Below are positions 1 to 64,000 of a stretch of 64,000 nt of DNA, piece after piece. Within the stretch, counting starts at the first letter, position 1, and each line of letters starts with the position of its first letter. The notes beneath the pieces were generated by a model. It saw only the letters and a list, made by a program, of their open reading frames with translations, had not been told where the DNA came from and made no database searches. Source of the stretch: Elusimicrobiota bacterium (GTDB lineage: Bacteria > Elusimicrobiota > Elusimicrobia > UBA1565 > UBA9628); contig JAUYSH010000017.1 of NCBI GenBank assembly GCA_030696455.1, positions 1 to 64,000 of the forward strand, read 5' to 3'. Made by a program: the position numbers and the translations under genes.

Positions 1-94
1 GCACGACGAGGGGGCTCGCCCGCTTCAGCCAGCGTACGACGAGCCAGGCGAGGAACAGGGGCGCGACGATCCAGTAGAAGAGGGCGAAGAACAT
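1..94 (-). CDS. Partial membrane protein (N-terminus only)
   Basis: An ATG at 94 on the minus strand opens a frame that runs off the left edge of the window. The first 31 codons translate to one very hydrophobic segment starting MFFALFYWIVAPLF and followed by an Arg/Lys-rich turn, which is typical of a first transmembrane helix. It starts 12 bases downstream of the glycogen synthase-like stop codon on the same strand, so it is probably in that operon. No clear Shine-Dalgarno is present. The product cannot be named from this fragment. Confidence 0.5.
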   Translation of the reverse strand, partial: MFFALFYWIVAPLFLAWLVVRWLKRASPLVV

Positions 95-106
95 GGCGGG
101 TATATT

Positions 107-1957
107 TTAGCCGTTCTGGGGGCGGCCGCGGGACCGCAGGAGGCGGCGGAACAGCGCCTCGTACACGTCGAGGGAGATATCCCAGGACGAGTCCTTGCTC
201 ATCGCGGCGCGGCGCGCCAACGGAAACGCCTCGGGATGATGGTAGCCGGAGACGGCGTCGGCGACGGCGCGCGACAGGGAAATCGAGGCGATCGCGCGGA
301 TGATCAGGCCGTCGCCGTGCACGGGGTCGTCGCGCAGATCGCGGACCGTGTCGGCCAGACCGCCGGTGAGCGTGACGAGAGGCAAGGTCCCGTAGCGTTG
401 GGCGATGAGCTGCGACAGCCCGCACGGCTCGAAGCGGGAAGGCATGAGCAGGAAATCCGCGGCGGCGAAGCCCATACGCACGAACTTTTCGTCGAAAGGG
501 TACGAGGCGACCCGGCCCGGGAACGCGAGCACGAGCGCGGCGCGTAGGGCCTCGGTCTGGGCGTCGCCGGCGCCCATGATCAGGAGCTGGCCGCCGAGGC
601 GCACGATGTCGCGCGCGGAGTCGAAGATCATGTCGATGCCTTTCTGGTGCGCCAGGCGGGAGGCGACGAGGAACAGCGGCGCCTTGGGCTCGGCGTCGAG
701 CCCGAGCTTGGCCTGCAGAGCCGCCTTGTTGGCGGCCTTGCCCTCCGCCGCGTCCGCGATGCCGTAATGGAACGCGATGTCGGGGTCCGTCGCCGGGTCG
801 TAGAGAGCGGGATCGATGCCGTTGAGGATGCCCTGCACGCCGTCGGGCCGCGCGCGCAGGGGCCCCTCGAGGCCCATGCCGAACAGGATGTTCTCGATGA
901 TCTCCCGGGCGTAGTTGGGGCTCACCGTCGTCACGGCGTCGGCGTCGCGGATGCCGGCCTTCATGTAGTTGGCGCCGCCATTGTGCTCGAGCGCCGCCTC
1001 GTCGAAGCCGAGCTTGCCCGCCGTTGCCAGCGCGAAGGCGCCCTGAAAGGCGATGTTGTGGATCGTCAGCGTGGTCTTCGTGCCGGCGAAGAAGGGGTCC
1101 TGCCGGTACGCGGTCTTGAGGAAGGAGGGGATCAAGGCGGCGTGCCAGTCGTGCGCGGAGATGACGTCGGGCTTGATGTCGAGGGACTTCATCGCCTCGA
1201 GCGCGGCGCGCGCGTAGAAGCCGAAGCGCTCGTCGGCGTCGTCGATGCTGCCCGCCTCGTAGGCCGAGAGGCCCAGCGACTCGTGCTTGGCGGCGTACGG
1301 CCCGCCTTTGCGCTCGTAGAACTCGGGATGCTCGAGAAGGACGACGCGTACGCCCTCGCGGCGGCCGACGAGCAGCTTCGCCGTCTCGACGCGGCCGTCG
1401 ATCGGCACGGACACCGTGCCCATGTTCTTAAGCTCGACGCCGGCCGTCTTGAGGTCGCGGTACTTGGGCAGCACCATGGTCACGTCGTGGCCGCGGGCGG
1501 CGAGGCCGCGGGAGACGGCGTCGACGACGTCGGCCAGGCCGCCGGTCTTGATGAAGGGCACGGCCTCGGAGCCCGCGATGAGGATCTTGAGGGCGCCGTC
1601 GAACATGGCGTTCGAGGCGCTCTTCCGATTTTCGGCGGAAACGGGCGCGGGTGCGGCGGGCTTGTCCGGCGTCGCGGGGACGGCGGTTTTAAGAGCGGTC
1701 AGCGCGGCGGGGACAGCCTGGACGGCTTTAACGGGCTGAACGGCAACGGAGGGGGCGGGCGCGACGGCGCCCAACGCGGACGGCGACGGGAGGGAGACGC
1801 TCAACGGCAGCGCAACGTTGTTCAGCGACGGCCCCAACGGCGAGGACAGGCCGCCGTTTCCCAGCGAGATTCGGGGCATGGCGGGAACGGCATTGACTCG
1901 GACCTGAGCGAATGATGGCGTTGGAATCAGCAGCAAGGCGATCAGGACGCGGATCAT
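107..1957 (-). CDS. glgA: Exported glycogen/starch synthase-like glycosyltransferase (GT5)
   Basis: The last ~490 residues match GT5 glycogen synthase, which transfers glucose from ADP- or UDP-glucose to alpha-1,4-glucan. The substrate loop KTGGLADVVDAV is present, as is the C-terminal Rossmann signature PSRFEPCGLSQL with TGGLADTV. The oddity is the N-terminus: a clear Sec signal peptide (MIRVLIALLLIPTPSFAQ) and then about 100 residues rich in Ala, Pro and Val before the catalytic domain starts (ILIAGSEAVPF). Normal GlgA proteins are about 480 residues and cytoplasmic; this one is about 616. I chose ATG 1957 over a GTG 9 bases upstream because a TATAAT box ends 7 bases before it. The catalytic family is secure; the cellular location and donor are not. 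Confidence 0.85.
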   Translation of the reverse strand: MIRVLIALLLIPTPSFAQVRVNAVPAMPRISLGNGGLSSPLGPSLNNVALPLSVSLPSPSALGAVAPAPSVAVQPVKAVQAVPAALTALKTAVPATPDKPAAPAPVSAENRKSASNAMFDGALKILIAGSEAVPFIKTGGLADVVDAVSRGLAARGHDVTMVLPKYRDLKTAGVELKNMGTVSVPIDGRVETAKLLVGRREGVRVVLLEHPEFYERKGGPYAAKHESLGLSAYEAGSIDDADERFGFYARAALEAMKSLDIKPDVISAHDWHAALIPSFLKTAYRQDPFFAGTKTTLTIHNIAFQGAFALATAGKLGFDEAALEHNGGANYMKAGIRDADAVTTVSPNYAREIIENILFGMGLEGPLRARPDGVQGILNGIDPALYDPATDPDIAFHYGIADAAEGKAANKAALQAKLGLDAEPKAPLFLVASRLAHQKGIDMIFDSARDIVRLGGQLLIMGAGDAQTEALRAALVLAFPGRVASYPFDEKFVRMGFAAADFLLMPSRFEPCGLSQLIAQRYGTLPLVTLTGGLADTVRDLRDDPVHGDGLIIRAIASISLSRAVADAVSGYHHPEAFPLARRAAMSKDSSWDISLDVYEALFRRLLRSRGRPQNG

Positions 1958-1964
1958 CCCTTCC

Positions 1965-1993
1965 ATTATAGGCGGGAGGGGAAAACGGGGTAA
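1965..1993 (-). promoter_or_regulatory. Promoter of glgA, leaderless type
   Basis: On the minus strand a perfect TATAAT (1965-1970) is followed by 7 bases and then ATG at 1957, so transcription would start at or next to the start codon. The -35 candidate at 1988-1993 (TTACCC, 17-base spacer) is poor. The GGAAGGG between box and ATG could instead act as a Shine-Dalgarno if initiation is further upstream. Confidence 0.45.
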
Positions 1994-1994
1994 G

Positions 1995-2033
1995 AGCCCT
2001 AAGGCCTAGCGCTCAGTCCGGAGGGCCTAGGCT
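1995..2033 (-). terminator. Possible terminator hairpin after the porV-like gene
   Basis: An inverted repeat (arms near 1995-2006 and 2024-2033, about ten pairs with two bulges, 17-base loop) lies in the 149-base gap between the porV-like stop and the glgA start. Reading on the minus strand it is followed by a short TCTT run rather than a strong T tract, so termination is only a guess. Confidence 0.3.
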
Positions 2034-2115
2034 TTCTGAGGGGCGGAATCCATTATCGGGCGGGTCTGAAGCGGCGAACGACCTTGAGCGCGCGTTATTG
2101 CGTGCGAGTTTTTTG

Positions 2116-2997
2116 CTACCAGCGAATAGCAAGGCTGAATCTGTGCGAGCGTCCCAGCTCGCCCGATGGAAGCACGGCGTAGTCGAGGCCCCACTTTTCT
2201 TTTCGTAGGCCCAGGCCCATCGTCAGGCCGCGCGCCGCATCGAAGCCGGAGCCACCGGTAACCGCCGTCTGGGTTGTGTAGCCCGCGCGCAGGTAGAAGT
2301 TTTTGACGGCCTGGTATTCGCCGCCGAAGGCGGCGTCGGTTCCCGCGCCGCGCGGGCCGTTGACCAACTCAGCCGCCGCCGCGTGGCCGCCCGTGAACTT
2401 GTAGGCCACGCCCACGGCCAGCCTCAACGGCAGGTCGTTACGCTGGTCCTGGAACTTGAGGCCCGGGCCGAGGTTGCGAAGCGCCGCGCCCACGATGAGG
2501 CTTCCAAACTCACGCCTGGCGCCGACGTCCGCCGCGACCGTCTGCGCCTCGGTCGAGCCGATGTGGCTGCGGATGTACTTGAGGCTCGCGCCGACTTGGG
2601 CGAAATCCAGCTTGCGGGCATAGCCCGCGCTCACGGCCGCGTCCGACGCGTCGAAGCCAGCCGTTGGTCGCCCCAGGCTGTCGCGGCCGTCAATCTTGCC
2701 TTGGCTTAGATAGGTCAGGCCCGCCGCGAACGTCCCCTGGCTGGTCGGGTGGGTGTAGGCCAAGAAGTCGAGCCGCGTGCTCGCTAACATCTCAGCGTGG
2801 CTGGCCGCAAACTCGCGCATTTCGAGCTCGGACAACCCGGCCGGGTTCCAGTAAATTGAGTTGGCGTCGTCCGCCAACGCGGTGTAGGCTCCACCCATGC
2901 CGAGGCCGCGCGCGCCCACGCCGATGCTGAGGAACGAGGCGGTCTCCGCGCCGAGAGCTGGGCTTGCTAGAAAGAGGGCGATGAGAATCGGCCTCAA
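2116..2997 (-). CDS. PorV/PorQ family outer-membrane protein
   Basis: The mature region opens with SIGVGARGLGMGGAYTAL and then NSIYWNPAGL, the hallmark of the PorV/PorQ (UPF0164) family of FadL-like outer-membrane barrels. PorV members help in type IX secretion in Bacteroidota, while many relatives elsewhere have unknown roles. The rest is alternating beta-strand sequence ending in a typical barrel C-terminus (FSLAIRW). The open frame extends upstream into the preceding gene, but a TTG at 2997 gives a clean Sec signal peptide (RPILIALFLASPALGA), so I chose it; upstream CTG/TTG codons are alternatives. It is the last gene of the envelope operon starting at 6907. Confidence 0.8.
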   Translation of the reverse strand: MRPILIALFLASPALGAETASFLSIGVGARGLGMGGAYTALADDANSIYWNPAGLSELEMREFAASHAEMLASTRLDFLAYTHPTSQGTFAAGLTYLSQGKIDGRDSLGRPTAGFDASDAAVSAGYARKLDFAQVGASLKYIRSHIGSTEAQTVAADVGARREFGSLIVGAALRNLGPGLKFQDQRNDLPLRLAVGVAYKFTGGHAAAAELVNGPRGAGTDAAFGGEYQAVKNFYLRAGYTTQTAVTGGSGFDAARGLTMGLGLRKEKWGLDYAVLPSGELGRSHRFSLAIRW

Positions 2998-3068
2998 CGG
3001 GCCTGCCGCCCAGGTATCAAGGACCGGGAGTATATGCTGTCCGGCAGCCGCTATTCGTCTCAATTTTT

Positions 3069-4067
3069 TCAGCGTATCACCGCCAACTTCTTTGCGACCT
3101 TGATATCGGATTCTCCGGCCCGGCCGGCCGTCACGACATAGGTATAGACCCCGCTGCCGATGCCGCTCGGGTCCCAAGTCATATCGTGGGTCGGTTGAGC
3201 GCCCTTGCCGTTGCCGTCGTCCACGACGGCGGAACTGGACGAGCTTGCCTCATGAATCTTTCGGCCGTTCACATCGTAAATCCTCACCGATACAGAGTCT
3301 GCGTTGCCGACCTGGACGCGGAGGGTGACTGTCCGGCCGCGAGCGGGATTGGGGAAGGCGTAAACGTCGACCAGTCCATAGGCTCCCGTCGCCAACACGC
3401 CGATACCGCCCGACCCCATCGCCTGGTACAAGGAGAAGTGGGTGCTCTGCGCCCGGACCAGTCGCGCCGATTCATCCACGGTCGAAGGCAACGGTTCCCA
3501 AGCCTGCTGGGACTCGTTCCAGTAATGCACCTTAAGGTCGCGCGCCTTGAGATTTTTCGCCCGGACGACGGCGGTATCGTAAGCGAGCGCGATCTGGACG
3601 GGAGCCCGAAAGCTTGTGCCGGGCGGACCGAATTCGACGGCCTCGGAGACGGCCGTGAGCTTCATCTCCGCCCGGCCGCGGGCCGCCGGCGAGGCCGGCG
3701 TCTCCGGCACCGTTTCGACCGTGATCATCGCGTCCTCGCGCAGGGCGCCTTCAGGCAGACTGACGCCCGTGCCGTCAGTCAGACGCACTGCCGTAGGTGC
3801 TTCAGGCACGGCGAAACCGATGGCCTTCACCGAGCTCAAGCTCGCGGGTTTGACGGCTTCCGCGGCCGACACTGCGATCGAGTCGCTTCCGCCCTGGGAC
3901 GGTTCGGATATATCGAGGGCGCGGCTATAGCGCAACATCTCATCGCGCAAGCGAAGCTTCCATGACGCGGGAGTGCTGGTGGAGTTATATATTTCGTACA
4001 TGCGGTCCAACACGCCTGCCTGTGCGGGAGACGTGAAGAGGAAAATGAGCACCAGGCTTTTATTCAT
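3069..4067 (-). CDS. Exported protein with FlgD-like/sorting-type C-terminal Ig domain
   Basis: A Sec signal peptide (MNKSLVLIFLFTSPAQA) is followed by a central region with an acidic/Thr-rich beta sequence (around residues 100-200, LTDGTGVSLPEGAL) resembling ZU5-like or other beta-sandwich domains. The last ~80 residues have the pattern PNPARGRTVTLRVQV, VRIYDVNGRKI and WDPSGIGSGVYTYVV. This is the FlgD-Ig/T9SS type A-like domain common at the C-terminus of secreted proteins. Its start overlaps the upstream gene by 4 bases (ATGA-type coupling). The adjacent PorV-like barrel suggests a shared export or surface-display role, which is inference. The substrate or partner is unknown. Confidence 0.7.
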   Translation of the reverse strand: MNKSLVLIFLFTSPAQAGVLDRMYEIYNSTSTPASWKLRLRDEMLRYSRALDISEPSQGGSDSIAVSAAEAVKPASLSSVKAIGFAVPEAPTAVRLTDGTGVSLPEGALREDAMITVETVPETPASPAARGRAEMKLTAVSEAVEFGPPGTSFRAPVQIALAYDTAVVRAKNLKARDLKVHYWNESQQAWEPLPSTVDESARLVRAQSTHFSLYQAMGSGGIGVLATGAYGLVDVYAFPNPARGRTVTLRVQVGNADSVSVRIYDVNGRKIHEASSSSSAVVDDGNGKGAQPTHDMTWDPSGIGSGVYTYVVTAGRAGESDIKVAKKLAVIR

Positions 4068-4915
4068 GACCCCAGTTTCCCGATGATGAATTCCGCGTTG
4101 ACCTTGAGCAGGAAGAAGGCGTTGTCGTCTAGGTGCTTGCTGCGCTGGGCCTGCAGTTCATTGATGAAGGCGTTCATCTGGCCCGCCGCAGTTTTATTTT
4201 GGCCGCGAGCGACAGACGCTTTGGCGGCGTCCAGCTTGGCGTCGAGGCTTTTCACGATGCCATCGGCGCCGGGGCCGAAAATCCAACCCAGGGAAGCCGC
4301 TTGATGTTTTAATACGATGAGGCGCTCCACAAGCCCCGCCAGGTTGATGACTTCCGGGACTGGGTCGGGGCCGATGGTCTTGCCTTTGAAGCTGTTGTTT
4401 TTAAATTCATCCTGGAGGTCGCCCAAAACATCCATCTCTTCTTCGCTCACCCCAGAGGCTTCAGCCATGTCTTTGTCAGTGTAACCTTGCATATGAAAAT
4501 CCTGGATGCCAGGAAGGCTTTTCACCATCAGCTTGAATCCTGCTAATGAGCGTCCGGGCTTGATTAGCATGGAGATATCTTCTCCATTCCATAAGACGAC
4601 TGTCTTGACTGAACCCTCATCAAGTTTTCTCTCGATACCCGCTGACCCCACAAACCAGCCCGAGGCCGGGGTCATGTCCGTCTTGGCGACCGGCACTTTG
4701 ACTTGGACGTTAAACCGAAGAACATCTTGCTGACTGAGCGTGCTGCTCTTGACCGTGTAAGTGTATTCCAGTCTGTCATCCGGCAGTGACAGGACCGAGA
4801 CTAGCACCTCCGCAGTTACTTTATTTTGCAGTTCTATGCCGAAGTCCTCGGGCGTGGTCTTCGCCGCCTGAGCCGACACGCAGATCAGCATCACCCCCAG
4901 CGTCAATGTTCGCAT
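4064..4915 (-). CDS. Exported protein of unknown function
   Basis: I do not recognise this family. ATG 4915 was chosen over a start 14 codons upstream because AGGAG lies about 8 bases before it and it opens a Sec signal peptide (MRTLTLGVMLICVSAQA). The mature ~265 residues contain a beta-rich first half that includes GWFVGSAGIERKLDEGS and WNGEDISMLIKPG. This could be a cohesin- or Ig-like fold. A helical second half contains conserved-looking Lys/Ala heptads and ends in FIIGKLGS. It is translationally coupled to the FlgD-like gene by a 4-base overlap and follows the MepA-like gene by 19 bases, so it belongs to the same envelope operon. Confidence 0.6.
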   Translation of the reverse strand: MRTLTLGVMLICVSAQAAKTTPEDFGIELQNKVTAEVLVSVLSLPDDRLEYTYTVKSSTLSQQDVLRFNVQVKVPVAKTDMTPASGWFVGSAGIERKLDEGSVKTVVLWNGEDISMLIKPGRSLAGFKLMVKSLPGIQDFHMQGYTDKDMAEASGVSEEEMDVLGDLQDEFKNNSFKGKTIGPDPVPEVINLAGLVERLIVLKHQAASLGWIFGPGADGIVKSLDAKLDAAKASVARGQNKTAAGQMNAFINELQAQRSKHLDDNAFFLLKVNAEFIIGKLGS

Positions 4916-4934
4916 GACAAATACTCCTGTTTTA

Positions 4935-6428
4935 TCAGAACGCGTTGAAATCGACATGCCAGTGGCTCCTTATACCCTTGTATGAAAGGAGGCGGACATT
5001 CCCTTTCCCCTTTTCCATTAACAGCGCACGAAGTTGATCTCTCTGTCTAAACGGCAATGTGCTCGGGCTCAACCCGGGCGCCACCTGAAAATCCACTCCC
5101 CGGCCTAGGCGATGGGCCTTGTGGCCGCCATTCGGTGGAGGCGCGTTGGTGCAGGTGTCCGCCACGTTCCAAGTCCCGCAAATGTCGAAGGCGCCGCCAT
5201 GGCTCAAACTTATGTCGTTGATCTCAAGCTTTGGATTAGTCTCCTGCCACTCTGTCGCGATAGCGACCATGGCTTGGACGACCTCAAGCCGCCCGAAGTG
5301 GTTCTGATCCGGCGTGTCGCAACCCGCCGCCTGTGTGCATCCGGGGCCGTGATGGAACAGCGTACCTCCATCCTTGACGTATATCGCCGGCGATGTCGGC
5401 AGGGGCACAAAGACGCGGCCTGCGGGGTCCCTCTCCCGGACCGCCAGCACCGCCGAAGTCGAGACGCTCGGCGTGTCCGTCACATGCACCTTGATCGTCT
5501 CCTGCCCGCCGAACGCGCTGGCGGTGTAGGTGGCGGTCAGCTTTCCATCGGGACCCGTCCGCCCATGCGGTGAGCTTGAAAATGAGATATTGCTCCCAGA
5601 GAATGTCCCCACAGGCCGGCTGCCGCCGTGATCGTGCCCGCCCGAGTTTGCCACCGGCTCCGCCGCGAAGGTCACGTCCTTATCGGCGACTGGGTCGCCC
5701 TGCGAGTCCTTCAGTGTCACCCGCACTTCCGTCTTCGTGCCCGGGGCCACGCCGGCTGGCTCTAAAGCGACTGAAAGGGAGTCCGTTGCCTGACCATAAC
5801 GGTCGAGATAGACATGGCGTTGGCCTGAAGCGCTGAAGCTCCCGGCCAAGAAAAGATGTGGAGTTCTGACGCGAGCATAACTGGCCTCGTCCTTCCCCGC
5901 ATCCGTCAGTAATGAGGTGGTCCAGACAGCGATACCCGATGCGTCGGCTTTCTGAACCTGGCGCGAACCGAGACGCCAATAGGTTTCAGCTTGGGGACCG
6001 GCCCCGATCAAGCCGCCAAGCGCCGGTCTCTGAGGACCGAAGGTCGGGGCGACTCGCTGATAAAATGGAAAGGAAGGAGGAAAGGTTGGAACACTGGGGC
6101 TTATGACGCCATACATGTCTCCGGACGGCTCCGACTGCATCGTGCCGAGGAGTTCGGATGGAGGCAGCATGTCTTCGGCTCTGTTCGCGAGCCCGGGATC
6201 ATACCGCAGAAATAGAAATCGAGTGGTAAGGGATCCGGACATGCTGCTCTCTTGCTCCCGGATCGGGAGGCTCACCGTGCCGGCCTGCGAGGCATGAATG
6301 ACTCCACCCACGCCGACGAAAAAGACACCGGTCCTCCGGCGATAGACGTCGCGAGCGCCTTCCACCAAGTTCAAGTCGAATTGCACGACCAAAGCCGCGT
6401 TCTCGAAATCGGTATCGGTAAAGTCCAT
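4935..6428 (-). CDS. Big-1/Ig-like plus MepA-type murein endopeptidase (C-terminal part of a split gene)
   Basis: The first ~150 residues continue a beta-propeller begun in the upstream fragment. Around residues 210-330 lies a Big-1-like Ig domain (PVADKDVTFAAEP, GPDGKLTATYTA). The last ~130 residues carry the LAS/MepA metallopeptidase pattern: SLSHGGAFDICG, HKAHRLGRGVDF and SHWHVDF, with the His and Asp residues expected for zinc. It likely cleaves peptidoglycan peptides or a surface partner. The annotated ATG is probably not a true start: the frame is open upstream through GLTLDHGRGILYATMDF, which matches the propeller that the upstream fragment breaks off. See the frameshift finding. Confidence 0.7.
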   Translation of the reverse strand: MDFTDTDFENAALVVQFDLNLVEGARDVYRRRTGVFFVGVGGVIHASQAGTVSLPIREQESSMSGSLTTRFLFLRYDPGLANRAEDMLPPSELLGTMQSEPSGDMYGVISPSVPTFPPSFPFYQRVAPTFGPQRPALGGLIGAGPQAETYWRLGSRQVQKADASGIAVWTTSLLTDAGKDEASYARVRTPHLFLAGSFSASGQRHVYLDRYGQATDSLSVALEPAGVAPGTKTEVRVTLKDSQGDPVADKDVTFAAEPVANSGGHDHGGSRPVGTFSGSNISFSSSPHGRTGPDGKLTATYTASAFGGQETIKVHVTDTPSVSTSAVLAVRERDPAGRVFVPLPTSPAIYVKDGGTLFHHGPGCTQAAGCDTPDQNHFGRLEVVQAMVAIATEWQETNPKLEINDISLSHGGAFDICGTWNVADTCTNAPPPNGGHKAHRLGRGVDFQVAPGLSPSTLPFRQRDQLRALLMEKGKGNVRLLSYKGIRSHWHVDFNAF

Positions 6429-6475
6429 GGTGGCGTAGAGTATTCCGCGACCGTGGTCCAGCGTGAGACCATTGG

Positions 6476-6907
6476 CTATGATGAAGGCCCCGGATTCGAC
6501 GACGCCGGACGGACTTCCTGAAGGCGTACGCCTTCAGGTGAATACTTGACTACGACAATTTCACCGAAGATGCTCGTGAAATCGGTATAGATGCGGTAGA
6601 CGTTGTCGTTCGAGTCAACGGCCAGACCTCCTTGGAAACCGGCCGCAAACGGTGGGCCCGACTCGTAGATAAGCCAAGAGAGGGTCCCGTCCGGTCCGAC
6701 TCTGCTGATGAACGGCCCTTGGGCGCCGGTTACTCCGGCGACGTAGGCGGCTCCCGAGGGAGAAACCTCCATGTCGGTGAGTCCGCCTCCGGACGAGGAA
6801 AACTGATATGTGGTTTGCCGCTGCCGCCCAGGAGGCGGTTCCGCGGCATGCGAAATATCGCCTGAGACGGCAAGAAGGAGAATCGCGCAGGCCAAGGTTG
6901 GGCGCAT
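6476..6907 (-). CDS. SBBP-like beta-propeller, N-terminal part of the split endopeptidase gene
   Basis: ATG 6907 opens a Sec signal peptide (MRPTLACAILLLAVSGDISHA). Propeller blades of the SBBP/NHL type follow (AYVAGVTG, FISRVGPDGTLSWL, LAVDSNDNVYRIY, VVVKYSPEGV). The frame ends at a TAG at 6476-6478 in the middle of a blade, and the propeller continues at once in the frame one base away, leading into the Big-1/MepA part. I therefore regard this and 4935-6428 as one gene of roughly 650 codons interrupted by a single-base frameshift, either real decay, programmed, or a sequencing error. It heads the envelope operon. Confidence 0.55.
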   Translation of the reverse strand: MRPTLACAILLLAVSGDISHAAEPPPGRQRQTTYQFSSSGGGLTDMEVSPSGAAYVAGVTGAQGPFISRVGPDGTLSWLIYESGPPFAAGFQGGLAVDSNDNVYRIYTDFTSIFGEIVVVKYSPEGVRLQEVRPASSNPGPSS

Positions 6908-6926
6908 GATAGAGGTGTGTCGGGCC

Positions 6927-6955
6927 AGTATAAGCCCCACTTACAGAAAATACAA
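6927..6955 (-). promoter_or_regulatory. Promoter of the envelope operon
   Basis: On the minus strand TATACT (6927-6932) sits 17 bases from a weak -35 TTGTAT (6950-6955). The expected start point leaves a leader of about 14 bases before ATG 6907. It is the only promoter-like pair seen in the 68-base gap to the reductase gene. Confidence 0.4.
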
Positions 6956-6975
6956 GACATCATTTTTTAAATCCG

Positions 6976-8358
6976 TTATTCCGGAGAAAGGGCGGAGAAC
7001 ATGTCCGACACGCTCGTGAACTTCTCGCGGATCTTTCCCGACGCCGCGCCGTTGGCTCTCTCGAGCGCGTCGAGCTTCTGCCAATCCGAGAAGCTGAGCG
7101 CGCGGACCTTCTTGTCCTCGAGCAGCTTCAGGGTCGCCTCGAGGGACGCGTCGGCCGCGGCGGGCAGGGCTCCCGACTTCAGGTCGGCGAGCAAGGACTG
7201 TACGGTCAGGACCGAGTCGGCGCGGTTGGTGCCGATCAGCCCCGAGGGGCCGCGCTTGGCCCAGCCGACCACGTAGTGGCCGGGTAAGGGCGCCTGGTCC
7301 GGCGCTGGGACGACGCGGCCGTCGACGTGCGGGATGTGTCCTGATTTTTCGTCAAAAGGCACGCCGGAGACCGGGATGCCGCGGTAGCCGACCGAGCGGA
7401 GCACGAGCCCGACCTCGATCGTCTCGAAGACGCCGGTGCCGATGGCCTTCACTCCGCCCTTGCCGTCGCTGACGAGCTTGTTGCGCTCCAGGCGCATCCC
7501 GGCCACCCGCCCGTTCTCGCCGATGAGCTCCGCGGGAGACACGAGGAAACGCAGTCGGACCTTGCGCTCCTTGGTCCCCTCGCCTTTCTTGGCGTGCTCC
7601 TGAACGTACTCAGTCTTCATTTTCGCGGCCGGGTCCGTGAAGGCGGAGAGGTCCGCCGTCGTCTCGGCGGGATCGACGATGAGGTCGCAGGCGGTGAGTT
7701 CGCCGATCTCCTCGATCTCCGCGAGCGAGTAGGCGGCCTCGGCCGGACCGCGGCGGCCAAGCAGCCAGACGGTTTTGACGCCGCTTTTGCGCAGGGCGTC
7801 GAGGGCGTAGCCGGCGATGTCGGTCTTGGCGAGATCCTCGGCGTCGCGGGCGAGCAGGCGGGTCACGTCCATCGCCACGTTGCCCACGCCGACGACGGCG
7901 ACGGCGCCGGTGCTCAGGTCGAAGGTCCGGTCCCGGTGGTCGGGATGGCCGTTGTACCAGCCGACGAACTCGGTGGCGGAGTGCGAGCCGGCGAGGTCCT
8001 CGCCGGGGATGCCCATGTGGCGGTCGCTCTCGCAGCCGACGGCGTAGATCACGGCGTCGTGGCGCGCGGCCAATTCTTCGGCGGTGATGTCGCGGCCGAG
8101 CTTGATCGCGCCGAAGAAGCGCAGGCGCGGGTCCTGGGCGGTGCGCTCGTAGACGGCCGCGACGGACTTGATCTTCTGATGGTCAGGGGCCACGCCGCCG
8201 CGGACGAGGCCGTACGGCGTCGGCAGGCGGTCGAAGAGGTCCACGCGCACGCTCAGGCCGGGGGCCTTGAGCAGGGCCTCGGCGGCATAGAAGCCGGAGG
8301 GTCCGGCTCCGACGATGGCGACGGCGAGCGGCCGTTCCGGCGAGCCGAGATCGGGCAT
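6976..8358 (-). CDS. Ferredoxin/adrenodoxin-type NADP+ reductase
   Basis: Length (460) and motifs fit the adrenodoxin-reductase-like ferredoxin-NADP reductases (FprA type), flavoproteins that move electrons between NADPH and ferredoxin in the cytoplasm. Residues 12-20 give the FAD-binding VAIVGAGPSGFYAAE, followed by the family marker TPYGLVRGGVAPDH. The NADPH-binding segment is VAVVGVGNVAMDV near residue 155, with LLGRRGPAEAA after it. GHYVVGWAKRGPSGLIGTNRADS near the C-terminus is diagnostic. It is a single-gene unit between the envelope operon and the barrel gene; its ferredoxin partner is not in the window. Confidence 0.9.
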   Translation of the reverse strand: MPDLGSPERPLAVAIVGAGPSGFYAAEALLKAPGLSVRVDLFDRLPTPYGLVRGGVAPDHQKIKSVAAVYERTAQDPRLRFFGAIKLGRDITAEELAARHDAVIYAVGCESDRHMGIPGEDLAGSHSATEFVGWYNGHPDHRDRTFDLSTGAVAVVGVGNVAMDVTRLLARDAEDLAKTDIAGYALDALRKSGVKTVWLLGRRGPAEAAYSLAEIEEIGELTACDLIVDPAETTADLSAFTDPAAKMKTEYVQEHAKKGEGTKERKVRLRFLVSPAELIGENGRVAGMRLERNKLVSDGKGGVKAIGTGVFETIEVGLVLRSVGYRGIPVSGVPFDEKSGHIPHVDGRVVPAPDQAPLPGHYVVGWAKRGPSGLIGTNRADSVLTVQSLLADLKSGALPAAADASLEATLKLLEDKKVRALSFSDWQKLDALERANGAASGKIREKFTSVSDMFSALSPE

Positions 8359-8402
8359 AAGGTGGCTAGGCTATCAAGTTGAGCGGCTCAAGGCCAGCGC
8401 GG

Positions 8403-9620
8403 TCAAGGGGCCAGGGACTTGGGAAGGGGCAGGCGCTCGAGCGCGCGCTCGAGGCTGCGCTCGACGTCGCGCGGCAGGACCAGGGGCGACTTCGACTTGC
8501 GGAAGTCGAACTGCACGCGCACGCCGAGGCTGTGCGCGCCGTTGCCGTGGCCCCGGTTGGCGTTGACGCCGTAGCCGTATTCCAGGAGCGCATGCCAGGC
8601 GTGAGTCGTGTAATGGACGCCGAGGCCCGCCCCGGAGTGCCATTTATCGTCCTGCTCGAGCCCCGGAGCGTAGTTGACGACCGCGGTGGCGAGGGTCAAA
8701 GTGGCCAGCCAGGTCCTCTTGTCCCGGGACAGAGGGAGGACATAGCTGCCGCCGGCCAGCCCGTAATCCCGGGCGCTGACCTCCTGATAGTAATAGCCGG
8801 GAATCGACAGCGGGAACTCCGAGGCCTGGGGAAGCACGCCGCCGAGCCGGTAGGCGCTGAAGCGGTCGGGGCGGCGGCTCGTTCCCCCGGCGATTTGGGC
8901 CAGGAAGCGGTGGTCGGCCTTGGGCAGGTTGTAGACGATCAACGCCCGCGACCAGAACATGTGAGAGTGCGGCTCCACGCGCCTGTCCGAGGCGTAGCCG
9001 TACGCGCCGGACGCGGTGCGCAGGCGGCCCTCGTACCAGACGGAGAGCTCCCCGGCGAGTCTCGGCATCAACAGCGGCTCCTGGCCGCCCCAGCGCAGAC
9101 CGGCGCGGACGTTGAAGTCGGTCTGCGCGTTCGGGAGCTCAAAGCCCGGTTCGGTCCCGGCGTCGCGGCGGAACTCCGCGTAGCGTCCCTCGCCGCGCAG
9201 TATGCCGGCCAGGGGCGCGCGCCCGATCTTCCCGAAGTCGCGGTACGCCGAGAGCGACGCCCTCACGCCGTCTCCGGTGAAGGACTCCCCGCGCAGGAAG
9301 CGCCCGCCGCGGATCTCGGAATAGCTGTCGGCGAAGCCGCCGCCGGCGAGGCCGATGCCGAGGTCGGTCGGCCCGCCCAGGCCGCCCTTGAGGCCGTATT
9401 CGGCGTCGAGATAGACTGGAGCCACCGCCAGGCGCAAGGTGCGGATTTTGTCCGCGTAGGGATGATTGTGATAGTAGTAGAGGTAGCCCGAGAGGGGGCC
9501 TCGGCCTTCGACCGGGAGGCTGAAGCCCGCCTGCAGCAGCCGGCGGCGTTCGGGGTCGATCTGGGCGGCGGCCGGAGCCGCGCCCGCGCCCAATATGAGG
9601 AGCAGGAGAAAGGCTCTCAT
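8403..9620 (-). CDS. Probable outer-membrane beta-barrel protein
   Basis: Signal peptide (MRAFLLLLILGAGAAPAAA) with cleavage before QIDPERR. The mature ~385 residues are made of short amphipathic strands rich in Tyr, Gly, Arg and Asp turns (GYLYYYHNHPY, LGVHYTTHAWHALLEYGYG, HSLGVRVQFDF), as in an outer-membrane barrel of about 16-18 strands. The Cys-free mature region and C-terminal strand fit. I do not recognise a specific transporter family. ATG 9620 is preferred over the ATG directly before it because a TATACT box ends 7 bases upstream. Confidence 0.6.
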   Translation of the reverse strand: MRAFLLLLILGAGAAPAAAQIDPERRRLLQAGFSLPVEGRGPLSGYLYYYHNHPYADKIRTLRLAVAPVYLDAEYGLKGGLGGPTDLGIGLAGGGFADSYSEIRGGRFLRGESFTGDGVRASLSAYRDFGKIGRAPLAGILRGEGRYAEFRRDAGTEPGFELPNAQTDFNVRAGLRWGGQEPLLMPRLAGELSVWYEGRLRTASGAYGYASDRRVEPHSHMFWSRALIVYNLPKADHRFLAQIAGGTSRRPDRFSAYRLGGVLPQASEFPLSIPGYYYQEVSARDYGLAGGSYVLPLSRDKRTWLATLTLATAVVNYAPGLEQDDKWHSGAGLGVHYTTHAWHALLEYGYGVNANRGHGNGAHSLGVRVQFDFRKSKSPLVLPRDVERSLERALERLPLPKSLAP

Positions 9621-9627
9621 CATTCGG

Positions 9628-9656
9628 AGTATATCAGGAACGCGAAACGCGGGGAA
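9628..9656 (-). promoter_or_regulatory. Promoter of the barrel gene, leaderless type
   Basis: TATACT on the minus strand (9628-9633) ends 7 bases before ATG 9620. The -35 at 9651-9656 (TTCCCC, 17-base spacer) is weak. The geometry matches the other leaderless candidates in this window. Confidence 0.4.
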
Positions 9657-9689
9657 TTAAATTATTTTCCGCTCGGGAAGGCGCGCGGC

Positions 9690-12101
9690 TCAGGACCAAC
9701 AGGCGCCGAAGGCCGACGCGAAAGCCGCGGCGTCCTTGGGGCGGCGCGCGGGATCCGGCGACAGCGCCGAGGCGAAGAACATGTCGAGGCGCGGCGGCAG
9801 GCCCGCGCGCAGCGAGGTCACCGGCGGGAACTCCCCGCGCATCTTGGGTCCGAGGAAGTCCGGGCCCGCGAACGGGCGCGTGCCGGCGAGAAGCTCGTAG
9901 GCCATCACGCCCAGCGCGTACAGGTCCGAGGACGCGGAGACCGAGCCCATCGCCTGCTCCGGCGCCATGTAGGGCGGCGTGCCGCTGGCCGAGGTCTGCG
10001 TGAACGTTCCGCCGTGCAGGGATTGATGGGCGATGCCGAAGTCCATGACCTTGAGCTGACCTTCGTCCGTGATCATCAGGTTCGAGGGCTTGAGGTCGCG
10101 GTGTACGATGCGCCGCGCGTGGGCCGCGGTCAGCGCCGCGCAGGCGTGCGCGACGATGCCGCGCGCCTGCTCCGGGGTGACGCCGGCGCCGAGCACCGCG
10201 TCGAGGCTGCGGCCGCGGACGAGCTCGAAGACGAGGTACAGCCCGCCGTCCTCGACGGCGGCGTAGATCTCGGCCACGTTCGGGTGGCGAAGCTGGGCGA
10301 CGAGGCGGGCCTCCTGCAGAAAACGGGCGGCGTCCTCCGCCGAGGCGCGGTACTCGCCCTGCAGCTGCTTGAGCGCGACGGAGCGCTTGAGCTTCTCGTC
10401 GACGGCCTCGAAGACCACGCCCATCCCGCCGCGACCGAGCTCGCGCGCGATCCGGTACTGGCCCGCGACGAGGTCCCCGGACCTCAAAGTCCGCTCCTGA
10501 GCCGCCGCCGCGGCCGCCGCCTCCGCGGTGCGCGCGCGGCGGGTGACGACGACCGCGCCGCCGACGAGGCCCATGAGGATGAGGCCGAGCGAGACCACGA
10601 GGAAGCCGCCGCGCAGGAGGCCTTTCTCCACGGCCTTGGACGGCGCGGGCGCCGCGCCGAGGCGGCGCAGGGCGGCCTCGACGATGGGCTCGAGGGTCGG
10701 GTCGAGCTGGGCGGCGGTCCGATACTCGGCGATCGCCTCCGGGATGCGGTCGAGGCGCTCGAGGATCTTGGCGCGCGTCAAGTGGCCGATGCCGCTCGCG
10801 GGCTCGAGGGCCAGCGCGCGCTCGATCGTCGTGAGGGCTTCCGGGTCGCGTCCGCCGATCTCGTACAGCGTCGCCGCGCGCGCGCGCAGCGCGCGCGGGT
10901 CGTCGGGACTCTTGGCCAGGGCGGCGTCGATGTCGGCGAGCGCGGGAGCGGGCTTGCCGAGCTTGAGGAGGATCTCGGCCCGGATCAGACGCGCTTCCGT
11001 GTCTTCGGGCTGGGAGTCCAGATGCACGCTGACGTCTCCCAGCGCGCCGGGCAGGTCGTCGAGGCGCATTTTTTCATAGCCGCGGCGCAGGAGGCCCGAG
11101 AGCACCCGTTGAACGGGGTCGGGCGCCTTGGCGGCGGCCTTCGGGTCGGGCGCCGCGAAGGCCCCGCCGGCCTGTCCGGGCGGCGACGGGCGGATGGTCG
11201 CGGCCGCCAATCCGCGCTCGAGGTCGCGCGCCCGCGCCTCCTCGAAGTTGCCGACGACGGGCTTCTTGAGCTTCTGAACGGACAGCTCCGACCGGGCGAA
11301 GGAGAGCGCGTCCTGGGCTTTCTTGTCGCGCGGATTGAGCAGGAGCGCCTTCTGCGCCCAGCGCTCCGCGTCGGCGGGGCGGCGCTCCACGAGAGCGACC
11401 TCCGCCAGCAACGACGATCCGCGTGAATCCGTCGGTGAAATTTGGACAAGCCGGTGCGCGACGCGCTCGGCGTCTTTAGTATCTCCAGCGGATAGATAGA
11501 GTTCGGCGACCTTCGTGACCTTGGCCGGATCGGGCGCGGGGGTGTTATTGAGCGCCTGTTCGTCTCGTTGGGCCGCGCGGTTCAGAGCCCCCTTCATCTC
11601 CGGGCTGATCGTTGTGGCCTGACCGTTTGGCGGCGGCGCTTTGAGCAGAATGTCGAGCACGTCCATAGCCACTGAAGTTTCTAGGTCCTGGGAGAAGGAG
11701 TTGCCTCCGCTAAATGGAGTTGCCAGGACTCTCTGGAAGGCGGGGACGTTCGCGTACGAATTTGAGTCCGCGGAATCAAAGACTTTTTCGGCATCCTTCA
11801 CGGCGGCATTCGCCTCCGTTGCGCGCGTGAGGGCCTTTCGGTAATCAACTTCCTGCTGGGGTGTCCGGGCCAGATCCTTCAGACGATGCTCGGTCACTCC
11901 ACTTTCGACGAGTATGGTCCTGCATGCCTCGGTGAAGTCCGCTTTGAATGTTTCACAGCGCGCCACAGCTTCGGGATCCTGTCCTGCGCAGGGAACAATC
12001 AAAGACGCGGGCGTGAATTGACCGGTCCGGCATTCTACGGCGAACGCAGGTGCGCCCAAGAGAAGGACGGCTGCAAAGGGCAGCGAAAGTCGGGAGCGCA
12101 T
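9690..12101 (-). CDS. Membrane Ser/Thr protein kinase with N-terminal periplasmic TPR domain
   Basis: An 803-residue protein. It begins with a Sec signal peptide (MRSRLSLPFAAVLLLGAPAFA), continues with TPR repeats from about 170 to 480 (for example AEVALVERRPADAERWAQKAL), one transmembrane helix near 498-520 and a Hanks-type kinase domain from 549 to the end. Kinase motifs are intact: GRGGMGVV glycine loop, VALKQL lysine, HRDLKPSN catalytic loop, MDFGIA and APE. This topology puts the TPR array in the periplasm and the kinase in the cytoplasm, the reverse order of PknB-type kinases, which have an N-terminal kinase and C-terminal PASTA sensor. The TPRs may sense envelope proteins or lipoproteins, which is inference. 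Confidence 0.9.
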   Translation of the reverse strand: MRSRLSLPFAAVLLLGAPAFAVECRTGQFTPASLIVPCAGQDPEAVARCETFKADFTEACRTILVESGVTEHRLKDLARTPQQEVDYRKALTRATEANAAVKDAEKVFDSADSNSYANVPAFQRVLATPFSGGNSFSQDLETSVAMDVLDILLKAPPPNGQATTISPEMKGALNRAAQRDEQALNNTPAPDPAKVTKVAELYLSAGDTKDAERVAHRLVQISPTDSRGSSLLAEVALVERRPADAERWAQKALLLNPRDKKAQDALSFARSELSVQKLKKPVVGNFEEARARDLERGLAAATIRPSPPGQAGGAFAAPDPKAAAKAPDPVQRVLSGLLRRGYEKMRLDDLPGALGDVSVHLDSQPEDTEARLIRAEILLKLGKPAPALADIDAALAKSPDDPRALRARAATLYEIGGRDPEALTTIERALALEPASGIGHLTRAKILERLDRIPEAIAEYRTAAQLDPTLEPIVEAALRRLGAAPAPSKAVEKGLLRGGFLVVSLGLILMGLVGGAVVVTRRARTAEAAAAAAAQERTLRSGDLVAGQYRIARELGRGGMGVVFEAVDEKLKRSVALKQLQGEYRASAEDAARFLQEARLVAQLRHPNVAEIYAAVEDGGLYLVFELVRGRSLDAVLGAGVTPEQARGIVAHACAALTAAHARRIVHRDLKPSNLMITDEGQLKVMDFGIAHQSLHGGTFTQTSASGTPPYMAPEQAMGSVSASSDLYALGVMAYELLAGTRPFAGPDFLGPKMRGEFPPVTSLRAGLPPRLDMFFASALSPDPARRPKDAAAFASAFGACWS

Positions 12102-12109
12102 GCGAATCC

Positions 12110-12138
12110 AGTGTAGGCGAGATACTCGCTGCCGTCAA
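12110..12138 (-). promoter_or_regulatory. Promoter of the TPR-kinase gene, leaderless type
   Basis: On the minus strand TTGACG (12133-12138), a 17-base spacer and TACACT (12110-12115) are followed after 8 bases by ATG 12101. The -35 matches the sigma-70 consensus at five of six positions. No Shine-Dalgarno is present, in line with a leaderless mRNA. Confidence 0.6.
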
Positions 12139-12174
12139 GGCGGGCGCGCGCGAGGACCGGATACTGATGTCGAG

Positions 12175-12878
12175 TCAGCGCCCGGCGAGAAGGCGGCCGA
12201 TCAGGCGCAGGTGGCTCTTGAGTTCGCGGCCGCGTTGAAGCTTCGAAACTCCGGCGGTGCGGGAGTGGAGGGGGGCGGGGACCTCGGCGACGACGCGCCG
12301 GTCGATCATCGCGCGGGCTGCGATCTCGGCGTTGATCTCGAAGCCGTTGGAGGTGATCCCCAGCTTCTTGATAAAGGAGCTCCGGTACAAGCGCAGGACG
12401 GGCGTGTAGGCGGTCAGGCGCAGGCCGAACAGGCCGCGGTACAGAGCGTTGATCATCAGGCTCGGCGTGGTCCTGACCCACGACACCCCGGCCATATCCC
12501 CGCGCCGCAGGTACGGCGAGCCCGAGACGAGATCGGCCTTGGCGGCGATGCCCGCGCCCAGCATGTCCTTGAGCGCCGCGGGCGGGAAGGTGAGGTCGGC
12601 GTCGAGCGTGGCGATCCACTCGCCCCGCGCCTCGGCGATGCCCGCGCGGATGGCGCCGCCCATGCCGCGGTTGGGCGACAAGGTCACGACCCGGACGTCC
12701 TTGCGCGTCATCAGCAGCTCGGCGGCTTTTAAAGACGTGTCATCAAGGGATCCATCGTCGACGATCACGACCTCGTAGGAGACGCCCAAGGCGTCGAGGG
12801 CGGGGAAAAGTTCGTCTCCGTACCGGGCGATGTTGCCGGCTTCGTTATGGCACGGAAGGACGACGGTCAGGACGGGGT

Positions 12879-12882
<4 letters not shown>
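12175..12882 (-). CDS. Family 2 glycosyltransferase (DPM1/dolichol-phosphate-mannose-synthase type)
   Basis: The GT2 fold opens at once: [40 protein letters not shown], then the DxD-containing [11 protein letters not shown]. The ~235 residues lack transmembrane helices, so it is a soluble or peripheral transferase that probably moves a sugar onto a polyprenyl phosphate or glycan. The start is unusual: no ATG, GTG or TTG precedes the fold closely, and the only fitting codon is CTG at 12882, overlapping the TGA of the upstream gene as CTGA. That would be tight translational coupling with a rare start codon. A start further upstream in this open frame is the alternative. Confidence 0.85.
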
Positions 12883-13810
<928 letters not shown>

Positions 13811-13814
<4 letters not shown>

Positions 13815-15130
13815 GGGCGGCCCACCCCGGCGTAGTCGAAGCCCAGGGCGCGCGCGGTGTCCGGGTCGAAGATGTTCCGGCCGTCGAGGAGCACGGCCGT
13901 GCGCATGAGCTTCTTGGCGCGCTTCAGGTCGAGGTCCTTGAAGCGGGGCCACTCGGTCACGATCGCCAGGGCGTCGCAGCCCTGGATGGCGTCGTACTCG
14001 TCCTTGGCGAAATGCACGCCCTTGAACTCGGGCAGGGCCCTCGCCCGGTCCATCGCGACCGGGTCGAAGGCGCGGATCTTGACGCCGCGGGCGCGCAGGC
14101 CGGCGACGACCTCGAGCGAGGGGGCGTAGCGCATGTCGTCGGTGTTGGGCTTGAAGGCGAGGCCGAGCAGGGCGACGGTCTTGCCCTCGAGGTTCCAGAG
14201 CTTCTCCTCGATCTTGCGCGACACCCAGCCGAGCTGAAGCGCGTTGACCTCCTGGACGGCCTTGAGGAGCTTGAAGTCGTAGCCTTTCTGCTTGCTGATC
14301 CAGTGGAAGGCCTCGAGGTCCTTGGGGAAGCAGAAGCCGCCGAAGCCGATGCCGGCGTTGAGGAACATCGGGCCGATGCGGCGGTCGAGGCCCATGCCCT
14401 TGGCGACCATCCCCACGTCCGCGCCGACCTTCTCGCACAAGATGGAAACCGCGTTGATGTAGGAGATCTTGGTGGCGAGGAAGGAGTTCGAGGCGTGCTT
14501 GATGAGCTCCGCGCTCTTGAGGTCGGTGACAAGTATCGTTGCCTTTAGAGGAGCGTATATCTCCCGCATCAAGGTCTCGGCTCGCTTGGAGGAGACTCCC
14601 AGCACGACCCGGTCCGGCTTCATGAAGTCCTTGACCGCGGAGCCCTCGCTCAGGAACTCCGGGTTCGAGACCACGTCGTAAGGGGTGCCCTTCTTGTTGA
14701 AACGCTGGATCGTCTTGGAGACCCAATCTCCGGTCTCGACCGGGACCGTGGACTTGTCCACGATCACGGTGTAGCCGGTCATGTGCTTGGCGACCGTCTC
14801 GGCGACGTGCTCGACCGCCGAGAGATCGGCGGAGCCGTCGGCGCGAGGAGGCGTTCCCACGGCGATAAAAACAACGGAAGCGCGGCGTCCCTTACATAGG
14901 AGGCCTTCCTCGACAGAGGCCGCGAAGGTCAATCGACCTGACTTCACAACGCGCTTGAACACCTCGTCGAGGCCGGGCTCGTGGATCGGGACCTTCCCGG
15001 CCTTCAGGGACTTGAGCTTGGCGGGGTCGGAGTCGACGCAGACCACGCGGTGGCCGATCTCGGCCAGGCAGGAGCCGGTGACGAGCCCGACATAACCGGC
15101 GCCGACGACGCAGACATCATGGCTCTTCAT
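13811..15130 (-). CDS. ugd: UDP-glucose 6-dehydrogenase
   Basis: It oxidises UDP-glucose to UDP-glucuronate with two NAD+. The N-terminal Rossmann motif is [20 protein letters not shown]. The catalytic cysteine lies in [16 protein letters not shown], and the C-terminal domain has [17 protein letters not shown]. The 439-residue length is normal. It is the first gene of a three-gene operon with the UDP-xylose synthase-like enzyme and the GT2, and it is divergent from another nucleotide-sugar dehydrogenase gene. Together they supply and use acidic or pentose sugar nucleotides for surface glycans. Confidence 0.93.
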
Positions 15131-15164
15131 GGGGAAGGACGCATTCTTTCATAAATTGCGGGGA

Positions 15165-15193
15165 TGGACAAGGGCCGCGCCATGCTCTATACT
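15165..15193 (+). promoter_or_regulatory. Promoter of the second nucleotide-sugar dehydrogenase gene, leaderless type
   Basis: TGGACA (15165-15170), a 17-base spacer and TATACT (15188-15193) form a near-consensus sigma-70 promoter. A GTG start codon follows 6 bases later at 15200. The promoter overlaps two in-frame ATG codons (15164, 15182), which argues that those are not used. Confidence 0.6.
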
Positions 15194-15199
15194 CTGCCC

Positions 15200-16492
15200 G
15201 TGGAACTCGATAAGAAAATCCGTGATAAATCGGCCCGCGTCGGGGTCATCGGCCTGGGTTACGTGGGCCTGCCTCTGGCGGTCGCGTTCGCGCGCCGCGG
15301 CTTCAAGGTCACCGGCATCGAGATCCACGCTCAGCGCGCGGCGGCCCTTCGCAAGGGGCGCTCCTACATCGAGGACGTCCCTTCGAAGGAGCTGGCCGCG
15401 CTCATCCGCTCGGGCGCCCTGACGATCGACGACACCGGCGCCGGGCTCTCCAAGCTCGACGCCGTCCTCATCTGCGTGCAGACGCCGCTGCGCAAGACGA
15501 AGGAGCCCGACATCTCCAACATCGTGTCGGCGTGCAAGACCGTCGCGAAGCGCCTCAAGCGCGGCACGCTCATCGTCCTCGAGAGCACCACCTACCCGGG
15601 CACGACCCAGGAGGCCGTGCTGCCGGAGCTGGAGAAATCCGGCCTCAAGGCGGGCAAGGACTTCTGGCTGGCGTTCTCGCCGGAGCGCGTGGACCCCGGG
15701 AACGCGAAATGGAAGATCGAGAACACCCCGAAGGTCGTCGGCGGCGTCGACGCGCGTTCGACCGAGTTGGCCGTGGAGCTGTACTCGACGGTGATCTCGA
15801 AAGTCGTCCCGGTGTCGAGCGCCACGGCCGCGGAGCTCGTCAAGCTTCTCGAGAACACCTTTCGCTCGGTCAACATCGCCCTCGTCAATGAGCTCGCCCA
15901 GATCTGCGACAAGCTCGGCCTCAGCGTCTGGGAGGTCGTCGGCGCCGCCGCGACCAAGCCTTTCGGCTTCATGCCGTTCTGGCCCGGCCCCGGCATCGGG
16001 GGGCACTGCATCCCCAAGGATCCGCAGCTTTTGGCGTGGAAGATGAAGTCGCTCAACTTCGAGCCGCGCTTCATCGAGCTCGCCTCGACGGTCAACGGCC
16101 AGATGCCGCGCTACGCGGCGGGCCGGATCGCGCACCTGCTCAACAAGGACTCCAAGGCGGTCAAGGGCTCCAAGGTGCTCGTGCTCGGCGTCGCGTATAA
16201 GCCGGGCGTCGGGGATTTCCGCGACTCGCCCTCGCTCGACATCATGCATCTGCTGGCCGAGGACGGCGCCCGGATCTCCTACCACGATCCCCACGTGCCG
16301 CGAGTCAGCGTCGGCGGCCGCTCCTGGACCTGCCGCCGCCTGACGGACGCCGCGGTGCGCGAGGCGGACTGCGTGCTCATCCTGACCGCGCACCCCGGGC
16401 TCGACTATGCGCGCATCGTGCGGCTTTCCCGGCGCGTCTTCGACGCGCGCAACGCGCTCGCCGGCCTCAAGGGACGCATCGAGAGGCTTTGA
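15200..16492 (+). CDS. Nucleotide-sugar dehydrogenase (UDP-GlcNAc/UDP-ManNAc 6-dehydrogenase family)
   Basis: It has the three-domain UDP-sugar dehydrogenase layout: Rossmann VGVIGLGYVGLPLAVAFARRG at the start, a central LVKLLENTFRSVNIALVNELA helix, and catalytic cysteine in GIGGHCIPKDPQLL. A second Rossmann-like domain carries LGVAYKPGVGDFRDSPS. The GIGGHCIP form and LENTFR helix place it with WbpA/WecC/TviB-type enzymes that oxidise N-acetylhexosamine nucleotides, not with Ugd. The start GTG 15200 is set by the promoter; ATG 15164 would add 12 residues without an evident role. Its stop overlaps the ATG of the histidine kinase (TGATG). Confidence 0.85.
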   Translation: MELDKKIRDKSARVGVIGLGYVGLPLAVAFARRGFKVTGIEIHAQRAAALRKGRSYIEDVPSKELAALIRSGALTIDDTGAGLSKLDAVLICVQTPLRKTKEPDISNIVSACKTVAKRLKRGTLIVLESTTYPGTTQEAVLPELEKSGLKAGKDFWLAFSPERVDPGNAKWKIENTPKVVGGVDARSTELAVELYSTVISKVVPVSSATAAELVKLLENTFRSVNIALVNELAQICDKLGLSVWEVVGAAATKPFGFMPFWPGPGIGGHCIPKDPQLLAWKMKSLNFEPRFIELASTVNGQMPRYAAGRIAHLLNKDSKAVKGSKVLVLGVAYKPGVGDFRDSPSLDIMHLLAEDGARISYHDPHVPRVSVGGRSWTCRRLTDAAVREADCVLILTAHPGLDYARIVRLSRRVFDARNALAGLKGRIERL

Positions 16493-18429
16493 TGGCCGAA
16501 ACCCCGGCGCCGTCGCCCGCTCCCGGCGCGAACCTCGAGAGGCAGACGCTCGACGCGTTGAAGGCGATCGGCAAGGCGCTCGGGCAGATGGCTCTGTACA
16601 AGGTCGGTCACCCCGCCGTGATCGCGACCATCGCGGCGGCGCAGGAGAACCTGGCGTCTGCGCTCGCGCTGTCCTCCAACGGGGAGCTCGCGGTCGGCAT
16701 CGATCAGGACAAGCTGATCCTCAACGCCAGGATCGTCGGCAACCTGTCCCAGCTTCCAGCCTCTTTGGCCAACCTCTTCAAGCGCTTCAAGCTGAGCAGC
16801 CTGACCTTTAAGACTGGCATCAGCACCGAGGAGCTCATCGCGTTCTGCGAGCTGGCCGCCATGCGCGGCGATTCCCCGGCCGCCGCGGACCCGAAGGGTT
16901 ATCTCGCCGGACGCTCCGTCTCGACCATCGTGTTCAACGAGGCCGTCTACCTCAAGGCGGGCGACAAGGCCGCGGGGGCGGGGGCCGGACCCGGCGGAGA
17001 GGGGTCGGGTCACGGCGGCGGCCGGGAGGCTGAAGGGGCGGGCTCCGGAGCGGGGGCCGGCGAAGGCGCGGCGGCGGAGCAGGCCGCCGCGATGCAGGGC
17101 ATCACCGACGCGATCGCCGCCGGCTCGCTCGAGCGCACGATGATGGAGCTCGTGGCGCGCGCCGTCCCCGATCCCATCCTTCGCAAGAAGGTCATGGAGC
17201 AGGTCATGAAGCTGCTCGAGGCCGACATCGCCAAGCGCGTCGAGGAGGTGACGGTCCCGCTCAAGCGCGAGAAGAAGACCCTGGAGAACGAGGCCAAGCG
17301 CACCGACAGCGTGCTGGGCAGCATGGTCGAGGGCGTCGTCGTCGTCGACGACCAGGGCAAGATCCTGATGATGAACCCGGCCGCCGAGCAGATCTACGGC
17401 CAGACGCTGGCGCAGAGCGCCGGCAAGCCGATCTCCGACAAGCCGAGCGAACAGTTCGTCGTGACGATGTCCAACGAGCTGACCACGCCGGCCGATCGCG
17501 ACATCGGCGGCGAGGTCAAGCTCCAGGGCGACGCCGACACGCAGCGCACCTTGCGCGCCTCGAGCGCCGTCGTCAAGACCGAGGAGGGCAAGGTCGTCGG
17601 CATGGTCTCCGCCCTGCCCGACGCGACCAAGCACAAGGAGCTGCAGCGGATGCAGCGCGACTTCGTCGCCCACGTCACGCACGAGCTGCGTGCGCCGCTG
17701 TCGTCGATCCGCGCCGCGCTCGAGATCCTCCAGGGACAGTTCGCGAGCAAGATCGAGGAGGATGAGACGCGGATGCTCAACACCGCGTTGAAGAACTCCG
17801 ACCGCCTGGCCGACATGATCAACAGCATCCTGGATTTCTCCAAGATAGAGTCCGGCCAGATGGAGGTGTACACGAAGTCGACCGAGGCGGTGAAGATCGC
17901 CCAGGACGCGGTCGACAGCCTCCAGCCCTGGGCTCAGAAGAAGCGCATCGCGCTGACCCTGAGCGCGCCCGAGGGCCTGCCGCTCGTGGAGGCCGACGCC
18001 TCGCGCACCATCCAGGTCATCATCAACCTGCTCTCCAATTCGATCAAGTTCACCCCGGCCGGCGGCAAGATCTCCGTCGCGGTGGCCAAGCGCGCCGAGG
18101 GCAATCAGGGCTTCGTCGAGTACTCGGTCAAGGACACCGGCCCCGGCATCCCGAAGGCGGAGCAGGGCAAGGTCTTCGAGAAGTTCGTTCAGATCGCCGC
18201 GGGCGAGACCCACGTCGGCGGCACCGGCCTGGGCTTGTCCATCGCCAAGGCGCTCGTCCACCTGCAGAAGGGCAAGATGTGGCTCGAGAGCGAGGCCGGC
18301 CAGGGGGCGACGTTCCTGTTCACCTTGCCCGTCCATGTCGCCGAGTCGGTCGAGGCCTCGTACGTGCGCACGAAGGCCCCGCCGCCGGCGCCGTCGCCGT
18401 GGTGGAAGAAGCTTCTCGGACTCAAGTGA
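16492..18429 (+). CDS. PAS-domain sensor histidine kinase
   Basis: A 645-residue soluble kinase with no membrane helix. Residues 1-135 form an alpha/beta domain of unknown type (YKVGHPAVIATIAAA, ELAVGIDQDKLILNARIVGN). A Gly/Ala-rich linker runs near 160-195. A PAS domain at about 272-380 carries VVVVDDQGKILMMNPAAEQIYG. HisKA follows with phospho-acceptor His397 in HVTHELRAPLSS, then an HATPase domain (NLLSNSIKF, DTGPGIP, GGTGLGLSIAK). The start codon overlaps the stop of the dehydrogenase gene, so it may control or respond to the glycan pathway. No response regulator gene lies nearby. Its stop overlaps the convergent comF stop by 8 bases. Confidence 0.9.
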   Translation: MAETPAPSPAPGANLERQTLDALKAIGKALGQMALYKVGHPAVIATIAAAQENLASALALSSNGELAVGIDQDKLILNARIVGNLSQLPASLANLFKRFKLSSLTFKTGISTEELIAFCELAAMRGDSPAAADPKGYLAGRSVSTIVFNEAVYLKAGDKAAGAGAGPGGEGSGHGGGREAEGAGSGAGAGEGAAAEQAAAMQGITDAIAAGSLERTMMELVARAVPDPILRKKVMEQVMKLLEADIAKRVEEVTVPLKREKKTLENEAKRTDSVLGSMVEGVVVVDDQGKILMMNPAAEQIYGQTLAQSAGKPISDKPSEQFVVTMSNELTTPADRDIGGEVKLQGDADTQRTLRASSAVVKTEEGKVVGMVSALPDATKHKELQRMQRDFVAHVTHELRAPLSSIRAALEILQGQFASKIEEDETRMLNTALKNSDRLADMINSILDFSKIESGQMEVYTKSTEAVKIAQDAVDSLQPWAQKKRIALTLSAPEGLPLVEADASRTIQVIINLLSNSIKFTPAGGKISVAVAKRAEGNQGFVEYSVKDTGPGIPKAEQGKVFEKFVQIAAGETHVGGTGLGLSIAKALVHLQKGKMWLESEAGQGATFLFTLPVHVAESVEASYVRTKAPPPAPSPWWKKLLGLK

Positions 18430-19144
18430 ACGAGCCCGCGCGCGCGAAGGCGTAGCCCGCCGCGTCCGCCGCCCCCGCCGCGCGCAGCGCCGCCGCGCAC
18501 TCCTCGAAGGTCGTGCCGGTCGCGCACACGTCGTCGATGAGGAGGATACTCCTGCCCGAGACGAGGCTCTCCACATGCGGGCGCGGCGCGTACGCTCCGG
18601 CCAATTCGACGCGCCGCTCGACGCGGCCCAGGCGCCAGGAGGGGGGTGCGGCCCGGGCGCGCTCCAGAGCGTCGAGCAGCGGCAGGCCCGTCGCGGCGGC
18701 CACCTCGCGGGCGAGCAGCTCCGCCTGGTTGTAGCCGCGCTCGCGCTCGCGCCGGGGGTGAACGGGAACCGCGGCGAGCGCGTCGAAGCCGGACAGCTCC
18801 GGGTGCAAGGTCAGGGCGGCGGCCATGATCCGGCCGGCGGCCTTTACGGCGGGCCGGGAGCCGCGGAACTTGAACGCGTGCACGAGCGAAGCCGCCGGCC
18901 CGCGATGGGCGGCCGCCGCCCGAATCAGCCGGCAGGAGAAGCGCCGGCCCGCGCAATCCGCGCAGAACGGCGAAGGCCCGCCCCGGCGCCCGGCGCAGCG
19001 CACGCAGGCCGGTTCGAGAGGGGGCGGCAGCGATCCGGCGCAGCTCCGGCACAGCGGCCCATCCGCCCGCCCCAGGTCCTCGCGGCAATGCGCGCAGGCC
19101 CGGGGCAGGAGCAGGTCCAGCACGAACTCAAGGTAGATTCCCAT
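18422..19144 (-). CDS. ComF family phosphoribosyltransferase-like protein
   Basis: The N-terminal 70 residues hold a zinc-finger region with CAHC, CRSC, CVRC and CADC pairs. The remainder is a phosphoribosyltransferase fold with the PRPP-binding signature ILLIDDVCATGTTFEEC, preceded by RERERGYNQAELLA, which is diagnostic of ComF/GntX. ComF proteins help DNA uptake or recombination in competent bacteria; biochemical activity is poorly defined. The length of 240 is normal. It is convergent with the kinase and divergent from the L,D-transpeptidase pair. No other competence gene is in the window. Confidence 0.9.
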   Translation of the reverse strand: MGIYLEFVLDLLLPRACAHCREDLGRADGPLCRSCAGSLPPPLEPACVRCAGRRGGPSPFCADCAGRRFSCRLIRAAAAHRGPAASLVHAFKFRGSRPAVKAAGRIMAAALTLHPELSGFDALAAVPVHPRRERERGYNQAELLAREVAAATGLPLLDALERARAAPPSWRLGRVERRVELAGAYAPRPHVESLVSGRSILLIDDVCATGTTFEECAAALRAAGAADAAGYAFARAGSFT

Positions 19145-19254
19145 ACCTTCATACGATCGAACCCCCCGAAAAGTTGCATGGACGACCCCGTATAACTCCG
19201 TATGGCCGTCGGGGGGGATGGCGGCTACAATGGAACGGGCGCAAGGAGCGGGCG

Positions 19255-19977
19255 ATGCTCGGACGACGCGGCAGCGAGAGAGCCGGATCGGCGGATCGAA
19301 GGGACTACCCGCGGCCCCCGCTGCGGCTCAACCTCATCCTGCTGGCGCTCGCCGTCGCCGCGCTCCTGGTCGCCGCCCGTCAGCGCCGGTCGATCGACGC
19401 CGACTACTCGCGGGTCTACGGCGCCGCGTCCGGATCCCCGGAGCTCCTTCAGGTCAAGGCCGAGCTCGCGGAGATGGACCTGACCCGGGAGACCCTCGGA
19501 CGCGAGCTCGACGGCCGGCTGGCTTATCTCGAGGACCGCAAGTCCCGCGACTTCTTCCTGTCGATCGACACCGCGCGAGGCAAGCTTCATTTGAATCTCG
19601 GGACCGACTCCTTGCGCGACGCGGACGTCCAGATCGGCGCGCCGGCCGTGCTCGAGTCTCCCGGCGGCAGGACCTGGACCTTCGTCCCCCTCAAAGGCTC
19701 CTTTCACGTCGCCGGCAAGGAGGCCGGGCTCGCGTGGCGCGTCCCCTCCTGGGTTTACGCGCTGAACCGCTCGTCCGCGCCGGCCCATCTCCCCATCGTG
19801 GAAAACGGTCTGGGCAAGTACGTCATACTCCTGCCGAACGACTATGTGATCCATTCCCCGCCCGCCGCCGGCAGCCCCTTGAGAGGGCCGAAGCCCGGCT
19901 CGTTCATGGTTCCCGAGGCGGATCTGCGGGCGATCTGGGACCGGATCACGACTGAAACCCGCGTTTACATCTTCTAG
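19255..19977 (+). CDS. Catalytically dead L,D-transpeptidase paralogue (YkuD-like pseudoenzyme)
   Basis: ATG 19255 has AAGGAG eight bases upstream; a longer frame from 19174 is not needed. The 240-residue product has one N-terminal membrane helix (LILLALAVAALLVAA), a helical stem and a beta-rich C-terminal domain. The end aligns with the neighbouring L,D-transpeptidase: VIHSPP against ALHGTQ, and ADLRAIW against EDIEALY, both closing in a YIF/IIY strand. The catalytic SHGCVRL is replaced by KPGSFMV, so the His, Cys and Arg needed for catalysis are missing. It is probably a regulatory or structural partner, separated from the active enzyme by 9 bases. A TACAAT box at 19226-19231 may be its -10. 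Confidence 0.65.
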   Translation: MLGRRGSERAGSADRRDYPRPPLRLNLILLALAVAALLVAARQRRSIDADYSRVYGAASGSPELLQVKAELAEMDLTRETLGRELDGRLAYLEDRKSRDFFLSIDTARGKLHLNLGTDSLRDADVQIGAPAVLESPGGRTWTFVPLKGSFHVAGKEAGLAWRVPSWVYALNRSSAPAHLPIVENGLGKYVILLPNDYVIHSPPAAGSPLRGPKPGSFMVPEADLRAIWDRITTETRVYIF

Positions 19978-19986
19978 GAGACCGCC

Positions 19987-20913
19987 ATGCATCGCTGGAT
20001 CGGCCTGCTCGGATCATGGGCCCTGTTCGTGCTCGGGCTCGGCGTGGCCTGCATCGCCGTCGCGGGGGGCTGGATCAACGTCAAGGACTCCCGCAGGCTG
20101 CGGCGCCACGCGCTCGTCGACCAGCTGCTCGCCGCGCGGCTCGACGGGACGGTGGCGCAGCTGCACCGGATCAAGATCAAATCCGAGTCGGCGCTGAACG
20201 CGTCGCGCAGGGAGATGTCGGCGGCGTCCGCGGCGATCGACGAGCCGCAGGCCACGCCTCAGACCATCGTCGTCTCCACTGTCGACAACAAGGTGTACGT
20301 GCGCAGCAACAAGCGCACGGTCTTCACGGCGGTCTGCTCCACGGGCAAGCACACCACCTTGCTGGAGGGCGGCCGGGTCAAGATATTCCGCACCCCCGTC
20401 GGAAAGTTCAAGGTGCGCTCGAAGGAGGAGAACCCGGTGTGGGTCCCCCCGGACTGGCACTACGCCGAGGAGGCGCGCAAGAAGGGCCTGACGGTGGTCC
20501 GCCTGGACCGGGGCGAGGCCCTTGACGGCGACACGGGCGGGCCGGCGCGGCGGTTCGGCGGGGGGGTCTGGGAGTGGGTCGGCTCCTCGGGCGGCTCGCG
20601 CCGCATCCTCACCGTCAAGAACGGCACGGTCATTGAAACGTCCGATGGCGTCGATCGGGAGCTGCCGCCGGGAGCGACGATCATCGCGGGCGCGACGGTC
20701 GTGATCCCTCCGATCGGGACCCCTCAGCGCCGAGTCGAGAAGGTGCTGGGCGCATACCGCATCAATCTCGGCGACGGCTACGCGCTTCACGGCACCCAAT
20801 CCGTCGCTCAGCTCGGCCGGAGCGTTTCCCACGGCTGCGTGCGCCTCGGCGCCGAGGACATCGAGGCGCTCTATCGAATGGCGAACGTCGGCGACGAGGT
20901 CATCATCTACTGA
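19987..20913 (+). CDS. L,D-transpeptidase (YkuD domain), membrane anchored
   Basis: It crosslinks peptidoglycan stem peptides (3-3 links) or attaches proteins to them in the periplasm. It has an N-terminal membrane helix (WALFVLGLGVACIAVAGGW), a helical stem, and the YkuD catalytic signature HGTQ...SHGCVRLGAEDIEALY with active-site Cys and His. A central segment, KIFRTPVGKFKVRSKEENPVWVPPDWHYAEEA, matches YkuD proteins that act on lipid- or peptide-linked substrates. GGAG precedes the ATG. It lies directly after the dead paralogue and converges, 4 bases apart, with a YcbK-like M15 gene, a cell-wall cluster. Confidence 0.9.
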   Translation: MHRWIGLLGSWALFVLGLGVACIAVAGGWINVKDSRRLRRHALVDQLLAARLDGTVAQLHRIKIKSESALNASRREMSAASAAIDEPQATPQTIVVSTVDNKVYVRSNKRTVFTAVCSTGKHTTLLEGGRVKIFRTPVGKFKVRSKEENPVWVPPDWHYAEEARKKGLTVVRLDRGEALDGDTGGPARRFGGGVWEWVGSSGGSRRILTVKNGTVIETSDGVDRELPPGATIIAGATVVIPPIGTPQRRVEKVLGAYRINLGDGYALHGTQSVAQLGRSVSHGCVRLGAEDIEALYRMANVGDEVIIY

Positions 20914-20917
20914 CGAC

Positions 20918-21433
20918 CTACCAGCGCCGTACGCGGCCGGTGTCGATATGCACGAAGTTGGAGCCGGCGTAGTAGCCGACGCCGCCGCGCGCGAGCGCCA
21001 GCGCGGTGTCCCTCAGGCGGGAGGTCTTGACCCCGGGAACGCGGATGTCGATGGCCTCGGCCCGCATGTGCAGGCTGGCCTTCGCCACGCCGGAGCCGCG
21101 CTTGCGCAGCCCCGCGTTGCTCGCCGCGGTGCGGTAGCCGCAGATGACGTGGAGCTCGGCTCCCGGCCGATCCACCTGGGCCATCAGGTCGGACAGCAGG
21201 TCGAAGAGCTTGGGATCGTAGGGCTTGACGGCGCCGCCGCGGCGGTCGCGGAGGAAAAGATCGAGCTTCGCCAGCGCCGCGGGGTCGTAGACGTCGTCGC
21301 GGCGGTACACGACGTCGAGACGCTCGTGCGAGTGGGTGTTGAACAGCTTGAGGCGGTACTCGCGCGGCGCGGGGATCGTCGCGGCGGCGGGCAGGCCCGT
21401 CAGGAGGAGGAACGCCAGGCTCGCTCGTCGCAT
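20918..21433 (-). CDS. YcbK/DUF882-type M15 murein peptidase-like protein
   Basis: A 171-residue exported protein with signal peptide MRRASLAFLLLTGLPAAA. The body matches the DUF882/peptidase M15 family: LKLFNTHSHERLDVVYR at the start, VICGYRTAASNAGLRKRG, SLHMRAEAIDI (zinc His and Asp) and FVHIDTGRVRRW (second His) at the end. In Escherichia coli the relative YcbK (MepK) cuts the 3-3 crosslinks that L,D-transpeptidases make. This gene faces an L,D-transpeptidase, so the pair may make and cut the same bonds, which is inference from family and position. Confidence 0.85.
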   Translation of the reverse strand: MRRASLAFLLLTGLPAAATIPAPREYRLKLFNTHSHERLDVVYRRDDVYDPAALAKLDLFLRDRRGGAVKPYDPKLFDLLSDLMAQVDRPGAELHVICGYRTAASNAGLRKRGSGVAKASLHMRAEAIDIRVPGVKTSRLRDTALALARGGVGYYAGSNFVHIDTGRVRRW

Positions 21434-21553
21434 GACACAGCATAACAGGTATGCCCTCCGGACGCCATAAGGTTCGCCGCTCGACCCCGTACATGAGCGG
21501 AGTTACACCGCGGCGCCTCCCGAGCCGGGGGGCAAATAAGTACAGTCATGGTC

Positions 21554-23086
21554 ATGAACCGGCTCTGGGTCCTCCCCCTCGGCATGGCCGCGGCCTTCGG
21601 CTGGCATCTCGCGCTGCGCGCTCACGGCGCCGGACTGCCCCTGCTGTCCGACGAGGGCGAATACGCCTACGCGGCCCGCGTCTGGTCCGAGGGCGGGCTG
21701 CCCTACCGCGACGTCTTCAATCAAAAACCTCCGATGACTTTCGTCGTGTACCGGCTGAGCGCGGCGCTGTCGTCGTCGCCGGCGGCGCCGCGCCGCGCGG
21801 CGGCCCTCGCCGTGCTCCTGACCGGGCTCGCGTTGCTTCTCCTGACGCCGAAGCGCTGGAGCCCGGCCGCGCGCCTGGCGGCGCCGCTGGCGTATTTCGT
21901 CCTGAGCACCGCGCCCGTCGGGGATTTCGGCTTCGCCGCCAACACCGAGGTGTTCGCGGCGGCCTTCACGGCCTGGGCCGTGTGGGCGGCGAGCCGCGCC
22001 GCCCCGCGCTGGGCCTTGGTCAGCGGGCTTCTGGCGGGCGCGGCGCTCATGACCAAGCAGACCGCGCTGTGGCCCGCTCTCGCCGCGTGCGTCCTCGCCG
22101 TATGGCGGGGGAGCGGACGCTGGGAGCCGAGATCCGCGGGCGCGTTCCTTGCCGGGGTCGCGGCGGTGCCCGCGTTCTGGCTCAGCTATTTCTGGGCGCG
22201 GGGCGGCCTGGGCTTCTTCTGGGATTGCGTCGTCGCCGGCAACATGCGCTACGCCTCCTTGGCGGACTGGTCCGCCGCCGTCGAGCAGGCGCGGTTCTTC
22301 GTCTTCGATCTGGCCCCGGCTTTCCTCATGAGCAGCTGGCCCGCGTGGGCGCTCGCGGCCCTCGGTCTCAAGGGGCTCGAGGCGCGGTGGGAAAATCGCG
22401 GCGAGCTGACCGCGGTCCTTTGGCTCGCGGGCGGCCTGCTCGCCGCCGCGACCGGCCTCCTGCTGTTCCCGCATTATTTCCTGCAGGCCGCGCCGCCGCT
22501 GTGCCTCGCGGCGGCGTACGGCGTCGAGCGCCTCGGCTCCGGCAAGCGGCGCTGGGCGGCGCTGGCCGCGCTGGCCCTGCTGCCCGCCGCGGCGCGGGCG
22601 GATTTCTACTTCGGCAAGAGCCGCGAGGCCGTGGCCAAGGATCTGCTGTACCCGAGCCCCCTGCTCGAGACGGAATACCTCGGCGCCTGGCTGCGAGAGC
22701 GCACTTCGCCCTCCGATTCCATCTGGGTGTTCGGGTCCGAGCCCGCGCTGTACGTCTACGCCGGGCGCCGCGCGGCGACGCGCCACGACTTCGTCTATCC
22801 GCTCACGATGTTCCCCAGAAGCGCCGAGCCGCTCAGGGCCGAGCTCGAGGCTCTGCGCGCCGCGAAGCCCGCCTACGTCGTCTACGTCAACCAGCCGATC
22901 TCGACCTTGATCGGCTCGCGCCTGGGGCTCGAGTTCCGCGACGCGGTACGCGAGTGGCTCGCGGAGGGCTACCGCCTCGAGGGCTATGTCTTCGTCCCGC
23001 GCGAGCCCGCGCCGGGCGCGTTCATCCCCGCGGCCGTCCCGGATTGGCGCGTCCTCAATCGCCTGTACGTGTTCAAGCGCCGCTAG
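21554..23086 (+). CDS. GT39/ArnT-like polyprenyl-phosphate glycosyltransferase, multi-membrane
   Basis: About 510 residues with roughly ten transmembrane helices. The first periplasmic loop has LSDEGEYAYAARVWSEGGLPYRDVFNQKPPM, the acidic Asp-Glu site and KPP motif of PMT/ArnT-type (GT39/GT83) transferases, which use polyprenyl-linked sugars at the outer face of the inner membrane. A soluble C-terminal domain (VFGSEPALYVYAGR) follows. The target could be lipid A, protein or glycan. A TACAGT box ends 7 bases before ATG 21554, so I prefer this over the ATG at 21548. Its stop overlaps the convergent VIT gene by 4 bases. Confidence 0.8.
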   Translation: MNRLWVLPLGMAAAFGWHLALRAHGAGLPLLSDEGEYAYAARVWSEGGLPYRDVFNQKPPMTFVVYRLSAALSSSPAAPRRAAALAVLLTGLALLLLTPKRWSPAARLAAPLAYFVLSTAPVGDFGFAANTEVFAAAFTAWAVWAASRAAPRWALVSGLLAGAALMTKQTALWPALAACVLAVWRGSGRWEPRSAGAFLAGVAAVPAFWLSYFWARGGLGFFWDCVVAGNMRYASLADWSAAVEQARFFVFDLAPAFLMSSWPAWALAALGLKGLEARWENRGELTAVLWLAGGLLAAATGLLLFPHYFLQAAPPLCLAAAYGVERLGSGKRRWAALAALALLPAAARADFYFGKSREAVAKDLLYPSPLLETEYLGAWLRERTSPSDSIWVFGSEPALYVYAGRRAATRHDFVYPLTMFPRSAEPLRAELEALRAAKPAYVVYVNQPISTLIGSRLGLEFRDAVREWLAEGYRLEGYVFVPREPAPGAFIPAAVPDWRVLNRLYVFKRR

Positions 23087-23841
23087 ACGCCCGCGTACAG
23101 CCGGCCCAGCGCGTGTCCCGCGGCGTAGGCCAGCCCCGCCGCCGCGCCGCCGAGGAGCAAAGTCTCCAGGCCCGACCGCGCCAGCGGCGCGCGCAGCACC
23201 GCGCCCTTGAGCACGCCGACGGCCAGAAACGTCAAGGCCGTGATCGCGACGCTGGCCGCGAGCTCCCGTCCGGCGGCCGGCCCCGAGGCCAGGAACGGCA
23301 GCAGCGGCATCAGCCCCGCGGCCGCGAACGCCGCGAAGGTGGCGGCGCCGGAGATCAGGGGCCGGCGGCCCTCGAGCATCAGCCCGTGCTCCTCGGCCAG
23401 CATCGTCTGCACCCACAGCTCGTCGTTCCCGGTGATGCCGTCCACGATCTTCTCGAGGATGTCCCCGTTGAAGCCCTTCCTCCGGTAGATCTGCCGGACC
23501 TCTTCGCGCTCGCCTTGGGGGATCAGCGCGATGTGGGCCTCCTCCTCCCGCCGCGCCTTGTGGACCTCCTCGCGCCGGCTTTTCACGCTGAGATAGTTGC
23601 TCGCGGCCATGCTGAAGCCGTCGGCCAGCAGGTTGGCGAAGCCGAGCACGACGATGACCCGGTGCGGAAGGCCGCCGCCCGCCGCGCCGGCGACGACGGC
23701 GAACGTCGTGACGCAGCCGTCCACCCCGCCCAGCACCGCGTCCGCGAGATAGCTGTGCCCCGGCCGCGCGCGCAGGCGGCGGCGGATGACCGCGGGGCGG
23801 TGCTGTCTTTTCAGGTCGCGCTCGGCGGCGGGGTCGTTCAT
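23083..23841 (-). CDS. VIT1/CCC1 family Fe2+/Mn2+ transporter
   Basis: A 252-residue membrane protein with the family features: SYLADAVLGGVDGCVTTFAVVAGAAGG for helix 1, FANLLADGFSMAASNYLSVKS for helix 2, and a cytoplasmic Glu-rich helix (SRREEVHKARREEEAHIAL, REEVRQIYRRKGF). Three more C-terminal helices follow. Plant VIT1 and yeast CCC1 carry iron or manganese into vacuoles; bacterial members are thought to export or store these metals. It stands alone between the GT39-like gene and an unknown gene. Confidence 0.9.
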   Translation of the reverse strand: MNDPAAERDLKRQHRPAVIRRRLRARPGHSYLADAVLGGVDGCVTTFAVVAGAAGGGLPHRVIVVLGFANLLADGFSMAASNYLSVKSRREEVHKARREEEAHIALIPQGEREEVRQIYRRKGFNGDILEKIVDGITGNDELWVQTMLAEEHGLMLEGRRPLISGAATFAAFAAAGLMPLLPFLASGPAAGRELAASVAITALTFLAVGVLKGAVLRAPLARSGLETLLLGGAAAGLAYAAGHALGRLYAGV

Positions 23842-23924
23842 CCCCGTTCAATAGCCAAGAGTCCCGCGCCCGGGACAGAGCGCGCCTGTAAAGGCTCCGT
23901 TGCGGATTTATCCCTTGAGCCGTC

Positions 23925-24716
23925 TCAGAAGGCCGAGCGCCACCAGTCGTGGTGCTCGTTCTCGAGCTCCGTGGCCGTCGGCATCGGGAAGAAGACGAGC
24001 TGGTCGGCCGCGGCGAACCAGAAGCCGTGCCGGATCAGCCGCCAGGACGCGGCGGTCAAGGTCGAGTTGAGGCTGATCGTCTTCGTCTTCTTGTCGGAGC
24101 TCGCCTTGAGCTCGAGCAGGTAGTCGTGCAGGCGGTTAGGGTACGTGTCCGGAATCGGACACGTGAGCATGTCGCGGTTGCGGTTCTCCTGCAGGAAGGT
24201 GTCCACGTCGAACTCGTACTGCGTGAACAGGATCTTCGGCGCGCCCTTGGAGCGCGTCTCCGTGGTGATGTACTTGGCGAACCCGCGCTGGTCGAGGGTC
24301 GAGGCGACGAGGTTGCTCAGCGGGCAGATCTCCTGATACACCCGCACCAGGCCGGGCTCGTTGACGGCCGTGTAGGGCTTCGGCTTGAGCCCCAGCGCCT
24401 TGCCGTCCGTCGTGACGAGGTAAAGGGCCTTGAGCGCCTTCAGATCGATGTGCTCGAGCACGGCGTAGGACGAGATGAACTTGGTCTTCTTCGGCGAGCC
24501 GTCCGGGTGCGGGACGGTCTCCTTCAGGTAGTGGTCGATCTCGAAATATTTGTCGCGAAAAGCGGGGTCGAGCTCCGCGAAGATCACCTTGCCTTCGTAG
24601 TGCTTCGAGCTTCCGATCGTGTAATGCTGCGCGAACTGCTCCGGAGGCAGCTGGGACGCGACGAGCGCGTTGATCGGGTGGACGATGACGTACAGATGCT
24701 TATCTTTGTTGGGCAT
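23925..24716 (-). CDS. Conserved-looking cytoplasmic protein of unknown function
   Basis: I do not recognise the family. The 263 residues have no signal peptide or membrane helix and read as a soluble alpha/beta protein: HLYVIVHPINALVASQLPPEQF at the start, ILFTQYEFDVDTFLQENRNRDML in the middle, and a tryptophan-rich end (HHDWWRSAF). GGAGGA lies about 6 bases before the ATG, the best Shine-Dalgarno of the window, which suggests high expression. It stands alone, with an 83-base gap before the VIT gene. The DNA composition is similar to its neighbours. Confidence 0.6.
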   Translation of the reverse strand: MPNKDKHLYVIVHPINALVASQLPPEQFAQHYTIGSSKHYEGKVIFAELDPAFRDKYFEIDHYLKETVPHPDGSPKKTKFISSYAVLEHIDLKALKALYLVTTDGKALGLKPKPYTAVNEPGLVRVYQEICPLSNLVASTLDQRGFAKYITTETRSKGAPKILFTQYEFDVDTFLQENRNRDMLTCPIPDTYPNRLHDYLLELKASSDKKTKTISLNSTLTAASWRLIRHGFWFAAADQLVFFPMPTATELENEHHDWWRSAF

Positions 24717-24821
24717 GGCGGTTCCTCCAAAACGCTACAAAGCAACATAACGGCCTTTTCAGCCTAAGTCAGTATACGGGGCGTCGCCGTCGCCGCAAAT
24801 ACGGAGTTTTACGGGCTCCGC

Positions 24822-26018
24822 TCAGTAAAGCAGGTACTTGCGGCGGGAGGCGTCGAAGGCGCGCCAGCTGGCTTCGAAGCTCGCGAGGATCTCGCGGGGA
24901 GGCGCCGGGGATTCGAGCACGGCGCGGTAGATGTTCCTGACCGTCTTCACGGAGGCGGGATCGGCTCCGCCCCACGCGACCGCGACCGCCCGGGAGCGGC
25001 GCAGCGCGCCGACGGCGTGGACGAGGATGTCCAGGCTGCGGACCGCCTTGCGGTCGACGATGTCCACCCGCACCCCGCGGCAGGCCTTGCCCGCGTGGAT
25101 ATCGGCCGCCGGGGTGCGGTGCTCGACCGTGAAGCGCGCGCCCTCCAGGCCCGCCGCGTTCAGCGAACGGACCAGGGAGGCGGCGTCGAGGTCCGGCGCT
25201 CCGAACCAGAGGAAGGGGGAATCCGTCCCGCGCCCGACGGAGTAGGGGCTCGCCTCGAGGCTCACGAAGCCCGGATACAGGAGGGCCGCGTCGAGGCCGC
25301 GGATATTGGGCGAAGGGTTGATCCACGGGTAGGCGGTCTCGTCGTACAGGGAGGCGCGCGTCCAGCCCTGCAGAGGGACCACGGTGAGGCGGAGCTTGAG
25401 GCCTTTGACGTCGGCGTGCAGGCGCGCCATCTCCCCGGGGGTCATCCCGTGCCGGACGGGGACCGGAAAGTAGCCGGTGAAATCGAACGGGGCCTCGAGC
25501 ACCGGCCCCTCGAGCACCTCTCCGCCCAGGGGGTTCGGGCGGTCGAGGACGACGAACTCGATGCCGTGCTTGGCGGCCTCCTCCATGCACATCCCCATGG
25601 TGCTCAGGTAGGTGTAGGCGCGCGTGCCGACGTCCTGGATGTCGAAGACGAGGACGTCGATGCCGCGCAGCATTTGCGGCGTAGGCCGCCGCGTCTTGCC
25701 GTACAGGCTGTAGACCGGAAGCCCGGTCGCCGGGTCCTTCGAGTCGCCGACGGGATCGCCGTCGCGGTGGTCGCCGCGGAAGCCGTGCTCGGGGCTGAAG
25801 ATGGCGACGAGCGTCAGCTTCTTCGCGGCGAAGAGCAGGTCCACCGTGCTGCGTCCCGCGTAGTCGGCGCCGGTGTGGTTGGTGATGACGCCGACCCGCT
25901 TGCCGCGCAGGAGCTCGAAATCCGCGCGTTGAAGGACGTCGATTCCCGCCAGCAGCGCCGCCGAGGCGGGAGCGGCCGCGGACAAGCACAGGAGCAGGGC
26001 CGTCAGGAGCGGTCTCAT
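24822..26018 (-). CDS. NamZ-type exo-beta-N-acetylmuramidase (DUF1343)
   Basis: A Sec signal peptide (MRPLLTALLLCLSAAAPASA) is followed by GIDVLQRADFELLRGKRVGVITNHTG. Then come IFSPEHGFRGDHRDGD, LYGKTRRPTPQML, VFDIQDVGTRAYTYLSTM and VLDRPNPLGG, all signatures of DUF1343. The characterised member, NamZ of Bacillus subtilis, removes terminal N-acetylmuramic acid from peptidoglycan fragments, so this is probably a periplasmic wall-recycling enzyme. ATG 26018 was chosen; a GTG at 26027 is the alternative. It is divergent from a histidine kinase gene. Confidence 0.9.
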   Translation of the reverse strand: MRPLLTALLLCLSAAAPASAALLAGIDVLQRADFELLRGKRVGVITNHTGADYAGRSTVDLLFAAKKLTLVAIFSPEHGFRGDHRDGDPVGDSKDPATGLPVYSLYGKTRRPTPQMLRGIDVLVFDIQDVGTRAYTYLSTMGMCMEEAAKHGIEFVVLDRPNPLGGEVLEGPVLEAPFDFTGYFPVPVRHGMTPGEMARLHADVKGLKLRLTVVPLQGWTRASLYDETAYPWINPSPNIRGLDAALLYPGFVSLEASPYSVGRGTDSPFLWFGAPDLDAASLVRSLNAAGLEGARFTVEHRTPAADIHAGKACRGVRVDIVDRKAVRSLDILVHAVGALRRSRAVAVAWGGADPASVKTVRNIYRAVLESPAPPREILASFEASWRAFDASRRKYLLY

Positions 26019-26130
26019 CGGGGGCACCCTACCATAGACGAAGGCGCTTGGCCAGGGCGGGCTTCGCCGAAGCTCGACTCGTCGGGCGTCACGTCACAAA
26101 ATCCCAATCGTGATTTTACGCGTGGGTCAT

Positions 26131-26159
26131 TTCAAAAGGGCTGCTTGCGACCGTACAAT
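26131..26159 (+). promoter_or_regulatory. Promoter of the second histidine kinase gene, leaderless type
   Basis: TTCAAA (26131-26136), a 17-base spacer and TACAAT (26154-26159) are followed after 5 bases by ATG 26165. No Shine-Dalgarno is seen. It lies in the 146-base divergent gap shared with the NamZ gene. Confidence 0.55.
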
Positions 26160-26164
26160 CGGCC

Positions 26165-27919
26165 ATGGCCACCGTCCAGACGATCAGGCGGCATATGATG
26201 ACCCGCGAGGAGTTCTCGCTCCGGCTCGGCGAAGGGCGCTCTCTTTTCGCCGCGGGGGACGAAGCGTTGCTGCGCCGCCTGCCGAAGGGGGATTGGGTCG
26301 GCGGCACCAGTTCCTATTTCACCACGGAAACGGGAGGTCTCCACACGCGCGACCGGATCTGCGGGGCGGAGACTCCCGGGTTTGCGACCGCCATTGAGAC
26401 CAAGGTCTACGACGCCGGCTCCATCGCGAGCGTCTATTCGGACGTCCCTGACAACGGGTACAGCCTCATCGTCATTCCGGGCGCGAGCCGTACCTTGCGG
26501 GCCTTCGCGCTCGGAGCCCCCCGCTACGAGAACTTCGCCTGCCGGCCCCTGCTTGGATGGGTCTCCGGGGTGGAACTCTCCGACGTGGGGAAAATATCGC
26601 CGAAGGTCTTCGACGGCCGGACCGGCCGGGCCTATGACGACGCCGCGGTCGTCCTGCATGTGTCCCTGCCGAAGTCCAAGATAGCCGAGGTCGGGATCAT
26701 CAACATCTTCGAGCCCGGCGACGGCGAGGTCCTGACCTTCACGACCGACGGCTTTTCGGCCAAGGCGGTCCTGGTCGACGGCAAGAGAACCCCGTTCGTC
26801 CGGTACCTGAAGGAACGGAGCCTCGACACGCGGCTTCCTCTGGTCGCCGATTACAACGGCGTAATGGTGAACACCTCGTTTCAGAGCGTCGACGCGGCGG
26901 CTCAGACGGTCGGATTCTACGCCCCGGTCTTCCGGGGGGTGCGCTATCGCCATGCCCGCCCCATCGGGGACTATATCGAGGCATTCTCGTCGCAGTTGCC
27001 GCAAGCCCTCGAACCCGGCGTCGCATTTTCGTGCAACTGCATCCTGAACTACCTCCACGCGGGCCTGGAGGGCCGCCGCGCGGCCGGCTTCACGGGCCCG
27101 GCGACGTTCGGCGAAATCGCCTACCAACTGCTCAACCAGACGCTCGTCTACTTGAGGATCGCGGACGCCAACCTCTCCGAGCGGCTGCGCGGGGAGAACG
27201 CCTTGCGCAAGCGGTTCCACTCCCTCGAAACCGCGACGCAGGAGCTCGAGGCGTTCAACTCCATGGTGTCCCACGACCTGCGCGCCCCGCTTCGACACAT
27301 GCGGGAGTTCTCCAGGATGCTGCAGAAGTCCCCGGCCGCGTCGCTCGACGCGCAATCCCGGGACTACGCGGGGCGGATCATCGCCGCCGCCGACAAGATG
27401 ACGGGCCTGCTCGACGGGTTGTCGACGTTCGCGTACGCCGGGCGCGCGGAGCTGCGGCGTGAGCCTGTCGACCTGGGCGAGCTCGCCCGCGAGGTGCGAG
27501 AGGAGCTGCTCGCGGATTGCGGGGACCGGGCGATCGTCTGGGACGCGGCGTCTCTGCCGGTCGTCCAGGGCGACCGGGTCCTCCTGCGACAAGTGTTGGT
27601 CAACCTGCTCTCCAACGCGATCAAATACACGCGAGACCGTCCCAAGGCGCGCATCGAAATCCGCGCGCGACGCGACCACGTCGAGACGATCGTGTCCGTG
27701 CGCGACAACGGCATCGGCTTCGATCCGGCGTCGGCTTCGCGGCTCTTCGAGCCGTTCCAGAGGCTGGAATCGGCCCGGGGGTTCTCCGGCAGCGGGATCG
27801 GTTTGGCCCTCGTGGCGCGCATCGTGGCACGGCACGGCGGCCGGGTCTGGGCCGAGGGGGCGTCCGGCGAGGGAGCGACGTTCTCCTTTTCGCTTCCGGA
27901 CTTCGAGCCGCCGCCGTAA
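26165..27919 (+). CDS. Soluble sensor histidine kinase with an uncharacterised N-terminal sensory domain
   Basis: 584 residues without membrane helices. The first ~310 residues form a single large domain that starts RSLFAAGDEALLRRLPKGDWVGGTSSYF and contains LIVIPGASRTLRAFALG and the Cys pair CNCILNY. It resembles a family of stand-alone uncharacterised proteins, but I cannot name a ligand. A short coiled coil leads to HisKA with phospho-acceptor His370 in MVSHDLRAPLRHM. An HATPase with NLLSNAIKYT, DNGIGFD and GSGIGLALVARI ends the protein. The kinase part resembles phytochrome-type kinases. No receiver domain or response regulator gene is nearby. Confidence 0.85.
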   Translation: MATVQTIRRHMMTREEFSLRLGEGRSLFAAGDEALLRRLPKGDWVGGTSSYFTTETGGLHTRDRICGAETPGFATAIETKVYDAGSIASVYSDVPDNGYSLIVIPGASRTLRAFALGAPRYENFACRPLLGWVSGVELSDVGKISPKVFDGRTGRAYDDAAVVLHVSLPKSKIAEVGIINIFEPGDGEVLTFTTDGFSAKAVLVDGKRTPFVRYLKERSLDTRLPLVADYNGVMVNTSFQSVDAAAQTVGFYAPVFRGVRYRHARPIGDYIEAFSSQLPQALEPGVAFSCNCILNYLHAGLEGRRAAGFTGPATFGEIAYQLLNQTLVYLRIADANLSERLRGENALRKRFHSLETATQELEAFNSMVSHDLRAPLRHMREFSRMLQKSPAASLDAQSRDYAGRIIAAADKMTGLLDGLSTFAYAGRAELRREPVDLGELAREVREELLADCGDRAIVWDAASLPVVQGDRVLLRQVLVNLLSNAIKYTRDRPKARIEIRARRDHVETIVSVRDNGIGFDPASASRLFEPFQRLESARGFSGSGIGLALVARIVARHGGRVWAEGASGEGATFSFSLPDFEPPP

Positions 27920-27953
27920 GCCGGGTCCGGGCCCGAATGGTATCATGAGGGCA

Positions 27954-29978
27954 ATGGTTCGGACCTGGTTTCGACGCGCTGTTCTGGCCGCGGCGGCGGC
28001 GGCGTTCGCCGGCGGGGCCGTCGTCGGCGCGATGACCTTGTCGGGCTGGTGGCGCTACCATCAGCTGGAGCGCTCCATCGTCGAGAAAATGGACGCGTAC
28101 TATCTCAACCTGACCGTGCCCGGCCGCGAGGAATACCTGCTGGCCGAGGACGAGGCCTTCGTCGTCCCCTACATGGCCTCCCAGCTGTCGGTCGCGGCCG
28201 CGCCGACGCGCATCCTCGACGCGAAGGACCGCCTCATCGCCGAGTTCTCCGTCGAGAAGGGCCAGTACGTGCGCTCCCCCGACGAGCTGCCCGCGTTCCT
28301 CAAGAAGGCGCTCGTCGCCAGCGAGGACGGTCATTTCTACGAGCACGCCGGCGTCGACTGGAAGGCGACGGCGCGCGCCGTCTTCGTGACCCTCACCGGC
28401 CTGCGGCGCAGCCAGGGCGGCTCGACCTTGACCCAGCAGCTCGCCAAGCAGATGTTCACCACGCGCAAGCGCACCGTCGGCCGCAAGATCTTCGAGTATT
28501 TCTGCGTCAGGAAGCTCGAGGAGAAGTTCACGAAGGATCAGATCCTCATGATGTACCTCAACTTCGCCTACTTCGGCCACGGCGCCTTCGGCGTGGAGTC
28601 CGCGTCGCGCTACTACTTCGACAAGCCGACCTCGGCCCTGGACGTCGGCGAGGCCGCGGTCATCGTCGGCATCATCCCGAGCCCGAACAAGTATTCCCCG
28701 CTCGACGCCCCCGAGCTCGCGCGCGCCCGCCAGCGCACCGTGCTCAAGCGCATGGCCCGAAACGGCTTCATCCCGGACTCCTCCGTCGAACGCATCGAGA
28801 AGGAATTCTGGGAGCGCTTCGAGCATCGCGCGCGCGTCCCCGAGGTCTCCTTCTGGCGCACGCGCGTCAACGAGGCGCCCTACGTCGTCGAGTTCGTGAG
28901 ACGCCAGATGCTGCGAGCCTATACGAAAGAGCGTCTCCTGCGCGGCGGCCTGACCATTCGCACCACCTTCGACCTCGACGCGCAAAGGGCCGCCCAGCGC
29001 GCCCTGCGCGAGCGCCTCGCCAAGGAGAACGACCCCGCCGCCAAGCCCGACGAGGACGGCGAGCCCGCCGGCAAGGTCGCGCCCGTCGAGGGCGCGCTCG
29101 CCGCCCTCGACCCCAAGGACGGCGCCCTGCTGGCGCTCGTCGGAGGCACCGGCTTCAGCTTTCAGAACCAGCTCGACCGCGCCACCGATGGGCGTCGTCT
29201 GATGGGCTCCGCGGTGAAGCCCTTCGTCTGGGCGGCGGCCTACGAGAGCGGTCGCTGGAGCGCGGAGAGCATGATGCTCGACGCCCCGGTCACCTACAAG
29301 ATCGGCGGCGGCCGGAAGTGGTCGCCGCACAACTACGGAAACAAGTATCACGGCGAGGTGCGCCTCGACGTCGCGCTCTGGAAGTCGCTCAACTCGGTGG
29401 CGATCAAGCTTCTCAAGGAAATCGACATCGACAAGGTTCTCGAGCTGCTGTCCGCGTCGTCCGGCGTTCCGCTTCAGCGCCTGCCCCGCAACCTGTCCCT
29501 GGCCCTGGGCACCGCCGATATCTCGCCCGTCCAGATGGCCGCGGCCTACGCCGTCTTCGCCAACGGCGGCCATGCCGTGCGCCCCTGGTGGCTGCGCGGC
29601 GTCGCCGACCGCGACGGCAAGATTATAAGCGAGGGCGATGCCCCCAAGTCCGAAGGCGCCGTCGTCATCTCATCGACGACCGCCCGCGCCGTGCTCGAAA
29701 CGATGCGCGGCGTTCTGGGCCCCGAAGGCAGCGCCTACGCCTCCGCCCGCCGCGGCGGCTTCAACGTCCCCGCCGCCGGCAAGACCGGCACCACCAACGA
29801 TTACCGCGACGCCTGGTTCGCCGGCGTCACCCCCGACCTCTCCGCCGCCGTCTGGATCGGCCACGACGACATGCGCCACGCCATGCCCCCCGGCAAGGCC
29901 GGCGGCGCCATCGCCGCCCCCGCCTGGATGGCCTTCGTCAAGGAAGTCTACCTGACCAAGCCCACCCGCGAATTTTGA
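27954..29978 (+). CDS. Class A penicillin-binding protein (PBP1A-like)
   Basis: A bifunctional peptidoglycan glycosyltransferase/DD-transpeptidase of the inner membrane. The N-terminal helix is AVLAAAAAAFAGGAVVGAM. The GT51 domain has ALVASEDGHFYEHAGVDW, GGSTLTQQLAKQM, KILEYF-like KIFEYFCVRKLEEKFTK and LNFAYFGHGAFGVE. The transpeptidase domain carries GSAVKPF (SxxK serine), SLNSVA (SxN) and AGKTGTTNDYRDAWF (KTG). All catalytic motifs are intact. ATG 27954 lies 7 bases after a TATCAT box; ATG 27945 is possible. The protein ends with KPTREF, and its stop abuts REP copy 1. Confidence 0.92.
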   Translation: MVRTWFRRAVLAAAAAAFAGGAVVGAMTLSGWWRYHQLERSIVEKMDAYYLNLTVPGREEYLLAEDEAFVVPYMASQLSVAAAPTRILDAKDRLIAEFSVEKGQYVRSPDELPAFLKKALVASEDGHFYEHAGVDWKATARAVFVTLTGLRRSQGGSTLTQQLAKQMFTTRKRTVGRKIFEYFCVRKLEEKFTKDQILMMYLNFAYFGHGAFGVESASRYYFDKPTSALDVGEAAVIVGIIPSPNKYSPLDAPELARARQRTVLKRMARNGFIPDSSVERIEKEFWERFEHRARVPEVSFWRTRVNEAPYVVEFVRRQMLRAYTKERLLRGGLTIRTTFDLDAQRAAQRALRERLAKENDPAAKPDEDGEPAGKVAPVEGALAALDPKDGALLALVGGTGFSFQNQLDRATDGRRLMGSAVKPFVWAAAYESGRWSAESMMLDAPVTYKIGGGRKWSPHNYGNKYHGEVRLDVALWKSLNSVAIKLLKEIDIDKVLELLSASSGVPLQRLPRNLSLALGTADISPVQMAAAYAVFANGGHAVRPWWLRGVADRDGKIISEGDAPKSEGAVVISSTTARAVLETMRGVLGPEGSAYASARRGGFNVPAAGKTGTTNDYRDAWFAGVTPDLSAAVWIGHDDMRHAMPPGKAGGAIAAPAWMAFVKEVYLTKPTREF

Positions 29979-30014
29979 GTGTCAGGCCTGCAAATTCGTT
30001 AAATTCGAGGCCTA
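29979..30014 (+). repeat. REP-like repeat, copy 1 (solo)
   Basis: The unit GTGTCAGGCCTGCAAATTCG is followed by TTAAATTCG at 29979-30007, then GAGGCCT. It fits exactly into the 33 bases between the stop codons of the PBP1A gene and the convergent lipoprotein gene. It differs from copy 2 and from copy 3 by one base each over the 29-base core. Confidence 0.85.
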
Positions 30015-30470
30015 ACGAGCGACGGGTTCGCGGCTGATCGCGAGAGAGGGGGAGCCGTTAGGGCCGTAGCGTAAGGTCACCTGCGCGATCGTGCCGTCTT
30101 CGATGCGCACGAAGCGCTCACGTGGCTGCTGGGCATCAGGCAGGCGTGTCCACTCGCCGATCGGCGGCAGAAGCCAATGCTCGAGGCGCACGGGCTGATT
30201 GCCGGCGGGGACCTTCAGGCGAACGCGCTTTTCCTGGGAACGCGGGCCGACGGCGGTCTTGCCTTCTTCTTTGCCGTCGACGAAGACCTTCGTGAAGGTC
30301 ACGCCCTCGTCGTCCGCGTTCGGCACGGTCTCGATGACGACGACCTCGAAATTGGGGTCCTTGACCTCCGGGGCGGCGACGGGCCGGGGAGGGGGCTCCG
30401 GGGATCCGGCCTGCCGCGGACCGACGCAGGCGGCGGCGAGCAGCGCGGCGAGCAGCACGAGCCGCTTCAT
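30012..30470 (-). CDS. Small lipoprotein of unknown function
   Basis: 152 residues with a lipoprotein signal peptide (MKRLVLLAALLAAAC, lipobox LAAAC) and a Pro-rich linker. The mature ~110-residue beta-rich domain includes FEVVVIETVPNADDEGVTFTKVFVDGKEEGK and VRLKVPAGNQPVRLEHWLLPP, suggestive of a PEGA-like or small Ig-like fold. The family is not recognised. It overlaps the upstream PPC-repeat gene by 4 bases, so the two are co-expressed surface or periplasmic lipoproteins. Its TAG stop is formed at the edge of REP copy 1. Confidence 0.7.
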   Translation of the reverse strand: MKRLVLLAALLAAACVGPRQAGSPEPPPRPVAAPEVKDPNFEVVVIETVPNADDEGVTFTKVFVDGKEEGKTAVGPRSQEKRVRLKVPAGNQPVRLEHWLLPPIGEWTRLPDAQQPRERFVRIEDGTIAQVTLRYGPNGSPSLAISREPVAR

Positions 30471-32038
30471 CGCACGCGCACGCGGAACGAGTATTTGTCG
30501 CGCACGTTGTTCTGAGCCGCATCGGCGGGCTTCAGGCGCACGGCGTAGGTGCCGCGATCGAGCTCGCGTTCGAGGGAGACGGGCTCGCCGGGCTTAGGCG
30601 CGGCGGCCGTCCCCAGCTCGGCGTATTCCTGATCGAACAAGGTCAGCGTGGGGGCGGCGTTGATCACACCGGTCAGCTCGAGTACCACGACGCCCTTCTG
30701 GTAGAGGTTGAACTCATACCAATCCTCGTCGCCTTTCGGCGCGAAGTAGCCGTCGACGGAGTCTCCGACCTTGAGCGACTGGACGGTGGCGCTCGAGTTG
30801 TTCGGCTCCCATTCGAGGCCGGGCTGATGCGGGATCAGCTTGCGGCCGAGCGTGTAGGACTGCCGGCTGTCGGATTTCTTGCCCGACCTTTCGGATACGA
30901 CGAGGTGATAATCGCCGCCGGTGAGGCCCCAGCCGGTCATGATCTCAGGCTGCTCCTTGCCCATGTTGTCGACGAGCGCGACCTCGTTGCCGAGCCCGTC
31001 GCGCAAGGACAGCGCCAGGTCCATCCCGGCCAGACCGGACAGCTCCGCGCGCAGGAGCTGCCTCGTTCCGCTGGCGACGGTGACCGTGTACCAGTCCTCG
31101 TCGGCGGCGGGGGCGATCGTGCCGGAGATCGAGTCGAGCTCGAGCGGCGTCGCGTCGGCGCGCTGGTCGTTGGGCTCGAACTCCGTGGCGCCCTGGTACG
31201 GCAGCAGCTCGGTCAGCAGGTCGTACGGCACGTCATGGTTGCCGGCGTTCTTATACTTCGAGCGCAGGCGCAGCTGGAACTTGCCCGGGCCGCGCACGCC
31301 GAAGCTGCGCAGGCTTTCGCCCTCGCCGATGCCGCCCGCGTCGAGCTCCTTGAGCTTGTAGCCGTTGGTGTCGTAGACCTCGAGGATGGCGTCGACCTTC
31401 GGGACCTCGCTCACGTCGATATTGAGCAGGAACAGGCCGGTCTTCGCGACGTCGATCGAATACCAGTCCTCTTCGGCCGCCTCCGGCTCGTCCGACAGAA
31501 GCTGCCTCGCCGGCCAATAATGCCCCTTCGCCAGCCCTCCCGCTTCGACGGTCTGCGCCGTCAGCGCGGTGTCGTTCGGCTCCCGCTCGCGCCCCGCGGC
31601 CGAGTCGAGCTTCGTCTGGAGCTCGTAAGCCTGAGCGGGATTGTTCGCCGTCTCGTTCTTGTTCGAAACGACGAGATAATAAGCGCCCCTCGAGACGCCG
31701 AGGTCGAGCATCTGCTCGTCGCCCCCGACCGTGGTCTCATCGACGCGCTTGAGCTCGCGGCGGTCCTTGTCGAAGAAGGAGAGGACGAAATCGACGTCCT
31801 TGATGCCGCCGATCTTCACGGCGATGGTCCCTGGGACCTCGGAGTCGACCCGGTACCAATCCTGGTCCTTCGGGCTCCCGATCGTCCCCGTCGCCTTCCC
31901 GCCCGCCTTGAGCGCGCCCGCCTGCTGATAAGAGTCGTTCGGCTCGACCTCTTTAGCCGGGCCGCAAGCGCACAGCCCGACCATCAGTGTCAGGCCTGCA
32001 AATTCGATAAATTCGCGGCGGGGAGGGAACTTTTTCAA
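30467..32038 (-). CDS. Lipoprotein with four PPC (pre-peptidase C-terminal) beta-sandwich domains
   Basis: Four tandem repeats each begin with an EPND/EPNN motif (EPNDSYQQA, EPNDTALTA, EPNDQRADA, EPNNSSATV) and continue with DEDWY or similar and a YHLVVS-type strand, the PPC domain pattern found in secreted proteins. The start is unclear because a REP repeat occupies the 5' end. An ATG at 31984 would give only MVGLCACG, too short for a signal peptide. A TTG at 32038 gives KKFPPRREFIEFAGLTLMVGLCACG, a plausible signal with twin arginine and lipobox LCAC, of which EFIEFAGLTL is encoded by the repeat. Function is probably binding or surface structure. Confidence 0.75.
   Translation of the reverse strand: MKKFPPRREFIEFAGLTLMVGLCACGPAKEVEPNDSYQQAGALKAGGKATGTIGSPKDQDWYRVDSEVPGTIAVKIGGIKDVDFVLSFFDKDRRELKRVDETTVGGDEQMLDLGVSRGAYYLVVSNKNETANNPAQAYELQTKLDSAAGREREPNDTALTAQTVEAGGLAKGHYWPARQLLSDEPEAAEEDWYSIDVAKTGLFLLNIDVSEVPKVDAILEVYDTNGYKLKELDAGGIGEGESLRSFGVRGPGKFQLRLRSKYKNAGNHDVPYDLLTELLPYQGATEFEPNDQRADATPLELDSISGTIAPAADEDWYTVTVASGTRQLLRAELSGLAGMDLALSLRDGLGNEVALVDNMGKEQPEIMTGWGLTGGDYHLVVSERSGKKSDSRQSYTLGRKLIPHQPGLEWEPNNSSATVQSLKVGDSVDGYFAPKGDEDWYEFNLYQKGVVVLELTGVINAAPTLTLFDQEYAELGTAAAPKPGEPVSLERELDRGTYAVRLKPADAAQNNVRDKYSFRVRVR
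31987..32015 (+). repeat. REP-like repeat, copy 2
   Basis: The 29-base core has one change (A for T at the position after AATTCG) relative to copy 1. It lies over the presumed signal-peptide coding region of the PPC lipoprotein gene on the minus strand and just upstream of the transposase start. Confidence 0.85.
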
Positions 32039-32050
32039 GGGGTCAATCGT

Positions 32051-32791
32051 ATGATTAGTATGGGAAGACGACCAAGAATACATTATCCCGGCGCCATCTA
32101 TCATGTGCTGGCGCGGGGCGTGAACGGGACGCGCATATTCCTCGATGACCAGGACTACCGTAAATTCCTGGAGGCGCTGAATCGAATAGCGAAAGATGCC
32201 GGCATGGTTATTTACGCCTATTGCCTGATGCCGAATCACTTTCATTTGGCGGTCAAGGTGGGCACCGTCCCCCTTGGCGCGATCATGCACAGGATACTCA
32301 CGGGCCACGCGCATACTTTCAATCAGCGCTATGACCGGGAGGGGCACCTTTTCCAAGGCCGCCATAGAGCTTATTTGTGCCTAGACGACCGGTATTTTCT
32401 GCGGCTCATTCGCTATATACAGATGAACCCGGTTCGAGCGGAGCTCGTGAGCAGGCCCGAGGATTGGCCCTGGTCGAGCCGCACGCCTGTTGAGCTTCCC
32501 GACATGGAAACCGACTCTTTTGATCCATGGCCTAAGGAAATCATTGCGCCGAACTTGGCGCGGTCTGATAATCAGCGGCAGGAAACACTCGATGAAATCG
32601 GCCGGGAAATATGCGGGACAACTGGTGTCGGCTTGGATGAGCTGCGCTCGCGTTCGAAGCGGAGGAGCTTTGTCGGCGCCCGCATCCTTTTCGCGAAAAA
32701 GGGGGTTGCGCGCGGCCACCGCCTCGGGGCGATCGCTGCCTGGCTTGGCAGCAAAACGGAATCGGTGTCGTATTATCTGCGGCGAATTTAA
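32051..32791 (+). CDS. REP-associated tyrosine transposase (RAYT, Y1/HUH family)
   Basis: The Y1 transposase fold is clear: GRRPRIHYPGAIYHVLARG, FLEALNRIAKDAG, YAYCLMPNHFHLAVK (HxH metal site), GHLFQGRHRAYL and YIQMNPVRAELV near the catalytic tyrosine. The C-terminal ~70 residues form a helical, DnaA-like DNA-binding region (FVGARILFAKKGVARGHRLGAIAAWLG). Such proteins bind and cut REP hairpins as single strands. At 246 residues the gene is intact. Its TAA stop is inside REP copy 3. A second in-frame ATG is at 32060. Confidence 0.9.
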   Translation: MISMGRRPRIHYPGAIYHVLARGVNGTRIFLDDQDYRKFLEALNRIAKDAGMVIYAYCLMPNHFHLAVKVGTVPLGAIMHRILTGHAHTFNQRYDREGHLFQGRHRAYLCLDDRYFLRLIRYIQMNPVRAELVSRPEDWPWSSRTPVELPDMETDSFDPWPKEIIAPNLARSDNQRQETLDEIGREICGTTGVGLDELRSRSKRRSFVGARILFAKKGVARGHRLGAIAAWLGSKTESVSYYLRRI

Positions 32792-32811
32792 CGAATTTGA
32801 AGGCCTGACAC
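32783..32811 (-). repeat. REP-like repeat, copy 3 (inverted)
   Basis: On the minus strand it reads as the 29-base core with T in place of G after AGGCCT. It contains the transposase stop codon on the plus strand and encodes the last seven residues (VSGLQIR) and stop of argH on the minus strand. Confidence 0.85.
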
Positions 32812-34125
32812 CAATCCCGTCCATTTCTTCTCCAAATTTCCCCGGGTCGAGGTCGACCAGCGGGAATCCTTGAGGTTCTGCGTCCGCAGTGCCTTCCAGT
32901 CGGGCTTGCCGGGGGCGCCGAGGTGGGAGGGCATGGGCGGATCGGCGACCACTCGAGGCTTGGCGGCGCGGGCGCGGGAAGCGACCTCGCGGTAGGCGGT
33001 GCGGAAGGGGACGCCGTCGCGGACGAGGGCGATGGCTTCGTGGGTGGCGAGGAGGTCGGAGGTGACGGCGGCGGCGCAGGCGGTCTCGTTGACCTTGAGG
33101 GATTCGGGCAGGCGGGCGGCGATCTCGAGCATCTGGCCCATCGTGTCGAGCGCGGCGAACAGAGGCCCCTTGGTCAGTTGGTAGTCGCGGTGGTAGCCCG
33201 AGGGGAGCTGGCCGATCATGAGGACCTGGTTGAGCCAGCCGGGAAACAGCGCCGCGCGGGCACGGGTGAGCTCGACGACGTCGGGGTTCTTCTTCTGGGG
33301 CATGATGCTCGAGCCGGTCGTGAACGAATCGGAGAGCTTGAGGAAGCCGAACTCGGCGGTGCAGTACAGGGACAGGTCCCATGCCAGGACGCCGAGGTCG
33401 CGGGCCACGAGGCACAAGGACGAGAGCACGGCGGCCTCCAGGCGCGGGCGGCTCGACTGGACGCGCAGGGTGTTGCGCTGCACGCGCGAGAAGCCGAGCA
33501 GCTTGGCCGCGCGCTCGCGCGGGAGCGGGAGCATGACACCGTAGCCGGCGGCCGAGCCGAGGGGGCAGGCGTCGGCCTCGTCGAAGGCGAAGCGCAGGGC
33601 GCGGCGGGCCTCGAGGAGGGCTTCGACATGGGAAGCCGCCCAGTGGCCGATCGTGGTCGGCATCGCGCGCTGCAGGTGAGAGTAGCCGGGGATCGGGCGC
33701 TTGTCCCACTTCGCGCCGAACGCGGCCCAGGCGGCGGCGGCGGCGCCGGCCGCGGCGTCGAGTTTGAGGAGCCGGTCCTTCAGATACAGACGCAGGTTGA
33801 CCTGAACCTGGTCGTTGCGCGAGCGTCCGGCGTGGACCTTGGCCCCGATCTCGCCGAGCTTCGTGGTCAGCGCCTGCTCGACGGCGGTATGGATGTCCTC
33901 CTGCTCCCGGGTGATCTTGACGGCCTTGAGCCCGCACAGGACCTTGCGGATGCGCGCGTGCTCGGCCTTCGTGAGCACCCCGATGGAGACGAGCCCGGAG
34001 GCGTGCGCCAGGCTGCCGTAGACTTCGTAGGGAAGGAGGCGCGCGTCGAGCTCGGGGTCGGCGCCGACGGTGTAGGCTTCGACGGCACTGTCGAGATCGG
34101 TCTTGGTCTGCCAGAGCTTTTTCAT
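32788..34125 (-). CDS. argH: Argininosuccinate lyase
   Basis: It splits argininosuccinate to arginine and fumarate, the last step of arginine synthesis. The fumarase/aspartase superfamily signature GSSIMPQKKNPDVVEL is intact, as are HAGRSRNDQVQVNLRLYLKD and the catalytic PGYSHLQRAMPTT region. It is the last gene of the arginine operon and overlaps argE by 4 bases. The extreme C-terminus VSGLQIR and the TAA stop come from REP copy 3, so the native tail has been replaced; catalytic parts lie far from it, and the enzyme is likely active. Confidence 0.95.
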   Translation of the reverse strand: MKKLWQTKTDLDSAVEAYTVGADPELDARLLPYEVYGSLAHASGLVSIGVLTKAEHARIRKVLCGLKAVKITREQEDIHTAVEQALTTKLGEIGAKVHAGRSRNDQVQVNLRLYLKDRLLKLDAAAGAAAAAWAAFGAKWDKRPIPGYSHLQRAMPTTIGHWAASHVEALLEARRALRFAFDEADACPLGSAAGYGVMLPLPRERAAKLLGFSRVQRNTLRVQSSRPRLEAAVLSSLCLVARDLGVLAWDLSLYCTAEFGFLKLSDSFTTGSSIMPQKKNPDVVELTRARAALFPGWLNQVLMIGQLPSGYHRDYQLTKGPLFAALDTMGQMLEIAARLPESLKVNETACAAAVTSDLLATHEAIALVRDGVPFRTAYREVASRARAAKPRVVADPPMPSHLGAPGKPDWKALRTQNLKDSRWSTSTRGNLEKKWTGLVSGLQIR

Positions 34126-35177
34126 GCGGCCGCCTTTTCGAAGTAGGACCGGATCAGCTTCTCGTAGAACTCGACGCCGGCCTCGAGCTCGGCGACCTCG
34201 AGGTATTCGTCGGGAGTGTGGGAGCGCTTCGAGTCGCCGGGGCCGGCCTTCACCGTGGGAATGCCCTTGAGGAAGACCCAGTCGGACAAGGTCGGCGAGC
34301 CGTAGGCGCGGCCGGAGGGGTTGGCGGCGAGCGCCGCCTGGACGACGGGGTGGGCGGGGTCGGTCTCGACGGACCCGAGCCGGTTGGAGCGTATCGTCAC
34401 CTCGCCTTCGACATGTCTCTTGACCATGTCGATGATCTCTTCCGGGCTGACCGAGGGAACGGTCCGGATGTCCACGACCAGCTTGCAGCGGTCCGGGATC
34501 ACGTTATGGCGGTCTCCGCCGGAGATCTGGGTCACATGCAAAGTCGTTCGACCTAAGGCAGGATGCTCTCGGTCGAATCGGATCTTCGACAGGGCCAGCA
34601 CGTCCCGCGCCGCCGCTTCGACGGCGTTGATCCCGCCGCCATGCGCGGCGTGCGCCGAGCGGCCCTTGGCGATGATCTCGAGAAGCAGCAATCCCTTCTG
34701 CGCGACGGCGGCCTTCAACCCGGTCGGCTCGCCCACCACGGCCGCGTCGGGCCGCGGCAAGGTCGGCAGGAGCACCTCGAGGCCTTGGCCGAGGACCTCT
34801 TCCTCGCAGGACGCCGCGATGAGCACCTTGCCCTTGGGCGCGTTCGAGGCGAAGGCTTTCTGCGCGGCGATGAGCATGGCCACGAGACATCCTTTCGCGT
34901 CGTTGGAGCCGCGTCCGTAGATCTTGCCGTCCTCGATGTCCGCCTTGAGGGGATCGCGCGTCCAGCCCTGGCCGACGGGGACGGTGTCGGTGTGGGAGTT
35001 AAGGAGAAGAAGGGGACCGTCACCTCCGTCCAACAAAGCCGTCAGATTCCGGCCGGAGACGGCCGGTGACATGCCCAGCTCGAGCATGGCCGATTTCAAC
35101 CGCGCGACGACGGCGTCCTCTTGCCGCGACTCGGAAGGGATGCGGACGACCTCGCGCAGGAGCTCGACGGCGTTCAT
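34122..35177 (-). CDS. argE: M20 family deacetylase, ArgE-like (acetylornithine or acetylcitrulline deacetylase)
   Basis: A zinc metallo-hydrolase of 351 residues. Metal ligands are visible in LNSHTDTVPVG, GRGSNDAKG, SCEEEVLG (catalytic Glu and ligand), VGEPTGL and a C-terminal RSHTPDEYL. The dimerisation domain starts at SAHAAHGGGINAVEAA. ArgE and DapE families are close, but the arginine operon context supports deacetylation of an arginine precursor. Because the carbamoyltransferase upstream looks acetylornithine-specific, the substrate here is probably N-acetylcitrulline, as in Xanthomonas. It overlaps argB and argH by 4 bases each. Confidence 0.85.
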   Translation of the reverse strand: MNAVELLREVVRIPSESRQEDAVVARLKSAMLELGMSPAVSGRNLTALLDGGDGPLLLLNSHTDTVPVGQGWTRDPLKADIEDGKIYGRGSNDAKGCLVAMLIAAQKAFASNAPKGKVLIAASCEEEVLGQGLEVLLPTLPRPDAAVVGEPTGLKAAVAQKGLLLLEIIAKGRSAHAAHGGGINAVEAAARDVLALSKIRFDREHPALGRTTLHVTQISGGDRHNVIPDRCKLVVDIRTVPSVSPEEIIDMVKRHVEGEVTIRSNRLGSVETDPAHPVVQAALAANPSGRAYGSPTLSDWVFLKGIPTVKAGPGDSKRSHTPDEYLEVAELEAGVEFYEKLIRSYFEKAAA

Positions 35178-36148
35178 TTGGCGCTTCGCGCCAAATTAAT
35201 TTCTTCAGAAACGGAGCTCGCGGCGTCGTTCAACTCGACGGCCTGGTATTCCTGGCGCTCGCGCTTCTCGACGATCATCGTGCCGCAGCCGGCGTTGGTG
35301 AAGGTCTCGCGCAGCAGCGCGCCGGGCTTGAGGCCGTTGATGATGTGGGTCCGGCGCACGCCGCCCTTCAGGGCGCGCACGCAGGCCTCGATCTTGGGCA
35401 GCATGCCGCCGGTGAGGCGCCCGGCCTTCTTGAAGCCCTCCACCTCCTCGACATCCGTATAAGACACGAGGCTCGAGGGGTTGCCCGCGTCCTTGAGCAG
35501 GCCCTCGGTGTCGGTCACGATGACGAGCTTCTCGGCCTTCAGCGAGCGGGCGATCGACTCGGCGATCGAGTCCGCGTTGATGTTGAAGATGTTGCCCATG
35601 GTGTCGGCGCCGAGGCAGGAGACGACGGGCGTCATGCCCGCGTCGAGCAAGGTCAGCAGTACCTTGGGGTCCACGCCGTCGATGTCGCCGACGAAGCCGA
35701 AGTCCACCTCGATCGGGGCCTGGCCGGGGGCCGGCTCGACCATGCGCTTGGGGCGCCGGTGCGCGGTGACGAGGCCGGCGTCCACGCCGGACACGCCGAC
35801 CGCGGACGTGTGGTGGGCGCGGAACGAGGAGAGGATGTCGATGTTGAGCGTGCCGCCGTAGACCATCTTGGCGACCTCGAGGGTTTCCGCGTCGGTGACG
35901 CGGCGTCCGGCGATGATCTCGGGTTCGAGGCCGAGCTTCTTGGCGAGCTCGGTGGCCTGGTTGCCGCCGCCGTGCACGAGCACAACTCGGATCCCCACCT
36001 GCTGCAGGAGGCAGACATCCTCGACGAGCGCGTCGAGCATCTCCTTGCGACCGACCACGCGGCCTCCGACCTTCACGACGAAGATCTTTCCCTTGTACAT
36101 GCGGATGTAGGGGATGGCCTGCTTGAGCATCAAAGGCGAGTCGGTCAT
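35174..36148 (-). CDS. argB: Acetylglutamate kinase
   Basis: It phosphorylates N-acetylglutamate with ATP, the second arginine step. The amino-acid kinase motifs are present: FVVKVGGRVVGR, LVHGGGNQATELAKKLG, GRRVTDAETLEVAKMV, NINADSIAESIARSL and LTGGMLPKIEACVRAL. At 324 residues it is longer than many ArgB proteins: a short N-terminal helix (MLKQAIPYIRMYKG) that is typical of NAGKs, and about 25 extra C-terminal residues. No acetyltransferase domain is fused to it, unlike the Xanthomonas enzyme. It overlaps both neighbours by 4 bases. Confidence 0.93.
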   Translation of the reverse strand: MTDSPLMLKQAIPYIRMYKGKIFVVKVGGRVVGRKEMLDALVEDVCLLQQVGIRVVLVHGGGNQATELAKKLGLEPEIIAGRRVTDAETLEVAKMVYGGTLNIDILSSFRAHHTSAVGVSGVDAGLVTAHRRPKRMVEPAPGQAPIEVDFGFVGDIDGVDPKVLLTLLDAGMTPVVSCLGADTMGNIFNINADSIAESIARSLKAEKLVIVTDTEGLLKDAGNPSSLVSYTDVEEVEGFKKAGRLTGGMLPKIEACVRALKGGVRRTHIINGLKPGALLRETFTNAGCGTMIVEKRERQEYQAVELNDAASSVSEEINLARSAK

Positions 36149-37173
36149 TTGCGGTGTCTCCTGGCGGGGGCGGGTTTGGGCGAGGCGAGTAAATGGAGAA
36201 GAACGGCTTTGGCGGTGTGGAGGCGGTTCTCGGCCTCATCAATGACGACGGACCAAGGGCCGTCGAGGACGGCGTCTTCCACGACCAAGCCCCGGCGGAC
36301 CGGTAGGCAGTGCATGAAAATGGCCTTTTCGGTCCGCTGCATCTTGGCGGCGGAGATGGTCCATTTTTTACGGAAAGCGGGGTCGGACGAAGGGGGCTTG
36401 CCGTACTCGCTGAGTGACCCCCAAGATTTTCCGTAAACGACGTGTTGACCGTCAAAAGATTGGGGAACCTTGTCGGTCAAGCTCAAGCGGGCGCCATTCG
36501 CCGCGCAATTATTTCCTACGCGCGCCATCACTTCCGGATCGAGATCATAGCCTTCCGGTCTTGCGATCGTGACATTCATTCCCGCCATCGACGCGATCTC
36601 GACGGCTGAATTCGGAACGGCCATCGGTAATGCCTTCACGTGCGGAGCCCACGAAAGAAGAAAATTCTTTTTCTTCGGCTCCATCCTTTCCCGGATCGTC
36701 ATCAGATCGGCCAGCGCCTGGCAGGGATGGCCTGACGCCGACTCCATATTGATGACCGGCACGGTCGAGTACTTGATGAAGGCGGCCAAGGCGTTTTCCT
36801 TCTTATCCTCGGCCCATGACTTGCCGGCGGGAAACGATCTTAATCCGAGCCCCTGACACATTCGCCCGAGCACGGGGACCGCCTCCTTGAGATGCTCCGC
36901 GGCCGTTCCGTCCATGACGACGCCCTCGACGGATTCCATCCCCCAGGTCCCGCCCGAGCCGAGGCTCAAGGTGACCGGGTGGCCGCCCAAGGACGCGGTC
37001 GCGACCGAGAAGGAGACCTGGGTGCGCAAGGACGGGTTCATGAAGCAGAACGCGAGGGATTTCCCGGCGAGCGGCAGCCCGGCGGGCGCCGACTTCTTGA
37101 GCGCGATCGCCGAGTCGATGATGGCGTTGAGCTCATCGATGGTGAAGTCCTTCAGATGAGTGAAGTGCTTCAT
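36145..37173 (-). CDS. argF': N-acetylornithine carbamoyltransferase (ArgF')
   Basis: The carbamoyl-phosphate motif is FMNPSLRTQVSF instead of the STRTR of ordinary ornithine carbamoyltransferases, and the second motif is HPCQALADL instead of HPTQ. The region GTWGMESVEGVVMDGTAAEH, GLRSFP, STVPVINMES, HCLPVRRGLV and IDEAENRLH follows the Xanthomonas acetylornithine carbamoyltransferase as I recall it. The Glu in WGME falls where that enzyme has its specificity Glu92, while succinylornithine enzymes of Bacteroides have Pro. I therefore infer acetylornithine as substrate. The DNA has fewer G and C than its operon neighbours. Confidence 0.8.
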   Translation of the reverse strand: MKHFTHLKDFTIDELNAIIDSAIALKKSAPAGLPLAGKSLAFCFMNPSLRTQVSFSVATASLGGHPVTLSLGSGGTWGMESVEGVVMDGTAAEHLKEAVPVLGRMCQGLGLRSFPAGKSWAEDKKENALAAFIKYSTVPVINMESASGHPCQALADLMTIRERMEPKKKNFLLSWAPHVKALPMAVPNSAVEIASMAGMNVTIARPEGYDLDPEVMARVGNNCAANGARLSLTDKVPQSFDGQHVVYGKSWGSLSEYGKPPSSDPAFRKKWTISAAKMQRTEKAIFMHCLPVRRGLVVEDAVLDGPWSVVIDEAENRLHTAKAVLLHLLASPKPAPARRHRK

Positions 37174-37176
37174 GGC

Positions 37177-38343
37177 TTAGGCGGCGACCGTTTCGGCCGA
37201 GAAGATCTCTTCGAGCGCGCCGCGCAGGAGGCCGATCTCGGCCGGGCCGACGGTGAGCGGGGGAAGGAGCCGGATGACGTGGATATCGTCGGCTCCGCCG
37301 ACGATAATCTTCTTCTTCAATAGAGCGTCGCGGATCGGCTTGGACGGCCGGTCGAGGACCAGGCCCAGAAGGAGGCCTTTGCCGCGGATCTCCTTGATCT
37401 GGGGGAAATTGAAGGTCGCACGGATGAGCTCCTCCATCTCCGCGGCGTTCTCGGTCAATTTCTTATCGACGATCGCCTTGATCGTGGCGCTGATCGCCAC
37501 GCTGGCGAGCGGACCGCCGCCGAAGGTCGAGCCGAGCGCGCCGGGCTTGACCTTGGCCGAGACCTCCGGGGTCGCAAGCACGGCTCCGGCCGGAACGCCG
37601 GAGGCGAGCGCCTTGGCGAAGGTCTGCAGGTCCGGGCGGGCGCCGAACGCGTGGCGCGCGGAGGGGGCGCCGACCCGGCCAAGGCCGGTCTGGACCTCGT
37701 CATAAATCAAAAGACTTCCGTTTTGCTTGCAGAGCGCGGCCAGGCCATTGAGATATTCTCCCGTTGCCGTGGTGCAGCCCTGAACGCTTTGAATCGGCTC
37801 CAGAAGAAAAGCCGCGGCGTCCTTCAAGGCCGTCTCGGCCGAGGAGAGATCCCCGAAAGGCACGTGCACGATATCGCATCCAAGCCCCGCCATATTTTTT
37901 CTGTACTTATAACCCGTCGCGGCGACCGCCCCCGCCGTTCGGCCATGAAATCCGCCCTCGGCGGCCACGATCTTCGCCTTGCCCGTCACGCAGCGCGCGA
38001 TGCGCATCGCGTTCTCGTTGGCCTCGGCGCCCGAGTTGCAGAAGAACACCTGGGAGCCCTTCTCGCCGCAAAAATCCACCAGCGCCTTGGCTGCCTCGGC
38101 CCGGACCTTCAGATAGACGAGGTTCGAGTAGAACAGGAGCTTGGCGGATTGCTTCGTGATCGCGGCCGTTATCTCGGCGGGCGAGTGCCCGATCGCCGCG
38201 ACGGCGTGACCGCCGTACAGGTCGAGATACTTGTTGCCTTCCTCGTCCCAGACCCAGCAGCCTTCGCCGCGGTCAAGGACGAATGGGAATTTTTCGTAGG
38301 TCGGCAGCACGTACTCGTTCTCCAGCGCCAGCGAATCAACCAT
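37177..38343 (-). CDS. argD: Acetylornithine aminotransferase
   Basis: A PLP-dependent class III aminotransferase that makes N-acetylornithine from the semialdehyde with glutamate. Visible motifs are YLDLYGGHAVAAIGHS, FCNSGAEANENAMRIAR, EGGFHGRTAGAVA, LLIYDEVQTGLGRVG and the PLP lysine in TFAKALASGVP. The start ATG 38343 was chosen since the frame upstream lies inside argC. The length of 388 residues is normal. It lies 5 bases after argC and 3 bases before argF'. Confidence 0.93.
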   Translation of the reverse strand: MVDSLALENEYVLPTYEKFPFVLDRGEGCWVWDEEGNKYLDLYGGHAVAAIGHSPAEITAAITKQSAKLLFYSNLVYLKVRAEAAKALVDFCGEKGSQVFFCNSGAEANENAMRIARCVTGKAKIVAAEGGFHGRTAGAVAATGYKYRKNMAGLGCDIVHVPFGDLSSAETALKDAAAFLLEPIQSVQGCTTATGEYLNGLAALCKQNGSLLIYDEVQTGLGRVGAPSARHAFGARPDLQTFAKALASGVPAGAVLATPEVSAKVKPGALGSTFGGGPLASVAISATIKAIVDKKLTENAAEMEELIRATFNFPQIKEIRGKGLLLGLVLDRPSKPIRDALLKKKIIVGGADDIHVIRLLPPLTVGPAEIGLLRGALEEIFSAETVAA

Positions 38344-38348
38344 GTTTG

Positions 38349-39377
38349 TCACGGGTAGGTCCCCGCGGCCTCGAGGCCGACGCTCTCGTCCCAGCCCAGC
38401 ATCACGTTGAGGTTCTGGATGGCCTGGCCCGACGCCCCTTTGACCAGGTTGTCGATGGCGGAGATCACGCAGATGCGGCCTTCCTGGACGGTGACGAATA
38501 CGTCGCAATGGTTGGAGCCGTTGACGGCGTTGAGCGAGGGGGGCTCGGGCACGAGGCGGACGAAAGAGCTTCCCTTATAAGCGGTCGCGTACAGATCCTT
38601 GACCTTCTCCGCCGTCCAGCCCTTGGGCAGGTCCACCTGGCACACCGCGTAGATGCCGCGGGAAAAGGGGCCGGAGATCGGCACGAGGGACAGCTTGAGG
38701 GCTTTCTTGCCCGCGAGGCGCTCGAGGATCTGTTCGACCTCGGGGATGTGCTGGTGGGTGAAGGGCTTGTACGCCTTCAGGTTGCTGTGGCGCGTGGGAT
38801 GGTGAGTGATGGGCGTCGGGTTGACGCCCGAGCCCGAGGAGCCGGTGATCGCGGTGACGGACACGACGCCGACGACGCCGCCCTTGGCCAGGGGCCCGAG
38901 GGCCAGCGCCGTCGCGGTGGCGAAGCAGCCGGGGTTGGCGATGAGGCGGGCCTTGGCGATCTCGGCGCGGTTGAGCTCGACGAGCCCGTAGGCGAATTTC
39001 TTGAGCAGCTCCGGGGCCTTGTGCTTGCGCGTGTACCATACCGGGTAGAGGGCCTCGTCGCGCAGACGGAAGTCCCCGGAGAGGTCGATGATGCGCAGGC
39101 GCGGGGTCTCGGCGATGATCGCCGGTACGTTGCTCATCGCGTCGCCGTGCCCGCCCGCGAGGAAAATGCAGTCAAGCTTCGCGTAGTCGAGCTTGCGCGT
39201 GAAGGACAGGCTCGTGCGGCCCCGCAGGTTCGGATGCGCGAGGAACACCGGCTGGCCCGGGAACGTGGAGGAGGTCGCCGCGGCGATCTCGACCTTCGGG
39301 TGGGAGAGCAGGAGGCGGATCAGCTCTCCGCCCGTGAACCCCGCGCCTCCCTCGATGCCGACCTTGATCTTCTTCAT
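38349..39377 (-). CDS. argC: N-acetyl-gamma-glutamyl-phosphate reductase
   Basis: It reduces acetylglutamyl phosphate with NADPH. Rossmann motif VGIEGGAGFTGGELIRLL, catalytic cysteine in ANPGCFATATALAL, and SGVNPTPITHHPTRHSNLKAY and HTHQHIPEVEQIL-type segments identify type 1 ArgC. 342 residues, normal. The start ATG 39377 overlaps the stop of the P-loop gene by 4 bases. Confidence 0.94.
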   Translation of the reverse strand: MKKIKVGIEGGAGFTGGELIRLLLSHPKVEIAAATSSTFPGQPVFLAHPNLRGRTSLSFTRKLDYAKLDCIFLAGGHGDAMSNVPAIIAETPRLRIIDLSGDFRLRDEALYPVWYTRKHKAPELLKKFAYGLVELNRAEIAKARLIANPGCFATATALALGPLAKGGVVGVVSVTAITGSSGSGVNPTPITHHPTRHSNLKAYKPFTHQHIPEVEQILERLAGKKALKLSLVPISGPFSRGIYAVCQVDLPKGWTAEKVKDLYATAYKGSSFVRLVPEPPSLNAVNGSNHCDVFVTVQEGRICVISAIDNLVKGASGQAIQNLNVMLGWDESVGLEAAGTYP

Positions 39378-40426
39378 GCCGGCACGCCCCCGAACACGGC
39401 CTTCTCGACGAACTGGCCGAGGGCTTCGGCCTCGATGCGGGCGTTGATCGCCTTCACGCCGACCTGGCCCTCGATGAACTCCTTGCCGACGGCGTTGTCG
39501 GTGGCGGGGCCGGAGAGGACGTCCACCTTCAGCTTGAAGCGGTTCGTGAACAGCTCGACGGCGCCCCAGGCGGAGACGGGGTCGTTGGCGCACATCACGT
39601 GCGCGCTCGCCGCCTGCATCAGCTCCGGGTCCTTCAGGATCTCCTGGACGCCGTACTCGCCCATGATCCCGTCGCCGAGCTCGATGACCAGGCAATCCGG
39701 CTCTTCCTTGTTGAGGGCGTTGATGAGGCCCTTGGCGACGGGCACCGACACCGCGCCGGTCGTGGAGACCACGCCCGCGTCGGTGAAGGACAGGCCCTTG
39801 ATCGCGCCGCGGTCGACCATGCTCATCGTGTCGCGCAGGAGCGAGACGCCGGTGAGCTTGGCCGCGCCGACGCGGTAGCCTTTGCGCGCGAGGAAGCGGA
39901 TGATCTCGCCGCAGGCGAAGGTCTTTCCGGCGTTCATGCAAGTCCCCGCCACATAGATGATCGGCGCCGATTTCTCGAGCTTGTCCGACCAGGCGACCGC
40001 GCCGGTCCGGATCGAGGCGGGCACGCCCACCCGTTCGCCGAGATGGGGGAACGAAAGAATCTGTCCCAGCACTTCGGCCTGGAGAGGCTTTCCTATCTCG
40101 AGGTTCACCGAGGTGCAGCGCCCGATGACGCCGCCCAGGTTGAGGATGTCGAGCTTGTCGCCGACCTTGATGGACTCCGGGACATGGCCCGCGTAGCCGC
40201 GCAGGGCGCGCCGCGTGCCGAGGACGGCGGCGATGATGTCGCCGTCGTTGAGGTCGATCATGCGGCCGTAGATGTCCTCGAGCGTGTTGTACACGGTCTT
40301 CTTGCCGTGGACGCGGACGGCGAGGACCATGCCTTCCTTGGCCTGGATCTCGTCGGAGAGGAGGACCTCCCGGGGGATGCGGGCGTTGCGCGTCGTGGAC
40401 GCGATCTTATCGAGCGTTACTTTCAT
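39374..40426 (-). CDS. P-loop NTPase of unknown function embedded in the arginine operon
   Basis: 350 residues, cytoplasmic. Residues 1-135 form a beta-rich domain with GKKTVYNTLEDIYGRMIDLNDGDIIAAVLG and LDILNLGGVIGRC. Residues 145-300 have a Walker A motif in IYVAGTCMNAGKTFACGEI, then GAAKLTGVSLLRD and a Walker B-like CLVIELGDGIMGEYG. The GTxMNAGKT form occurs in MobB- and DUF1611-like NTPases. I cannot assign a reaction. It overlaps argG and argC by 4 bases each, so it is made in step with the pathway. It might bind or modify an intermediate, act in the missing acetyltransferase step, or regulate flux; none is shown. Confidence 0.75.
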   Translation of the reverse strand: MKVTLDKIASTTRNARIPREVLLSDEIQAKEGMVLAVRVHGKKTVYNTLEDIYGRMIDLNDGDIIAAVLGTRRALRGYAGHVPESIKVGDKLDILNLGGVIGRCTSVNLEIGKPLQAEVLGQILSFPHLGERVGVPASIRTGAVAWSDKLEKSAPIIYVAGTCMNAGKTFACGEIIRFLARKGYRVGAAKLTGVSLLRDTMSMVDRGAIKGLSFTDAGVVSTTGAVSVPVAKGLINALNKEEPDCLVIELGDGIMGEYGVQEILKDPELMQAASAHVMCANDPVSAWGAVELFTNRFKLKVDVLSGPATDNAVGKEFIEGQVGVKAINARIEAEALGQFVEKAVFGGVPA

Positions 40427-41628
40427 GAAACCACCTTTTCCGCGCGCGCGCGGGCCGCCAACGTCATCGGGAGGGCGTGGAGCTTCGAGAAGCCCGCGGC
40501 CTCGTCGCCGGTCCACAGCTTGGTCGTTTCGCCGTAGGTCGCGGCGCCGGCGATCATGGAATAAGGAGATTTGACGCCGGTGACGTCGAATCGTCCCGCG
40601 CGCAGGCGCAAGCGCGCCTCGCCGGTGACCGTTTCCTGGCTCGATTTGATCATCGCCTCGATGTCGCGCATGACGGGATCAAAATAAAGTCCTTCGTGAA
40701 GCATCTGGCCGTAAAACTCGCCGGCCTGGTTCTTCCAAAAGCTCTGCCAGCGGGTCAGAACGAGTTTCTCGAGCTCGTTATGGGCCGCGATGAGCATCAA
40801 CGGCGCGGGGGCTTCAAATCCGATCCGTCCCTTAATACCAAGGATCGTGTCCCCCATATGCACTCCCCGCCCGACAGCGTACTTGCGTCCAAGAGCGTGC
40901 AAGGCCCCCACAAGGTTCACCCCTTCCGTTGCCGTTCCGTTCAAAGACGTGGGTATGCCTTTCGTGAAGCCGACGACGATTTCTGTTTGTTCCGTCGGAG
41001 GCTCGGCCGACATCGAAGGAAAGGCCGAGTCGGGAATCTCCGTCCACGGGTCATGCGTGGCCCCGCCTCCGACCGTGGTTCCCCACAGCCCGGCGTTGAC
41101 CGAATACGCGGTCGTCTTCGCGGGCACGTTCACGCCTTCCTTGGCGAGATAATCCGTTTCCGCCTGGCGCGAGAGCCCCAGGTCCCGGATCGGCGCGTGA
41201 ACCTTCACATTAGGAAGCAAGACTTGGAAGACGGCATCAAACCGCACCTGATCGTTGCCCGCCCCGGTGGACCCGTGGCAGACGCCGTCGGCCTTGACGT
41301 CCTTCGCGACTCGCGCCACGAGCTCCGCTTGCAGCACGCGTTCGGCGGCCACCGACAGCGGGTACACCCGTCCCCGCAGGATGTTGCCCTGGATGAGGGG
41401 CACCGCGAAGCGTGAAAAAACCTCGGCCCGCCCGTCGAGCGCGTAGTGCTTGACCGCGCCGAGCGCCTTGGACCGCGCGGCGATCGCGGCCAGTTCCTCC
41501 GCGGAGAACCCGCCGGTGTCCACGGTCGCGGTGATCACATCGGCGCCGAGCTCCTTTTTGAGCCACAAGACGCAGAAGGTGGTGTCGAGTCCGCCGCTGA
41601 AGGCGAGAACGATGAGAGGCTTCTTCAT
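40423..41628 (-). CDS. argG: Argininosuccinate synthase
   Basis: It joins citrulline and aspartate with ATP to argininosuccinate. The N-type ATP pyrophosphatase PP-loop is LAFSGGLDTTFCVLWLKK. CHGSTGAGNDQVRFDAVF and GRGVHMGDTILGIKGRIGFEAPAP are diagnostic of ArgG, type-2-like in its shorter linker regions. 401 residues. ATG 41628 follows the argR stop by one base. Confidence 0.94.
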   Translation of the reverse strand: MKKPLIVLAFSGGLDTTFCVLWLKKELGADVITATVDTGGFSAEELAAIAARSKALGAVKHYALDGRAEVFSRFAVPLIQGNILRGRVYPLSVAAERVLQAELVARVAKDVKADGVCHGSTGAGNDQVRFDAVFQVLLPNVKVHAPIRDLGLSRQAETDYLAKEGVNVPAKTTAYSVNAGLWGTTVGGGATHDPWTEIPDSAFPSMSAEPPTEQTEIVVGFTKGIPTSLNGTATEGVNLVGALHALGRKYAVGRGVHMGDTILGIKGRIGFEAPAPLMLIAAHNELEKLVLTRWQSFWKNQAGEFYGQMLHEGLYFDPVMRDIEAMIKSSQETVTGEARLRLRAGRFDVTGVKSPYSMIAGAATYGETTKLWTGDEAAGFSKLHALPMTLAARARAEKVVS

Positions 41629-41629
41629 G

Positions 41630-42088
41630 TCAGTTGGCCATCCTTGATTCGAGGAATTCGATGAGCCGCTTCTGCGCGGCGGCGGAGTCTCCGGCCACGA
41701 ACACGGTGTCATCGCCCGCGAGCGTGCCGACGAGGCCGGGCTGGGCCAGCCCGTCGAGGACGAGGCCCACGCGGGGGGCGGTGCCGGTGTCGCAGCGGAT
41801 CACGGTCAGGTTCGGGCCCGCGGCGACGACGCCGCGCACGAAGGAGCGCAGCGGCATCTCGGCGTCGTGGGCGGCCTCGCCGGTCGCGGGGCGGTAGACG
41901 CCGGCCGCCTTGATGAGGCCCAGTTCGGCGATGTCGCGCGAGATGGAAACCTGGGTGGCGGCGATGCCGCGCTTTTTGAGCGCGCGTACGAGATCATTTT
42001 GCGTGGCGACCTCCTCCTGCGTGATCGCCTGGAGGATCGCGGTCTGGCGGGCGGCCTTGCCCTCGGCTCTGTCTGCATATTTATTCAT
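41630..42088 (-). CDS. argR: Arginine repressor
   Basis: The N-terminal winged helix carries ILQAITQEEVATQNDLVRALKKRGIAATQVSISRDIAELG, and the C-terminal arginine-binding/hexamerisation domain has GTAPRVGLVLDGLAQPGLVGTLAGDDTVFV. 152 residues, normal. It heads the operon and is preceded by two ARG boxes that overlap its own promoter and start codon, so it represses the whole nine-gene unit, itself included, when arginine is bound. Confidence 0.95.
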   Translation of the reverse strand: MNKYADRAEGKAARQTAILQAITQEEVATQNDLVRALKKRGIAATQVSISRDIAELGLIKAAGVYRPATGEAAHDAEMPLRSFVRGVVAAGPNLTVIRCDTGTAPRVGLVLDGLAQPGLVGTLAGDDTVFVAGDSAAAQKRLIEFLESRMAN

Positions 42089-42109
42089 AGAGATGAATAA
42101 TTATACATA
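42072..42109 (-). promoter_or_regulatory. Tandem ARG boxes (ArgR operator)
   Basis: Two ARG-box-like palindromes sit 20 bases apart centre to centre. TGCATATTTATTCA (42074-42087) overlaps the argR start codon, and TGAATAATTATACA (42094-42107) overlaps the -10 box. As 18-base boxes they are 2 bases apart, the spacing known for the Escherichia coli argR operator. The inner halves also form a perfect TTATTCAT/ATGAATAA inverted repeat (42081-42100). Confidence 0.75.
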
Positions 42110-42127
42110 TGGACGCGCCGGCGTCAA
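42100..42127 (-). promoter_or_regulatory. Promoter of the arginine operon
   Basis: On the minus strand TTGACG (42122-42127), a 16-base spacer and a perfect TATAAT (42100-42105). Transcription would begin about 4-5 bases before ATG 42088. The upstream ARG box covers the -10 box, so ArgR binding would block RNA polymerase. Confidence 0.65.
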
Positions 42128-42151
42128 GCGGAAAATGCGCGGGGCCGCTTC

Positions 42152-42180
42152 TTGCGTGGGCGGGGGCGAAGGGTTATCAT
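42152..42180 (+). promoter_or_regulatory. Promoter of the GT39-like/TPR pair, leaderless type
   Basis: TTGCGT (42152-42157), a 17-base spacer and TATCAT (42175-42180), followed after 8 bases by ATG 42189. It is back to back with the arginine promoter, within 25 bases. Confidence 0.5.
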
Positions 42181-42188
42181 CTGGGCAC

Positions 42189-43655
42189 ATGGGAATGTTG
42201 GGCTGGCCCCTCGGATCGGCCCTTGCGCTCGCGGCTTCGGCCGCCGCCCTGAACGTGCTGCGCTGGGAAGGCGGCTGGCTCATCTTCATCCTCTCCGTGA
42301 CGACCGCCGCGCTCATTCGTCTGCGGCCGGCCGGAGGGTTTCTCAGACGCTTCTCCGACGGATTTCTCCTGGGGTCGATCCTGGTGTTCGCGCTCGTCGC
42401 GCGCCTGGCTTGGATATTCTCCGTGGCCAACGACCCGATTTCCGATTTCGCGGTCTATCGGGAGCTTGCCCAGTCTTTGGCGTCGGGCCAAGGCTATTCC
42501 CTCACGGGGCCGGCGGGTCGGGAGGAGGCGCTTCTCTATCTTCACCGGGACATGCCCTTTCCCTATGTGACGGCCTGGCGCGCTCCAGGCACGGCGCTGT
42601 GGGGCGCGCTTTTGTGGACCGTGTTCGGCGGCGCCGTCGTCGTCTTCCAGGTCGCCAACGCGCTGCTGGCCGCCGCGACGGCCGGGCTTCTGTACATACT
42701 GGGTTCGCGGGAAGGGGATTCCCGCCAGGGCCTGATCGCGGCGTTCCTCTGGGCGGTCTACCCCGCGGGTGTGTTCGCCTCGAGCCTTTACGGAAGCGAA
42801 ACCCTATTCGCCTTCCTGCTGGCGGCATGCGCCTGCTGTCTCAGCGGGCGGACGGGCGAGTTTCGCTTCAAGCCGCTCGCGGCGGGCCTGGTCGCCGCCG
42901 CCGCTTGCCTGACCAGGAGCATGGCGCCCGCGCTTCTCGTCGGAGCCGGGGCCGCGCTGCTGCACGGCGACCGGCGAAAGGCCGCCCCGCGGCTGGGCCT
43001 CTTCCTCGCCGGGCTCCTCCTCGGCGTCGCGCCCTGGACCGTGCGGAACTACGCGGCCTTCGAGCGGTTCATCCCTATCGCCACCGGCGGCGGCTCCTTC
43101 GCCGCTCGTCACAGCGCCTTGCTTTTGCCTCCGGAAGCCCTCCAAACCCCCGATTTCCTGGAGCGTTGGGAGCGGTGGCGGGCTGCCGCCGGCGAGGTCG
43201 AGTTGGGCAAGGCGGGCTATCGCGCGGCCCGGGAGAATCTCGCGGACGTCCTTCGCCGGGGACCCCGCTATGTGCTCGGAGCGCTCGCGGGTTCTCTCTC
43301 CATTTCCTTCGCCGCGGACGACGACCTGCTGCTGTGGTCCATAAAAAAGACCTACGGGGCTTTGGTCGCTCCCGGTCCGGAGACCGCCCTCTCCGCGGAT
43401 TGGACGCAGCGGTGGATGATCCTGGGGCAGACATTTTATCTGGGGCTTCTCCTCGCAGGCCTCTGGGGCCTCTTCGGCGCTCGCGACAAGCGAGGGGGTG
43501 CCCTGGAAGGCTCGCGCTTTCTCGGGGGGTACTTCCTGACCGCCTTCGCCCTTCACGTGGTCTTCCCCGGCCCTAACCGGTATCACATGAGCATGATGCT
43601 GCTGCCCGCTCTTCTCGCGGGGCGGCGGGCCTTCGCGGCCTCGGCGGACCGTTGA
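42189..43655 (+). CDS. GT39-like multi-membrane glycosyltransferase
   Basis: 488 residues with about ten transmembrane helices. The first large loop contains SDFAVYRELAQSLASGQGYS, with the Asp expected in PMT/GT39-type transferases, and AWRAPGTALWGALLW. Later LYGSETLFAFLLAACACC and CLTRSMAPALLV fit the family. The donor is probably a polyprenyl-phosphate sugar, the acceptor unknown. The ATG was chosen from the promoter; the frame is open further upstream across argR. It is coupled to the next gene by a TTGA overlap. Confidence 0.75.
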   Translation: MGMLGWPLGSALALAASAAALNVLRWEGGWLIFILSVTTAALIRLRPAGGFLRRFSDGFLLGSILVFALVARLAWIFSVANDPISDFAVYRELAQSLASGQGYSLTGPAGREEALLYLHRDMPFPYVTAWRAPGTALWGALLWTVFGGAVVVFQVANALLAAATAGLLYILGSREGDSRQGLIAAFLWAVYPAGVFASSLYGSETLFAFLLAACACCLSGRTGEFRFKPLAAGLVAAAACLTRSMAPALLVGAGAALLHGDRRKAAPRLGLFLAGLLLGVAPWTVRNYAAFERFIPIATGGGSFAARHSALLLPPEALQTPDFLERWERWRAAAGEVELGKAGYRAARENLADVLRRGPRYVLGALAGSLSISFAADDDLLLWSIKKTYGALVAPGPETALSADWTQRWMILGQTFYLGLLLAGLWGLFGARDKRGGALEGSRFLGGYFLTAFALHVVFPGPNRYHMSMMLLPALLAGRRAFAASADR

Positions 43656-45052
43656 GGCCCGCTATCCCCGTCGAGGCCGCTGTCCCCTGCGCGCTGGCCG
43701 CCGCGGTGGCTCTGGTCTACGCGTCGACCCTGGCCGCGCCGGTGTTCGGCGACGACAGGCACTTTGTCGAGGGCGCGCCGGTATTCCTCGCCGCTTTCCC
43801 GGATTTCATGCGCTCGCTTTTCTCCCGGGATTATTTCATCCACACCGGCGAAGGGACCTATCAGCCGCTCGTGACGCTTTTTCACTACGTGACGCACGGG
43901 CATCCCGTCGTATATCGCGCCTGCGGCCTCGTGGTTCACGCCGTCAACGCCTGCCTCATCCACCGGCTCGCTCTCCGCCTGAAGGCGGCTCCGGCCTCGG
44001 CGATCCTCGCGGCCATGCTGTTCGCCATGTTCCCGGCGCATGCCGAGCTTCTGATCATGTCCTCCTTCAAAGGGAATTTGTTCGCGCTCGCCTTCGCGCT
44101 GTCTTCCCTTCTGTGCTGGGCGGCCGCGGTCGAAACAGGCTCCGGCCGCGCCGTCGGAGGCGCGTTTGTATTCTTCGTGCTGGCGCTGGCGAGCAAGGAA
44201 ACGGGCATCCTGATCCCCGGCCTCCTCGCGGGCTATTCCCTGTTGTTCGCCCGCCGCAGGTTCCCGGACCTGCAGCGCCGGGCGGGCCTGGGGTTCGCGC
44301 TCGTCTCCGCGTGCTACCTGCTCTGGCGCTTGCGCATTCTCGAGCACGGGATCGATCCGCCCGCGCCGCACTCGCCGTCGCTGCTGTTCGGCTGGTACCT
44401 GAAGACATTAGCGTGGCCTCATCCGGTGTGCCGCGAGCGCCTGGCGCCCCAGGGCGCCGGATGGCACGCCTTCACGGTCCTGTTCCTGGCCTCAGCGTGG
44501 GCGTCCCGGCGCCGCCCCGGGATATTGTTCGGCCTGATGCTCCTGGCGCTCGGCTTGATGCCGTTCATTTACCGGGCCCAGGCCTACATGGACAGCCCCG
44601 TCGCCGACCGATATCTCTACCTGGCCGCGGCGGGGTTCGTCCTCTCGGCGGCCTTCGCCGCGCGCGCCCGCGCGGCGAAGGCCGCTCTCGCGGCGACGGC
44701 TCTCGCGTGGGGTGGGCTGACGGCGCAGCGCAACGTGCTTTACCGGGACGTCCGCGCGTTGTATGAGCAAACCGTCGTCTGCGCGCCGAGGCACTTCAAG
44801 GCTTGGGGAGTGCTGGCGGAGCACCAGCTCGGCGCCGGCGAGCTCGCCGCGGCCCAGGCCAGCGCGCGAACAGCCGTGACGCTCAATCCCTATTATCCGG
44901 GGGGGCTGATGATCTGGGCTCTGTCGAGCTTCCGGCTCGGGGACTACGATCAGGCGCGCGACGCGGTCCGGCTCGAGCTCGCCTTGTTCCCTTCGGAGAT
45001 GGCCCGGCTGCGCCTCGCTGACCTCGAGAAGTACCCCACCGCTCGCCGGTGA
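43652..45052 (+). CDS. Multi-membrane protein with C-terminal TPRs (TMTC-like)
   Basis: 466 residues. About ten transmembrane helices come first, with FGDDRHFVEGAPVFLAAFPDFMRSLFSRDYF in the first external loop and YQPLVTLFHYVTH and FAMFPAHAELLIMSS after it, the pattern of TMTC/PMT-like O-mannosyltransferases. The last ~90 residues are TPRs (KAWGVLAEHQLGAGELAAAQASARTAVTLNP). The start TTG 43652 overlaps the stop of the GT39-like gene (TTGA), which suggests coupled translation and a shared protein- or glycan-glycosylation role. Function is inferred from topology only. Confidence 0.7.
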   Translation: MRPAIPVEAAVPCALAAAVALVYASTLAAPVFGDDRHFVEGAPVFLAAFPDFMRSLFSRDYFIHTGEGTYQPLVTLFHYVTHGHPVVYRACGLVVHAVNACLIHRLALRLKAAPASAILAAMLFAMFPAHAELLIMSSFKGNLFALAFALSSLLCWAAAVETGSGRAVGGAFVFFVLALASKETGILIPGLLAGYSLLFARRRFPDLQRRAGLGFALVSACYLLWRLRILEHGIDPPAPHSPSLLFGWYLKTLAWPHPVCRERLAPQGAGWHAFTVLFLASAWASRRRPGILFGLMLLALGLMPFIYRAQAYMDSPVADRYLYLAAAGFVLSAAFAARARAAKAALAATALAWGGLTAQRNVLYRDVRALYEQTVVCAPRHFKAWGVLAEHQLGAGELAAAQASARTAVTLNPYYPGGLMIWALSSFRLGDYDQARDAVRLELALFPSEMARLRLADLEKYPTARR

Positions 45053-45081
45053 GGCCGGCGCAATAAGGTGAATGCCCCGGC

Positions 45082-45110
45082 TTGACGCGAACGGGTTTCC
45101 CGCTTATCCT
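45082..45110 (+). promoter_or_regulatory. Promoter of the thioredoxin-like gene, leaderless type
   Basis: TTGACG (45082-45087), a 17-base spacer and TATCCT (45105-45110) make one of the best sigma-70 matches in the window. A GTG follows after 6 bases at 45117. The promoter lies inside the reading frame that would start at ATG 45072, which argues against that start. Confidence 0.6.
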
Positions 45111-45116
45111 CAAGCG

Positions 45117-45920
45117 GTGAGGTTATGCTGGCTCGTCTTGCTCGTTTGCCTCCCCGCGCGCGCCCAGGATATCGAGGGAGCGCGCGCGAATTTCGACACC
45201 GTCGTGCGGACTTACGTCATCCAGCGCTCCGACGAGAACGGCCTCTGGCCGCTGAAGCGTAAAGGCTCCGGCAAGGTCCTCAAGCTCAAGTATTCGCAAG
45301 CGGAGGCCGATACGGTCCATTCGATCGGCGGGGGGCGTTGGCGCGGTCTCGCCGACTTCACCGACCAGGCGGGAAAGAAGAAATTCTACGCGGAGATCGT
45401 CGTTTCGACCGGCGGCGACCTGTGGGACGTGAAAAGCTTCGAATGGAAGACCCGGGCCGAGGCGGAGGTCTTGCGCGCCGCCTCGCTCGAGTCCGCGAAG
45501 AAGCGCGCCGCGCGCAAGCCCGGGCCGAAAGGGATCCTCCCGGACTTGATCCTCGTCGACGCCTCCGGGCGCGAGGATTACCTGCCGGACTGCGCCGCGG
45601 AAAAATGCCTGACCGTCTACGTCACGCCCTGGTGCCCGTATTGCCGGGCGGCGACGGGGGCGATCAAAGCGCTGCGCGAGCACTTGAAGGGCAAGGGGGT
45701 GCCCGTGCGGGTGATCGTCGGCAAGGACGACGAAGAGAAGGTCCGATCTTACGCCGCCGAGTTCGGCCCGGACGCCCTGCTCGACCCCGATGCGAAAATG
45801 AGCAACCGTGGAGTTCCGCACTTTTACGTTTCATCGGACGGGGGCGGGGTCCTCGCCGAGCAGTCCGGCGCGAGCCCCGACGAGCCGTCCGCCGTTACCG
45901 CGGCTTCGCTCGGCCTCTAG
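45117..45920 (+). CDS. Exported thioredoxin/glutaredoxin-like protein
   Basis: With GTG 45117 as start the product opens with a textbook Sec signal peptide (RLCWLVLLVCLPARA, cleavage before QDIEG). The alternative ATG 45072 would add 15 unconvincing residues. The central ~120 residues (TVVRTYVIQRSDENGLWPL) are unassigned. The last ~110 residues form a thioredoxin fold with active site TPWCPYCRAA, a cis-Pro-like RGVPHFYV and a CAAEKC pair before it. It probably handles disulfides in the periplasm. Its stop overlaps topA by 4 bases in convergent orientation. Confidence 0.75.
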   Translation: MRLCWLVLLVCLPARAQDIEGARANFDTVVRTYVIQRSDENGLWPLKRKGSGKVLKLKYSQAEADTVHSIGGGRWRGLADFTDQAGKKKFYAEIVVSTGGDLWDVKSFEWKTRAEAEVLRAASLESAKKRAARKPGPKGILPDLILVDASGREDYLPDCAAEKCLTVYVTPWCPYCRAATGAIKALREHLKGKGVPVRVIVGKDDEEKVRSYAAEFGPDALLDPDAKMSNRGVPHFYVSSDGGGVLAEQSGASPDEPSAVTAASLGL

Positions 45921-47695
45921 CTCTTTCTTGGCGGGCGGGGGATCAGCGGGTCGTACCACAGCCCCGCGCCGCGGGCCAGGGCGATGACGGCGAAGCTGGC
46001 CTCGGTGACGATCTTCTCCCAGGAGGCCTCCCCGCGGGCGATCTTGTCCAGGTCGTCCTCCAGGCGCCGGGTGTAGTCCATGTCGATGAAATTCCCGGTG
46101 TAGTGGCGCACGAGGAAGTCGCTGGCCGAGACGCCCAGAGGCGTGGCGTGCAGCTTGCGCTTCTCTTCCGTGACGTAGCCTCGCTCCAGGATCACTCGCA
46201 TGATGGCGGCGTACGTGGACGGCCGGCCGATTCCCTCGGCCTCGAGCTTTTTGATCAAGGAAGCCTGCGTGTAGCGGGGCGGGGGCTTGGTCGAGCGCTT
46301 GAGGGCGTCGAGGCCGAGCAAGGTCAGCGGGTCGCCCGGGTCCAGCATCGGCAGTTCCCCGTCGCCGTCCTCCTCCTCGTCGCCTTCCCTCTTCCCCTTC
46401 TTCTTGGCTTCCTCGGTGGCGTCCTCGCCGGCGAGCCGCCGCCAGCCGTCGAAGAGGAGGACCTTGCCTTTGGCCTGGAACACGCCCCTGGGGACCGGCT
46501 CGCCCTTCTCGTTCTTCCATTCGTCCGGGGCGCAGGCGACGTCGATGGTCGTGATCTGGTCCCGCCCCGGAGCCATCTGGCAGGCGACGAAGCGCTGCCA
46601 GATCAGGCGGTAGAGCTTGCCCGCGTCTCCGCCGCCGAGGGCGTCCGCGCCGGTCTCGGGGTGGGTGGGACGTATGGCCTCGTGGGCCTCCTGGGCGTTG
46701 GCGGACTTGGTCGCGTGGACGATGGGCGTCTTAGGCAGGTATTCGGGCGGGAACTCCTTTTTGATCACGGCGCGCGCCTCGGCCAGGCCCTCGGGGGAGA
46801 GGGCGGTGGAGTCGGTGCGGTGGTAGGTGATCTTCCCATCCTCGAACAGGGCCTGCAGGTGCTTCATCGTCGCGTCGGGGTTGAAGCCCAGGCGAACCGA
46901 CGCGGCCTGCTGAACGGTCGCCGTCGTGAACGGCGGCGGCGGGTTGCGCGCGGAATCCCGGCGGTCGCAGGACAGCACGCGCCAGGGCACGGTCTTGGCC
47001 CAGTCGACCGTTTTCTCCGCGAGCGCGGGGTCGCGAAGGCGCTGGCCCAGCGGGTGATCCTTCCAGGTGATCAGCTTCGCGGCGAAGGGAGGGGGCGCGC
47101 CGTTCTTCTCGAGCCTCGCCGACAGCACGAAGTAATCGACCGTCTTGTGTTTGGCGATGTCCTTCTCCCGGTCGGCGACCAAACGCAAGGCGACGGACTG
47201 CACTCGGCCCGCGCTGCGCGCGTCCTTGGAGACCTTGCGCAAGGTCGGGCTCACCACCCAGCCCACGACGCGGTCGAGCACCCGACGAGCCTGCTGGGCG
47301 TCGACGAGGTGCTGGTCGATCGGGCGCGGCTTGGCCATCGCCTTCTGGACCTCGGCCTTCGTCACGGCGTGGAAGACGACGCGGCTGTACTTGCGGTCGC
47401 CCAGCAGCTGGCTCACGTGCCAGGCGATCGCCTCGCCCTCGCGGTCGGGGTCGGTGGCGAGGATGACTTCCTCGGCCTTCTTGGCGAGCTCCGAGAGCTC
47501 CTTGACGTGGCGCGCGGAGCGCTCGATCATCGCGTAGACGGGCTTGATCCTGCCGTCGATGAACTCGACCGAGAGGCCGCCCGTCGGGGGCAGGTCGCGC
47601 ATGTGGCCGAAGGAGGCCGCGACGCGGAAATCCGCGCCCAGGAAGTCCTTGATCTTGCGGACCTTGTTCGGCGACTCGACGATGACGAGTTTCAT
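45917..47695 (-). CDS. topA: DNA topoisomerase I (type IA)
   Basis: It relaxes negative supercoils through a 5'-phosphotyrosine link. The Toprim domain has VIVESPNKVRKI and the acidic LATDPDREGEAIAWH. The catalytic tyrosine is Tyr291 in GKITYHRTDSTALS, and QAASVRLGFNPDATMKHLQALFEDG precedes it. EGIGRPSTYAAIM is also diagnostic. At 592 residues it ends after the core, with no C-terminal zinc fingers, shorter than many TopA proteins. A Lys/Glu/Asp-rich insert lies near residues 455-480. It stands alone. Confidence 0.95.
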   Translation of the reverse strand: MKLVIVESPNKVRKIKDFLGADFRVAASFGHMRDLPPTGGLSVEFIDGRIKPVYAMIERSARHVKELSELAKKAEEVILATDPDREGEAIAWHVSQLLGDRKYSRVVFHAVTKAEVQKAMAKPRPIDQHLVDAQQARRVLDRVVGWVVSPTLRKVSKDARSAGRVQSVALRLVADREKDIAKHKTVDYFVLSARLEKNGAPPPFAAKLITWKDHPLGQRLRDPALAEKTVDWAKTVPWRVLSCDRRDSARNPPPPFTTATVQQAASVRLGFNPDATMKHLQALFEDGKITYHRTDSTALSPEGLAEARAVIKKEFPPEYLPKTPIVHATKSANAQEAHEAIRPTHPETGADALGGGDAGKLYRLIWQRFVACQMAPGRDQITTIDVACAPDEWKNEKGEPVPRGVFQAKGKVLLFDGWRRLAGEDATEEAKKKGKREGDEEEDGDGELPMLDPGDPLTLLGLDALKRSTKPPPRYTQASLIKKLEAEGIGRPSTYAAIMRVILERGYVTEEKRKLHATPLGVSASDFLVRHYTGNFIDMDYTRRLEDDLDKIARGEASWEKIVTEASFAVIALARGAGLWYDPLIPRPPRKS

Positions 47696-47800
47696 GCGTC
47701 GAGGTCAGCGTAGCAAAAGCGGCGGCGCTCGGTCGGTATCGCTGAGGGCCCCTTGTCGGGGTCTGAAAGCCGGGGGTATACTTCAGAGCAGGGCTATGCC

Positions 47801-49438
47801 ATGAGATTTCCCCTCATTTTGGGCCTAGTTGTCTTGTCGGCGTTGCCGTCCCGCGCTGACGACACGGCCCAGTTGACCCGAGCCCAGGAGACGCAGTCGT
47901 CCGGGCCGGCGCCGCAGCTCATGCACCTTGAGCGGTCCCTGATGCGGACGCAGGACGCCCGTGACAAGGGCGAACTGCCGCCCGAGAAGTACCAGCAGTT
48001 CGTCGCCAGCTTCCGCGTGGAACTGGACGCCGTGCTGGCCCGCGTCCCGCCGAACCCTGAGAACAAAGGACTTCACGCTCAGATTCTTGCGCGCTTGGGC
48101 GAGCAGGAACGCGGCCAAGCTCTGATGAGCTTGGAGCAAGCCCTCGCGGATGATTCCGAGAACCCGGCGCTCCTCGCGGCGAAGGGCAGCATCCTTCACG
48201 AGCAGAAGGACTATCCCGCCGCCGCCGAGCTTGCGCGCCAAGCCTGGGAGGCCAGCGGACGCAAGGACCGGCGCGCCTGGGCGCTGCTCAAGATGTCCGA
48301 AGGCCGGACTTCGGGCGCGCGCGGCGGCGAGCCCGCGCCGCCGCTGCCGCCCGCCTCGGACTTCGCTCGGCTTGAATGGTCCATCCCCGAGAAGCACGAT
48401 GTTAACCCGCAGGCCCTGGGCCTCATCAAGCAAGCGACCGCCGCGCGCCGGCGCCTCGACATGTCCGAGACCCGGCGCTACGCGCAGGCGGCGATGAACG
48501 CCGATCCGACCTCGCGCACGGTTCAGAAGTTTTTCGAGGCGCACAAGGCCGACGAATCGAGGCACGCCGACTCGTCGGCTTACGTCGAGCGGGCCGCCGA
48601 GGCCATGCAGGCCGGGCGCGGCGCGGAGGGGATCGCGTGGGCTCAAAAAGCGTACGACAGGAGTCCGAGCGACGACACCTACGGCATACTCCAAGACGTG
48701 CGGCGCAGGAGCGTGGAGCTTGAGGGCAGGCGCGTGGAGCAACCGCCCGCGAAAGCGCCCGCACCCAAGGGCAGTTCGCCGCTGCTTCCCATCCTGTTCG
48801 TCACGGGCGCCGGGCTCGCGGCCGTCGGCGGTTATAAAATCGCCAAGTCCAAAGATACCCGCGTGTCGGATGACGGCATCAATCCGGATCCGCATGTCTT
48901 GCCTGAGCGGGCGCGGCGCAACTATATGAACTCGGCTGTTTTCATCGGAACGCCCATCGTCATTGCGGGACTCGTATTCGGAGGGCCGATTATTTGGCGC
49001 GCAATAGCGCCAGGCGTGGACGAGGCGTTTCGAGGCGGCCAGGATTCAGTCCGGCGGATTGCCTTGTCCGAGGTTGGGGCGATAAATCCGCAATCCGTCG
49101 GCGTAGCGCAGAGCGCCTCAAAGCCGGGGATATGGTCGCCCGGAAAATTCGCCGATCCAACGAAGAATGCGCTGGAGCATTGGAACAACCACAGGCTCGA
49201 ATTTCCCGAATTACGGAACTCGAAAGAGTATGTTGATGCCGCTTGGAAGTTTATTCGGAATCCGCCGCCGGGGACATTGGTTAAAGATCGGCCAGCCACT
49301 GGCGAAATAGTGTTCTATCATCCGAGCAGCAACACCATGGCCGTCAAGGCGGCGAACGGAGTACCCAAGACCATGTTTAAGCCCAGTCCAATGAAGCATC
49401 CGTACCCAACGAACCTGGATTATTTCAATGCCCAGTGA
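47801..49438 (+). CDS. Membrane TPR protein with a C-terminal toxin-like nuclease domain
   Basis: 545 residues. A Sec signal (MRFPLILGLVVLSALPSRA) is followed by helical TPR-like repeats at about 60-300, two membrane helices near 327-346 and 377-398, and a 90-residue tail from 456. The tail, with ALEHWNNHRLEFPEL, SKEYVDAAWKF, GEIVFYHPSSNTMAV and GVPKTMFKP, has the layout of BECR-type ribonuclease toxins at the ends of polymorphic toxins (His, then Tyr/Lys, then Thr/Phe motifs). GC drops clearly over the tail. The stop overlaps a Cys-rich gene typical of immunity genes by 11 bases. A TATACT at 47777-47782 may be its -10. Toxin activity is inferred. Confidence 0.65.
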   Translation: MRFPLILGLVVLSALPSRADDTAQLTRAQETQSSGPAPQLMHLERSLMRTQDARDKGELPPEKYQQFVASFRVELDAVLARVPPNPENKGLHAQILARLGEQERGQALMSLEQALADDSENPALLAAKGSILHEQKDYPAAAELARQAWEASGRKDRRAWALLKMSEGRTSGARGGEPAPPLPPASDFARLEWSIPEKHDVNPQALGLIKQATAARRRLDMSETRRYAQAAMNADPTSRTVQKFFEAHKADESRHADSSAYVERAAEAMQAGRGAEGIAWAQKAYDRSPSDDTYGILQDVRRRSVELEGRRVEQPPAKAPAPKGSSPLLPILFVTGAGLAAVGGYKIAKSKDTRVSDDGINPDPHVLPERARRNYMNSAVFIGTPIVIAGLVFGGPIIWRAIAPGVDEAFRGGQDSVRRIALSEVGAINPQSVGVAQSASKPGIWSPGKFADPTKNALEHWNNHRLEFPELRNSKEYVDAAWKFIRNPPPGTLVKDRPATGEIVFYHPSSNTMAVKAANGVPKTMFKPSPMKHPYPTNLDYFNAQ

Positions 49439-49694
49439 CAGCATCTATCGCTGCCGAGTTTGTGGCTTTCGGGAGTGGGAGCCGCCGTGGGGAATTGACG
49501 GAAAGACATCCACTTTCGACTATTGCTCGTGTTGCGGCGTCCAGTTTGGATATCAGGACTGCCTACCCGCGGGGGCCAAGCGCTATCGAGCGGATTGGAT
49601 TGCAATGGGTGCCAAATGGGCTCACCCGGAATTGAAACCGGAGCGCTGGTCGATAGAGGAGCAACTTAAGAATGTGCCGTCAGAATTCGCGTAA
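49428..49694 (+). CDS. Small Cys-rich zinc-ribbon protein, candidate immunity protein
   Basis: 88 residues. Four cysteines in two pairs (Cys9-x2-Cys12 and Cys33-x-Cys35-Cys36) with PPWGIDG between them and CCGVQFGYQD after them match a family of small zinc-ribbon proteins often found directly downstream of secreted toxins. The C-terminal part (WIAMGAKWAHPELKPERWSIEEQL) is also typical. It begins within the last codons of the toxin gene, an 11-base overlap that ensures immunity is made with the toxin. No signal peptide, so it would act in the cytoplasm. GC is low compared with the window. Confidence 0.65.
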   Translation: MPSDSIYRCRVCGFREWEPPWGIDGKTSTFDYCSCCGVQFGYQDCLPAGAKRYRADWIAMGAKWAHPELKPERWSIEEQLKNVPSEFA

Positions 49695-49747
49695 AGCGAT
49701 TGCGTAGACGGGCTAGAACATCCCCGCGTCCTCGTCTTGCTCCGCTC

Positions 49748-49774
49748 TAATCTCCGCATAATATGCGGAGATTA
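49748..49774. promoter_or_regulatory. Perfect 12-base-arm palindrome upstream of fic
   Basis: TAATCTCCGCAT and its exact reverse complement are separated by AAT. It lies 54 bases after the candidate immunity gene in an AT-rich spacer. It could be an operator or, as RNA, a terminator of the toxin operon, but no strong T run follows. Confidence 0.6.
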
Positions 49775-49808
49775 TCTATTGTTAAATTATTCAATTAAAA
49801 CAATCATT

Positions 49809-49837
49809 TGATAAGAATAACAGTCTTATTCTTATCA
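49809..49837. promoter_or_regulatory. Operator-like palindrome 1 of fic
   Basis: TGATAAGAATAA, five bases (CAGTC), then the exact reverse complement TTATTCTTATCA. It shares the half-site TTCTTATCA with palindrome 2. It lies about 70 bases before the fic start, in the most AT-rich part of the window. Confidence 0.6.
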
Positions 49838-49883
49838 TTTTATGAATAGAATAAGGCTTGCAAATGAGGGGAATACCATGTAT

Positions 49884-49908
49884 ATTCTTATCATAAGGTG
49901 ATAAGAAT
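49884..49908. promoter_or_regulatory. Operator-like palindrome 2 covering the fic ribosome site and start
   Basis: ATTCTTATCA, five bases (TAAGG), then TGATAAGAAT, a perfect inverted repeat with 10-base arms. The central AAGG is the Shine-Dalgarno and the right arm runs into the ATG at 49907. Binding here, or the same hairpin in RNA, would block translation or transcription of fic. Confidence 0.65.
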
Positions 49909-51001
49909 GGGCCCCTTTATCCATCAGAAGCCGGAATGGCCGCAATTGACTTGGGACGATGCCGCCTTGGCGAAGCCCCTGATGGCGGCGCGCATGCACC
50001 AAAGTCATTTTCTCGGGCGTATGCAAGGACTGGGTTTCCAAGTCCAGCAGGAAGCCGAACTCACCAACATGACCCTGGAGGTCGTGAAATCCAGCGAGAT
50101 CGAAGGAGAAATTCTCGCCCCCGATCAAGTGCGCTCATCCATCGCGCGGCGGCTGGGGTTGGATGTGGCCGGTTTGATAGCCCCCGAACGGCAAGTGGAG
50201 GGCGTAGTCGAGCTGATGATCGACGCCACCAGGAACAGCGCGGAGCCGCTCACCAGCGCGCGGCTCTTCCGCTGGCACTCGTCCTTGTTCGCCGGGGGGG
50301 CCGAAGGACTGACGATCGGGGCCTGGCGCGAAGGCCCGATGCAGGTGATCTCGGGGCCCATGGGACGCCCGAAAGTCCATTTTGAGGCGCCCGAGGCGGA
50401 GCGCGTGGCGGAGGAGATGAAGGCGTTTCTTAAATGGGAGAACGCCTCCGAAGGCATAGACCCGGTGCTCAAGGCCGGACTCGCGCATCTCTGGTTCGTG
50501 ACGGTCCATCCGTTCGACGACGGCAACGGCCGGATCGCTCGCGCTATTTCGGAACTCGAACTCACGCGCGCGGAGAGAGGCGCGCAACGGTTCTACAGCC
50601 AGTCGGCGCAGATTCGGGCGGAGCGCAAAGACTACTACGATATTCTCGAAAGGACACAGCGCGGCCCCCTCGATGTGACGGAGTGGTTGGAGTGGTATCT
50701 CGGGTGCCTGGATCGCGCGATCGCAACGGCGGAGGCGTCGCTGGGGACGGTGCTGCGCCGGGACTTATTTTGGCGGACGCATGCCGGCAAGGCGGTGAAC
50801 GAACGTCAGCGGCTGCTGCTCAACATGCTCATCGACGGATTCACCGGAAAGCTAAAGTCGTCCAAGTGGGCGACGATCGCGAAATGCTCCCAGCCGACGG
50901 CGATCCGCGACATCGAGGAGTTGATCGGGTTCGGGATTCTCGTCCAGGATCCCGGGGGCGGCCGCAGCACGAGCTACTCCCTCGCGCCGTTCGGCGCCTA
51001 G
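49907..51001 (+). CDS. Fic family AMP transferase with autoinhibitory helix and C-terminal winged helix
   Basis: 364 residues. N-terminal DUF4172-like region with the inhibitory motif SSEIEGE, whose Glu blocks ATP in class II Fic proteins. The catalytic loop HPFDDGNGRIARAI is a full HPFx(D/E)GNGRxxR match. The flap and preceding helices (LFRWHSSLFAGG, WREGPMQVISG) are present. The last ~80 residues look like a winged helix (WATIAKCSQPTAIRDIEELIGFGIL), a fusion common in regulatory Fic proteins. It would AMPylate a protein target and may bind the palindromes upstream to control its own gene. AAGG precedes the ATG by 8 bases. It overlaps the convergent TPR gene by 4 bases. Confidence 0.9.
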   Translation: MGPFIHQKPEWPQLTWDDAALAKPLMAARMHQSHFLGRMQGLGFQVQQEAELTNMTLEVVKSSEIEGEILAPDQVRSSIARRLGLDVAGLIAPERQVEGVVELMIDATRNSAEPLTSARLFRWHSSLFAGGAEGLTIGAWREGPMQVISGPMGRPKVHFEAPEAERVAEEMKAFLKWENASEGIDPVLKAGLAHLWFVTVHPFDDGNGRIARAISELELTRAERGAQRFYSQSAQIRAERKDYYDILERTQRGPLDVTEWLEWYLGCLDRAIATAEASLGTVLRRDLFWRTHAGKAVNERQRLLLNMLIDGFTGKLKSSKWATIAKCSQPTAIRDIEELIGFGILVQDPGGGRSTSYSLAPFGA

Positions 51002-52650
51002 GGCCGCTTCGGCTTTTTCACGACGCCGCGGCCGTTCGTTTTGCCGCGACCCTGCTTGGCGAGCTGGCGGCGCTCCATCAGGTCGTTGGCCGCGAGCTGC
51101 AGCTTCACGCCTGCGTCGTTCGCGTCGAGCGCCGCCGCCTTGCCGGCGGCGGCGCCCGCCTGCACGAGGTCCCCGGAAGCGCGGGCCGCCTCGGCCCACG
51201 CGATCAGGTTCTTGAGGGAGCGAGGAGCAAGCTCGGCCTGTCGCGCGCGCGCGCGCGCGGCCGACGTCCAGTCGTCGAGCTTCGCGTAGGCCTCGCCGCG
51301 GGCGCCGTGCACGAGCGGGAAGTCCGGGGACTGCTCCTGGAGCAGGTCGAACGCGGCGAGCGCTTCCTCGTGACGTCCGAGTTCGTTGAGCGCGTCGCCC
51401 GTGAAGTACAGGGACGCGAGGTAGTGCCGCGAGCCGGGCAGGATCTTCGCGTACAGCTCGAGCGCGCGCTCCGGCTCGCCGCCGCGCGCCGCGTAGACGG
51501 CCGAGTTCAGCGCGACGTCGGAGCGCAGCCAAAGCCCCGGGAGCAGGGCGAGCCCCGCGAAGCCGAGCACGGCGGGCGCGTAGAGCGCGCGCCTCACGCT
51601 CTCCGAGACCGGGAGCGGATAGACGCTGACCGCCGCGCGGCGGGCGGCCAGCGGCGCCAGGCCCGCGGCAAGCCCCGCCAGCGGCCAGGCGTACCAGCCC
51701 GCGGCCGGCGACAGGGGCTCCGCGCCGAGATAAGCGGCGGCGAGCGCTCCGGCGGCGGCGGCGGCGAAGCCGGCGGCGTAGCGCGACTCGCTCAGCGCGC
51801 CGGCTCGGCGCAGGGCGGAGGCGGCGCGCGCCCCGGTCCACAGCGCGGCGGCGAACAGCCAGACCAGAAGAGCGGTCTCCGCGGCGCCGAACGCAGGCGG
51901 GGGAAAGGTGAACGCGACGCGCCCGAACGCGGCGACGGCGGCGACGGTGAGCAGGGCCAAACCGGCGGCGCGCAGGCCCGCCTTCGAACGCAGCGCGACG
52001 GCGATAAGCGCCGCGAAAACGAAAAGCGACGCGCAGAAAGGCGCCAGCGGCGCCGAACTCAGGATGAGACAGGCGCCCGCGGCCGGCAGGAGGGCCAAGG
52101 CGGCGACGCGCGCGGGGCGGGGAGTCTCGGGGTCGAGCTCGAGCGTCAGGGCCAGCGGCACCGCGACGGCGAACAAGGAGGCCAGAGACGGTCCGGCGAC
52201 GGCGGCGAAGTCCCGCGACAGGGCGGCGGCGGCCGCGGCGAGCAGTGCGGCGCCCACGGTCAGGGCCGCGAAGCGCGAGGCGAAGCGAGCGCCGGAAAAT
52301 CCCAGGAGCGCGGCGAGGAAGGCGGCGAGCATCGTGAGCCGGGTCGTGAAGTCGGGAAGCGCGGCGAGGCGGCGCTCGCCGGCGGCGAACGACGCGACGA
52401 GCCAGGCGCCGTACAGGAGGGCGGGCAGGAGCACGGACCACGAGCCGACGGAAACCTGGAAGCGGCCGCGGGAGATTCCCTGCCACAGCCAACCGAACAG
52501 CATGGCAAGAGCGCTCCACTGCAGGACGGCGAACTTCAGCGACGCGGGGTCGTAGGAGTGAAGGCTGAACGCCAGCGGCAGGACGAAGGCCGTCGTGAGC
52601 AAAGCGAGTTCGCCCAGGCGTTGCGCGGAGCCGGCGGATGGGGTTCTCAC
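50998..52650 (-). CDS. Multi-membrane protein with C-terminal TPRs (O-antigen-ligase-like)
   Basis: 550 residues with about 12 transmembrane helices (ELALLTTAFVLPLAFSL and VLLPALLYGAWLVASF first) and a C-terminal soluble part with three TPRs (DALNELGRHEEALAAFDLLQEQSP). The layout resembles Wzy/WaaL-type O-antigen ligase relatives that carry TPRs, but the conserved periplasmic Arg/His loop is not obvious, so the label is tentative. GTG 52650 overlaps the anti-sigma stop as GTGA, so it belongs to the sigma operon. Confidence 0.65.
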   Translation of the reverse strand: MRTPSAGSAQRLGELALLTTAFVLPLAFSLHSYDPASLKFAVLQWSALAMLFGWLWQGISRGRFQVSVGSWSVLLPALLYGAWLVASFAAGERRLAALPDFTTRLTMLAAFLAALLGFSGARFASRFAALTVGAALLAAAAAALSRDFAAVAGPSLASLFAVAVPLALTLELDPETPRPARVAALALLPAAGACLILSSAPLAPFCASLFVFAALIAVALRSKAGLRAAGLALLTVAAVAAFGRVAFTFPPPAFGAAETALLVWLFAAALWTGARAASALRRAGALSESRYAAGFAAAAAGALAAAYLGAEPLSPAAGWYAWPLAGLAAGLAPLAARRAAVSVYPLPVSESVRRALYAPAVLGFAGLALLPGLWLRSDVALNSAVYAARGGEPERALELYAKILPGSRHYLASLYFTGDALNELGRHEEALAAFDLLQEQSPDFPLVHGARGEAYAKLDDWTSAARARARQAELAPRSLKNLIAWAEAARASGDLVQAGAAAGKAAALDANDAGVKLQLAANDLMERRQLAKQGRGKTNGRGVVKKPKRP

Positions 52651-53018
52651 GGGATTCTCCCGGCGGCGAATTCCTCGTCGCTCAGGCCCTTTTGCGAAGG
52701 CAAGCCCGACCAGCCGATGCCCGCGGCGAGGAACGCCAGCGCGAGGGCGGCGAGCGCCACGCCGGACAGGTCGCGCGGCCAAAGGTTCAGAGCCGGCTCC
52801 TCGCGGACGGTCGGCGATTTCTTTTCGGCCTTCATCGCCGCGGCGAGGCGCGCTTTGAAATCGGACGAGGGCGGCAGCGCGGCGGCGGGGGCAAGAGCCG
52901 TCAGGGCCCGGCATCCCGCGCACGACGCCAGATGGTTCGCGACGGCTTGTTCGCGGCGCGAGGTCAGCCGCCCCTCGGCGTGAAGATCGAGCACGGCTCG
53001 GGTCGCGTGGCAGTTCAT
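52647..53018 (-). CDS. Zinc-finger anti-sigma factor (zf-HC2/RsrA-like)
   Basis: 123 residues. The N-terminal HC2 finger is MNCHATRAVLDLHAEGRL, then HLASCAGCRAL (His-x3-Cys-x2-Cys). One membrane helix lies near the end (GVALAALALAFLAAGIGW). It would hold the sigma factor upstream at the membrane or in the cytosol and release it under an envelope signal. It overlaps the sigma gene by 4 bases and the TPR membrane gene by 4 bases, consistent with one autoregulated unit. Confidence 0.85.
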   Translation of the reverse strand: MNCHATRAVLDLHAEGRLTSRREQAVANHLASCAGCRALTALAPAAALPPSSDFKARLAAAMKAEKKSPTVREEPALNLWPRDLSGVALAALALAFLAAGIGWSGLPSQKGLSDEEFAAGRIP

Positions 53019-53530
53019 GACAGGAGCTCCTTGAGCCTGGCGCGCCCGCGATGCAGGCGCACGTCGAGGGCGGACAGCGAGCAGCCGAGCGTAGCGGCGG
53101 CCTCCTCGCGGGCGACGCCCTCGAGGTCCACGAGGACGATCGCCATGCGCATCGCCGGCGAGACGAGAGTCAGCGCGCCTTGGACGCGGTCGGTGTTCTC
53201 GCGCGCCTGGGCCAGGCGCTCGGGGCCCGGAGCGGTCTCGGCCAGAAAATCCTCGAGAGAGGCCGAGTCCTCATCTTTCTTATAGGACATGGACACCGAG
53301 CGGCGCGAGGCCTCGCGCCGCAGGGACGTGAAATAGACGTTCTTCAGGATCTGCACCAGCCAGGCCTCGAAGGGCAAGGTCGGATCGTATTTATCGAAGT
53401 ATCTCATGACTCTTAGGAAAGCCTCCTGGACGACGTCGCCCGCGTCCGTTGAGTTGCCCGTCATGCGCAAGGCGACGGCAAAGGCCTTGTCGGCGTGCAG
53501 GGCGATGAGGCGGTCGATCTCGGCGTCCAC
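53015..53530 (-). CDS. ECF-type RNA polymerase sigma factor
   Basis: 171 residues with region 2 (AFAVALRMTGNSTDAGDVVQEAFLRVMRYFDKYD, FEAWLVQILKNVYFT) and region 4 (LVSPAMRMAIVLVDLEGVAREEAAATLGCSLSALDVRLHRGRARLKELL), the ECF layout. GTG 53530 has AAGGA 9 bases upstream. With the anti-sigma factor and a membrane TPR protein it forms a three-gene operon, probably an envelope-stress switch. Its target genes are unknown. Confidence 0.92.
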   Translation of the reverse strand: MDAEIDRLIALHADKAFAVALRMTGNSTDAGDVVQEAFLRVMRYFDKYDPTLPFEAWLVQILKNVYFTSLRREASRRSVSMSYKKDEDSASLEDFLAETAPGPERLAQARENTDRVQGALTLVSPAMRMAIVLVDLEGVAREEAAATLGCSLSALDVRLHRGRARLKELLS

Positions 53531-53594
53531 CTGGGCTTCCTTGGTTTCCTTACCGCGGCCGGAGGCGAGAACTTACATCGCCGCAGTGACAGGG

Positions 53595-53603
53595 ATTATA
53601 ACA
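53595..53603 (-). promoter_or_regulatory. Extended -10 promoter of the sigma operon
   Basis: On the minus strand TGTTATAAT is a perfect extended -10 element about 65 bases before GTG 53530. No -35 match lies at the usual distance. It lies in the 153-base divergent gap shared with the exported nucleotidyltransferase gene. Confidence 0.4.
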
Positions 53604-53647
53604 ACCATCGTGGGTCCTATGGCGCGGCGTCATGGGTCTAAAGATGG

Positions 53648-53676
53648 TCGACGCAAGCCCGGCAAGCGGCTACTAT
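53648..53676 (+). promoter_or_regulatory. Promoter of the exported nucleotidyltransferase gene, leaderless type
   Basis: TCGACG (53648-53653), a 17-base spacer and TACTAT (53671-53676), followed after 7 bases by ATG 53684. A second possibility is ATG 53711, which has AAGGA five bases upstream. Confidence 0.4.
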
Positions 53677-53683
53677 GATGTCG

Positions 53684-55249
53684 ATGCCGATGTCCTATAT
53701 AAGGACGTTAATGCTGGCTGTCGCCGCCCTGCTGGCGTCGGGTCCTCTGCCGGCGCAGATCCGGCTCGGCGCGATCGGAGAGGCGGGTGCCGGCGGCTCG
53801 GCCGGCGTTTCGGTCAAGGCAAGCCTCTCCGGCCCGGCGGCTCCCGCCCTTTCGCCGGCTCTGAGCGCGAGGTCGCTCATCGTCTCGATGGTCGCGCCCG
53901 CCGGCATTGCGCCGGTTCCCGTCGCCCCGGCGGCGGCCGCGCCGGCTTTGGCCAACGGACAGCCCGCCGCGGCGCGCGCCATGATGCCGCGCGGCGAAGC
54001 CGTGAGCGCGACGCTCGAGGCGCTGTCTCCCGAGAAGCTCGGCAAGATCTCCGGCGAATCCGCGAAGGCGCTTTCCGGACGCCTGCTCGGCTTGGAGGAA
54101 GGCCGCTCCGAGAGCGCCGGCGCCGTCGCCGGCCGCTTCTCGGCCTCCGCGTCCGACCTCGAGCCGTCGAGCTCGGACGACGCGCAGAGCGCCCGCGAGC
54201 CGAGCGCCCCCGCGCCTTCCCGGCCGGCTTACGGCCTGCGCCGGACGCTCGCCGACCAGTATCATCACGCCCGCCTTCTCGCCCAGAACTACTACTGGTA
54301 CTCGGTCACCCACATCGTCAACATGTGGCCCTCGTACCGGTCGCGCTGGGCGGAGGCGAAGGCGAAGGGCGCGGCTAACGTGTCTCGCCCGCGCGCCTTC
54401 TTCGCCTACATGCGCATCGCCGCGATCAGCGGGCGCTTCTATGTCCTGGGCGCGGCTCCGCTCGAGGACGACGCCGTCATCGTGAATTTCCGCGCCGATC
54501 TTCTCCGCTGGTTCGACGCCCCCGGGGCCGTCGGCGCGCGCGAGCTCGCCGCGTTCGACGCGTTCACCGCGCGGGCGAAGACCTATAATTCGGAGCGCCG
54601 CGCGCCGTCGAACATGCGCAAGCACATCCGCGACGCGCTGATCAAAGCGTCCACGATGGAGCCTTCCAAGCTCGCCCCGTTCTTCGATTCCCTCCTCCTC
54701 GAGGAGACCGCGCGGGAGACCGCCGACTTCCAGAACAAGGGCGCCCAGAAGCGCATCCTCGACGCGTTCAAGAAGGAGATGCTCGACACCTTGGCCGAGG
54801 AGCCGGAAGGCGCCAAGGGCCGCATCCGCGCCGCGATCCTCCTGGGCAGCTTCGCCACCGGCTCCGCCGGCCCGAAAAGCGATTTCGACGTCGAGCTCCT
54901 GACCGATGGAGGCAGCAGCGCCCGCTCCGTCGCCTTCATCAAGCGCCTGACCGACCGCTGGATCGCGACCGGCCATCACGCGCGCAATCCCGTCACGGTG
55001 CATGACTTCCCGTCCACCCCGACGCGCGGCATCATCGACCTCGTCCACACCGGCGACTATCTCGTGATCTCTCTCGACGCCCGGCTCGCGGAGGAACTCC
55101 AGCGCAAGCCCGGCGAGTACGCCCCGACCATGATCCGGACCGACAGCCTGCGCGGCAAGGTCAACCGCGCGGTGCAGTACGGCGTGATCATCGCGTCCAC
55201 CTACATCGGCGGCCTCAAGGCCCGTCTCGGCTCCGCCCCGGACCACTAG
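53684..55249 (+). CDS. Exported nucleotidyltransferase-fold protein
   Basis: About 521 residues. Signal peptide (SYIRTLMLAVAALLASGPLPA, then QIRLGAIG), an Ala/Pro-rich leader of ~150 residues, a helical middle and a C-terminal domain with LLGSFATGSAGPKSDFDVELL. That motif, GS followed by DxD, is the signature of minimal nucleotidyltransferases (pol beta-like), which move nucleotides onto antibiotics, proteins or RNA in the cytoplasm. A signal peptide on such a fold is unusual. The leader resembles that of the glgA-like protein at 107 (AQVRVNAVP against AQIRLGAIG). Starts at 53675, 53690 or 53711 are possible. Confidence 0.65.
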   Translation: MPMSYIRTLMLAVAALLASGPLPAQIRLGAIGEAGAGGSAGVSVKASLSGPAAPALSPALSARSLIVSMVAPAGIAPVPVAPAAAAPALANGQPAAARAMMPRGEAVSATLEALSPEKLGKISGESAKALSGRLLGLEEGRSESAGAVAGRFSASASDLEPSSSDDAQSAREPSAPAPSRPAYGLRRTLADQYHHARLLAQNYYWYSVTHIVNMWPSYRSRWAEAKAKGAANVSRPRAFFAYMRIAAISGRFYVLGAAPLEDDAVIVNFRADLLRWFDAPGAVGARELAAFDAFTARAKTYNSERRAPSNMRKHIRDALIKASTMEPSKLAPFFDSLLLEETARETADFQNKGAQKRILDAFKKEMLDTLAEEPEGAKGRIRAAILLGSFATGSAGPKSDFDVELLTDGGSSARSVAFIKRLTDRWIATGHHARNPVTVHDFPSTPTRGIIDLVHTGDYLVISLDARLAEELQRKPGEYAPTMIRTDSLRGKVNRAVQYGVIIASTYIGGLKARLGSAPDH

Positions 55250-55266
55250 ATCCCGACGGCAACGAA

Positions 55267-55297
55267 GGAGCCCCCCGCGCCGAGAGCGGGGGGCTCC
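55267..55297 (+). terminator. Hairpin terminator between convergent genes
   Basis: GGAGCCCCCCGC and its exact complement GCGGGGGGCTCC, with a 7-base loop, lie in the 68-base gap between convergent stops at 55249 and 55318. The T run after it on the plus strand (GATGTCTTT) is short, but stem strength and place fit a terminator, possibly for both sides. Confidence 0.7.
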
Positions 55298-55317
55298 GAT
55301 GTCTTTGCCTCCTTCCT

Positions 55318-56415
55318 TTACTGGACGCCCGTTTCCCGGTGCTCGAGGAGACGGTGGATCCTCTCCAACCCTCCCGTCAGCTCGGCCTTCAGCACCGGCT
55401 CCGTCTCCACCTGGAGCCGGCCCGCCAGCAAGGCCTCGCCCCGCTGCGCGTCGATGAGCTTCGAGACGACCGCTTTCTTCACGGCGACCGCCGCGAACCG
55501 GCGCGTGTCGGGATCCGGGCTCTGCAGTCCCTTCTCGGCGTGTACGATCCCCGTCTTCACCAACGACGGGCGTGTCGCCATCGCCATCATGCCGCGGCGC
55601 AGCCCGGCCCTATCCGCGGATTTCAGATGCTCGTCGAGCAGCGCCGGGCTGAGCCAGGGCAGCTTGCCCGCGCTGTCGATCATGCCGACCGCCTCGAGGC
55701 GCTCCAGTATCGCGCCGATGAGCTCGGGGTCGCGATAGTCCTGGAGCGAAACGGCGCAGGCGGCGATGAGCCGGATGCTGTCGGTCGAGTTCATCAGCGC
55801 GACGAGATGCTCCTTCGCCTTGATCCCGCCCGTGCGGCGCAGGACCGAGGGCAGCAGCGAGTCGGAGACGAGGCCCCTGTCGCCGAGCTCCTTGACCTTC
55901 GCGTAGACCGAGGAGCCGCGCACGCCGAGCGGGGAGCCCACGCCCTTGAGCGCCGCCTCTCGCGCCTCGACCGGTCCTTCCTCCAAGGTTCTGAGGACGA
56001 ACTCCCGGCTGGTCCGGCCCGGCACGCGCGCGGCGAGGTAGCCGGCGGCGCGGCGGCGGAGCTCGGAGTCCTCTTCGCCGCTTTCGAGCCCGGAGACGAC
56101 GGTGCGGGCCAAAGTCTCCGCCGTGATGGGGTCGATGCTCTCCCCGTCGAACTCGGGGGACTCGAGCGAGGAGAGCAGGCTGCCGAGCTCGACGAGCTTG
56201 TCGGCGCCCGCGGCGGCCTCGACGGCGGAGACGTAGGCGCCGATCGCCGCGTCGACGGTGCGCTCCGGCCGGGTCTCGAGCTGCAGCCGCGGCTGGACAT
56301 GGCCGAGGGGCGGGGGGGTGGAGGCGAGCCGCGAGAGCTCCTGGTACTTCAGTCCGGCTCCGGCGGCGAGGAGGGCGACGAGCGAGGCACCGGCGGCGGT
56401 TTCGAGGCGGTTCAT
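55318..56415 (-). CDS. Membrane-anchored HEAT-repeat-like protein
   Basis: 365 residues. One N-terminal helix (AAGASLVALLAAGAGL) anchors a long array of paired helices: RRRAAGYLAARVPGRTSREFVLRTLEEGPVEAREAALKGVG, IRLIAACAVSLQDYRDPELIGAILERL and DTRRFAAVAVKKAVV. The pattern fits HEAT/ARM repeats, which bind proteins. ATG 56415 was chosen since it opens the membrane helix. It follows a lipoprotein and a protease-like gene on the same strand, 82 bases away. No enzymatic motif is seen. Confidence 0.65.
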   Translation of the reverse strand: MNRLETAAGASLVALLAAGAGLKYQELSRLASTPPPLGHVQPRLQLETRPERTVDAAIGAYVSAVEAAAGADKLVELGSLLSSLESPEFDGESIDPITAETLARTVVSGLESGEEDSELRRRAAGYLAARVPGRTSREFVLRTLEEGPVEAREAALKGVGSPLGVRGSSVYAKVKELGDRGLVSDSLLPSVLRRTGGIKAKEHLVALMNSTDSIRLIAACAVSLQDYRDPELIGAILERLEAVGMIDSAGKLPWLSPALLDEHLKSADRAGLRRGMMAMATRPSLVKTGIVHAEKGLQSPDPDTRRFAAVAVKKAVVSKLIDAQRGEALLAGRLQVETEPVLKAELTGGLERIHRLLEHRETGVQ

Positions 56416-56497
56416 AAAGCGTATCTCCGGACGCTTCGGGCCTCTGATGCGGAGCGGGCCTGCGTCCGGGGATGATACGCGCGTGAAGGGTGAAACC

Positions 56498-57103
56498 TTA
56501 CTTCGCGGGCGCGGGAGCGGCGCCGCCGTTCTTCTCGGCCCAGGCCCAGAAATCGGGGGCGAGGGCCCGGTACGCTGCGGCGTGCGAAGGGTCGGCCAGA
56601 GCGGCGAAGTCGCGGGAGAAGGCGGCCACGCGGGCGCGGCCGGTCTCGCCGATGTCCCGTCCCGAGGCGAAGAGGGTGGCGATGGCCTCGACGTCGGCAT
56701 GGAGCCGGGAGGCGCGCGACGTGAGCTCTTCGAGGGTCAGGGAGTCGAAGCGCGCGTCGCGCGGGATCGCGCGAGGCGCGCCTGGAAGCGCGCGGCACTC
56801 GAGCACGCGGCCGTCGAGCGTGAAGGACGCTTCGCCCTGCGGAGCGTGAAAGACCAAGGACCGGTCGGCGGCGCGCGCGTAGCCGAAGAAGAAGACCCGG
56901 AAACGCAGGCTTCCCCCGGTCATGGACGGCACGGCAAAGGAGGGCGACCATTCCTGAGGGATCAGGGTCGCGCACGCCCCTTTCGCGGAGACGACGCGGG
57001 AGGCCTGCTCGAGGGCCGAAGATGCGGGGACGGGAGCCGGGGGCTCCTGGCGGCCGCACGCCGCGGTCGTGAATAAGATCAGCATGAGCCCCGCCCGCCT
57101 CAT
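56498..57103 (-). CDS. Lipoprotein of unknown function
   Basis: 201 residues with lipoprotein signal MRRAGLMLILFTTAAC (lipobox TAAC), Pro-rich linker, and a mixed domain: ACATLIPQEWSPSFAVPSM, LRFRVFFFGYARAADRSLVFHAPQGEA, and a helical end (RARVAAFSRDFAALADPSHAAAYRAL). The family is not recognised. It starts two bases after the stop of the peptidase-like gene, so the two are one operon and may work together in the envelope. Confidence 0.65.
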   Translation of the reverse strand: MRRAGLMLILFTTAACGRQEPPAPVPASSALEQASRVVSAKGACATLIPQEWSPSFAVPSMTGGSLRFRVFFFGYARAADRSLVFHAPQGEASFTLDGRVLECRALPGAPRAIPRDARFDSLTLEELTSRASRLHADVEAIATLFASGRDIGETGRARVAAFSRDFAALADPSHAAAYRALAPDFWAWAEKNGGAAPAPAK

Positions 57104-57105
57104 CG

Positions 57106-58905
57106 TCAATGAACCTCCGCGAACGTCTTGGTGAGGCCTTCCCACGCTTTCTTGAACTGCTCGATGGGGACGAAGCGGCCCGCGCCCAGCACGAGCGAGC
57201 CGCTGTCGTTGATATAGTAGCCCAAAGTCTCGTCGTTGAACCGGCCGACCTCGGCGCCGGTGATCATGATCGCGTGGCCCAGGGCCTTCGGGGCCTTGTC
57301 TCCCCAGAGGTGGCGGGCGTCGACGCTCGCGATGATCATGCCTCCGCGCCGGACCGCCGCGTCGAGCGTCGACAGCGGCACGTCGTTATGCTTCGTCACG
57401 ATCACGCCCCGGTCGACCAGAAGGCTGCCGGTATAGGCGTCGGGGGTGCCCTCGCGGTAGAAACCGCGGCTGCGAGCTTCCTCGGCCAGTTGGGCCTCGA
57501 GCTTGACCGGATCGCCGAGCGGGAGAAGCTTGAGGGCCATGAGCACTCCTTGCTGCGCGACGATCGCGCAGGTGTCCGGGGCTCTCTGGGTGTGGACGAG
57601 ACCGGCGCGGCCCGACGGATCGCCGAAGGTCTTGGTCAGGCCGAGGCGGCGCAAAGCGTCGGCCTTGCGCAGGGAGTCCTTGGAGCGGACATTGCGCAGG
57701 AGGTCGAGGTAACCGGGGTCGCCCTCGAGGATGGGGGGAGCGTTGGGATCCGTCGGCGGGGGCTTGGGGATGGAGCGGCGGTCGATCAGGACGGGACGAG
57801 GCGCCTGTGAGCGGGACTCTCCGCCGCCGACGAGGGTCAGGCCCAGCCCCGCGCCGGAGGAGGCGGAGGCGGGCCGGATGGTCCCGACGGCGGCTGCGTC
57901 CGTCGCGTCGGGGCCGCCAAAACCGCGCGCCGCCTTGAGCGCCATCAGCCGGGCCCGGGCCGAGGCCAGACGGCCCGCCGCCGCGTTGACCCTCTCCCGC
58001 ATGCGGGCGGTCCCGGCGTCGCCGATGAGCATGTTCTGCGTCCGGTCCGAGGAATTCGAGGCGTCACGGTACAGGCCGATGAGCTGGGCTCCCCGGGCGT
58101 TGAGCGCCTCGATCTGGGCCGCGCTCGCGACGCCGGGGTTCTTCTCCAGCGCGGCCACTCCGGCCAGCAGGGCCGCTTCCCCCTTCTCGAGCTCCGCGAG
58201 CTTGGCCGCCGAGGTGCGCGCCAGGAGCTTTCCGACGCGCTCGACCGCCTGGTTGATCACGCTGAAGATCGGCAAGGTGTAGGTGTCGACCTTGGTGGAA
58301 AGCGCCATGTAATCGCCGCTCGCTCGCTCCGCGGCGATGGCCAGCTCCTCCTGGACGGCGAAGCGGCACGGCTCCTTCTCGCAGGCGGCCGCGTCCGCGT
58401 GCAGGTCGCTGGTCTCCCGGAGCAGGCCGCGGGCCCCTGCGCACAGCGCGGCGTATTTCACGCAGATCAGCTCGACCATCTTCGGAGCTTCCACGCTGGG
58501 GTTCCAATAAGCGGGGGCTTCCGCCTTGGGATCGGCCAGCGCCAGCGCCGCCGCCGAGCGTCCGACGACGAGCAGGCTCAGCCGCAGAAAGGGGCGGGTC
58601 GAACCGGCGGCCCGGGCCTCGGGGGGAAGCGCGTGCTCGCGCGCGTCGAGCTCGCGGTCGCGCTCGATGATCGCGTGGACGGCAGGCAACGGGCACGCCT
58701 TCTCCGCGCAGGCGTCGGCGTCCTTGAGCGCGGCGAGGTAGCCGTCGTGGATCGCCGTGGCCTCGACACAGCTCTGCTTGGCGGCGACGCAGGAGGTTTT
58801 GAGGAAGGCCTTGGCGGCGGAGACGATGGAATCGCCGGTGGACGCCGTCCCCGGGGGGGCGGCACCGATTAGCAGGACCAGGGCCAGCAGGCGGAAACGG
58901 GTCAT
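57106..58905 (-). CDS. Exported protein with C-terminal papain/C39-like cysteine peptidase domain
   Basis: 599 residues. Signal peptide MTRFRLLALVLLIGAAPPGTA. A helical N-terminal half with several Cys pairs (CVAAKQSCVE, CAEKACPL, CEKEPCRF) suggests disulfide bonds, and a long coiled-coil-like stretch lies near 215-330. A Pro-rich linker precedes the last ~170 residues, where DTCAIVAQQGVLMALKLL gives a nucleophile Cys, GHAIMITGAEV a His and GYYINDSGS an Asn/Asp, the peptidase C39-like triad order. It may process secreted proteins. Divergent from the YgiQ gene. Confidence 0.7.
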   Translation of the reverse strand: MTRFRLLALVLLIGAAPPGTASTGDSIVSAAKAFLKTSCVAAKQSCVEATAIHDGYLAALKDADACAEKACPLPAVHAIIERDRELDAREHALPPEARAAGSTRPFLRLSLLVVGRSAAALALADPKAEAPAYWNPSVEAPKMVELICVKYAALCAGARGLLRETSDLHADAAACEKEPCRFAVQEELAIAAERASGDYMALSTKVDTYTLPIFSVINQAVERVGKLLARTSAAKLAELEKGEAALLAGVAALEKNPGVASAAQIEALNARGAQLIGLYRDASNSSDRTQNMLIGDAGTARMRERVNAAAGRLASARARLMALKAARGFGGPDATDAAAVGTIRPASASSGAGLGLTLVGGGESRSQAPRPVLIDRRSIPKPPPTDPNAPPILEGDPGYLDLLRNVRSKDSLRKADALRRLGLTKTFGDPSGRAGLVHTQRAPDTCAIVAQQGVLMALKLLPLGDPVKLEAQLAEEARSRGFYREGTPDAYTGSLLVDRGVIVTKHNDVPLSTLDAAVRRGGMIIASVDARHLWGDKAPKALGHAIMITGAEVGRFNDETLGYYINDSGSLVLGAGRFVPIEQFKKAWEGLTKTFAEVH

Positions 58906-58924
58906 GGAGAGGGGCTCCCCCCGG

Positions 58925-58953
58925 AGGATAGCCCCGGAACCCCCGGTTTACAA
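58925..58953 (-). promoter_or_regulatory. Promoter of the cysteine-peptidase-like operon
   Basis: On the minus strand TTGTAA (58948-58953), a 17-base spacer and TATCCT (58925-58930). It leaves a leader of about 12-15 bases before ATG 58905. Confidence 0.45.
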
Positions 58954-58990
58954 GGCTTATCTCGTCGGGGAATGCGATAATATAAGGGCA

Positions 58991-60949
58991 GTGGCACCCC
59001 CGAACCTCCGAGCCGACCCCCGCTTCCTGCCCATGACGCGCGCCGAGATGGAGGCGCGCGGCTGGGATCAGGTGGACATCGTCTTCGTCACCGGCGACGC
59101 CTACATCGACCATTACTCCTTCGCGATGGCGCTTCTCGGGCGCGTGCTCGACAAGGCGGGCTTCCGCGTGGCCATCCTGTCCCAGCCGGACTGGCGCAGC
59201 GCCGAGCCGTGGCGGACCTTCGGCCGTCCGCGCCTTTTCTTCGCGATCTCCGCGGGGAACATGGACTCGATGATCAATCACTACACCGCGAATAAGAAGG
59301 TGCGCAACGACGACGCGTATTCGCCGGGAGGCAAGATCGGTCTTCGCCCGGACCGGGCCACCATCCCGTATTGCCAGCGCGCCCGCGAGGCGTTCCCGGG
59401 AGTGCCGGTGATCGCCGGAGGCGTCGAGGCCTCTCTGCGCCGTCTGGCCCATTACGATTACTGGTCCGATTCGGTGCGCCCTTCCGTTCTGCTCGATTCG
59501 AAAGCGGATCTCGTCGCCTACGGCATGGGCGAGGAGTCCATCGTCGAGATCGCCAAGCGCCTGCAAGCGGGCAAGACGGTCAAGGATTGTCGGGACCTGC
59601 GCGGAGTGGCGTATTTCCTCGGCGCCTCCGAAACGGCGCCGTCCGGCCCTGACGTCGTCGCGCTGCCGTCGTTCGAGGCGGTCAGGGACTCCAAGGACGA
59701 ATTCCTGTCCATGGCGCGCCTGGCGCATCACGAGACGAGCCCGTTCAACGCCAAGACCCTCGTGCAGAAGCACGGCGCCCGGACCGTCGTGGTCACCCCG
59801 CCGCAGCTGCCGGTGACGCAGGAGCGCATGGATTTCTATTACGGCCTGCCCTACACGCGCCGCGCGCACCCGGCGTACGCCGGCGCCGCGATCCCGGCCT
59901 GGGAGATGATCAAGGACTCGGTCACGATCATGCGCGGCTGCTTCGGCGGCTGCACGTTCTGCTCGATCACGGCCCACCAAGGCCGCACGATCCAGTCCCG
60001 CAGCGAGGAATCGGTGCTCGGCGAGCTCGAAACGATCGCGCGCGACCCGGAGTTCAAGGGCGTCATCTCCGACATCGGCGGCCCGACGGCCAACATGTAC
60101 AAGATGCGGTGCACGAAGCCTGAGGTCGAAAAGATATGCAAGCGCCTCTCCTGCGTGCATCCCGTCGTGTGCAAGTTCCTCGGCACCGACCACGGCCCGC
60201 TCGTGGGGCTGATGAGGAAGTCCCGGGAGATCCCCGGCATCAAGAAGGTCTTCGTCGCCTCCGGCATCCGCATGGACCTGGCCCGGCTCTCGCCCGAGTA
60301 CATGGCGGAGCTGGCCGCGCATCACGTCAGCGGCCGCATGAAGGTCGCCCCCGAGCACGTCGACCCCAAGGTGCTCGAGCTGATGAAGAAGCCGCGTCAC
60401 ACCACCTTCGAGGATTTCGCCGGGAAGTTCGACGCGGAGAGCAAGAAGGCCGGCAAGAAGCAGTACATCGTGCCCTACTTCATCTCGAGCCACCCCGGCT
60501 CCGACCTCAAGGCCATGATCGAGCTCGCCGTGTTCTTGAAGAAGCACGGCTACAAGCCCGACCAGGTCCAGGATTTCATCCCCGCGCCCCACGACCTCGC
60601 GACCGCGATGTACTACACGGGGCGCAACCCGGAGACCGGCCTGCCGATGCCCGTGGCCAAGGGCATGCGCGACCGCCGCCTGCAGCGCGCCCTGCTCCAG
60701 TTCTTCAAGCCCGAGAACTACTTCGAGGTGCGCGAGGCGCTGCTCAAGGCCGGCCGGGGGGACCTCATCGGCTCGGGCTGCGACGCCCTGATCGCGGCGA
60801 ACCCGCCGAAGGAGGCCCTGCTCGCCCGGCGCGCGCGCTCCGAGAAGGACTTTCACGAGCACACGCATATGAAGGACAAGCCGAAGCCGCCGAAAAAAGG
60901 CTATCGACCTCAGCGCTCCACCTGGGGGCGCAGGGAAGGAAAGCGATGA
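58991..60949 (+). CDS. YgiQ family radical SAM protein
   Basis: 652 residues. The Fe-S motif is RGCFGGCTFCSITAHQGR (Cys317, Cys321, Cys324), and YIDHYSFAMALLGRVLDKAGFRVAILSQPDW near the start, AYGMGEESIVEIAKRL, SDIGGPTANMYKMRC and GRMKVAPEHVDPKVLELM are specific to the UPF0313/YgiQ family. Its reaction is unknown. GTG 58991 has AAGGG upstream and a TAATAT 7 bases before it, so it may be leaderless. The Lys-rich C-terminal tail (KDKPKPPKKGYRPQ) is family-typical. The stop overlaps the hydrolase ATG. Confidence 0.9.
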   Translation: MAPPNLRADPRFLPMTRAEMEARGWDQVDIVFVTGDAYIDHYSFAMALLGRVLDKAGFRVAILSQPDWRSAEPWRTFGRPRLFFAISAGNMDSMINHYTANKKVRNDDAYSPGGKIGLRPDRATIPYCQRAREAFPGVPVIAGGVEASLRRLAHYDYWSDSVRPSVLLDSKADLVAYGMGEESIVEIAKRLQAGKTVKDCRDLRGVAYFLGASETAPSGPDVVALPSFEAVRDSKDEFLSMARLAHHETSPFNAKTLVQKHGARTVVVTPPQLPVTQERMDFYYGLPYTRRAHPAYAGAAIPAWEMIKDSVTIMRGCFGGCTFCSITAHQGRTIQSRSEESVLGELETIARDPEFKGVISDIGGPTANMYKMRCTKPEVEKICKRLSCVHPVVCKFLGTDHGPLVGLMRKSREIPGIKKVFVASGIRMDLARLSPEYMAELAAHHVSGRMKVAPEHVDPKVLELMKKPRHTTFEDFAGKFDAESKKAGKKQYIVPYFISSHPGSDLKAMIELAVFLKKHGYKPDQVQDFIPAPHDLATAMYYTGRNPETGLPMPVAKGMRDRRLQRALLQFFKPENYFEVREALLKAGRGDLIGSGCDALIAANPPKEALLARRARSEKDFHEHTHMKDKPKPPKKGYRPQRSTWGRREGKR

Positions 60950-61632
60950 CGCAGAAGCCCCGCCTCGTCCGTTTCGGGAACCTCGACGCGATCGAGATCC
61001 CCAGCAACGATCCGAACGCCCTCGTCGTCGTCTGCCTCCACGGCTACGGCGCCGACATGCGCGACCTGGCCCCGCTCGCCGACGAGCTTCAGACCAAAAG
61101 GCCGGTCGCCTGGCTCTTCCCGGACGCGCCCGAGGTCCTCGATTGGGGCGGGCGCGCCTGGTTCCCGATCGACGTGGCCGCCTTCGAGGAGGCCCAGCGC
61201 ACGGGCACCGCGCGCGACCTGTCTTTGCGCGAGCCTCCGGGCCTGGAGTGGGCGCGCGAGGAACTGCAGCGCTTCATCGCGGCGCTGGGCGTCCCGTGGG
61301 AAAGGCTCGTCCTGATGGGCTTCTCCCAGGGCGCCATGCTCGCCGTGGACCTCGCCCTGCGCGCCGAGAGCGCGCCCGCGGGTGTGGCGATCCTCTCCGG
61401 GACCTTGGTGGACAAGGCCAAGACCGCCGCGCTCGCGCCGGCGAAGAAAGGCATGCCCTTCTTCCAGTCCCACGGCTCGGTCGATCCCATCCTCGGCTTC
61501 GCCCAGGCGCGCGCCCTCGAGAAGGTCCTCGTCGAGGGCGGCTGGAAAGGCCAGCTGCGCCGCTTCGAGGGCGGCCACGCGATCCCCCAGGAGACGCTCG
61601 AGGGGCTCAAGGGCTGGCTCGAGAAACGATGA
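60946..61632 (+). CDS. Carboxylesterase/phospholipase-type alpha/beta hydrolase
   Basis: 228 residues. The oxyanion loop CLHGYGADMRDL, nucleophile MGFSQGAML, the Asp in GSVDPILGF and the His in GGHAIPQE form the catalytic triad of the acyl-protein thioesterase/carboxylesterase (AB_hydrolase_2) family. Substrate unknown; no signal peptide. ATG 60946 overlaps the YgiQ stop (ATGA), and its stop overlaps the next ATG, so three genes are translated in a coupled chain. Confidence 0.88.
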   Translation: MTQKPRLVRFGNLDAIEIPSNDPNALVVVCLHGYGADMRDLAPLADELQTKRPVAWLFPDAPEVLDWGGRAWFPIDVAAFEEAQRTGTARDLSLREPPGLEWAREELQRFIAALGVPWERLVLMGFSQGAMLAVDLALRAESAPAGVAILSGTLVDKAKTAALAPAKKGMPFFQSHGSVDPILGFAQARALEKVLVEGGWKGQLRRFEGGHAIPQETLEGLKGWLEKR

Positions 61633-62378
61633 GCGGCTGGACGAAGCGGTTCTTCCGCGCCCCGGTCTTCACGCCCGGCGCTCCCGAGGCCTTGGCGGCG
61701 GCGCCGATGGAGGCCGCGGCCGTGTGGCGCACCCTCGGCCTCAAGCCCGGCGCGCGCCTGCTCGACCTCGCCTGCGGCACGGGGCGTCACGCGGTCCTGC
61801 TCGCCCGGCGCGGGGCCTTCGTCGTCGGCGTGGACCAGACCGAGGCCTACCTCAAGGAGGCGCGCGCCAAGGCGCGCGGGCTCTCGAACTGTCTGTTCGC
61901 GCGCGGGGACATGCGCCGGCTGACCTTCAAGGGGGAGTTCGACGCGGCGATGAACCTCTGGACGAGCTTCGGCTATTTCGCCAAGGCCTCCGACGACGAC
62001 CGTGCCCTCAAGGGCGTCGCGCGCGCGCTCAAGCCCGGCGGCCTGTTCCTGATCGACCTCATCGACTTCGCGTGGGTCAAGAAGCACGGCCAGCGCCGCC
62101 GCTGGGACCGGCGCGCCGACGGGGCGTATCTCCTTCAGGACGCGGTCTGGACCGAGGGACGCGATCCGAAGATCGTCAACGCCTGGATCATCCTGCGGCC
62201 GGGCAAGCCCGAGCTGCGCTCGCGCTTCGTCGTGCGCGGCTACGACAAGCCGCGCCTGTACGCGGCGCTGCGCCGCGCGGGCCTGGAGCCGGTCAAGTCC
62301 TGGCACGGCCTCGGCGCGCTCGGGCGCCTGAAATCCAGCGGCCGCCTCGTCGTCCTCGCCCGCAAGCCCATGCGCTGA
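61629..62378 (+). CDS. Class I SAM-dependent methyltransferase
   Basis: 249 residues with the Rossmann motif I in LLDLACGTGRHAVLLARRG, acidic VVGVDQTEAYLKEA, motif FDAAMNLWTSFGYF and LKPGGLFLIDLID. These fit the methyltransferase domain 25/11 group acting on small molecules; the substrate cannot be told. It is the last gene of the YgiQ-hydrolase-methyltransferase operon and is followed by two abutting palindromes. Confidence 0.88.
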   Translation: MSGWTKRFFRAPVFTPGAPEALAAAPMEAAAVWRTLGLKPGARLLDLACGTGRHAVLLARRGAFVVGVDQTEAYLKEARAKARGLSNCLFARGDMRRLTFKGEFDAAMNLWTSFGYFAKASDDDRALKGVARALKPGGLFLIDLIDFAWVKKHGQRRRWDRRADGAYLLQDAVWTEGRDPKIVNAWIILRPGKPELRSRFVVRGYDKPRLYAALRRAGLEPVKSWHGLGALGRLKSSGRLVVLARKPMR

Positions 62379-62385
62379 CTTCTCA

Positions 62386-62427
62386 CTATCGATAATCACT
62401 GTTCCCGGGAATAGTGATCATCGATAG
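62386..62427. repeat. 42-base near-perfect palindrome
   Basis: Centred on CCCGGG at 62406/62407, 19 of 21 pairs match. The arms contain CTATCGAT and ATCACT. It starts 8 bases after the methyltransferase stop and directly abuts the next palindrome. In RNA it would form a very stable hairpin, so it may end the YgiQ operon. Confidence 0.7.
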
Positions 62428-62449
62428 CGACTGTTTCCGGAAACAGTCG
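62428..62449. repeat. 22-base perfect palindrome
   Basis: CGACTGTTTCC followed at once by its complement GGAAACAGTCG, no spacer. Its core ACTGTTTCC is close to ACTGTTCCC in the adjacent palindrome, so the two seem related copies. The remaining ~105 bases to the NmrA-like start show only a short GCACG/CGTGC repeat and no clear promoter. Confidence 0.7.
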
Positions 62450-62555
62450 GGACTCGCACGGCGCGTGCCGTTCCCGCCTCCAGGGTCACAGGACGTTTAC
62501 CCGCGATTACCCTCGCCTCTATTCCGGTTCCCGGCTCAATGCGCCATCATGCGGC

Positions 62556-63431
62556 ATGGCCAAGAAAACAGTGGCGGTGACGGGCGCGACCGGGCACGTC
62601 GGCAAGGCGGTCGCGCTGAAGCTGAGAGAGACGGGGCACGAGGTGCGCAAGGTGACGCGGACCTCGGGCGTCTCCTACGACGACCTCATCGCGGTGACGA
62701 TGGCGTTCGAGGGGGCGGACGCCGCGTTCCTGATGATCCCGCCGGACTTCTCGGCCGCCGATCTGCGCAAGCGCAGCGACGAGCTCGGCGCGAACCTGGC
62801 CGCGGCGGCGAAGGCCGCGGGCGTGCGCCGCGTGGTCTTCCTCAGCAGCCTCAACGCCCACCTGACGGAGAAGACCGGCCCTATCCTCGGGCTGCACGAC
62901 ATGGAGGAGCGGCTCAACGCCCTCGACTTCCCGGAGCTGGTCCATCTGCGCCCGGCCTACTTCATGGAGAACCATCTCGGCGGGGTGCACCCCATCTCCC
63001 GCCAAGGTCATTATGCCGCGGCGCTGCGGCCCGATATCGCGATCCCGATGATTGCGACCGCGGACATCGGCGCGAAGGCCGCCGAGCTGCTCGTCGAGGA
63101 GCCGTTCACGCAGCCGCGCGTGCGCGAGCTTCTGGGACCCCGGGACTACACGATGACCGAGGTCGCCCGCGTCCTGGGCGAGGCGATCGGCAAGCCCGGC
63201 CTGAAGTACGCGCAGCTCTCCTACGACGAGGCGCGCCGGTCCATGCTCGATATGGACCTGACCACCGGCTACGCCGACACGATGATCGAGCTCAGCCGCC
63301 ACATGAACGAGACGATGATCCAGGGCACCGAGGCGCGCTCGCCGCTGAACACCACGCCGACGACGCTCGAGGACTTCGCGAAGTCGGTGTTCCGTCCGGC
63401 GTACGAGCAGGCCGCGGCCGTCCCGCACTGA
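62556..63431 (+). CDS. NmrA-like/atypical SDR NAD(P)-binding protein
   Basis: 291 residues. The dinucleotide motif VAVTGATGHVGKAVALKL comes first, then AAFLMIPPDF, VVFLSSLNAHLTEK and LRPAYFMEN, as in NmrA/quinone-oxidoreductase-2-like proteins. These act as NAD(P)H-dependent reductases or redox sensors. The catalytic YxxxK of classic SDRs is absent, as usual in this group. It is a single gene, convergent with the truncated gene at the right edge. Confidence 0.85.
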   Translation: MAKKTVAVTGATGHVGKAVALKLRETGHEVRKVTRTSGVSYDDLIAVTMAFEGADAAFLMIPPDFSAADLRKRSDELGANLAAAAKAAGVRRVVFLSSLNAHLTEKTGPILGLHDMEERLNALDFPELVHLRPAYFMENHLGGVHPISRQGHYAAALRPDIAIPMIATADIGAKAAELLVEEPFTQPRVRELLGPRDYTMTEVARVLGEAIGKPGLKYAQLSYDEARRSMLDMDLTTGYADTMIELSRHMNETMIQGTEARSPLNTTPTTLEDFAKSVFRPAYEQAAAVPH

Positions 63432-63442
63432 CAGGGGCGCCG

Positions 63443-64000
63443 TTAAACGAGTTCGGGCGGGGGCGCGGCGAGGAACGCGGAGATCTGAGCCTTGACCGAG
63501 GGGTCGGTCTCGAGGGCCATCAGCGTCGTCAGCAGCGCGCCGACGCGAGCGAGGGCCTCGGGCTCGCCGGTCGCGGCGCGGGCGCGCGCCGCGTGCCAGA
63601 CGACGGCGATGGTCAGCGCGCGGACGGCGGGCGGGCCGCCGGCGGCGAAGGCGGCCGGGTCGGCCGCGAGAGGCGCGACGAGGCCAGCGTCCAGGGCGGC
63701 GGCCAGGTCGGGGCGGCGGCGCGGCAGGTCCTCGCGGGAGCGCACGAACGCGTCGAGAGCCACCAGAGCCGTGATCCGCTCCTCGGCCGTGAGCGTCGAG
63801 GCGAGAAGGTCGAGCAAAGTCTCCTGCACCGGGGCCTCGGAGGCGGGGGGCAGGTCGTGCGTCGCGGGCGCCAGCCCGCGCAGGGCGAACACGCGGTAGG
63901 CGGGCGCGCGCGCGGCGTCGAGCAGGGCCGCGATCGCGGCGGCGCGGGCCTTCTCGTCGCCGACGACGGGCACGGAGTAGCCGAGATAGAGGAGCGCCTT
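63443..64000 (-). CDS. Partial HEAT-like helical protein (C-terminal part)
   Basis: The frame is open to the right edge of the window, so the start is outside. The visible 185 codons read KALLYLGYSVPVVG and then Ala- and Leu-rich paired helices (EERITALVALDAFVRSREDLP, AVRALTIAVVWHAARARAATG, VKAQISAFLAAPP). This is HEAT-like or similar alpha-solenoid sequence and ends near the NmrA-like stop in convergent orientation. No function can be given. Confidence 0.5.
   Translation of the reverse strand, partial: KALLYLGYSVPVVGDEKARAAAIAALLDAARAPAYRVFALRGLAPATHDLPPASEAPVQETLLDLLASTLTAEERITALVALDAFVRSREDLPRRRPDLAAALDAGLVAPLAADPAAFAAGGPPAVRALTIAVVWHAARARAATGEPEALARVGALLTTLMALETDPSVKAQISAFLAAPPPELV

Follow-up and report, generated by a model that had tools for sequence, protein, structure and literature searches.

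Layout of the locus and nature of its repeat unit

How a REP/RAYT-like family can change the sequence of its repeat while the transposase, the ends of its element and the dispersed copies all stay matched has been asked since the orthoswitch was described, and the question is raised by a locus in the window analysed here, a stretch of 64,000 nucleotides from an Elusimicrobiota bacterium. The initial annotation had read this locus as one small, complete REP system with three near-identical units placed exactly on gene ends. The three units are present as a 28-base sequence at 29980-30007 (+), 31988-32015 (+) and 32783-32810 (−), with a single base separating copy 1 from each of the other two. 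As described at that time, a solo copy lies between the convergent stops of a PBP1A-like gene and a lipoprotein gene, and two inverted copies flank a Y1 transposase gene, whose product matches Y1_Tnp (E 5e-10).

Counted with its conserved leading AG, the solo TIR unit (AGTGTCAGGCCTGCAAATTCGTTAAATTCG; 29978..30007, +) starts inside the stop (29976-29978) of the PBP1A-like gene (27459..29978, +), a mechanical ORF named from its sequence alone, and ends 4 bases before the stop (30012-30014) of the convergent small lipoprotein gene (30012..30470, −). The frame of a second, large lipoprotein gene (30467..32038, −; with a tentative TTG start at 32038) passes through the left TIR (copy 2, core plus two-box tag; 31986..32015, +). 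From there a leader (CAACTTTTT...TCGTATGATAGGT; 32016..32059, +), in which the paralogues look alike by eye, leads to the transposase gene (32060..32791, +), encoding a HUH domain (residues ~1-148) and a DnaA-domain-IV-like head (175-243). The right TIR (copy 3; 32783..32812, −) overlaps the ends of the transposase gene and of an argininosuccinate-lyase-like reading frame (32788..34125, −), presumably argininosuccinate lyase to judge by its sequence, and holds both of their stops (32789-32791 and 32788-32790, respectively). The two TIR arms of the element are 30 bases long, with two mismatches between them. The placement on gene ends was thus confirmed for copies 1 and 3, with the 4-base distance mentioned above, but not for copy 2, which is not at a gene 3' end and forms an in-frame part of the second lipoprotein's likely signal peptide. 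Orthologues of the PBP1A-like, small lipoprotein and argininosuccinate-lyase-like genes were found in relatives.

The 28-base unit gave any match in 0/100 shuffles, and 11 copies were counted in its own genome at ≤3 mismatches (reversed control, 0), so it is not absent elsewhere; the other copies occur as singles and dimers. Folding of single units (−0.6 and −0.1 kcal/mol; z −0.13 and 0.59) yielded neither a stable hairpin nor a self-palindrome, and the window solo with its flanks folds at −5.7 kcal/mol (z −1.5). Classical REPs bear a GTAG or CGTC tag (PMC3733652); neither tetranucleotide is found at the end of the window unit. We therefore rejected the reading as a classical REP-RAYT system, which is highly improbable: the transposase is of RAYT type, matching the REP transposase model NF047646 (E 9e-22; 77.5 bits, below the cut-off of 80) and structure 4er8, and mobile repeats recur at gene ends, including dispersed inverted pairs, but a unit on its own forms no stable fold, and as a long TIR it flanks the gene on either side.

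The transposase combines two parts, a HUH domain resembling that of REP transposases and a DnaA-domain-IV-like head. Among the structure matches listed, the catalytic part aligned with 4er8 at Z 17.1, and the head with DnaA domain IV on DNA (1j1v) at Z 11.0 and 1.1 Å over 69 residues; the Y1 HUH fold also matches 2a6m, 2xma and other IS200/IS605 structures. H60, H62 and Y119 are invariant across 52 relatives, the tyrosine being the putative catalytic residue. Bac_DnaA_C reached only E 0.12 in the window protein, and the best E values among the five paralogues of the genome were 0.0061 for Bac_DnaA_C, 0.00095 for HTH_23 and 0.0011 for HTH_28. A C-terminal HTH of these types is present, as in TnpAREP subclass 2.1 (= RAYT group 1), where an HUH-Y1 core is followed by a C-terminal HTH, DnaA_C-like ones included (PMC6006769).

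Since the units are long TIRs and not REPs, the element fits TIRtron/TIRYT, named in 2013 by Di Nocera et al. (PMC3733652) for RAYT-like Y1 genes framed by long TIRs, and does so here in Elusimicrobiota. TIRYT TIRs likewise recur as singles and dimers, and in Koribacter different TIRs accompany each transposase within one genome (PMC3733652), so that the dispersed copies and the several TIRs per genome are shared features. The window element differs by the many tag families per genome and by shared sites with replaced tags, and perhaps by its core, GGTGYCAGGC instead of GGGGWSAS. GGGGWSAS is common to some TIRs, and PMC3733652 does not require it; the window TIR GGTGTCAG is one base off this motif, and the G016 orthologue carries GGGGTCAG. 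PMC6006769 places 20 of 26 TIRYT examples in TnpAREP subclass 2.1 and is sceptical about TIR recognition by the C-terminal domain; here, in contrast, head and tag diverge together, the assignment to this subclass being made by the C-terminal domain alone. The Y1 HUH fold is also common to IS200/IS605 elements (IS608, ISDra2), which have subterminal hairpins (PMC6006769), whereas the window element has long TIRs and the extra DnaA-like head.

Private tags and miniature palindromes

The window transposase is one of five intact paralogues in the genome, each framed by its own TIR, and not the single complete system first proposed. Each TIR joins a common core, mostly GGTGYCAGGC, to a private tag, so that the families are separate. 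The tag comprises two boxes with a spacing of about 9 bp, and its periodicity at 9 and at 8 was equalled in 0/2,000 shuffles each. From 57 transposase rows, the 34 with readable ends entered a partial Mantel test and 23 of those a test of head dN. Head dN rises with tag differences (Spearman 0.73 over 30 pairs, uncorrected for relatedness), and the partial Mantel values for the head (0.28) and the catalytic domain (0.22) are nearly equal, for which reason covariation of the head only was abandoned. The DnaA-domain-IV-like head probably reads the private tag, and the core is probably the cut site, where the HUH domain would act. In group E, the G015 tag is unchanged although the head has diverged (dN 0.26-0.30), and the C-like transposase of G005 differs from dispersed C copies in its core and slightly in its tag.

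Short palindromes are non-autonomous miniatures built from the same ends as the transposase element. A search by the core alone found 19 (control, 0), and at least 32 are present in the genome, according to 88 loci read among 100 of 119 core places. Their arms are alike and pair into a strong hairpin, and loops are unrelated between copies. They sit behind stop codons at a median distance of 4 bp; with genes called by a crude rule of length and GC3, 25 of the 30 palindromes (out of 32) that could be assigned to a flanking gene on both sides lie ≤12 bp from a stop, compared with an expectation of 13.0 had they been scattered at random within those gaps. The flanks are A/T-rich, and at position −1 T is favoured and G absent. 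REPINs (Bertels and Rainey 2011, PMC3116915) are also inverted doublets with conserved ends, a variable spacer and one hairpin, thought to move in trans; the palindromes are thus REPIN-like in their doublet, hairpin and working, but their unit is not a REP and their ends are the TIRs of a transposase element.

Different tags at shared sites

At the window locus, the solo position is also occupied in G005, G016, G017, G006 and G015. The solo at PBP1A is thus not a fresh insertion, and seems to bound an inverted block on one side. For the most part the three copies change together across species: only 2/14,400 permutations were as low, in a test on the five genomes that have every one of these positions (G013, G014 and G015 were left out, an 8-base internal duplication was removed from the G016 solo, and the second copy of the tandem G006 solo was taken). 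The tag of the G006 solo differs from that of its own transposase. Transposase dS (0.56-1.74) was compared with that of neighbouring genes (0.22-0.82; the large lipoprotein gene gave no value), and the catalytic and head parts of the transposase have different nearest partners.

Fifteen of the 32 dispersed sites were comparable with the sister species G005, in a sample that is small and partly selected, the G005 stretches being partly contigs picked for bearing G005 palindromes. The same tag was found at five sites, a variant at three, an unrelated tag at three and no such element at four; at two of these, sites 3 and 8, G005 has repeats of another kind. Eleven sites are therefore occupied in both species, and six of these carry a different tag in both arms; wherever the tag differs between species, both arms differ. 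The five unchanged sites all belong to family D, whose transposase tag is unchanged too. Unrelated tags in both arms were seen at sites 7, 10 and 30 and at sites 14, 20 and 22, further switches appeared against G006, and the replacements at sites 7 and 22 could be polarised. Variant switches stay within their family; at site 13 and L024, and also at site 7 against G006, both arms change by one to three bases and the loop is preserved. At sites 10, 14 and 20 the left and right boundaries each agree to within ~2 nt; those of site 7 are displaced in G005, as is one of the two at site 22 in G006. Loop retention at switched sites was not significant (1,172/20,000), and was dropped as proof of in-place editing.

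In the reverse comparison, 21 of 27 sister loci had matches. At L256, L258, L262, L267, L272, L275, L276 and L278 the G000 side was empty, held a partial or different element or was unalignable; of these eight, only L256, which is empty, and L278, tallied as site 20, were used. Between G000 and G005, palindromes of sister families yielded one empty site each way, bearing out the mobility implied by the initial annotation: these elements move. One empty site looks clean, and the other has a possible 5-bp repeat, AATGA, beyond its 7-base flanks.

Explanations of the tag changes

With moderate confidence, we favour a TIRtron with private tags and gene-end docking sites, at which tags are replaced in both arms at once. 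Its Y1 (HUH) transposase gene is framed by near-perfect TIRs, whose ends the miniature palindromes share; copies occupy gene-end docking sites just downstream of stop codons, and these sites persist across species. Within a genome the tags would stay similar to one another, and with time they would be exchanged in both arms together. By the simplest route, the transposase would cut the resident core, copying would proceed from an element bearing the active tag, and rejoining would take place at the opposite core. That tags change in place is plausible; that docking sites last genome-wide and that the transposase family rewrites their tags in place and in both arms together, so that copies follow those readable by the resident heads, is proposed more tentatively, at somewhat short of even chances.

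We prefer this explanation because each of the five paralogues owns a separate TIR and palindromes were recovered by the core alone, because of the tag periodicity and the matches to DnaA domain IV and 4er8, and because head dN follows tag differences. The concert at the window locus, a transposase dS well above that of its neighbours, the six switched among eleven occupied G005 sites with all five unchanged ones in family D, the G006 switches, the polarised sites 7 and 22, and the unrelated loops despite like arms also support it. Against it stand the shifted boundaries at sites 7 and 22, the four sites without element, two with other repeats as a hot spot would give, the mismatch of the G006 solo, the unchanged group E tag of G015, the C-like mismatch in G005, the near-equal Mantel values and the small, partly selected sample.

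The main rival to in-place exchange is hot-spot insertion at gene ends, whereby independent insertions survive only in the narrow gap behind a stop and gaps are shared by chance. As loops are not significantly kept at switched sites, replacement by new insertion retains some probability, and the strong bias to a few bases behind stops, the short gaps, the other repeats at sites 3 and 8 and the A/T-rich flanks, which suggest a target preference, agree with it. We nevertheless regard it as rather unlikely, given the both-side agreement of boundaries at sites 10, 14 and 20, the variant switches that keep the family and twice the loop, and the concerted change of three window-locus positions.

Homologous recombination with other species could also have brought in a different transposase together with its ends at the window locus, the concert being the footprint of an imported segment. 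The raised transposase dS and the different nearest partners of its two parts are in line with such an import, but the solo lies ~2 kb off, behind two lipoprotein genes of ordinary divergence, and the same switched tags occur at dispersed sites on other contigs, which makes this explanation unlikely. Mutation and selection, with point changes in one arm copied through the hairpin, retained if they match a changed head, and no exchange between sites, would account for the variants in which both arms differ by one to three bases around a retained loop, and the arms do pair strongly. It is the more doubtful of the two, since it leaves unexplained the unrelated tags in both arms at six sites and the recurrence of identical changes at several dispersed sites as well as in a solo copy.

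Compared with the replacement favoured here, the orthoswitch (Nunvar et al. 2013, PMC3686654), in which orthologous transposase genes of related strains have different framing repeats, concerns repeats beside RAYT genes of classical REPs, and its mechanism is treated in that source as open to speculation only. The window system extends it to dispersed shared sites, besides a solo 2 kb away. A literature search on REPIN/RAYT orthologous replacement returned nothing on tag replacement by title among the matches listed, and one limited to terms on concerted evolution of repetitive extragenic palindromic repeats found only unrelated work. As tags at the same sites often differ in step, the change of a tag family can be studied here, and the several families, alignable sites, non-switching control family D and separate DNA-reading head make this a tractable case. 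In-place rewriting, if true, would amount to transposase-driven concerted evolution of dispersed repeats and provide a mechanism for the orthoswitch. The system also supplies a natural collection of DnaA-like heads, each with the two-box site that belongs to it, and a recognition code might be deduced from these pairs.

Ends of the window transposase and its paralogues

The unit TGTCAGGCCTKCAAATTCGWTAAATTCG occurs three times in the window, at 29980 (+), 31988 (+), and 32783-32810 (-), and was not matched in any of 100 shuffles. The last two copies frame a Y1 transposase gene (32060-32791, +; 243 residues), whose best named relative lies on a contig of Elusimicrobia bacterium NC_groundwater_611 (67% identity) and is identical to the protein of the related genome G006. 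A search of the own genome (4.01 Mb, 147 contigs) found 11 copies at ≤3 mismatches, namely three head-to-head pairs, three lone copies including that of the window, and the pair of the window element itself; the reversed control contained none. The initial annotation had described the unit as a REP, but a single unit did not fold in the folding test, and it is thus not a REP.

The own genome contains five intact transposase genes and a sixth copy that is decayed or more distant; among the intact paralogues, the other four are 48-49% identical to the window transposase. Every intact gene lies between the arms of its own terminal inverted repeat (TIR) of about 26-32 bases, which opens with the core GGTGYCAGGC, except for AGTGTCAGGC at one end of the window element, and continues with a tag private to each paralogue. 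The ends match, the arms of one element being identical or 1-3 bases apart over the reported length. TIRtrons, as such framed genes are called, and private TIRs are already described in PMC3733652. In the four other intact paralogues (L013-L016), the right TIR doubles as coding sequence for the C-terminal end of the protein (...ESYAKYDMPDTI and similar); a change of tag therefore alters this tail. A more distant transposase (L017 on G000:C109, open frame of ~300 residues) is present as one copy in many genomes of the genus, and no TIR was found around the own-genome copy.

A pair of ends of tag family C formed one long hairpin (-29.2 kcal/mol, z -11.4). Among 26 different arms, tag bases 9 apart matched in 51% of places and bases 8 apart in 41%, compared with 28% at these spacings in shuffled tags, and none of 2,000 shuffles reached the observed value for either spacing. 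Sixteen TIRs from other lineages displayed a weaker self-repeat at 7 and 8 (5 and 13 of 1,000, respectively). A TIR scoring at least 18 was found in 51 of 80 relatives (maximum of 240 shuffles, 12), with GGGTCA-like cores in 23 and GGGGAC-like cores in 22.

Dispersed palindromes behind genes

Searching for two cores placed head to head detected 19 short palindromes in the own genome, whereas the control yielded none. The palindromes bear the tags of different paralogues, close variants, and the tag CCTACCGGTATTTGCG, for which no transposase was found. Within the family, 18 of 44 genomes contained such palindromes; among genomes drawn from the phylum, 14 of 294 did so with a slightly stricter pattern. 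Both controls were empty.

Altogether, 32 distinct short palindromes were read, in 19 tandem, 7 convergent, and 4 divergent gaps (two without assignment), at a median of 4 bp from the facing stop. The contact with gene ends noted in the initial annotation proved to be a rule in the own genome, since 25 of the 30 palindromes with genes on both sides lie ≤12 bp from a stop (13.0 expected). In tandem gaps, the palindrome was nearer to the stop than to the next start in 17 of 19 cases, with one reverse and one equal (p 0.00014).

Both flanks of 15 of the 32 palindromes were found in stretches of G005. The tag was the same at five sites, all of family D, whose transposase keeps its tag in four species. 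Both arms carried a variant tag at three sites (4 and 5, family A; 13, family C) and an unrelated tag at three others (7, 10, and 30); these tag differences are located in both arms at shared, inherited sites. Four sites had no such element: site 0 was cleanly empty, site 28 had no palindrome, and sites 3 and 8 held other repeats. Movement was observed as one empty site in each direction. In G005, other repeats (AACCACCAAGACGCC... and AACCACTAAGACACC...) stand where the palindrome would be at two docking sites (L300 and L304), and the palindrome at site 7 (L295) is a hybrid between two types of end, each arm combining the core GGTGCCTGA with the A-family tag found in G005. Among five sites picked for holding a palindrome in G006, variant tags were found at sites 7 and 16 and unrelated tags at sites 14, 20, and 22. 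One further variant tag was seen between loci L279 and L024, and two further sites were unchanged in G005 (L265 and L269).

The main alternative to an exchange of tags in place is independent insertion into gene-end gaps. At sites 10, 14, and 20, both boundaries agree to within ~2 nt. A shift was seen at site 7 in G005 and, for one of the two boundaries, at site 22 in G006. Within a family of the own genome, mean arm identity is 88-98%, loops are barely above shuffled (family D, 0.52 vs. 0.48), and the loops that two species have at one site resemble each other more than random pairs do (2/20,000), although the likeness was not significant for the switched sites alone (1,172/20,000). From these comparisons, we read the copies as old and inherited, with arms kept alike within a genome. 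The locus tree places the own genome outside (G006,(G005,G016)) with a support of 91. Site 22 carries D in the own genome and G005 and another tag in G006, and site 7 carries B in the own genome and G006 and an A-like tag in G005; if the locus tree is the species tree, both would be replacements of known direction.

The transposase head and a possible route of exchange

The model of the window transposase (mean pLDDT 86.9) has two parts. Residues 1-148 resemble the REP transposase 4er8 (Z 17.1, 2.6 Å over 141), and residues 175-243, the head, resemble DnaA domain IV on DNA (1j1v, Z 11.0, 1.1 Å over 69; 3pvp, Z 11.1, 1.0 Å over 69). In DnaA, the same head reads 9-bp boxes. A DnaA-IV-like head and a tag of boxes ~9 bp apart would form a natural pair, a shared fold by itself showing no function. 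Over 30 transposase pairs, which are not independent, tag difference correlated with head dN (Spearman 0.73), more weakly with catalytic dN (0.57), and did not track catalytic dS (0.23, p 0.23); partial correlations with the tag, over 34 proteins, were close (head 0.28, catalytic domain 0.22). For the window locus, identity between G005 and G017 is 82% in the catalytic part and 41% in the head, and their tags differ; between G006 and G017 it is 68% and 60%, respectively, and the tags are almost alike.

In the exchange that we propose, the head would bind the two boxes of the tag and the HUH domain would nick one strand at the shared core. The cut core of a resident copy might then anneal to another element over its ten bases; extension across the palindrome of that element and rejoining at the far core would keep the flanks, change both arms, and leave copy number constant. 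According to PMC8266576, replication can be primed by the 3'-OH that such enzymes leave, and PMC3686654 already describes the orthoswitch for classical REPs. Within the literature searched, the new points in our reading are tags that differ in step at dispersed sites shared between species, the combination of a two-box tag with a DnaA-IV-like head, and the occurrence in Elusimicrobiota.

The window locus across species

The three window positions are all occupied in G005, G016, G017, and G006, and pairwise identity of the transposase flanks among the five genomes is 82-94%. Inside a genome, the three units are mostly alike, but they differ between genomes. G005 has CTCGCAAATTCGTTGAATTC three times, G016 has CACGCAAATTCGTTGAATTC and a GGGTC core three times (the solo copy having an internal duplication), and G017 has CCTAACAATTCGACGAATTC three times, two bases being changed in one of the copies. 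The mean unit difference within a genome was 1.6 bases, compared with 4.52 under random cross-genome pairing (2/14,400 as low). G006 is the exception, with CCTAAC at the transposase ends and a G016-like tag on the solo copy.

The transposase at this locus is more diverged than its neighbors, with a dS of 0.56-1.74 in the catalytic part and of 0.22-0.82 in the PBP1A, small lipoprotein, and lyase genes. Groups D and B, in which the tag is identical or almost so, gave 0.40-0.77. In group E, dS was 0.49 in one pair and >2 in both pairs with G015, with the tag unchanged. The gene body at the window locus thus seems to have been replaced piecewise too. Imported alleles may explain part of this locus.

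The left TIR and a leader (31984-32038) can be read in frame, from a putative start, as the probable signal peptide of the large lipoprotein (...FAGLTLMVGLCACG in the window; GLTL or a close form in most genus genomes read). In other genera of the family, this gene starts with an ordinary-looking signal peptide. This use of the TIR may be another cause of the element's persistence here.

The outer two unit copies are inverted to each other, so that a flip of ~2.8 kb between them would explain the presence of one copy at each gene end, three in all. The lipoprotein-transposase block (29978-32812; L214) is reversed with respect to PBP1A in G013 and G014, and G013 shows the reversal with respect to the lyase gene as well; as G014 groups with G017, the block may have flipped more than once.

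Follow-up and report, generated by a model that had tools for sequence, protein, structure and literature searches.

The first step of arginine synthesis, the N-acylation of glutamate, is a known gap in genome annotation (PMC7311316). In Bacteroidetes, the role of N-succinylglutamate synthase has been assigned through genetics and gene context to BT3761/ArgA2 (Q8A1A5), which is proposed to succinylate glutamate in an arginine pathway that also features a succinylornithine carbamoyltransferase (PMC7311316; PMC9026213). In Xanthomonas campestris, step one is supplied by a bifunctional N-acetylglutamate synthase (NAGS)-kinase whose operon also encodes a knotted carbamoyltransferase and ArgE (PMC1865377). 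In this enzyme the kinase is joined to a NAT domain, and the pathway it serves is an acetyl one. Three residues tell the two types of carbamoyltransferase apart: acetylornithine carbamoyltransferase (AOTCase) is marked by Glu92, Asn185, and Lys302, and the succinylornithine enzyme by A/S/P/V/Q at position 92, P at 185, and V/I/E at 302 (PMC4581275).

The gene described here, termed X, lies in an arginine operon of an Elusimicrobia metagenome-assembled genome (MAG). Its context suggests that the product probably performs step one, most plausibly as an N-succinylglutamate synthase. X would then resemble ArgA2 in the reaction proposed and in its partner carbamoyltransferase, and the Xanthomonas enzyme in supplying step one alongside a knotted carbamoyltransferase and ArgE encoded in the same operon. 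It differs from both in kind. ArgA2 is a GNAT-type protein, and the Xanthomonas enzyme belongs to an acetyl pathway with E, N, and K at the three carbamoyltransferase positions, whereas X is a SIMIBI P-loop protein with an additional beta domain that matches no known structure. If the proposal is true, X represents an additional, unrelated enzyme family for step one, with a fold that had not been connected with this reaction, and a function is assigned to a family absent from Pfam and NCBIfam. It would also account for arginine synthesis without ArgA or ArgJ in Myxococcus, these Elusimicrobia, and others, and would extend the succinylated arginine pathway beyond Bacteroidetes. The literature searched, which did not include most subscription journals, yielded no description of the X family or of DUF1611 enzymology.

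An Unassigned Gene in an Arginine Operon

The window analyzed is a 64,000-nucleotide stretch of contig JAUYSH010000017.1 (assembly GCA_030696455.1). Its minus strand carries an arg operon at 32788-42088 in the order argR-argG-X-argC-argD-argF'-argB-argE-argH, in which all genes other than X were named by Pfam and NCBIfam (Table 1). The X reading frame is intact, running from ATG to TGA over 350 codons. A sequence-only reading of this DNA had described X as overlapping both neighbors by four bases, and both overlaps were found: the ATGA at 40423-40426 joins the argG stop to the X start, and the ATGA at 39374-39377 joins the X stop to the argC start. The same reading held that X is not a known arg gene, and scans against Pfam and NCBIfam agree, with no family match and neither a GNAT/NAT domain nor an ArgJ fold detected.

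Table 1. Features of the arginine operon (positions in the window)
Feature	Position	Strand	Basis
X, candidate N-acylglutamate (probably N-succinylglutamate) synthase, 350 aa	39374..40426 (stop codon included)	-	ORF, 4-base overlaps, conservation in arg clusters
N-terminal beta domain of X, residues 1-149	39980..40426	-	Predicted structure; without PDB fold match
SIMIBI P-loop domain of X, residues about 155-350	39377..39964	-	Walker A 161-169, K190, D199, E249
argR, arginine repressor	41630..42088	-	Pfam/NCBIfam
argG, argininosuccinate synthase; start assumed at MKKPLIV methionine	40423..41628	-	Pfam/NCBIfam
argC, N-acyl-gamma-glutamyl-phosphate reductase	38349..39377	-	Pfam/NCBIfam
argD, acylornithine transaminase; start assumed	37177..38343	-	Pfam/NCBIfam
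argF', knotted carbamoyltransferase, succinylornithine-type residues A, P, V	36145..37173	-	NCBIfam, alignment; criterion PMC4581275
argB, N-acylglutamate kinase without NAGS domain	35174..36148	-	Pfam/NCBIfam
argE, M20-family N-acyl deacylase	34122..35177	-	Pfam/NCBIfam
argH, argininosuccinate lyase without GNAT domain	32788..34125	-	Pfam/NCBIfam

Distribution of X

A scan of 84,980 species yielded 35 X loci, hosted by Elusimicrobia, Myxococcus, other Deltaproteobacteria and proteobacterium MAGs, Holophagaceae, one Woesearchaeon, and a few oddly labelled records. The sequence-only reading had named homologs lying mostly outside arg operons as one finding that would count against it. Instead, arg genes flank X in 34 of the 35 loci, nearly always with a knotted carbamoyltransferase among them. 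The gene directly downstream is argC in 29 of the 33 loci where this could be tested, and the gene directly upstream is argG in 22 of 32. The exception (L035, 10001-11059) is a homolog from a MAG that bears the label Cyanobacteria. It is 56% identical, lacks arg genes within 10 kb, and is possibly mis-binned or a relocated gene. The closest X among GTDB genomes is also from Elusimicrobia, with 97% identity, while identity in other lineages is 46-62%. As a side observation, repetitive DNA lies between argF' and argB at one locus of a Pseudomonadota MAG (L028, 14276-15247), where a repeated motif is seen in the translated frames.

As to conservation across the phylum, X was found in 5 of 199 genomes drawn across Elusimicrobiota and in 14 of 44 genomes of its own family, and within the phylum it was found in that one family only. 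The family copies from other species comprise 10 full-length genes (76-97% identity), two truncated at contig ends, and one that is split. Thirteen family genomes have both X and a strong argF' match (at least 66% identity), one has X only, on a truncated contig, and one has argF' only. The last of these (G208) was rejected as an exception, since its contig stops at argC.

Patchiness within Elusimicrobiota, together with the L035 gene that lacks arg neighbors, would suit an unrelated passenger that moved with the operon by horizontal transfer. Such an origin is nevertheless very improbable, as X stays beside arg genes in distant lineages and under several operon layouts, and its active-site residues are invariant. 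X is a real, conserved member of the arginine operon in several phyla.

The Missing First Step

The operon itself offers no other source of N-acylglutamate, as the sequence-only reading had noted for N-acetylglutamate synthase: ArgB is a lone kinase, and neither it nor ArgH carries an acetyltransferase domain. The search was extended to whole genomes. None of the 14 X genomes tested had an ArgJ, which 10 of 14 control genomes had. Full-length ArgA was likewise found in none of the 14, where matches to the ArgA profile cover the kinase part, and weak matches to the GNAT half of ArgA appeared only in two large Myxococcota genomes. The home genome encodes 11 PF00583 GNAT proteins, and any of these may be a source of acylated glutamate. 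None of them, though, is encoded inside the arg operon, and the seven scanned against NCBIfam matched no NAGS model. The 1.2 Mb genome of the Woesearchaeon encodes three PF00583 proteins. As the survey covered PF00583, a GNAT-type NAGS elsewhere in X genomes, such as one from another GNAT family or of the ArgA2 kind, is only partly excluded.

The type of carbamoyltransferase strengthens the argument for a missing step. As argF' uses acylated ornithine, there is no hydrolysis of acylornithine for ArgJ to replace; ArgJ recycling is impossible in such a pathway, and a synthase is required.

Among 195 Myxococcota genomes, 59 have a full-length or nearly full-length X and 90 have ArgJ, but none has both (Fisher p 5e-21, a value that ignores the relatedness of the genomes). 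One of the ArgJ genomes (G252) has a remote X paralog only. Together with the absence of ArgA and ArgJ from X genomes, this exclusion upholds the earlier view that X is tied to arginine synthesis and that step one is otherwise unaccounted for.

A carbamoyltransferase above the AOTCase cut-off occurs in 67 of the Myxococcota genomes, 57 of which also have X. Two X-positive genomes, G420 and G427, lack a strong argF' match; in both, X lies at the end of a contig. Four carbamoyltransferases that score near the cut-off (G239, G240, G241, and G243; 298-300 bits) were set aside; in the two that were read (L177 and L178), the active-site loop differs and the surroundings lack further arg genes. Six genomes have a strong AOTCase (532-562 bits) and no X. 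In the three of these whose operon is readable in full (G247, G416, and G404), ArgB is extended at its C-terminus; scans of two of them confirmed a PF04768 NAGS domain, and in the third the extension is visible. Relatives of the Xanthomonas NAGS-kinase are located in operons without X. As far as read, each operon with an AOTCase-type carbamoyltransferase has either X or a NAGS domain. In Myxococcota and in the readable AOTCase operons, X occurs where no other step-one enzyme was found and is lacking where one is encoded.

This strict complementarity with ArgJ and NAT domains, combined with a conserved, ligase-like active site, argues for an enzyme. It makes it quite improbable that X is a regulator, a sensor, or a modifier of another pathway enzyme, for instance one tuning arginine flux. 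P-loop proteins are capable of a switch role, and the tight translational coupling of X to argG and argC would suit one, but the operon already holds argR.

Succinyl or Acetyl

Against the N-acetylornithine carbamoyltransferase model the argF' product reaches 374 bits (cut-off 288), and it does not pass the cut-off for ornithine carbamoyltransferase. An acetyl pathway was the first assumption, and it was dropped when an alignment with the PDB AOTCase variants placed Ala at position 92. In that alignment argF' has A, P, and V at positions 92, 185, and 302, the pattern of a succinylornithine enzyme. Across the X-linked carbamoyltransferases that were read, position 92 is A, Q, V, or T and never E, position 185 is nearly always P, and position 302 is mostly V, I, or E. 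By comparison, the AOTCases of X-less operons all have E, N, and K. Based on these specificity residues, the pathways are most likely succinylated and X most likely forms N-succinylglutamate; judged from sequence, a succinyl product is likely and an acetyl product a lesser possibility. A few X-linked carbamoyltransferases (L196 and L198) have the mixed residues V, A, and K, so the acyl group may vary.

Fold and Active Site of X

The AlphaFold2 model of X is of high confidence (pLDDT 92.2, pTM 0.91). As the sequence-only reading had proposed, the protein begins with a beta domain, which also models well when taken alone (pLDDT 92). A PDB sequence search with X gave no significant match, and a PDB fold search with the N-terminal domain alone gave none either (best E 0.99). 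In a fold search the C-terminal domain resembles SIMIBI NTPases, with HypB on top and with BioD and SRP GTPases among the matches (E about 1e-6 to 1e-5). The P-loop GTCMNAGKT noted earlier is present, and G161, T162, G167, K168, and T169 are invariant across 28 homologs; NTPase activity is predicted. When five remote paralogs (21-26% identity) are added to the 28 X proteins, K168, T169, K190, D199, and E249 remain invariant.

These features are those of a dethiobiotin-synthetase-type SIMIBI protein: the fold, the Walker A GKT, a Lys after strand 2, and an Asp and a Glu as Mg ligands, all shared with BioD (1dts, 3of5). K190, D199, and E249 of X are taken here, partly through a profile alignment, to be the equivalents of K37, D54, and E115 of BioD. 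In a profile search, residues 158-190 of X align with residues 6-38 of dethiobiotin synthetase, and the last aligned residue is the active-site Lys (E about 1). This alignment is a lead backed by the fold, and falls short of sequence proof. X does not group with BioD itself, as it scores 12.3 bits against PF13500 (cut-off 27), carries the extra beta domain, and resides in arg rather than bio operons.

As HypB is the top fold match, X might also serve ArgE, the zinc-type M20 deacylase, as a metallochaperone or maturation NTPase, with N-acylglutamate made by a GNAT elsewhere. The paralogs of X adjoin M20 or M14 metalloenzymes, in keeping with such a role. However, a metal site would need Cys or His, and no Cys or His is invariant across X and its remote paralogs, which disfavors the role. 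Moreover, X-less AOTCase operons also have an M20 ArgE, with a NAGS domain there in place of X, and the exclusion between X and ArgJ would be left unexplained. A maturation factor is therefore hardly probable.

A Possible Mechanism

As a synthase, X would acylate the alpha-amine of L-glutamate, most likely with succinyl, and ArgB, ArgC, ArgD, the knotted carbamoyltransferase, and the M20 deacylase would then act on the N-acylated intermediates. BioD forms a C-N bond driven by MgATP. The P-loop domain of X may bind MgATP in the same manner and phosphorylate succinate, possibly drawn from release by the M20 enzyme, and the resulting acyl phosphate would be attacked by the glutamate amine. The N-terminal beta domain may hold glutamate or close the site. 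In its full form, the proposal makes X an ATP-dependent succinate:L-glutamate ligase that uses acid recycled from the deacylase, with paralogs protecting amines elsewhere, for example in phosphonopeptide synthesis; we put this forward tentatively, as one possibility.

Alternatively, X may be an acyl-CoA:glutamate N-acyltransferase for the same step, in which the P-loop holds CoA and the donor is acetyl-CoA or succinyl-CoA. Acetyl-CoA is the donor of known NAGS enzymes. DgcN (DUF1611; PDB 7xrj), a P-loop protein of similar class annotated as a D-glutamate N-acetyltransferase, offers a precedent, and DUF1611 is the Pfam family weakly matched by most X proteins (20 of 28, best E 1.3e-4). Yet the two families align at the P-loop only, and their N-terminal domains differ. 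In DgcN the Walker lysine is followed by M, K, or R instead of T/S, and no conserved residue corresponds to K190, whereas X retains the complete Mg-nucleotide set. A DgcN-like transferase is the less likely reading. The full residue set, unlike that of DgcN/DUF1611, slightly favors activation by MgATP over CoA-dependent transfer, such that ATP plus acid is marginally the more probable chemistry.

X was also considered as a member of the DUF1611/DgcN family, and this was rejected. PF07755 (gathering cut-off 25 bits) does not match the X of this operon at E up to 1, and its best matches to Myxococcota X proteins reach 21.5-23 bits. An hhalign comparison of X with DUF1611 covers 33-63 columns around the P-loop at 8-9% probability, rather than the whole domain. 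Besides the Walker differences, the context differs as well: dgcA or dipeptide epimerase genes adjoin most of the DUF1611 genes that were read, while X lies among arg genes.

Paralogs Outside Arginine Operons

Paralogs of X (21-26% identity) occur outside arg operons. Their pairing with potential deacylating hydrolases fits an acyl-adding role, in a small sample of which some cases would fit a metallochaperone too.

On the Priestia megaterium plasmid NZ_CP085446.1 (L183, 1805-10493), a paralog is found with PEP mutase, TPP-enzyme subunits, and two ATP-grasp ligases, and the same cluster includes an ornithine carbamoyltransferase and an M20 amidohydrolase. The whole looks like a phosphonate gene cluster. 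In the ArgJ-containing Myxococcota genome G252, the remote paralog lies directly downstream of an M14/AstE-AspA-like hydrolase gene (L182, 1412-3875). Rhodobacterales plasmids carry three more (L184, 4962-6059; L185, 4977-6029; L186, 3968-5020); their annotations read DUF1611 protein or dethiobiotin synthase, and an ABC transporter gene comes directly after each. The paralog in Paracoccus comes after an alpha/beta hydrolase gene.
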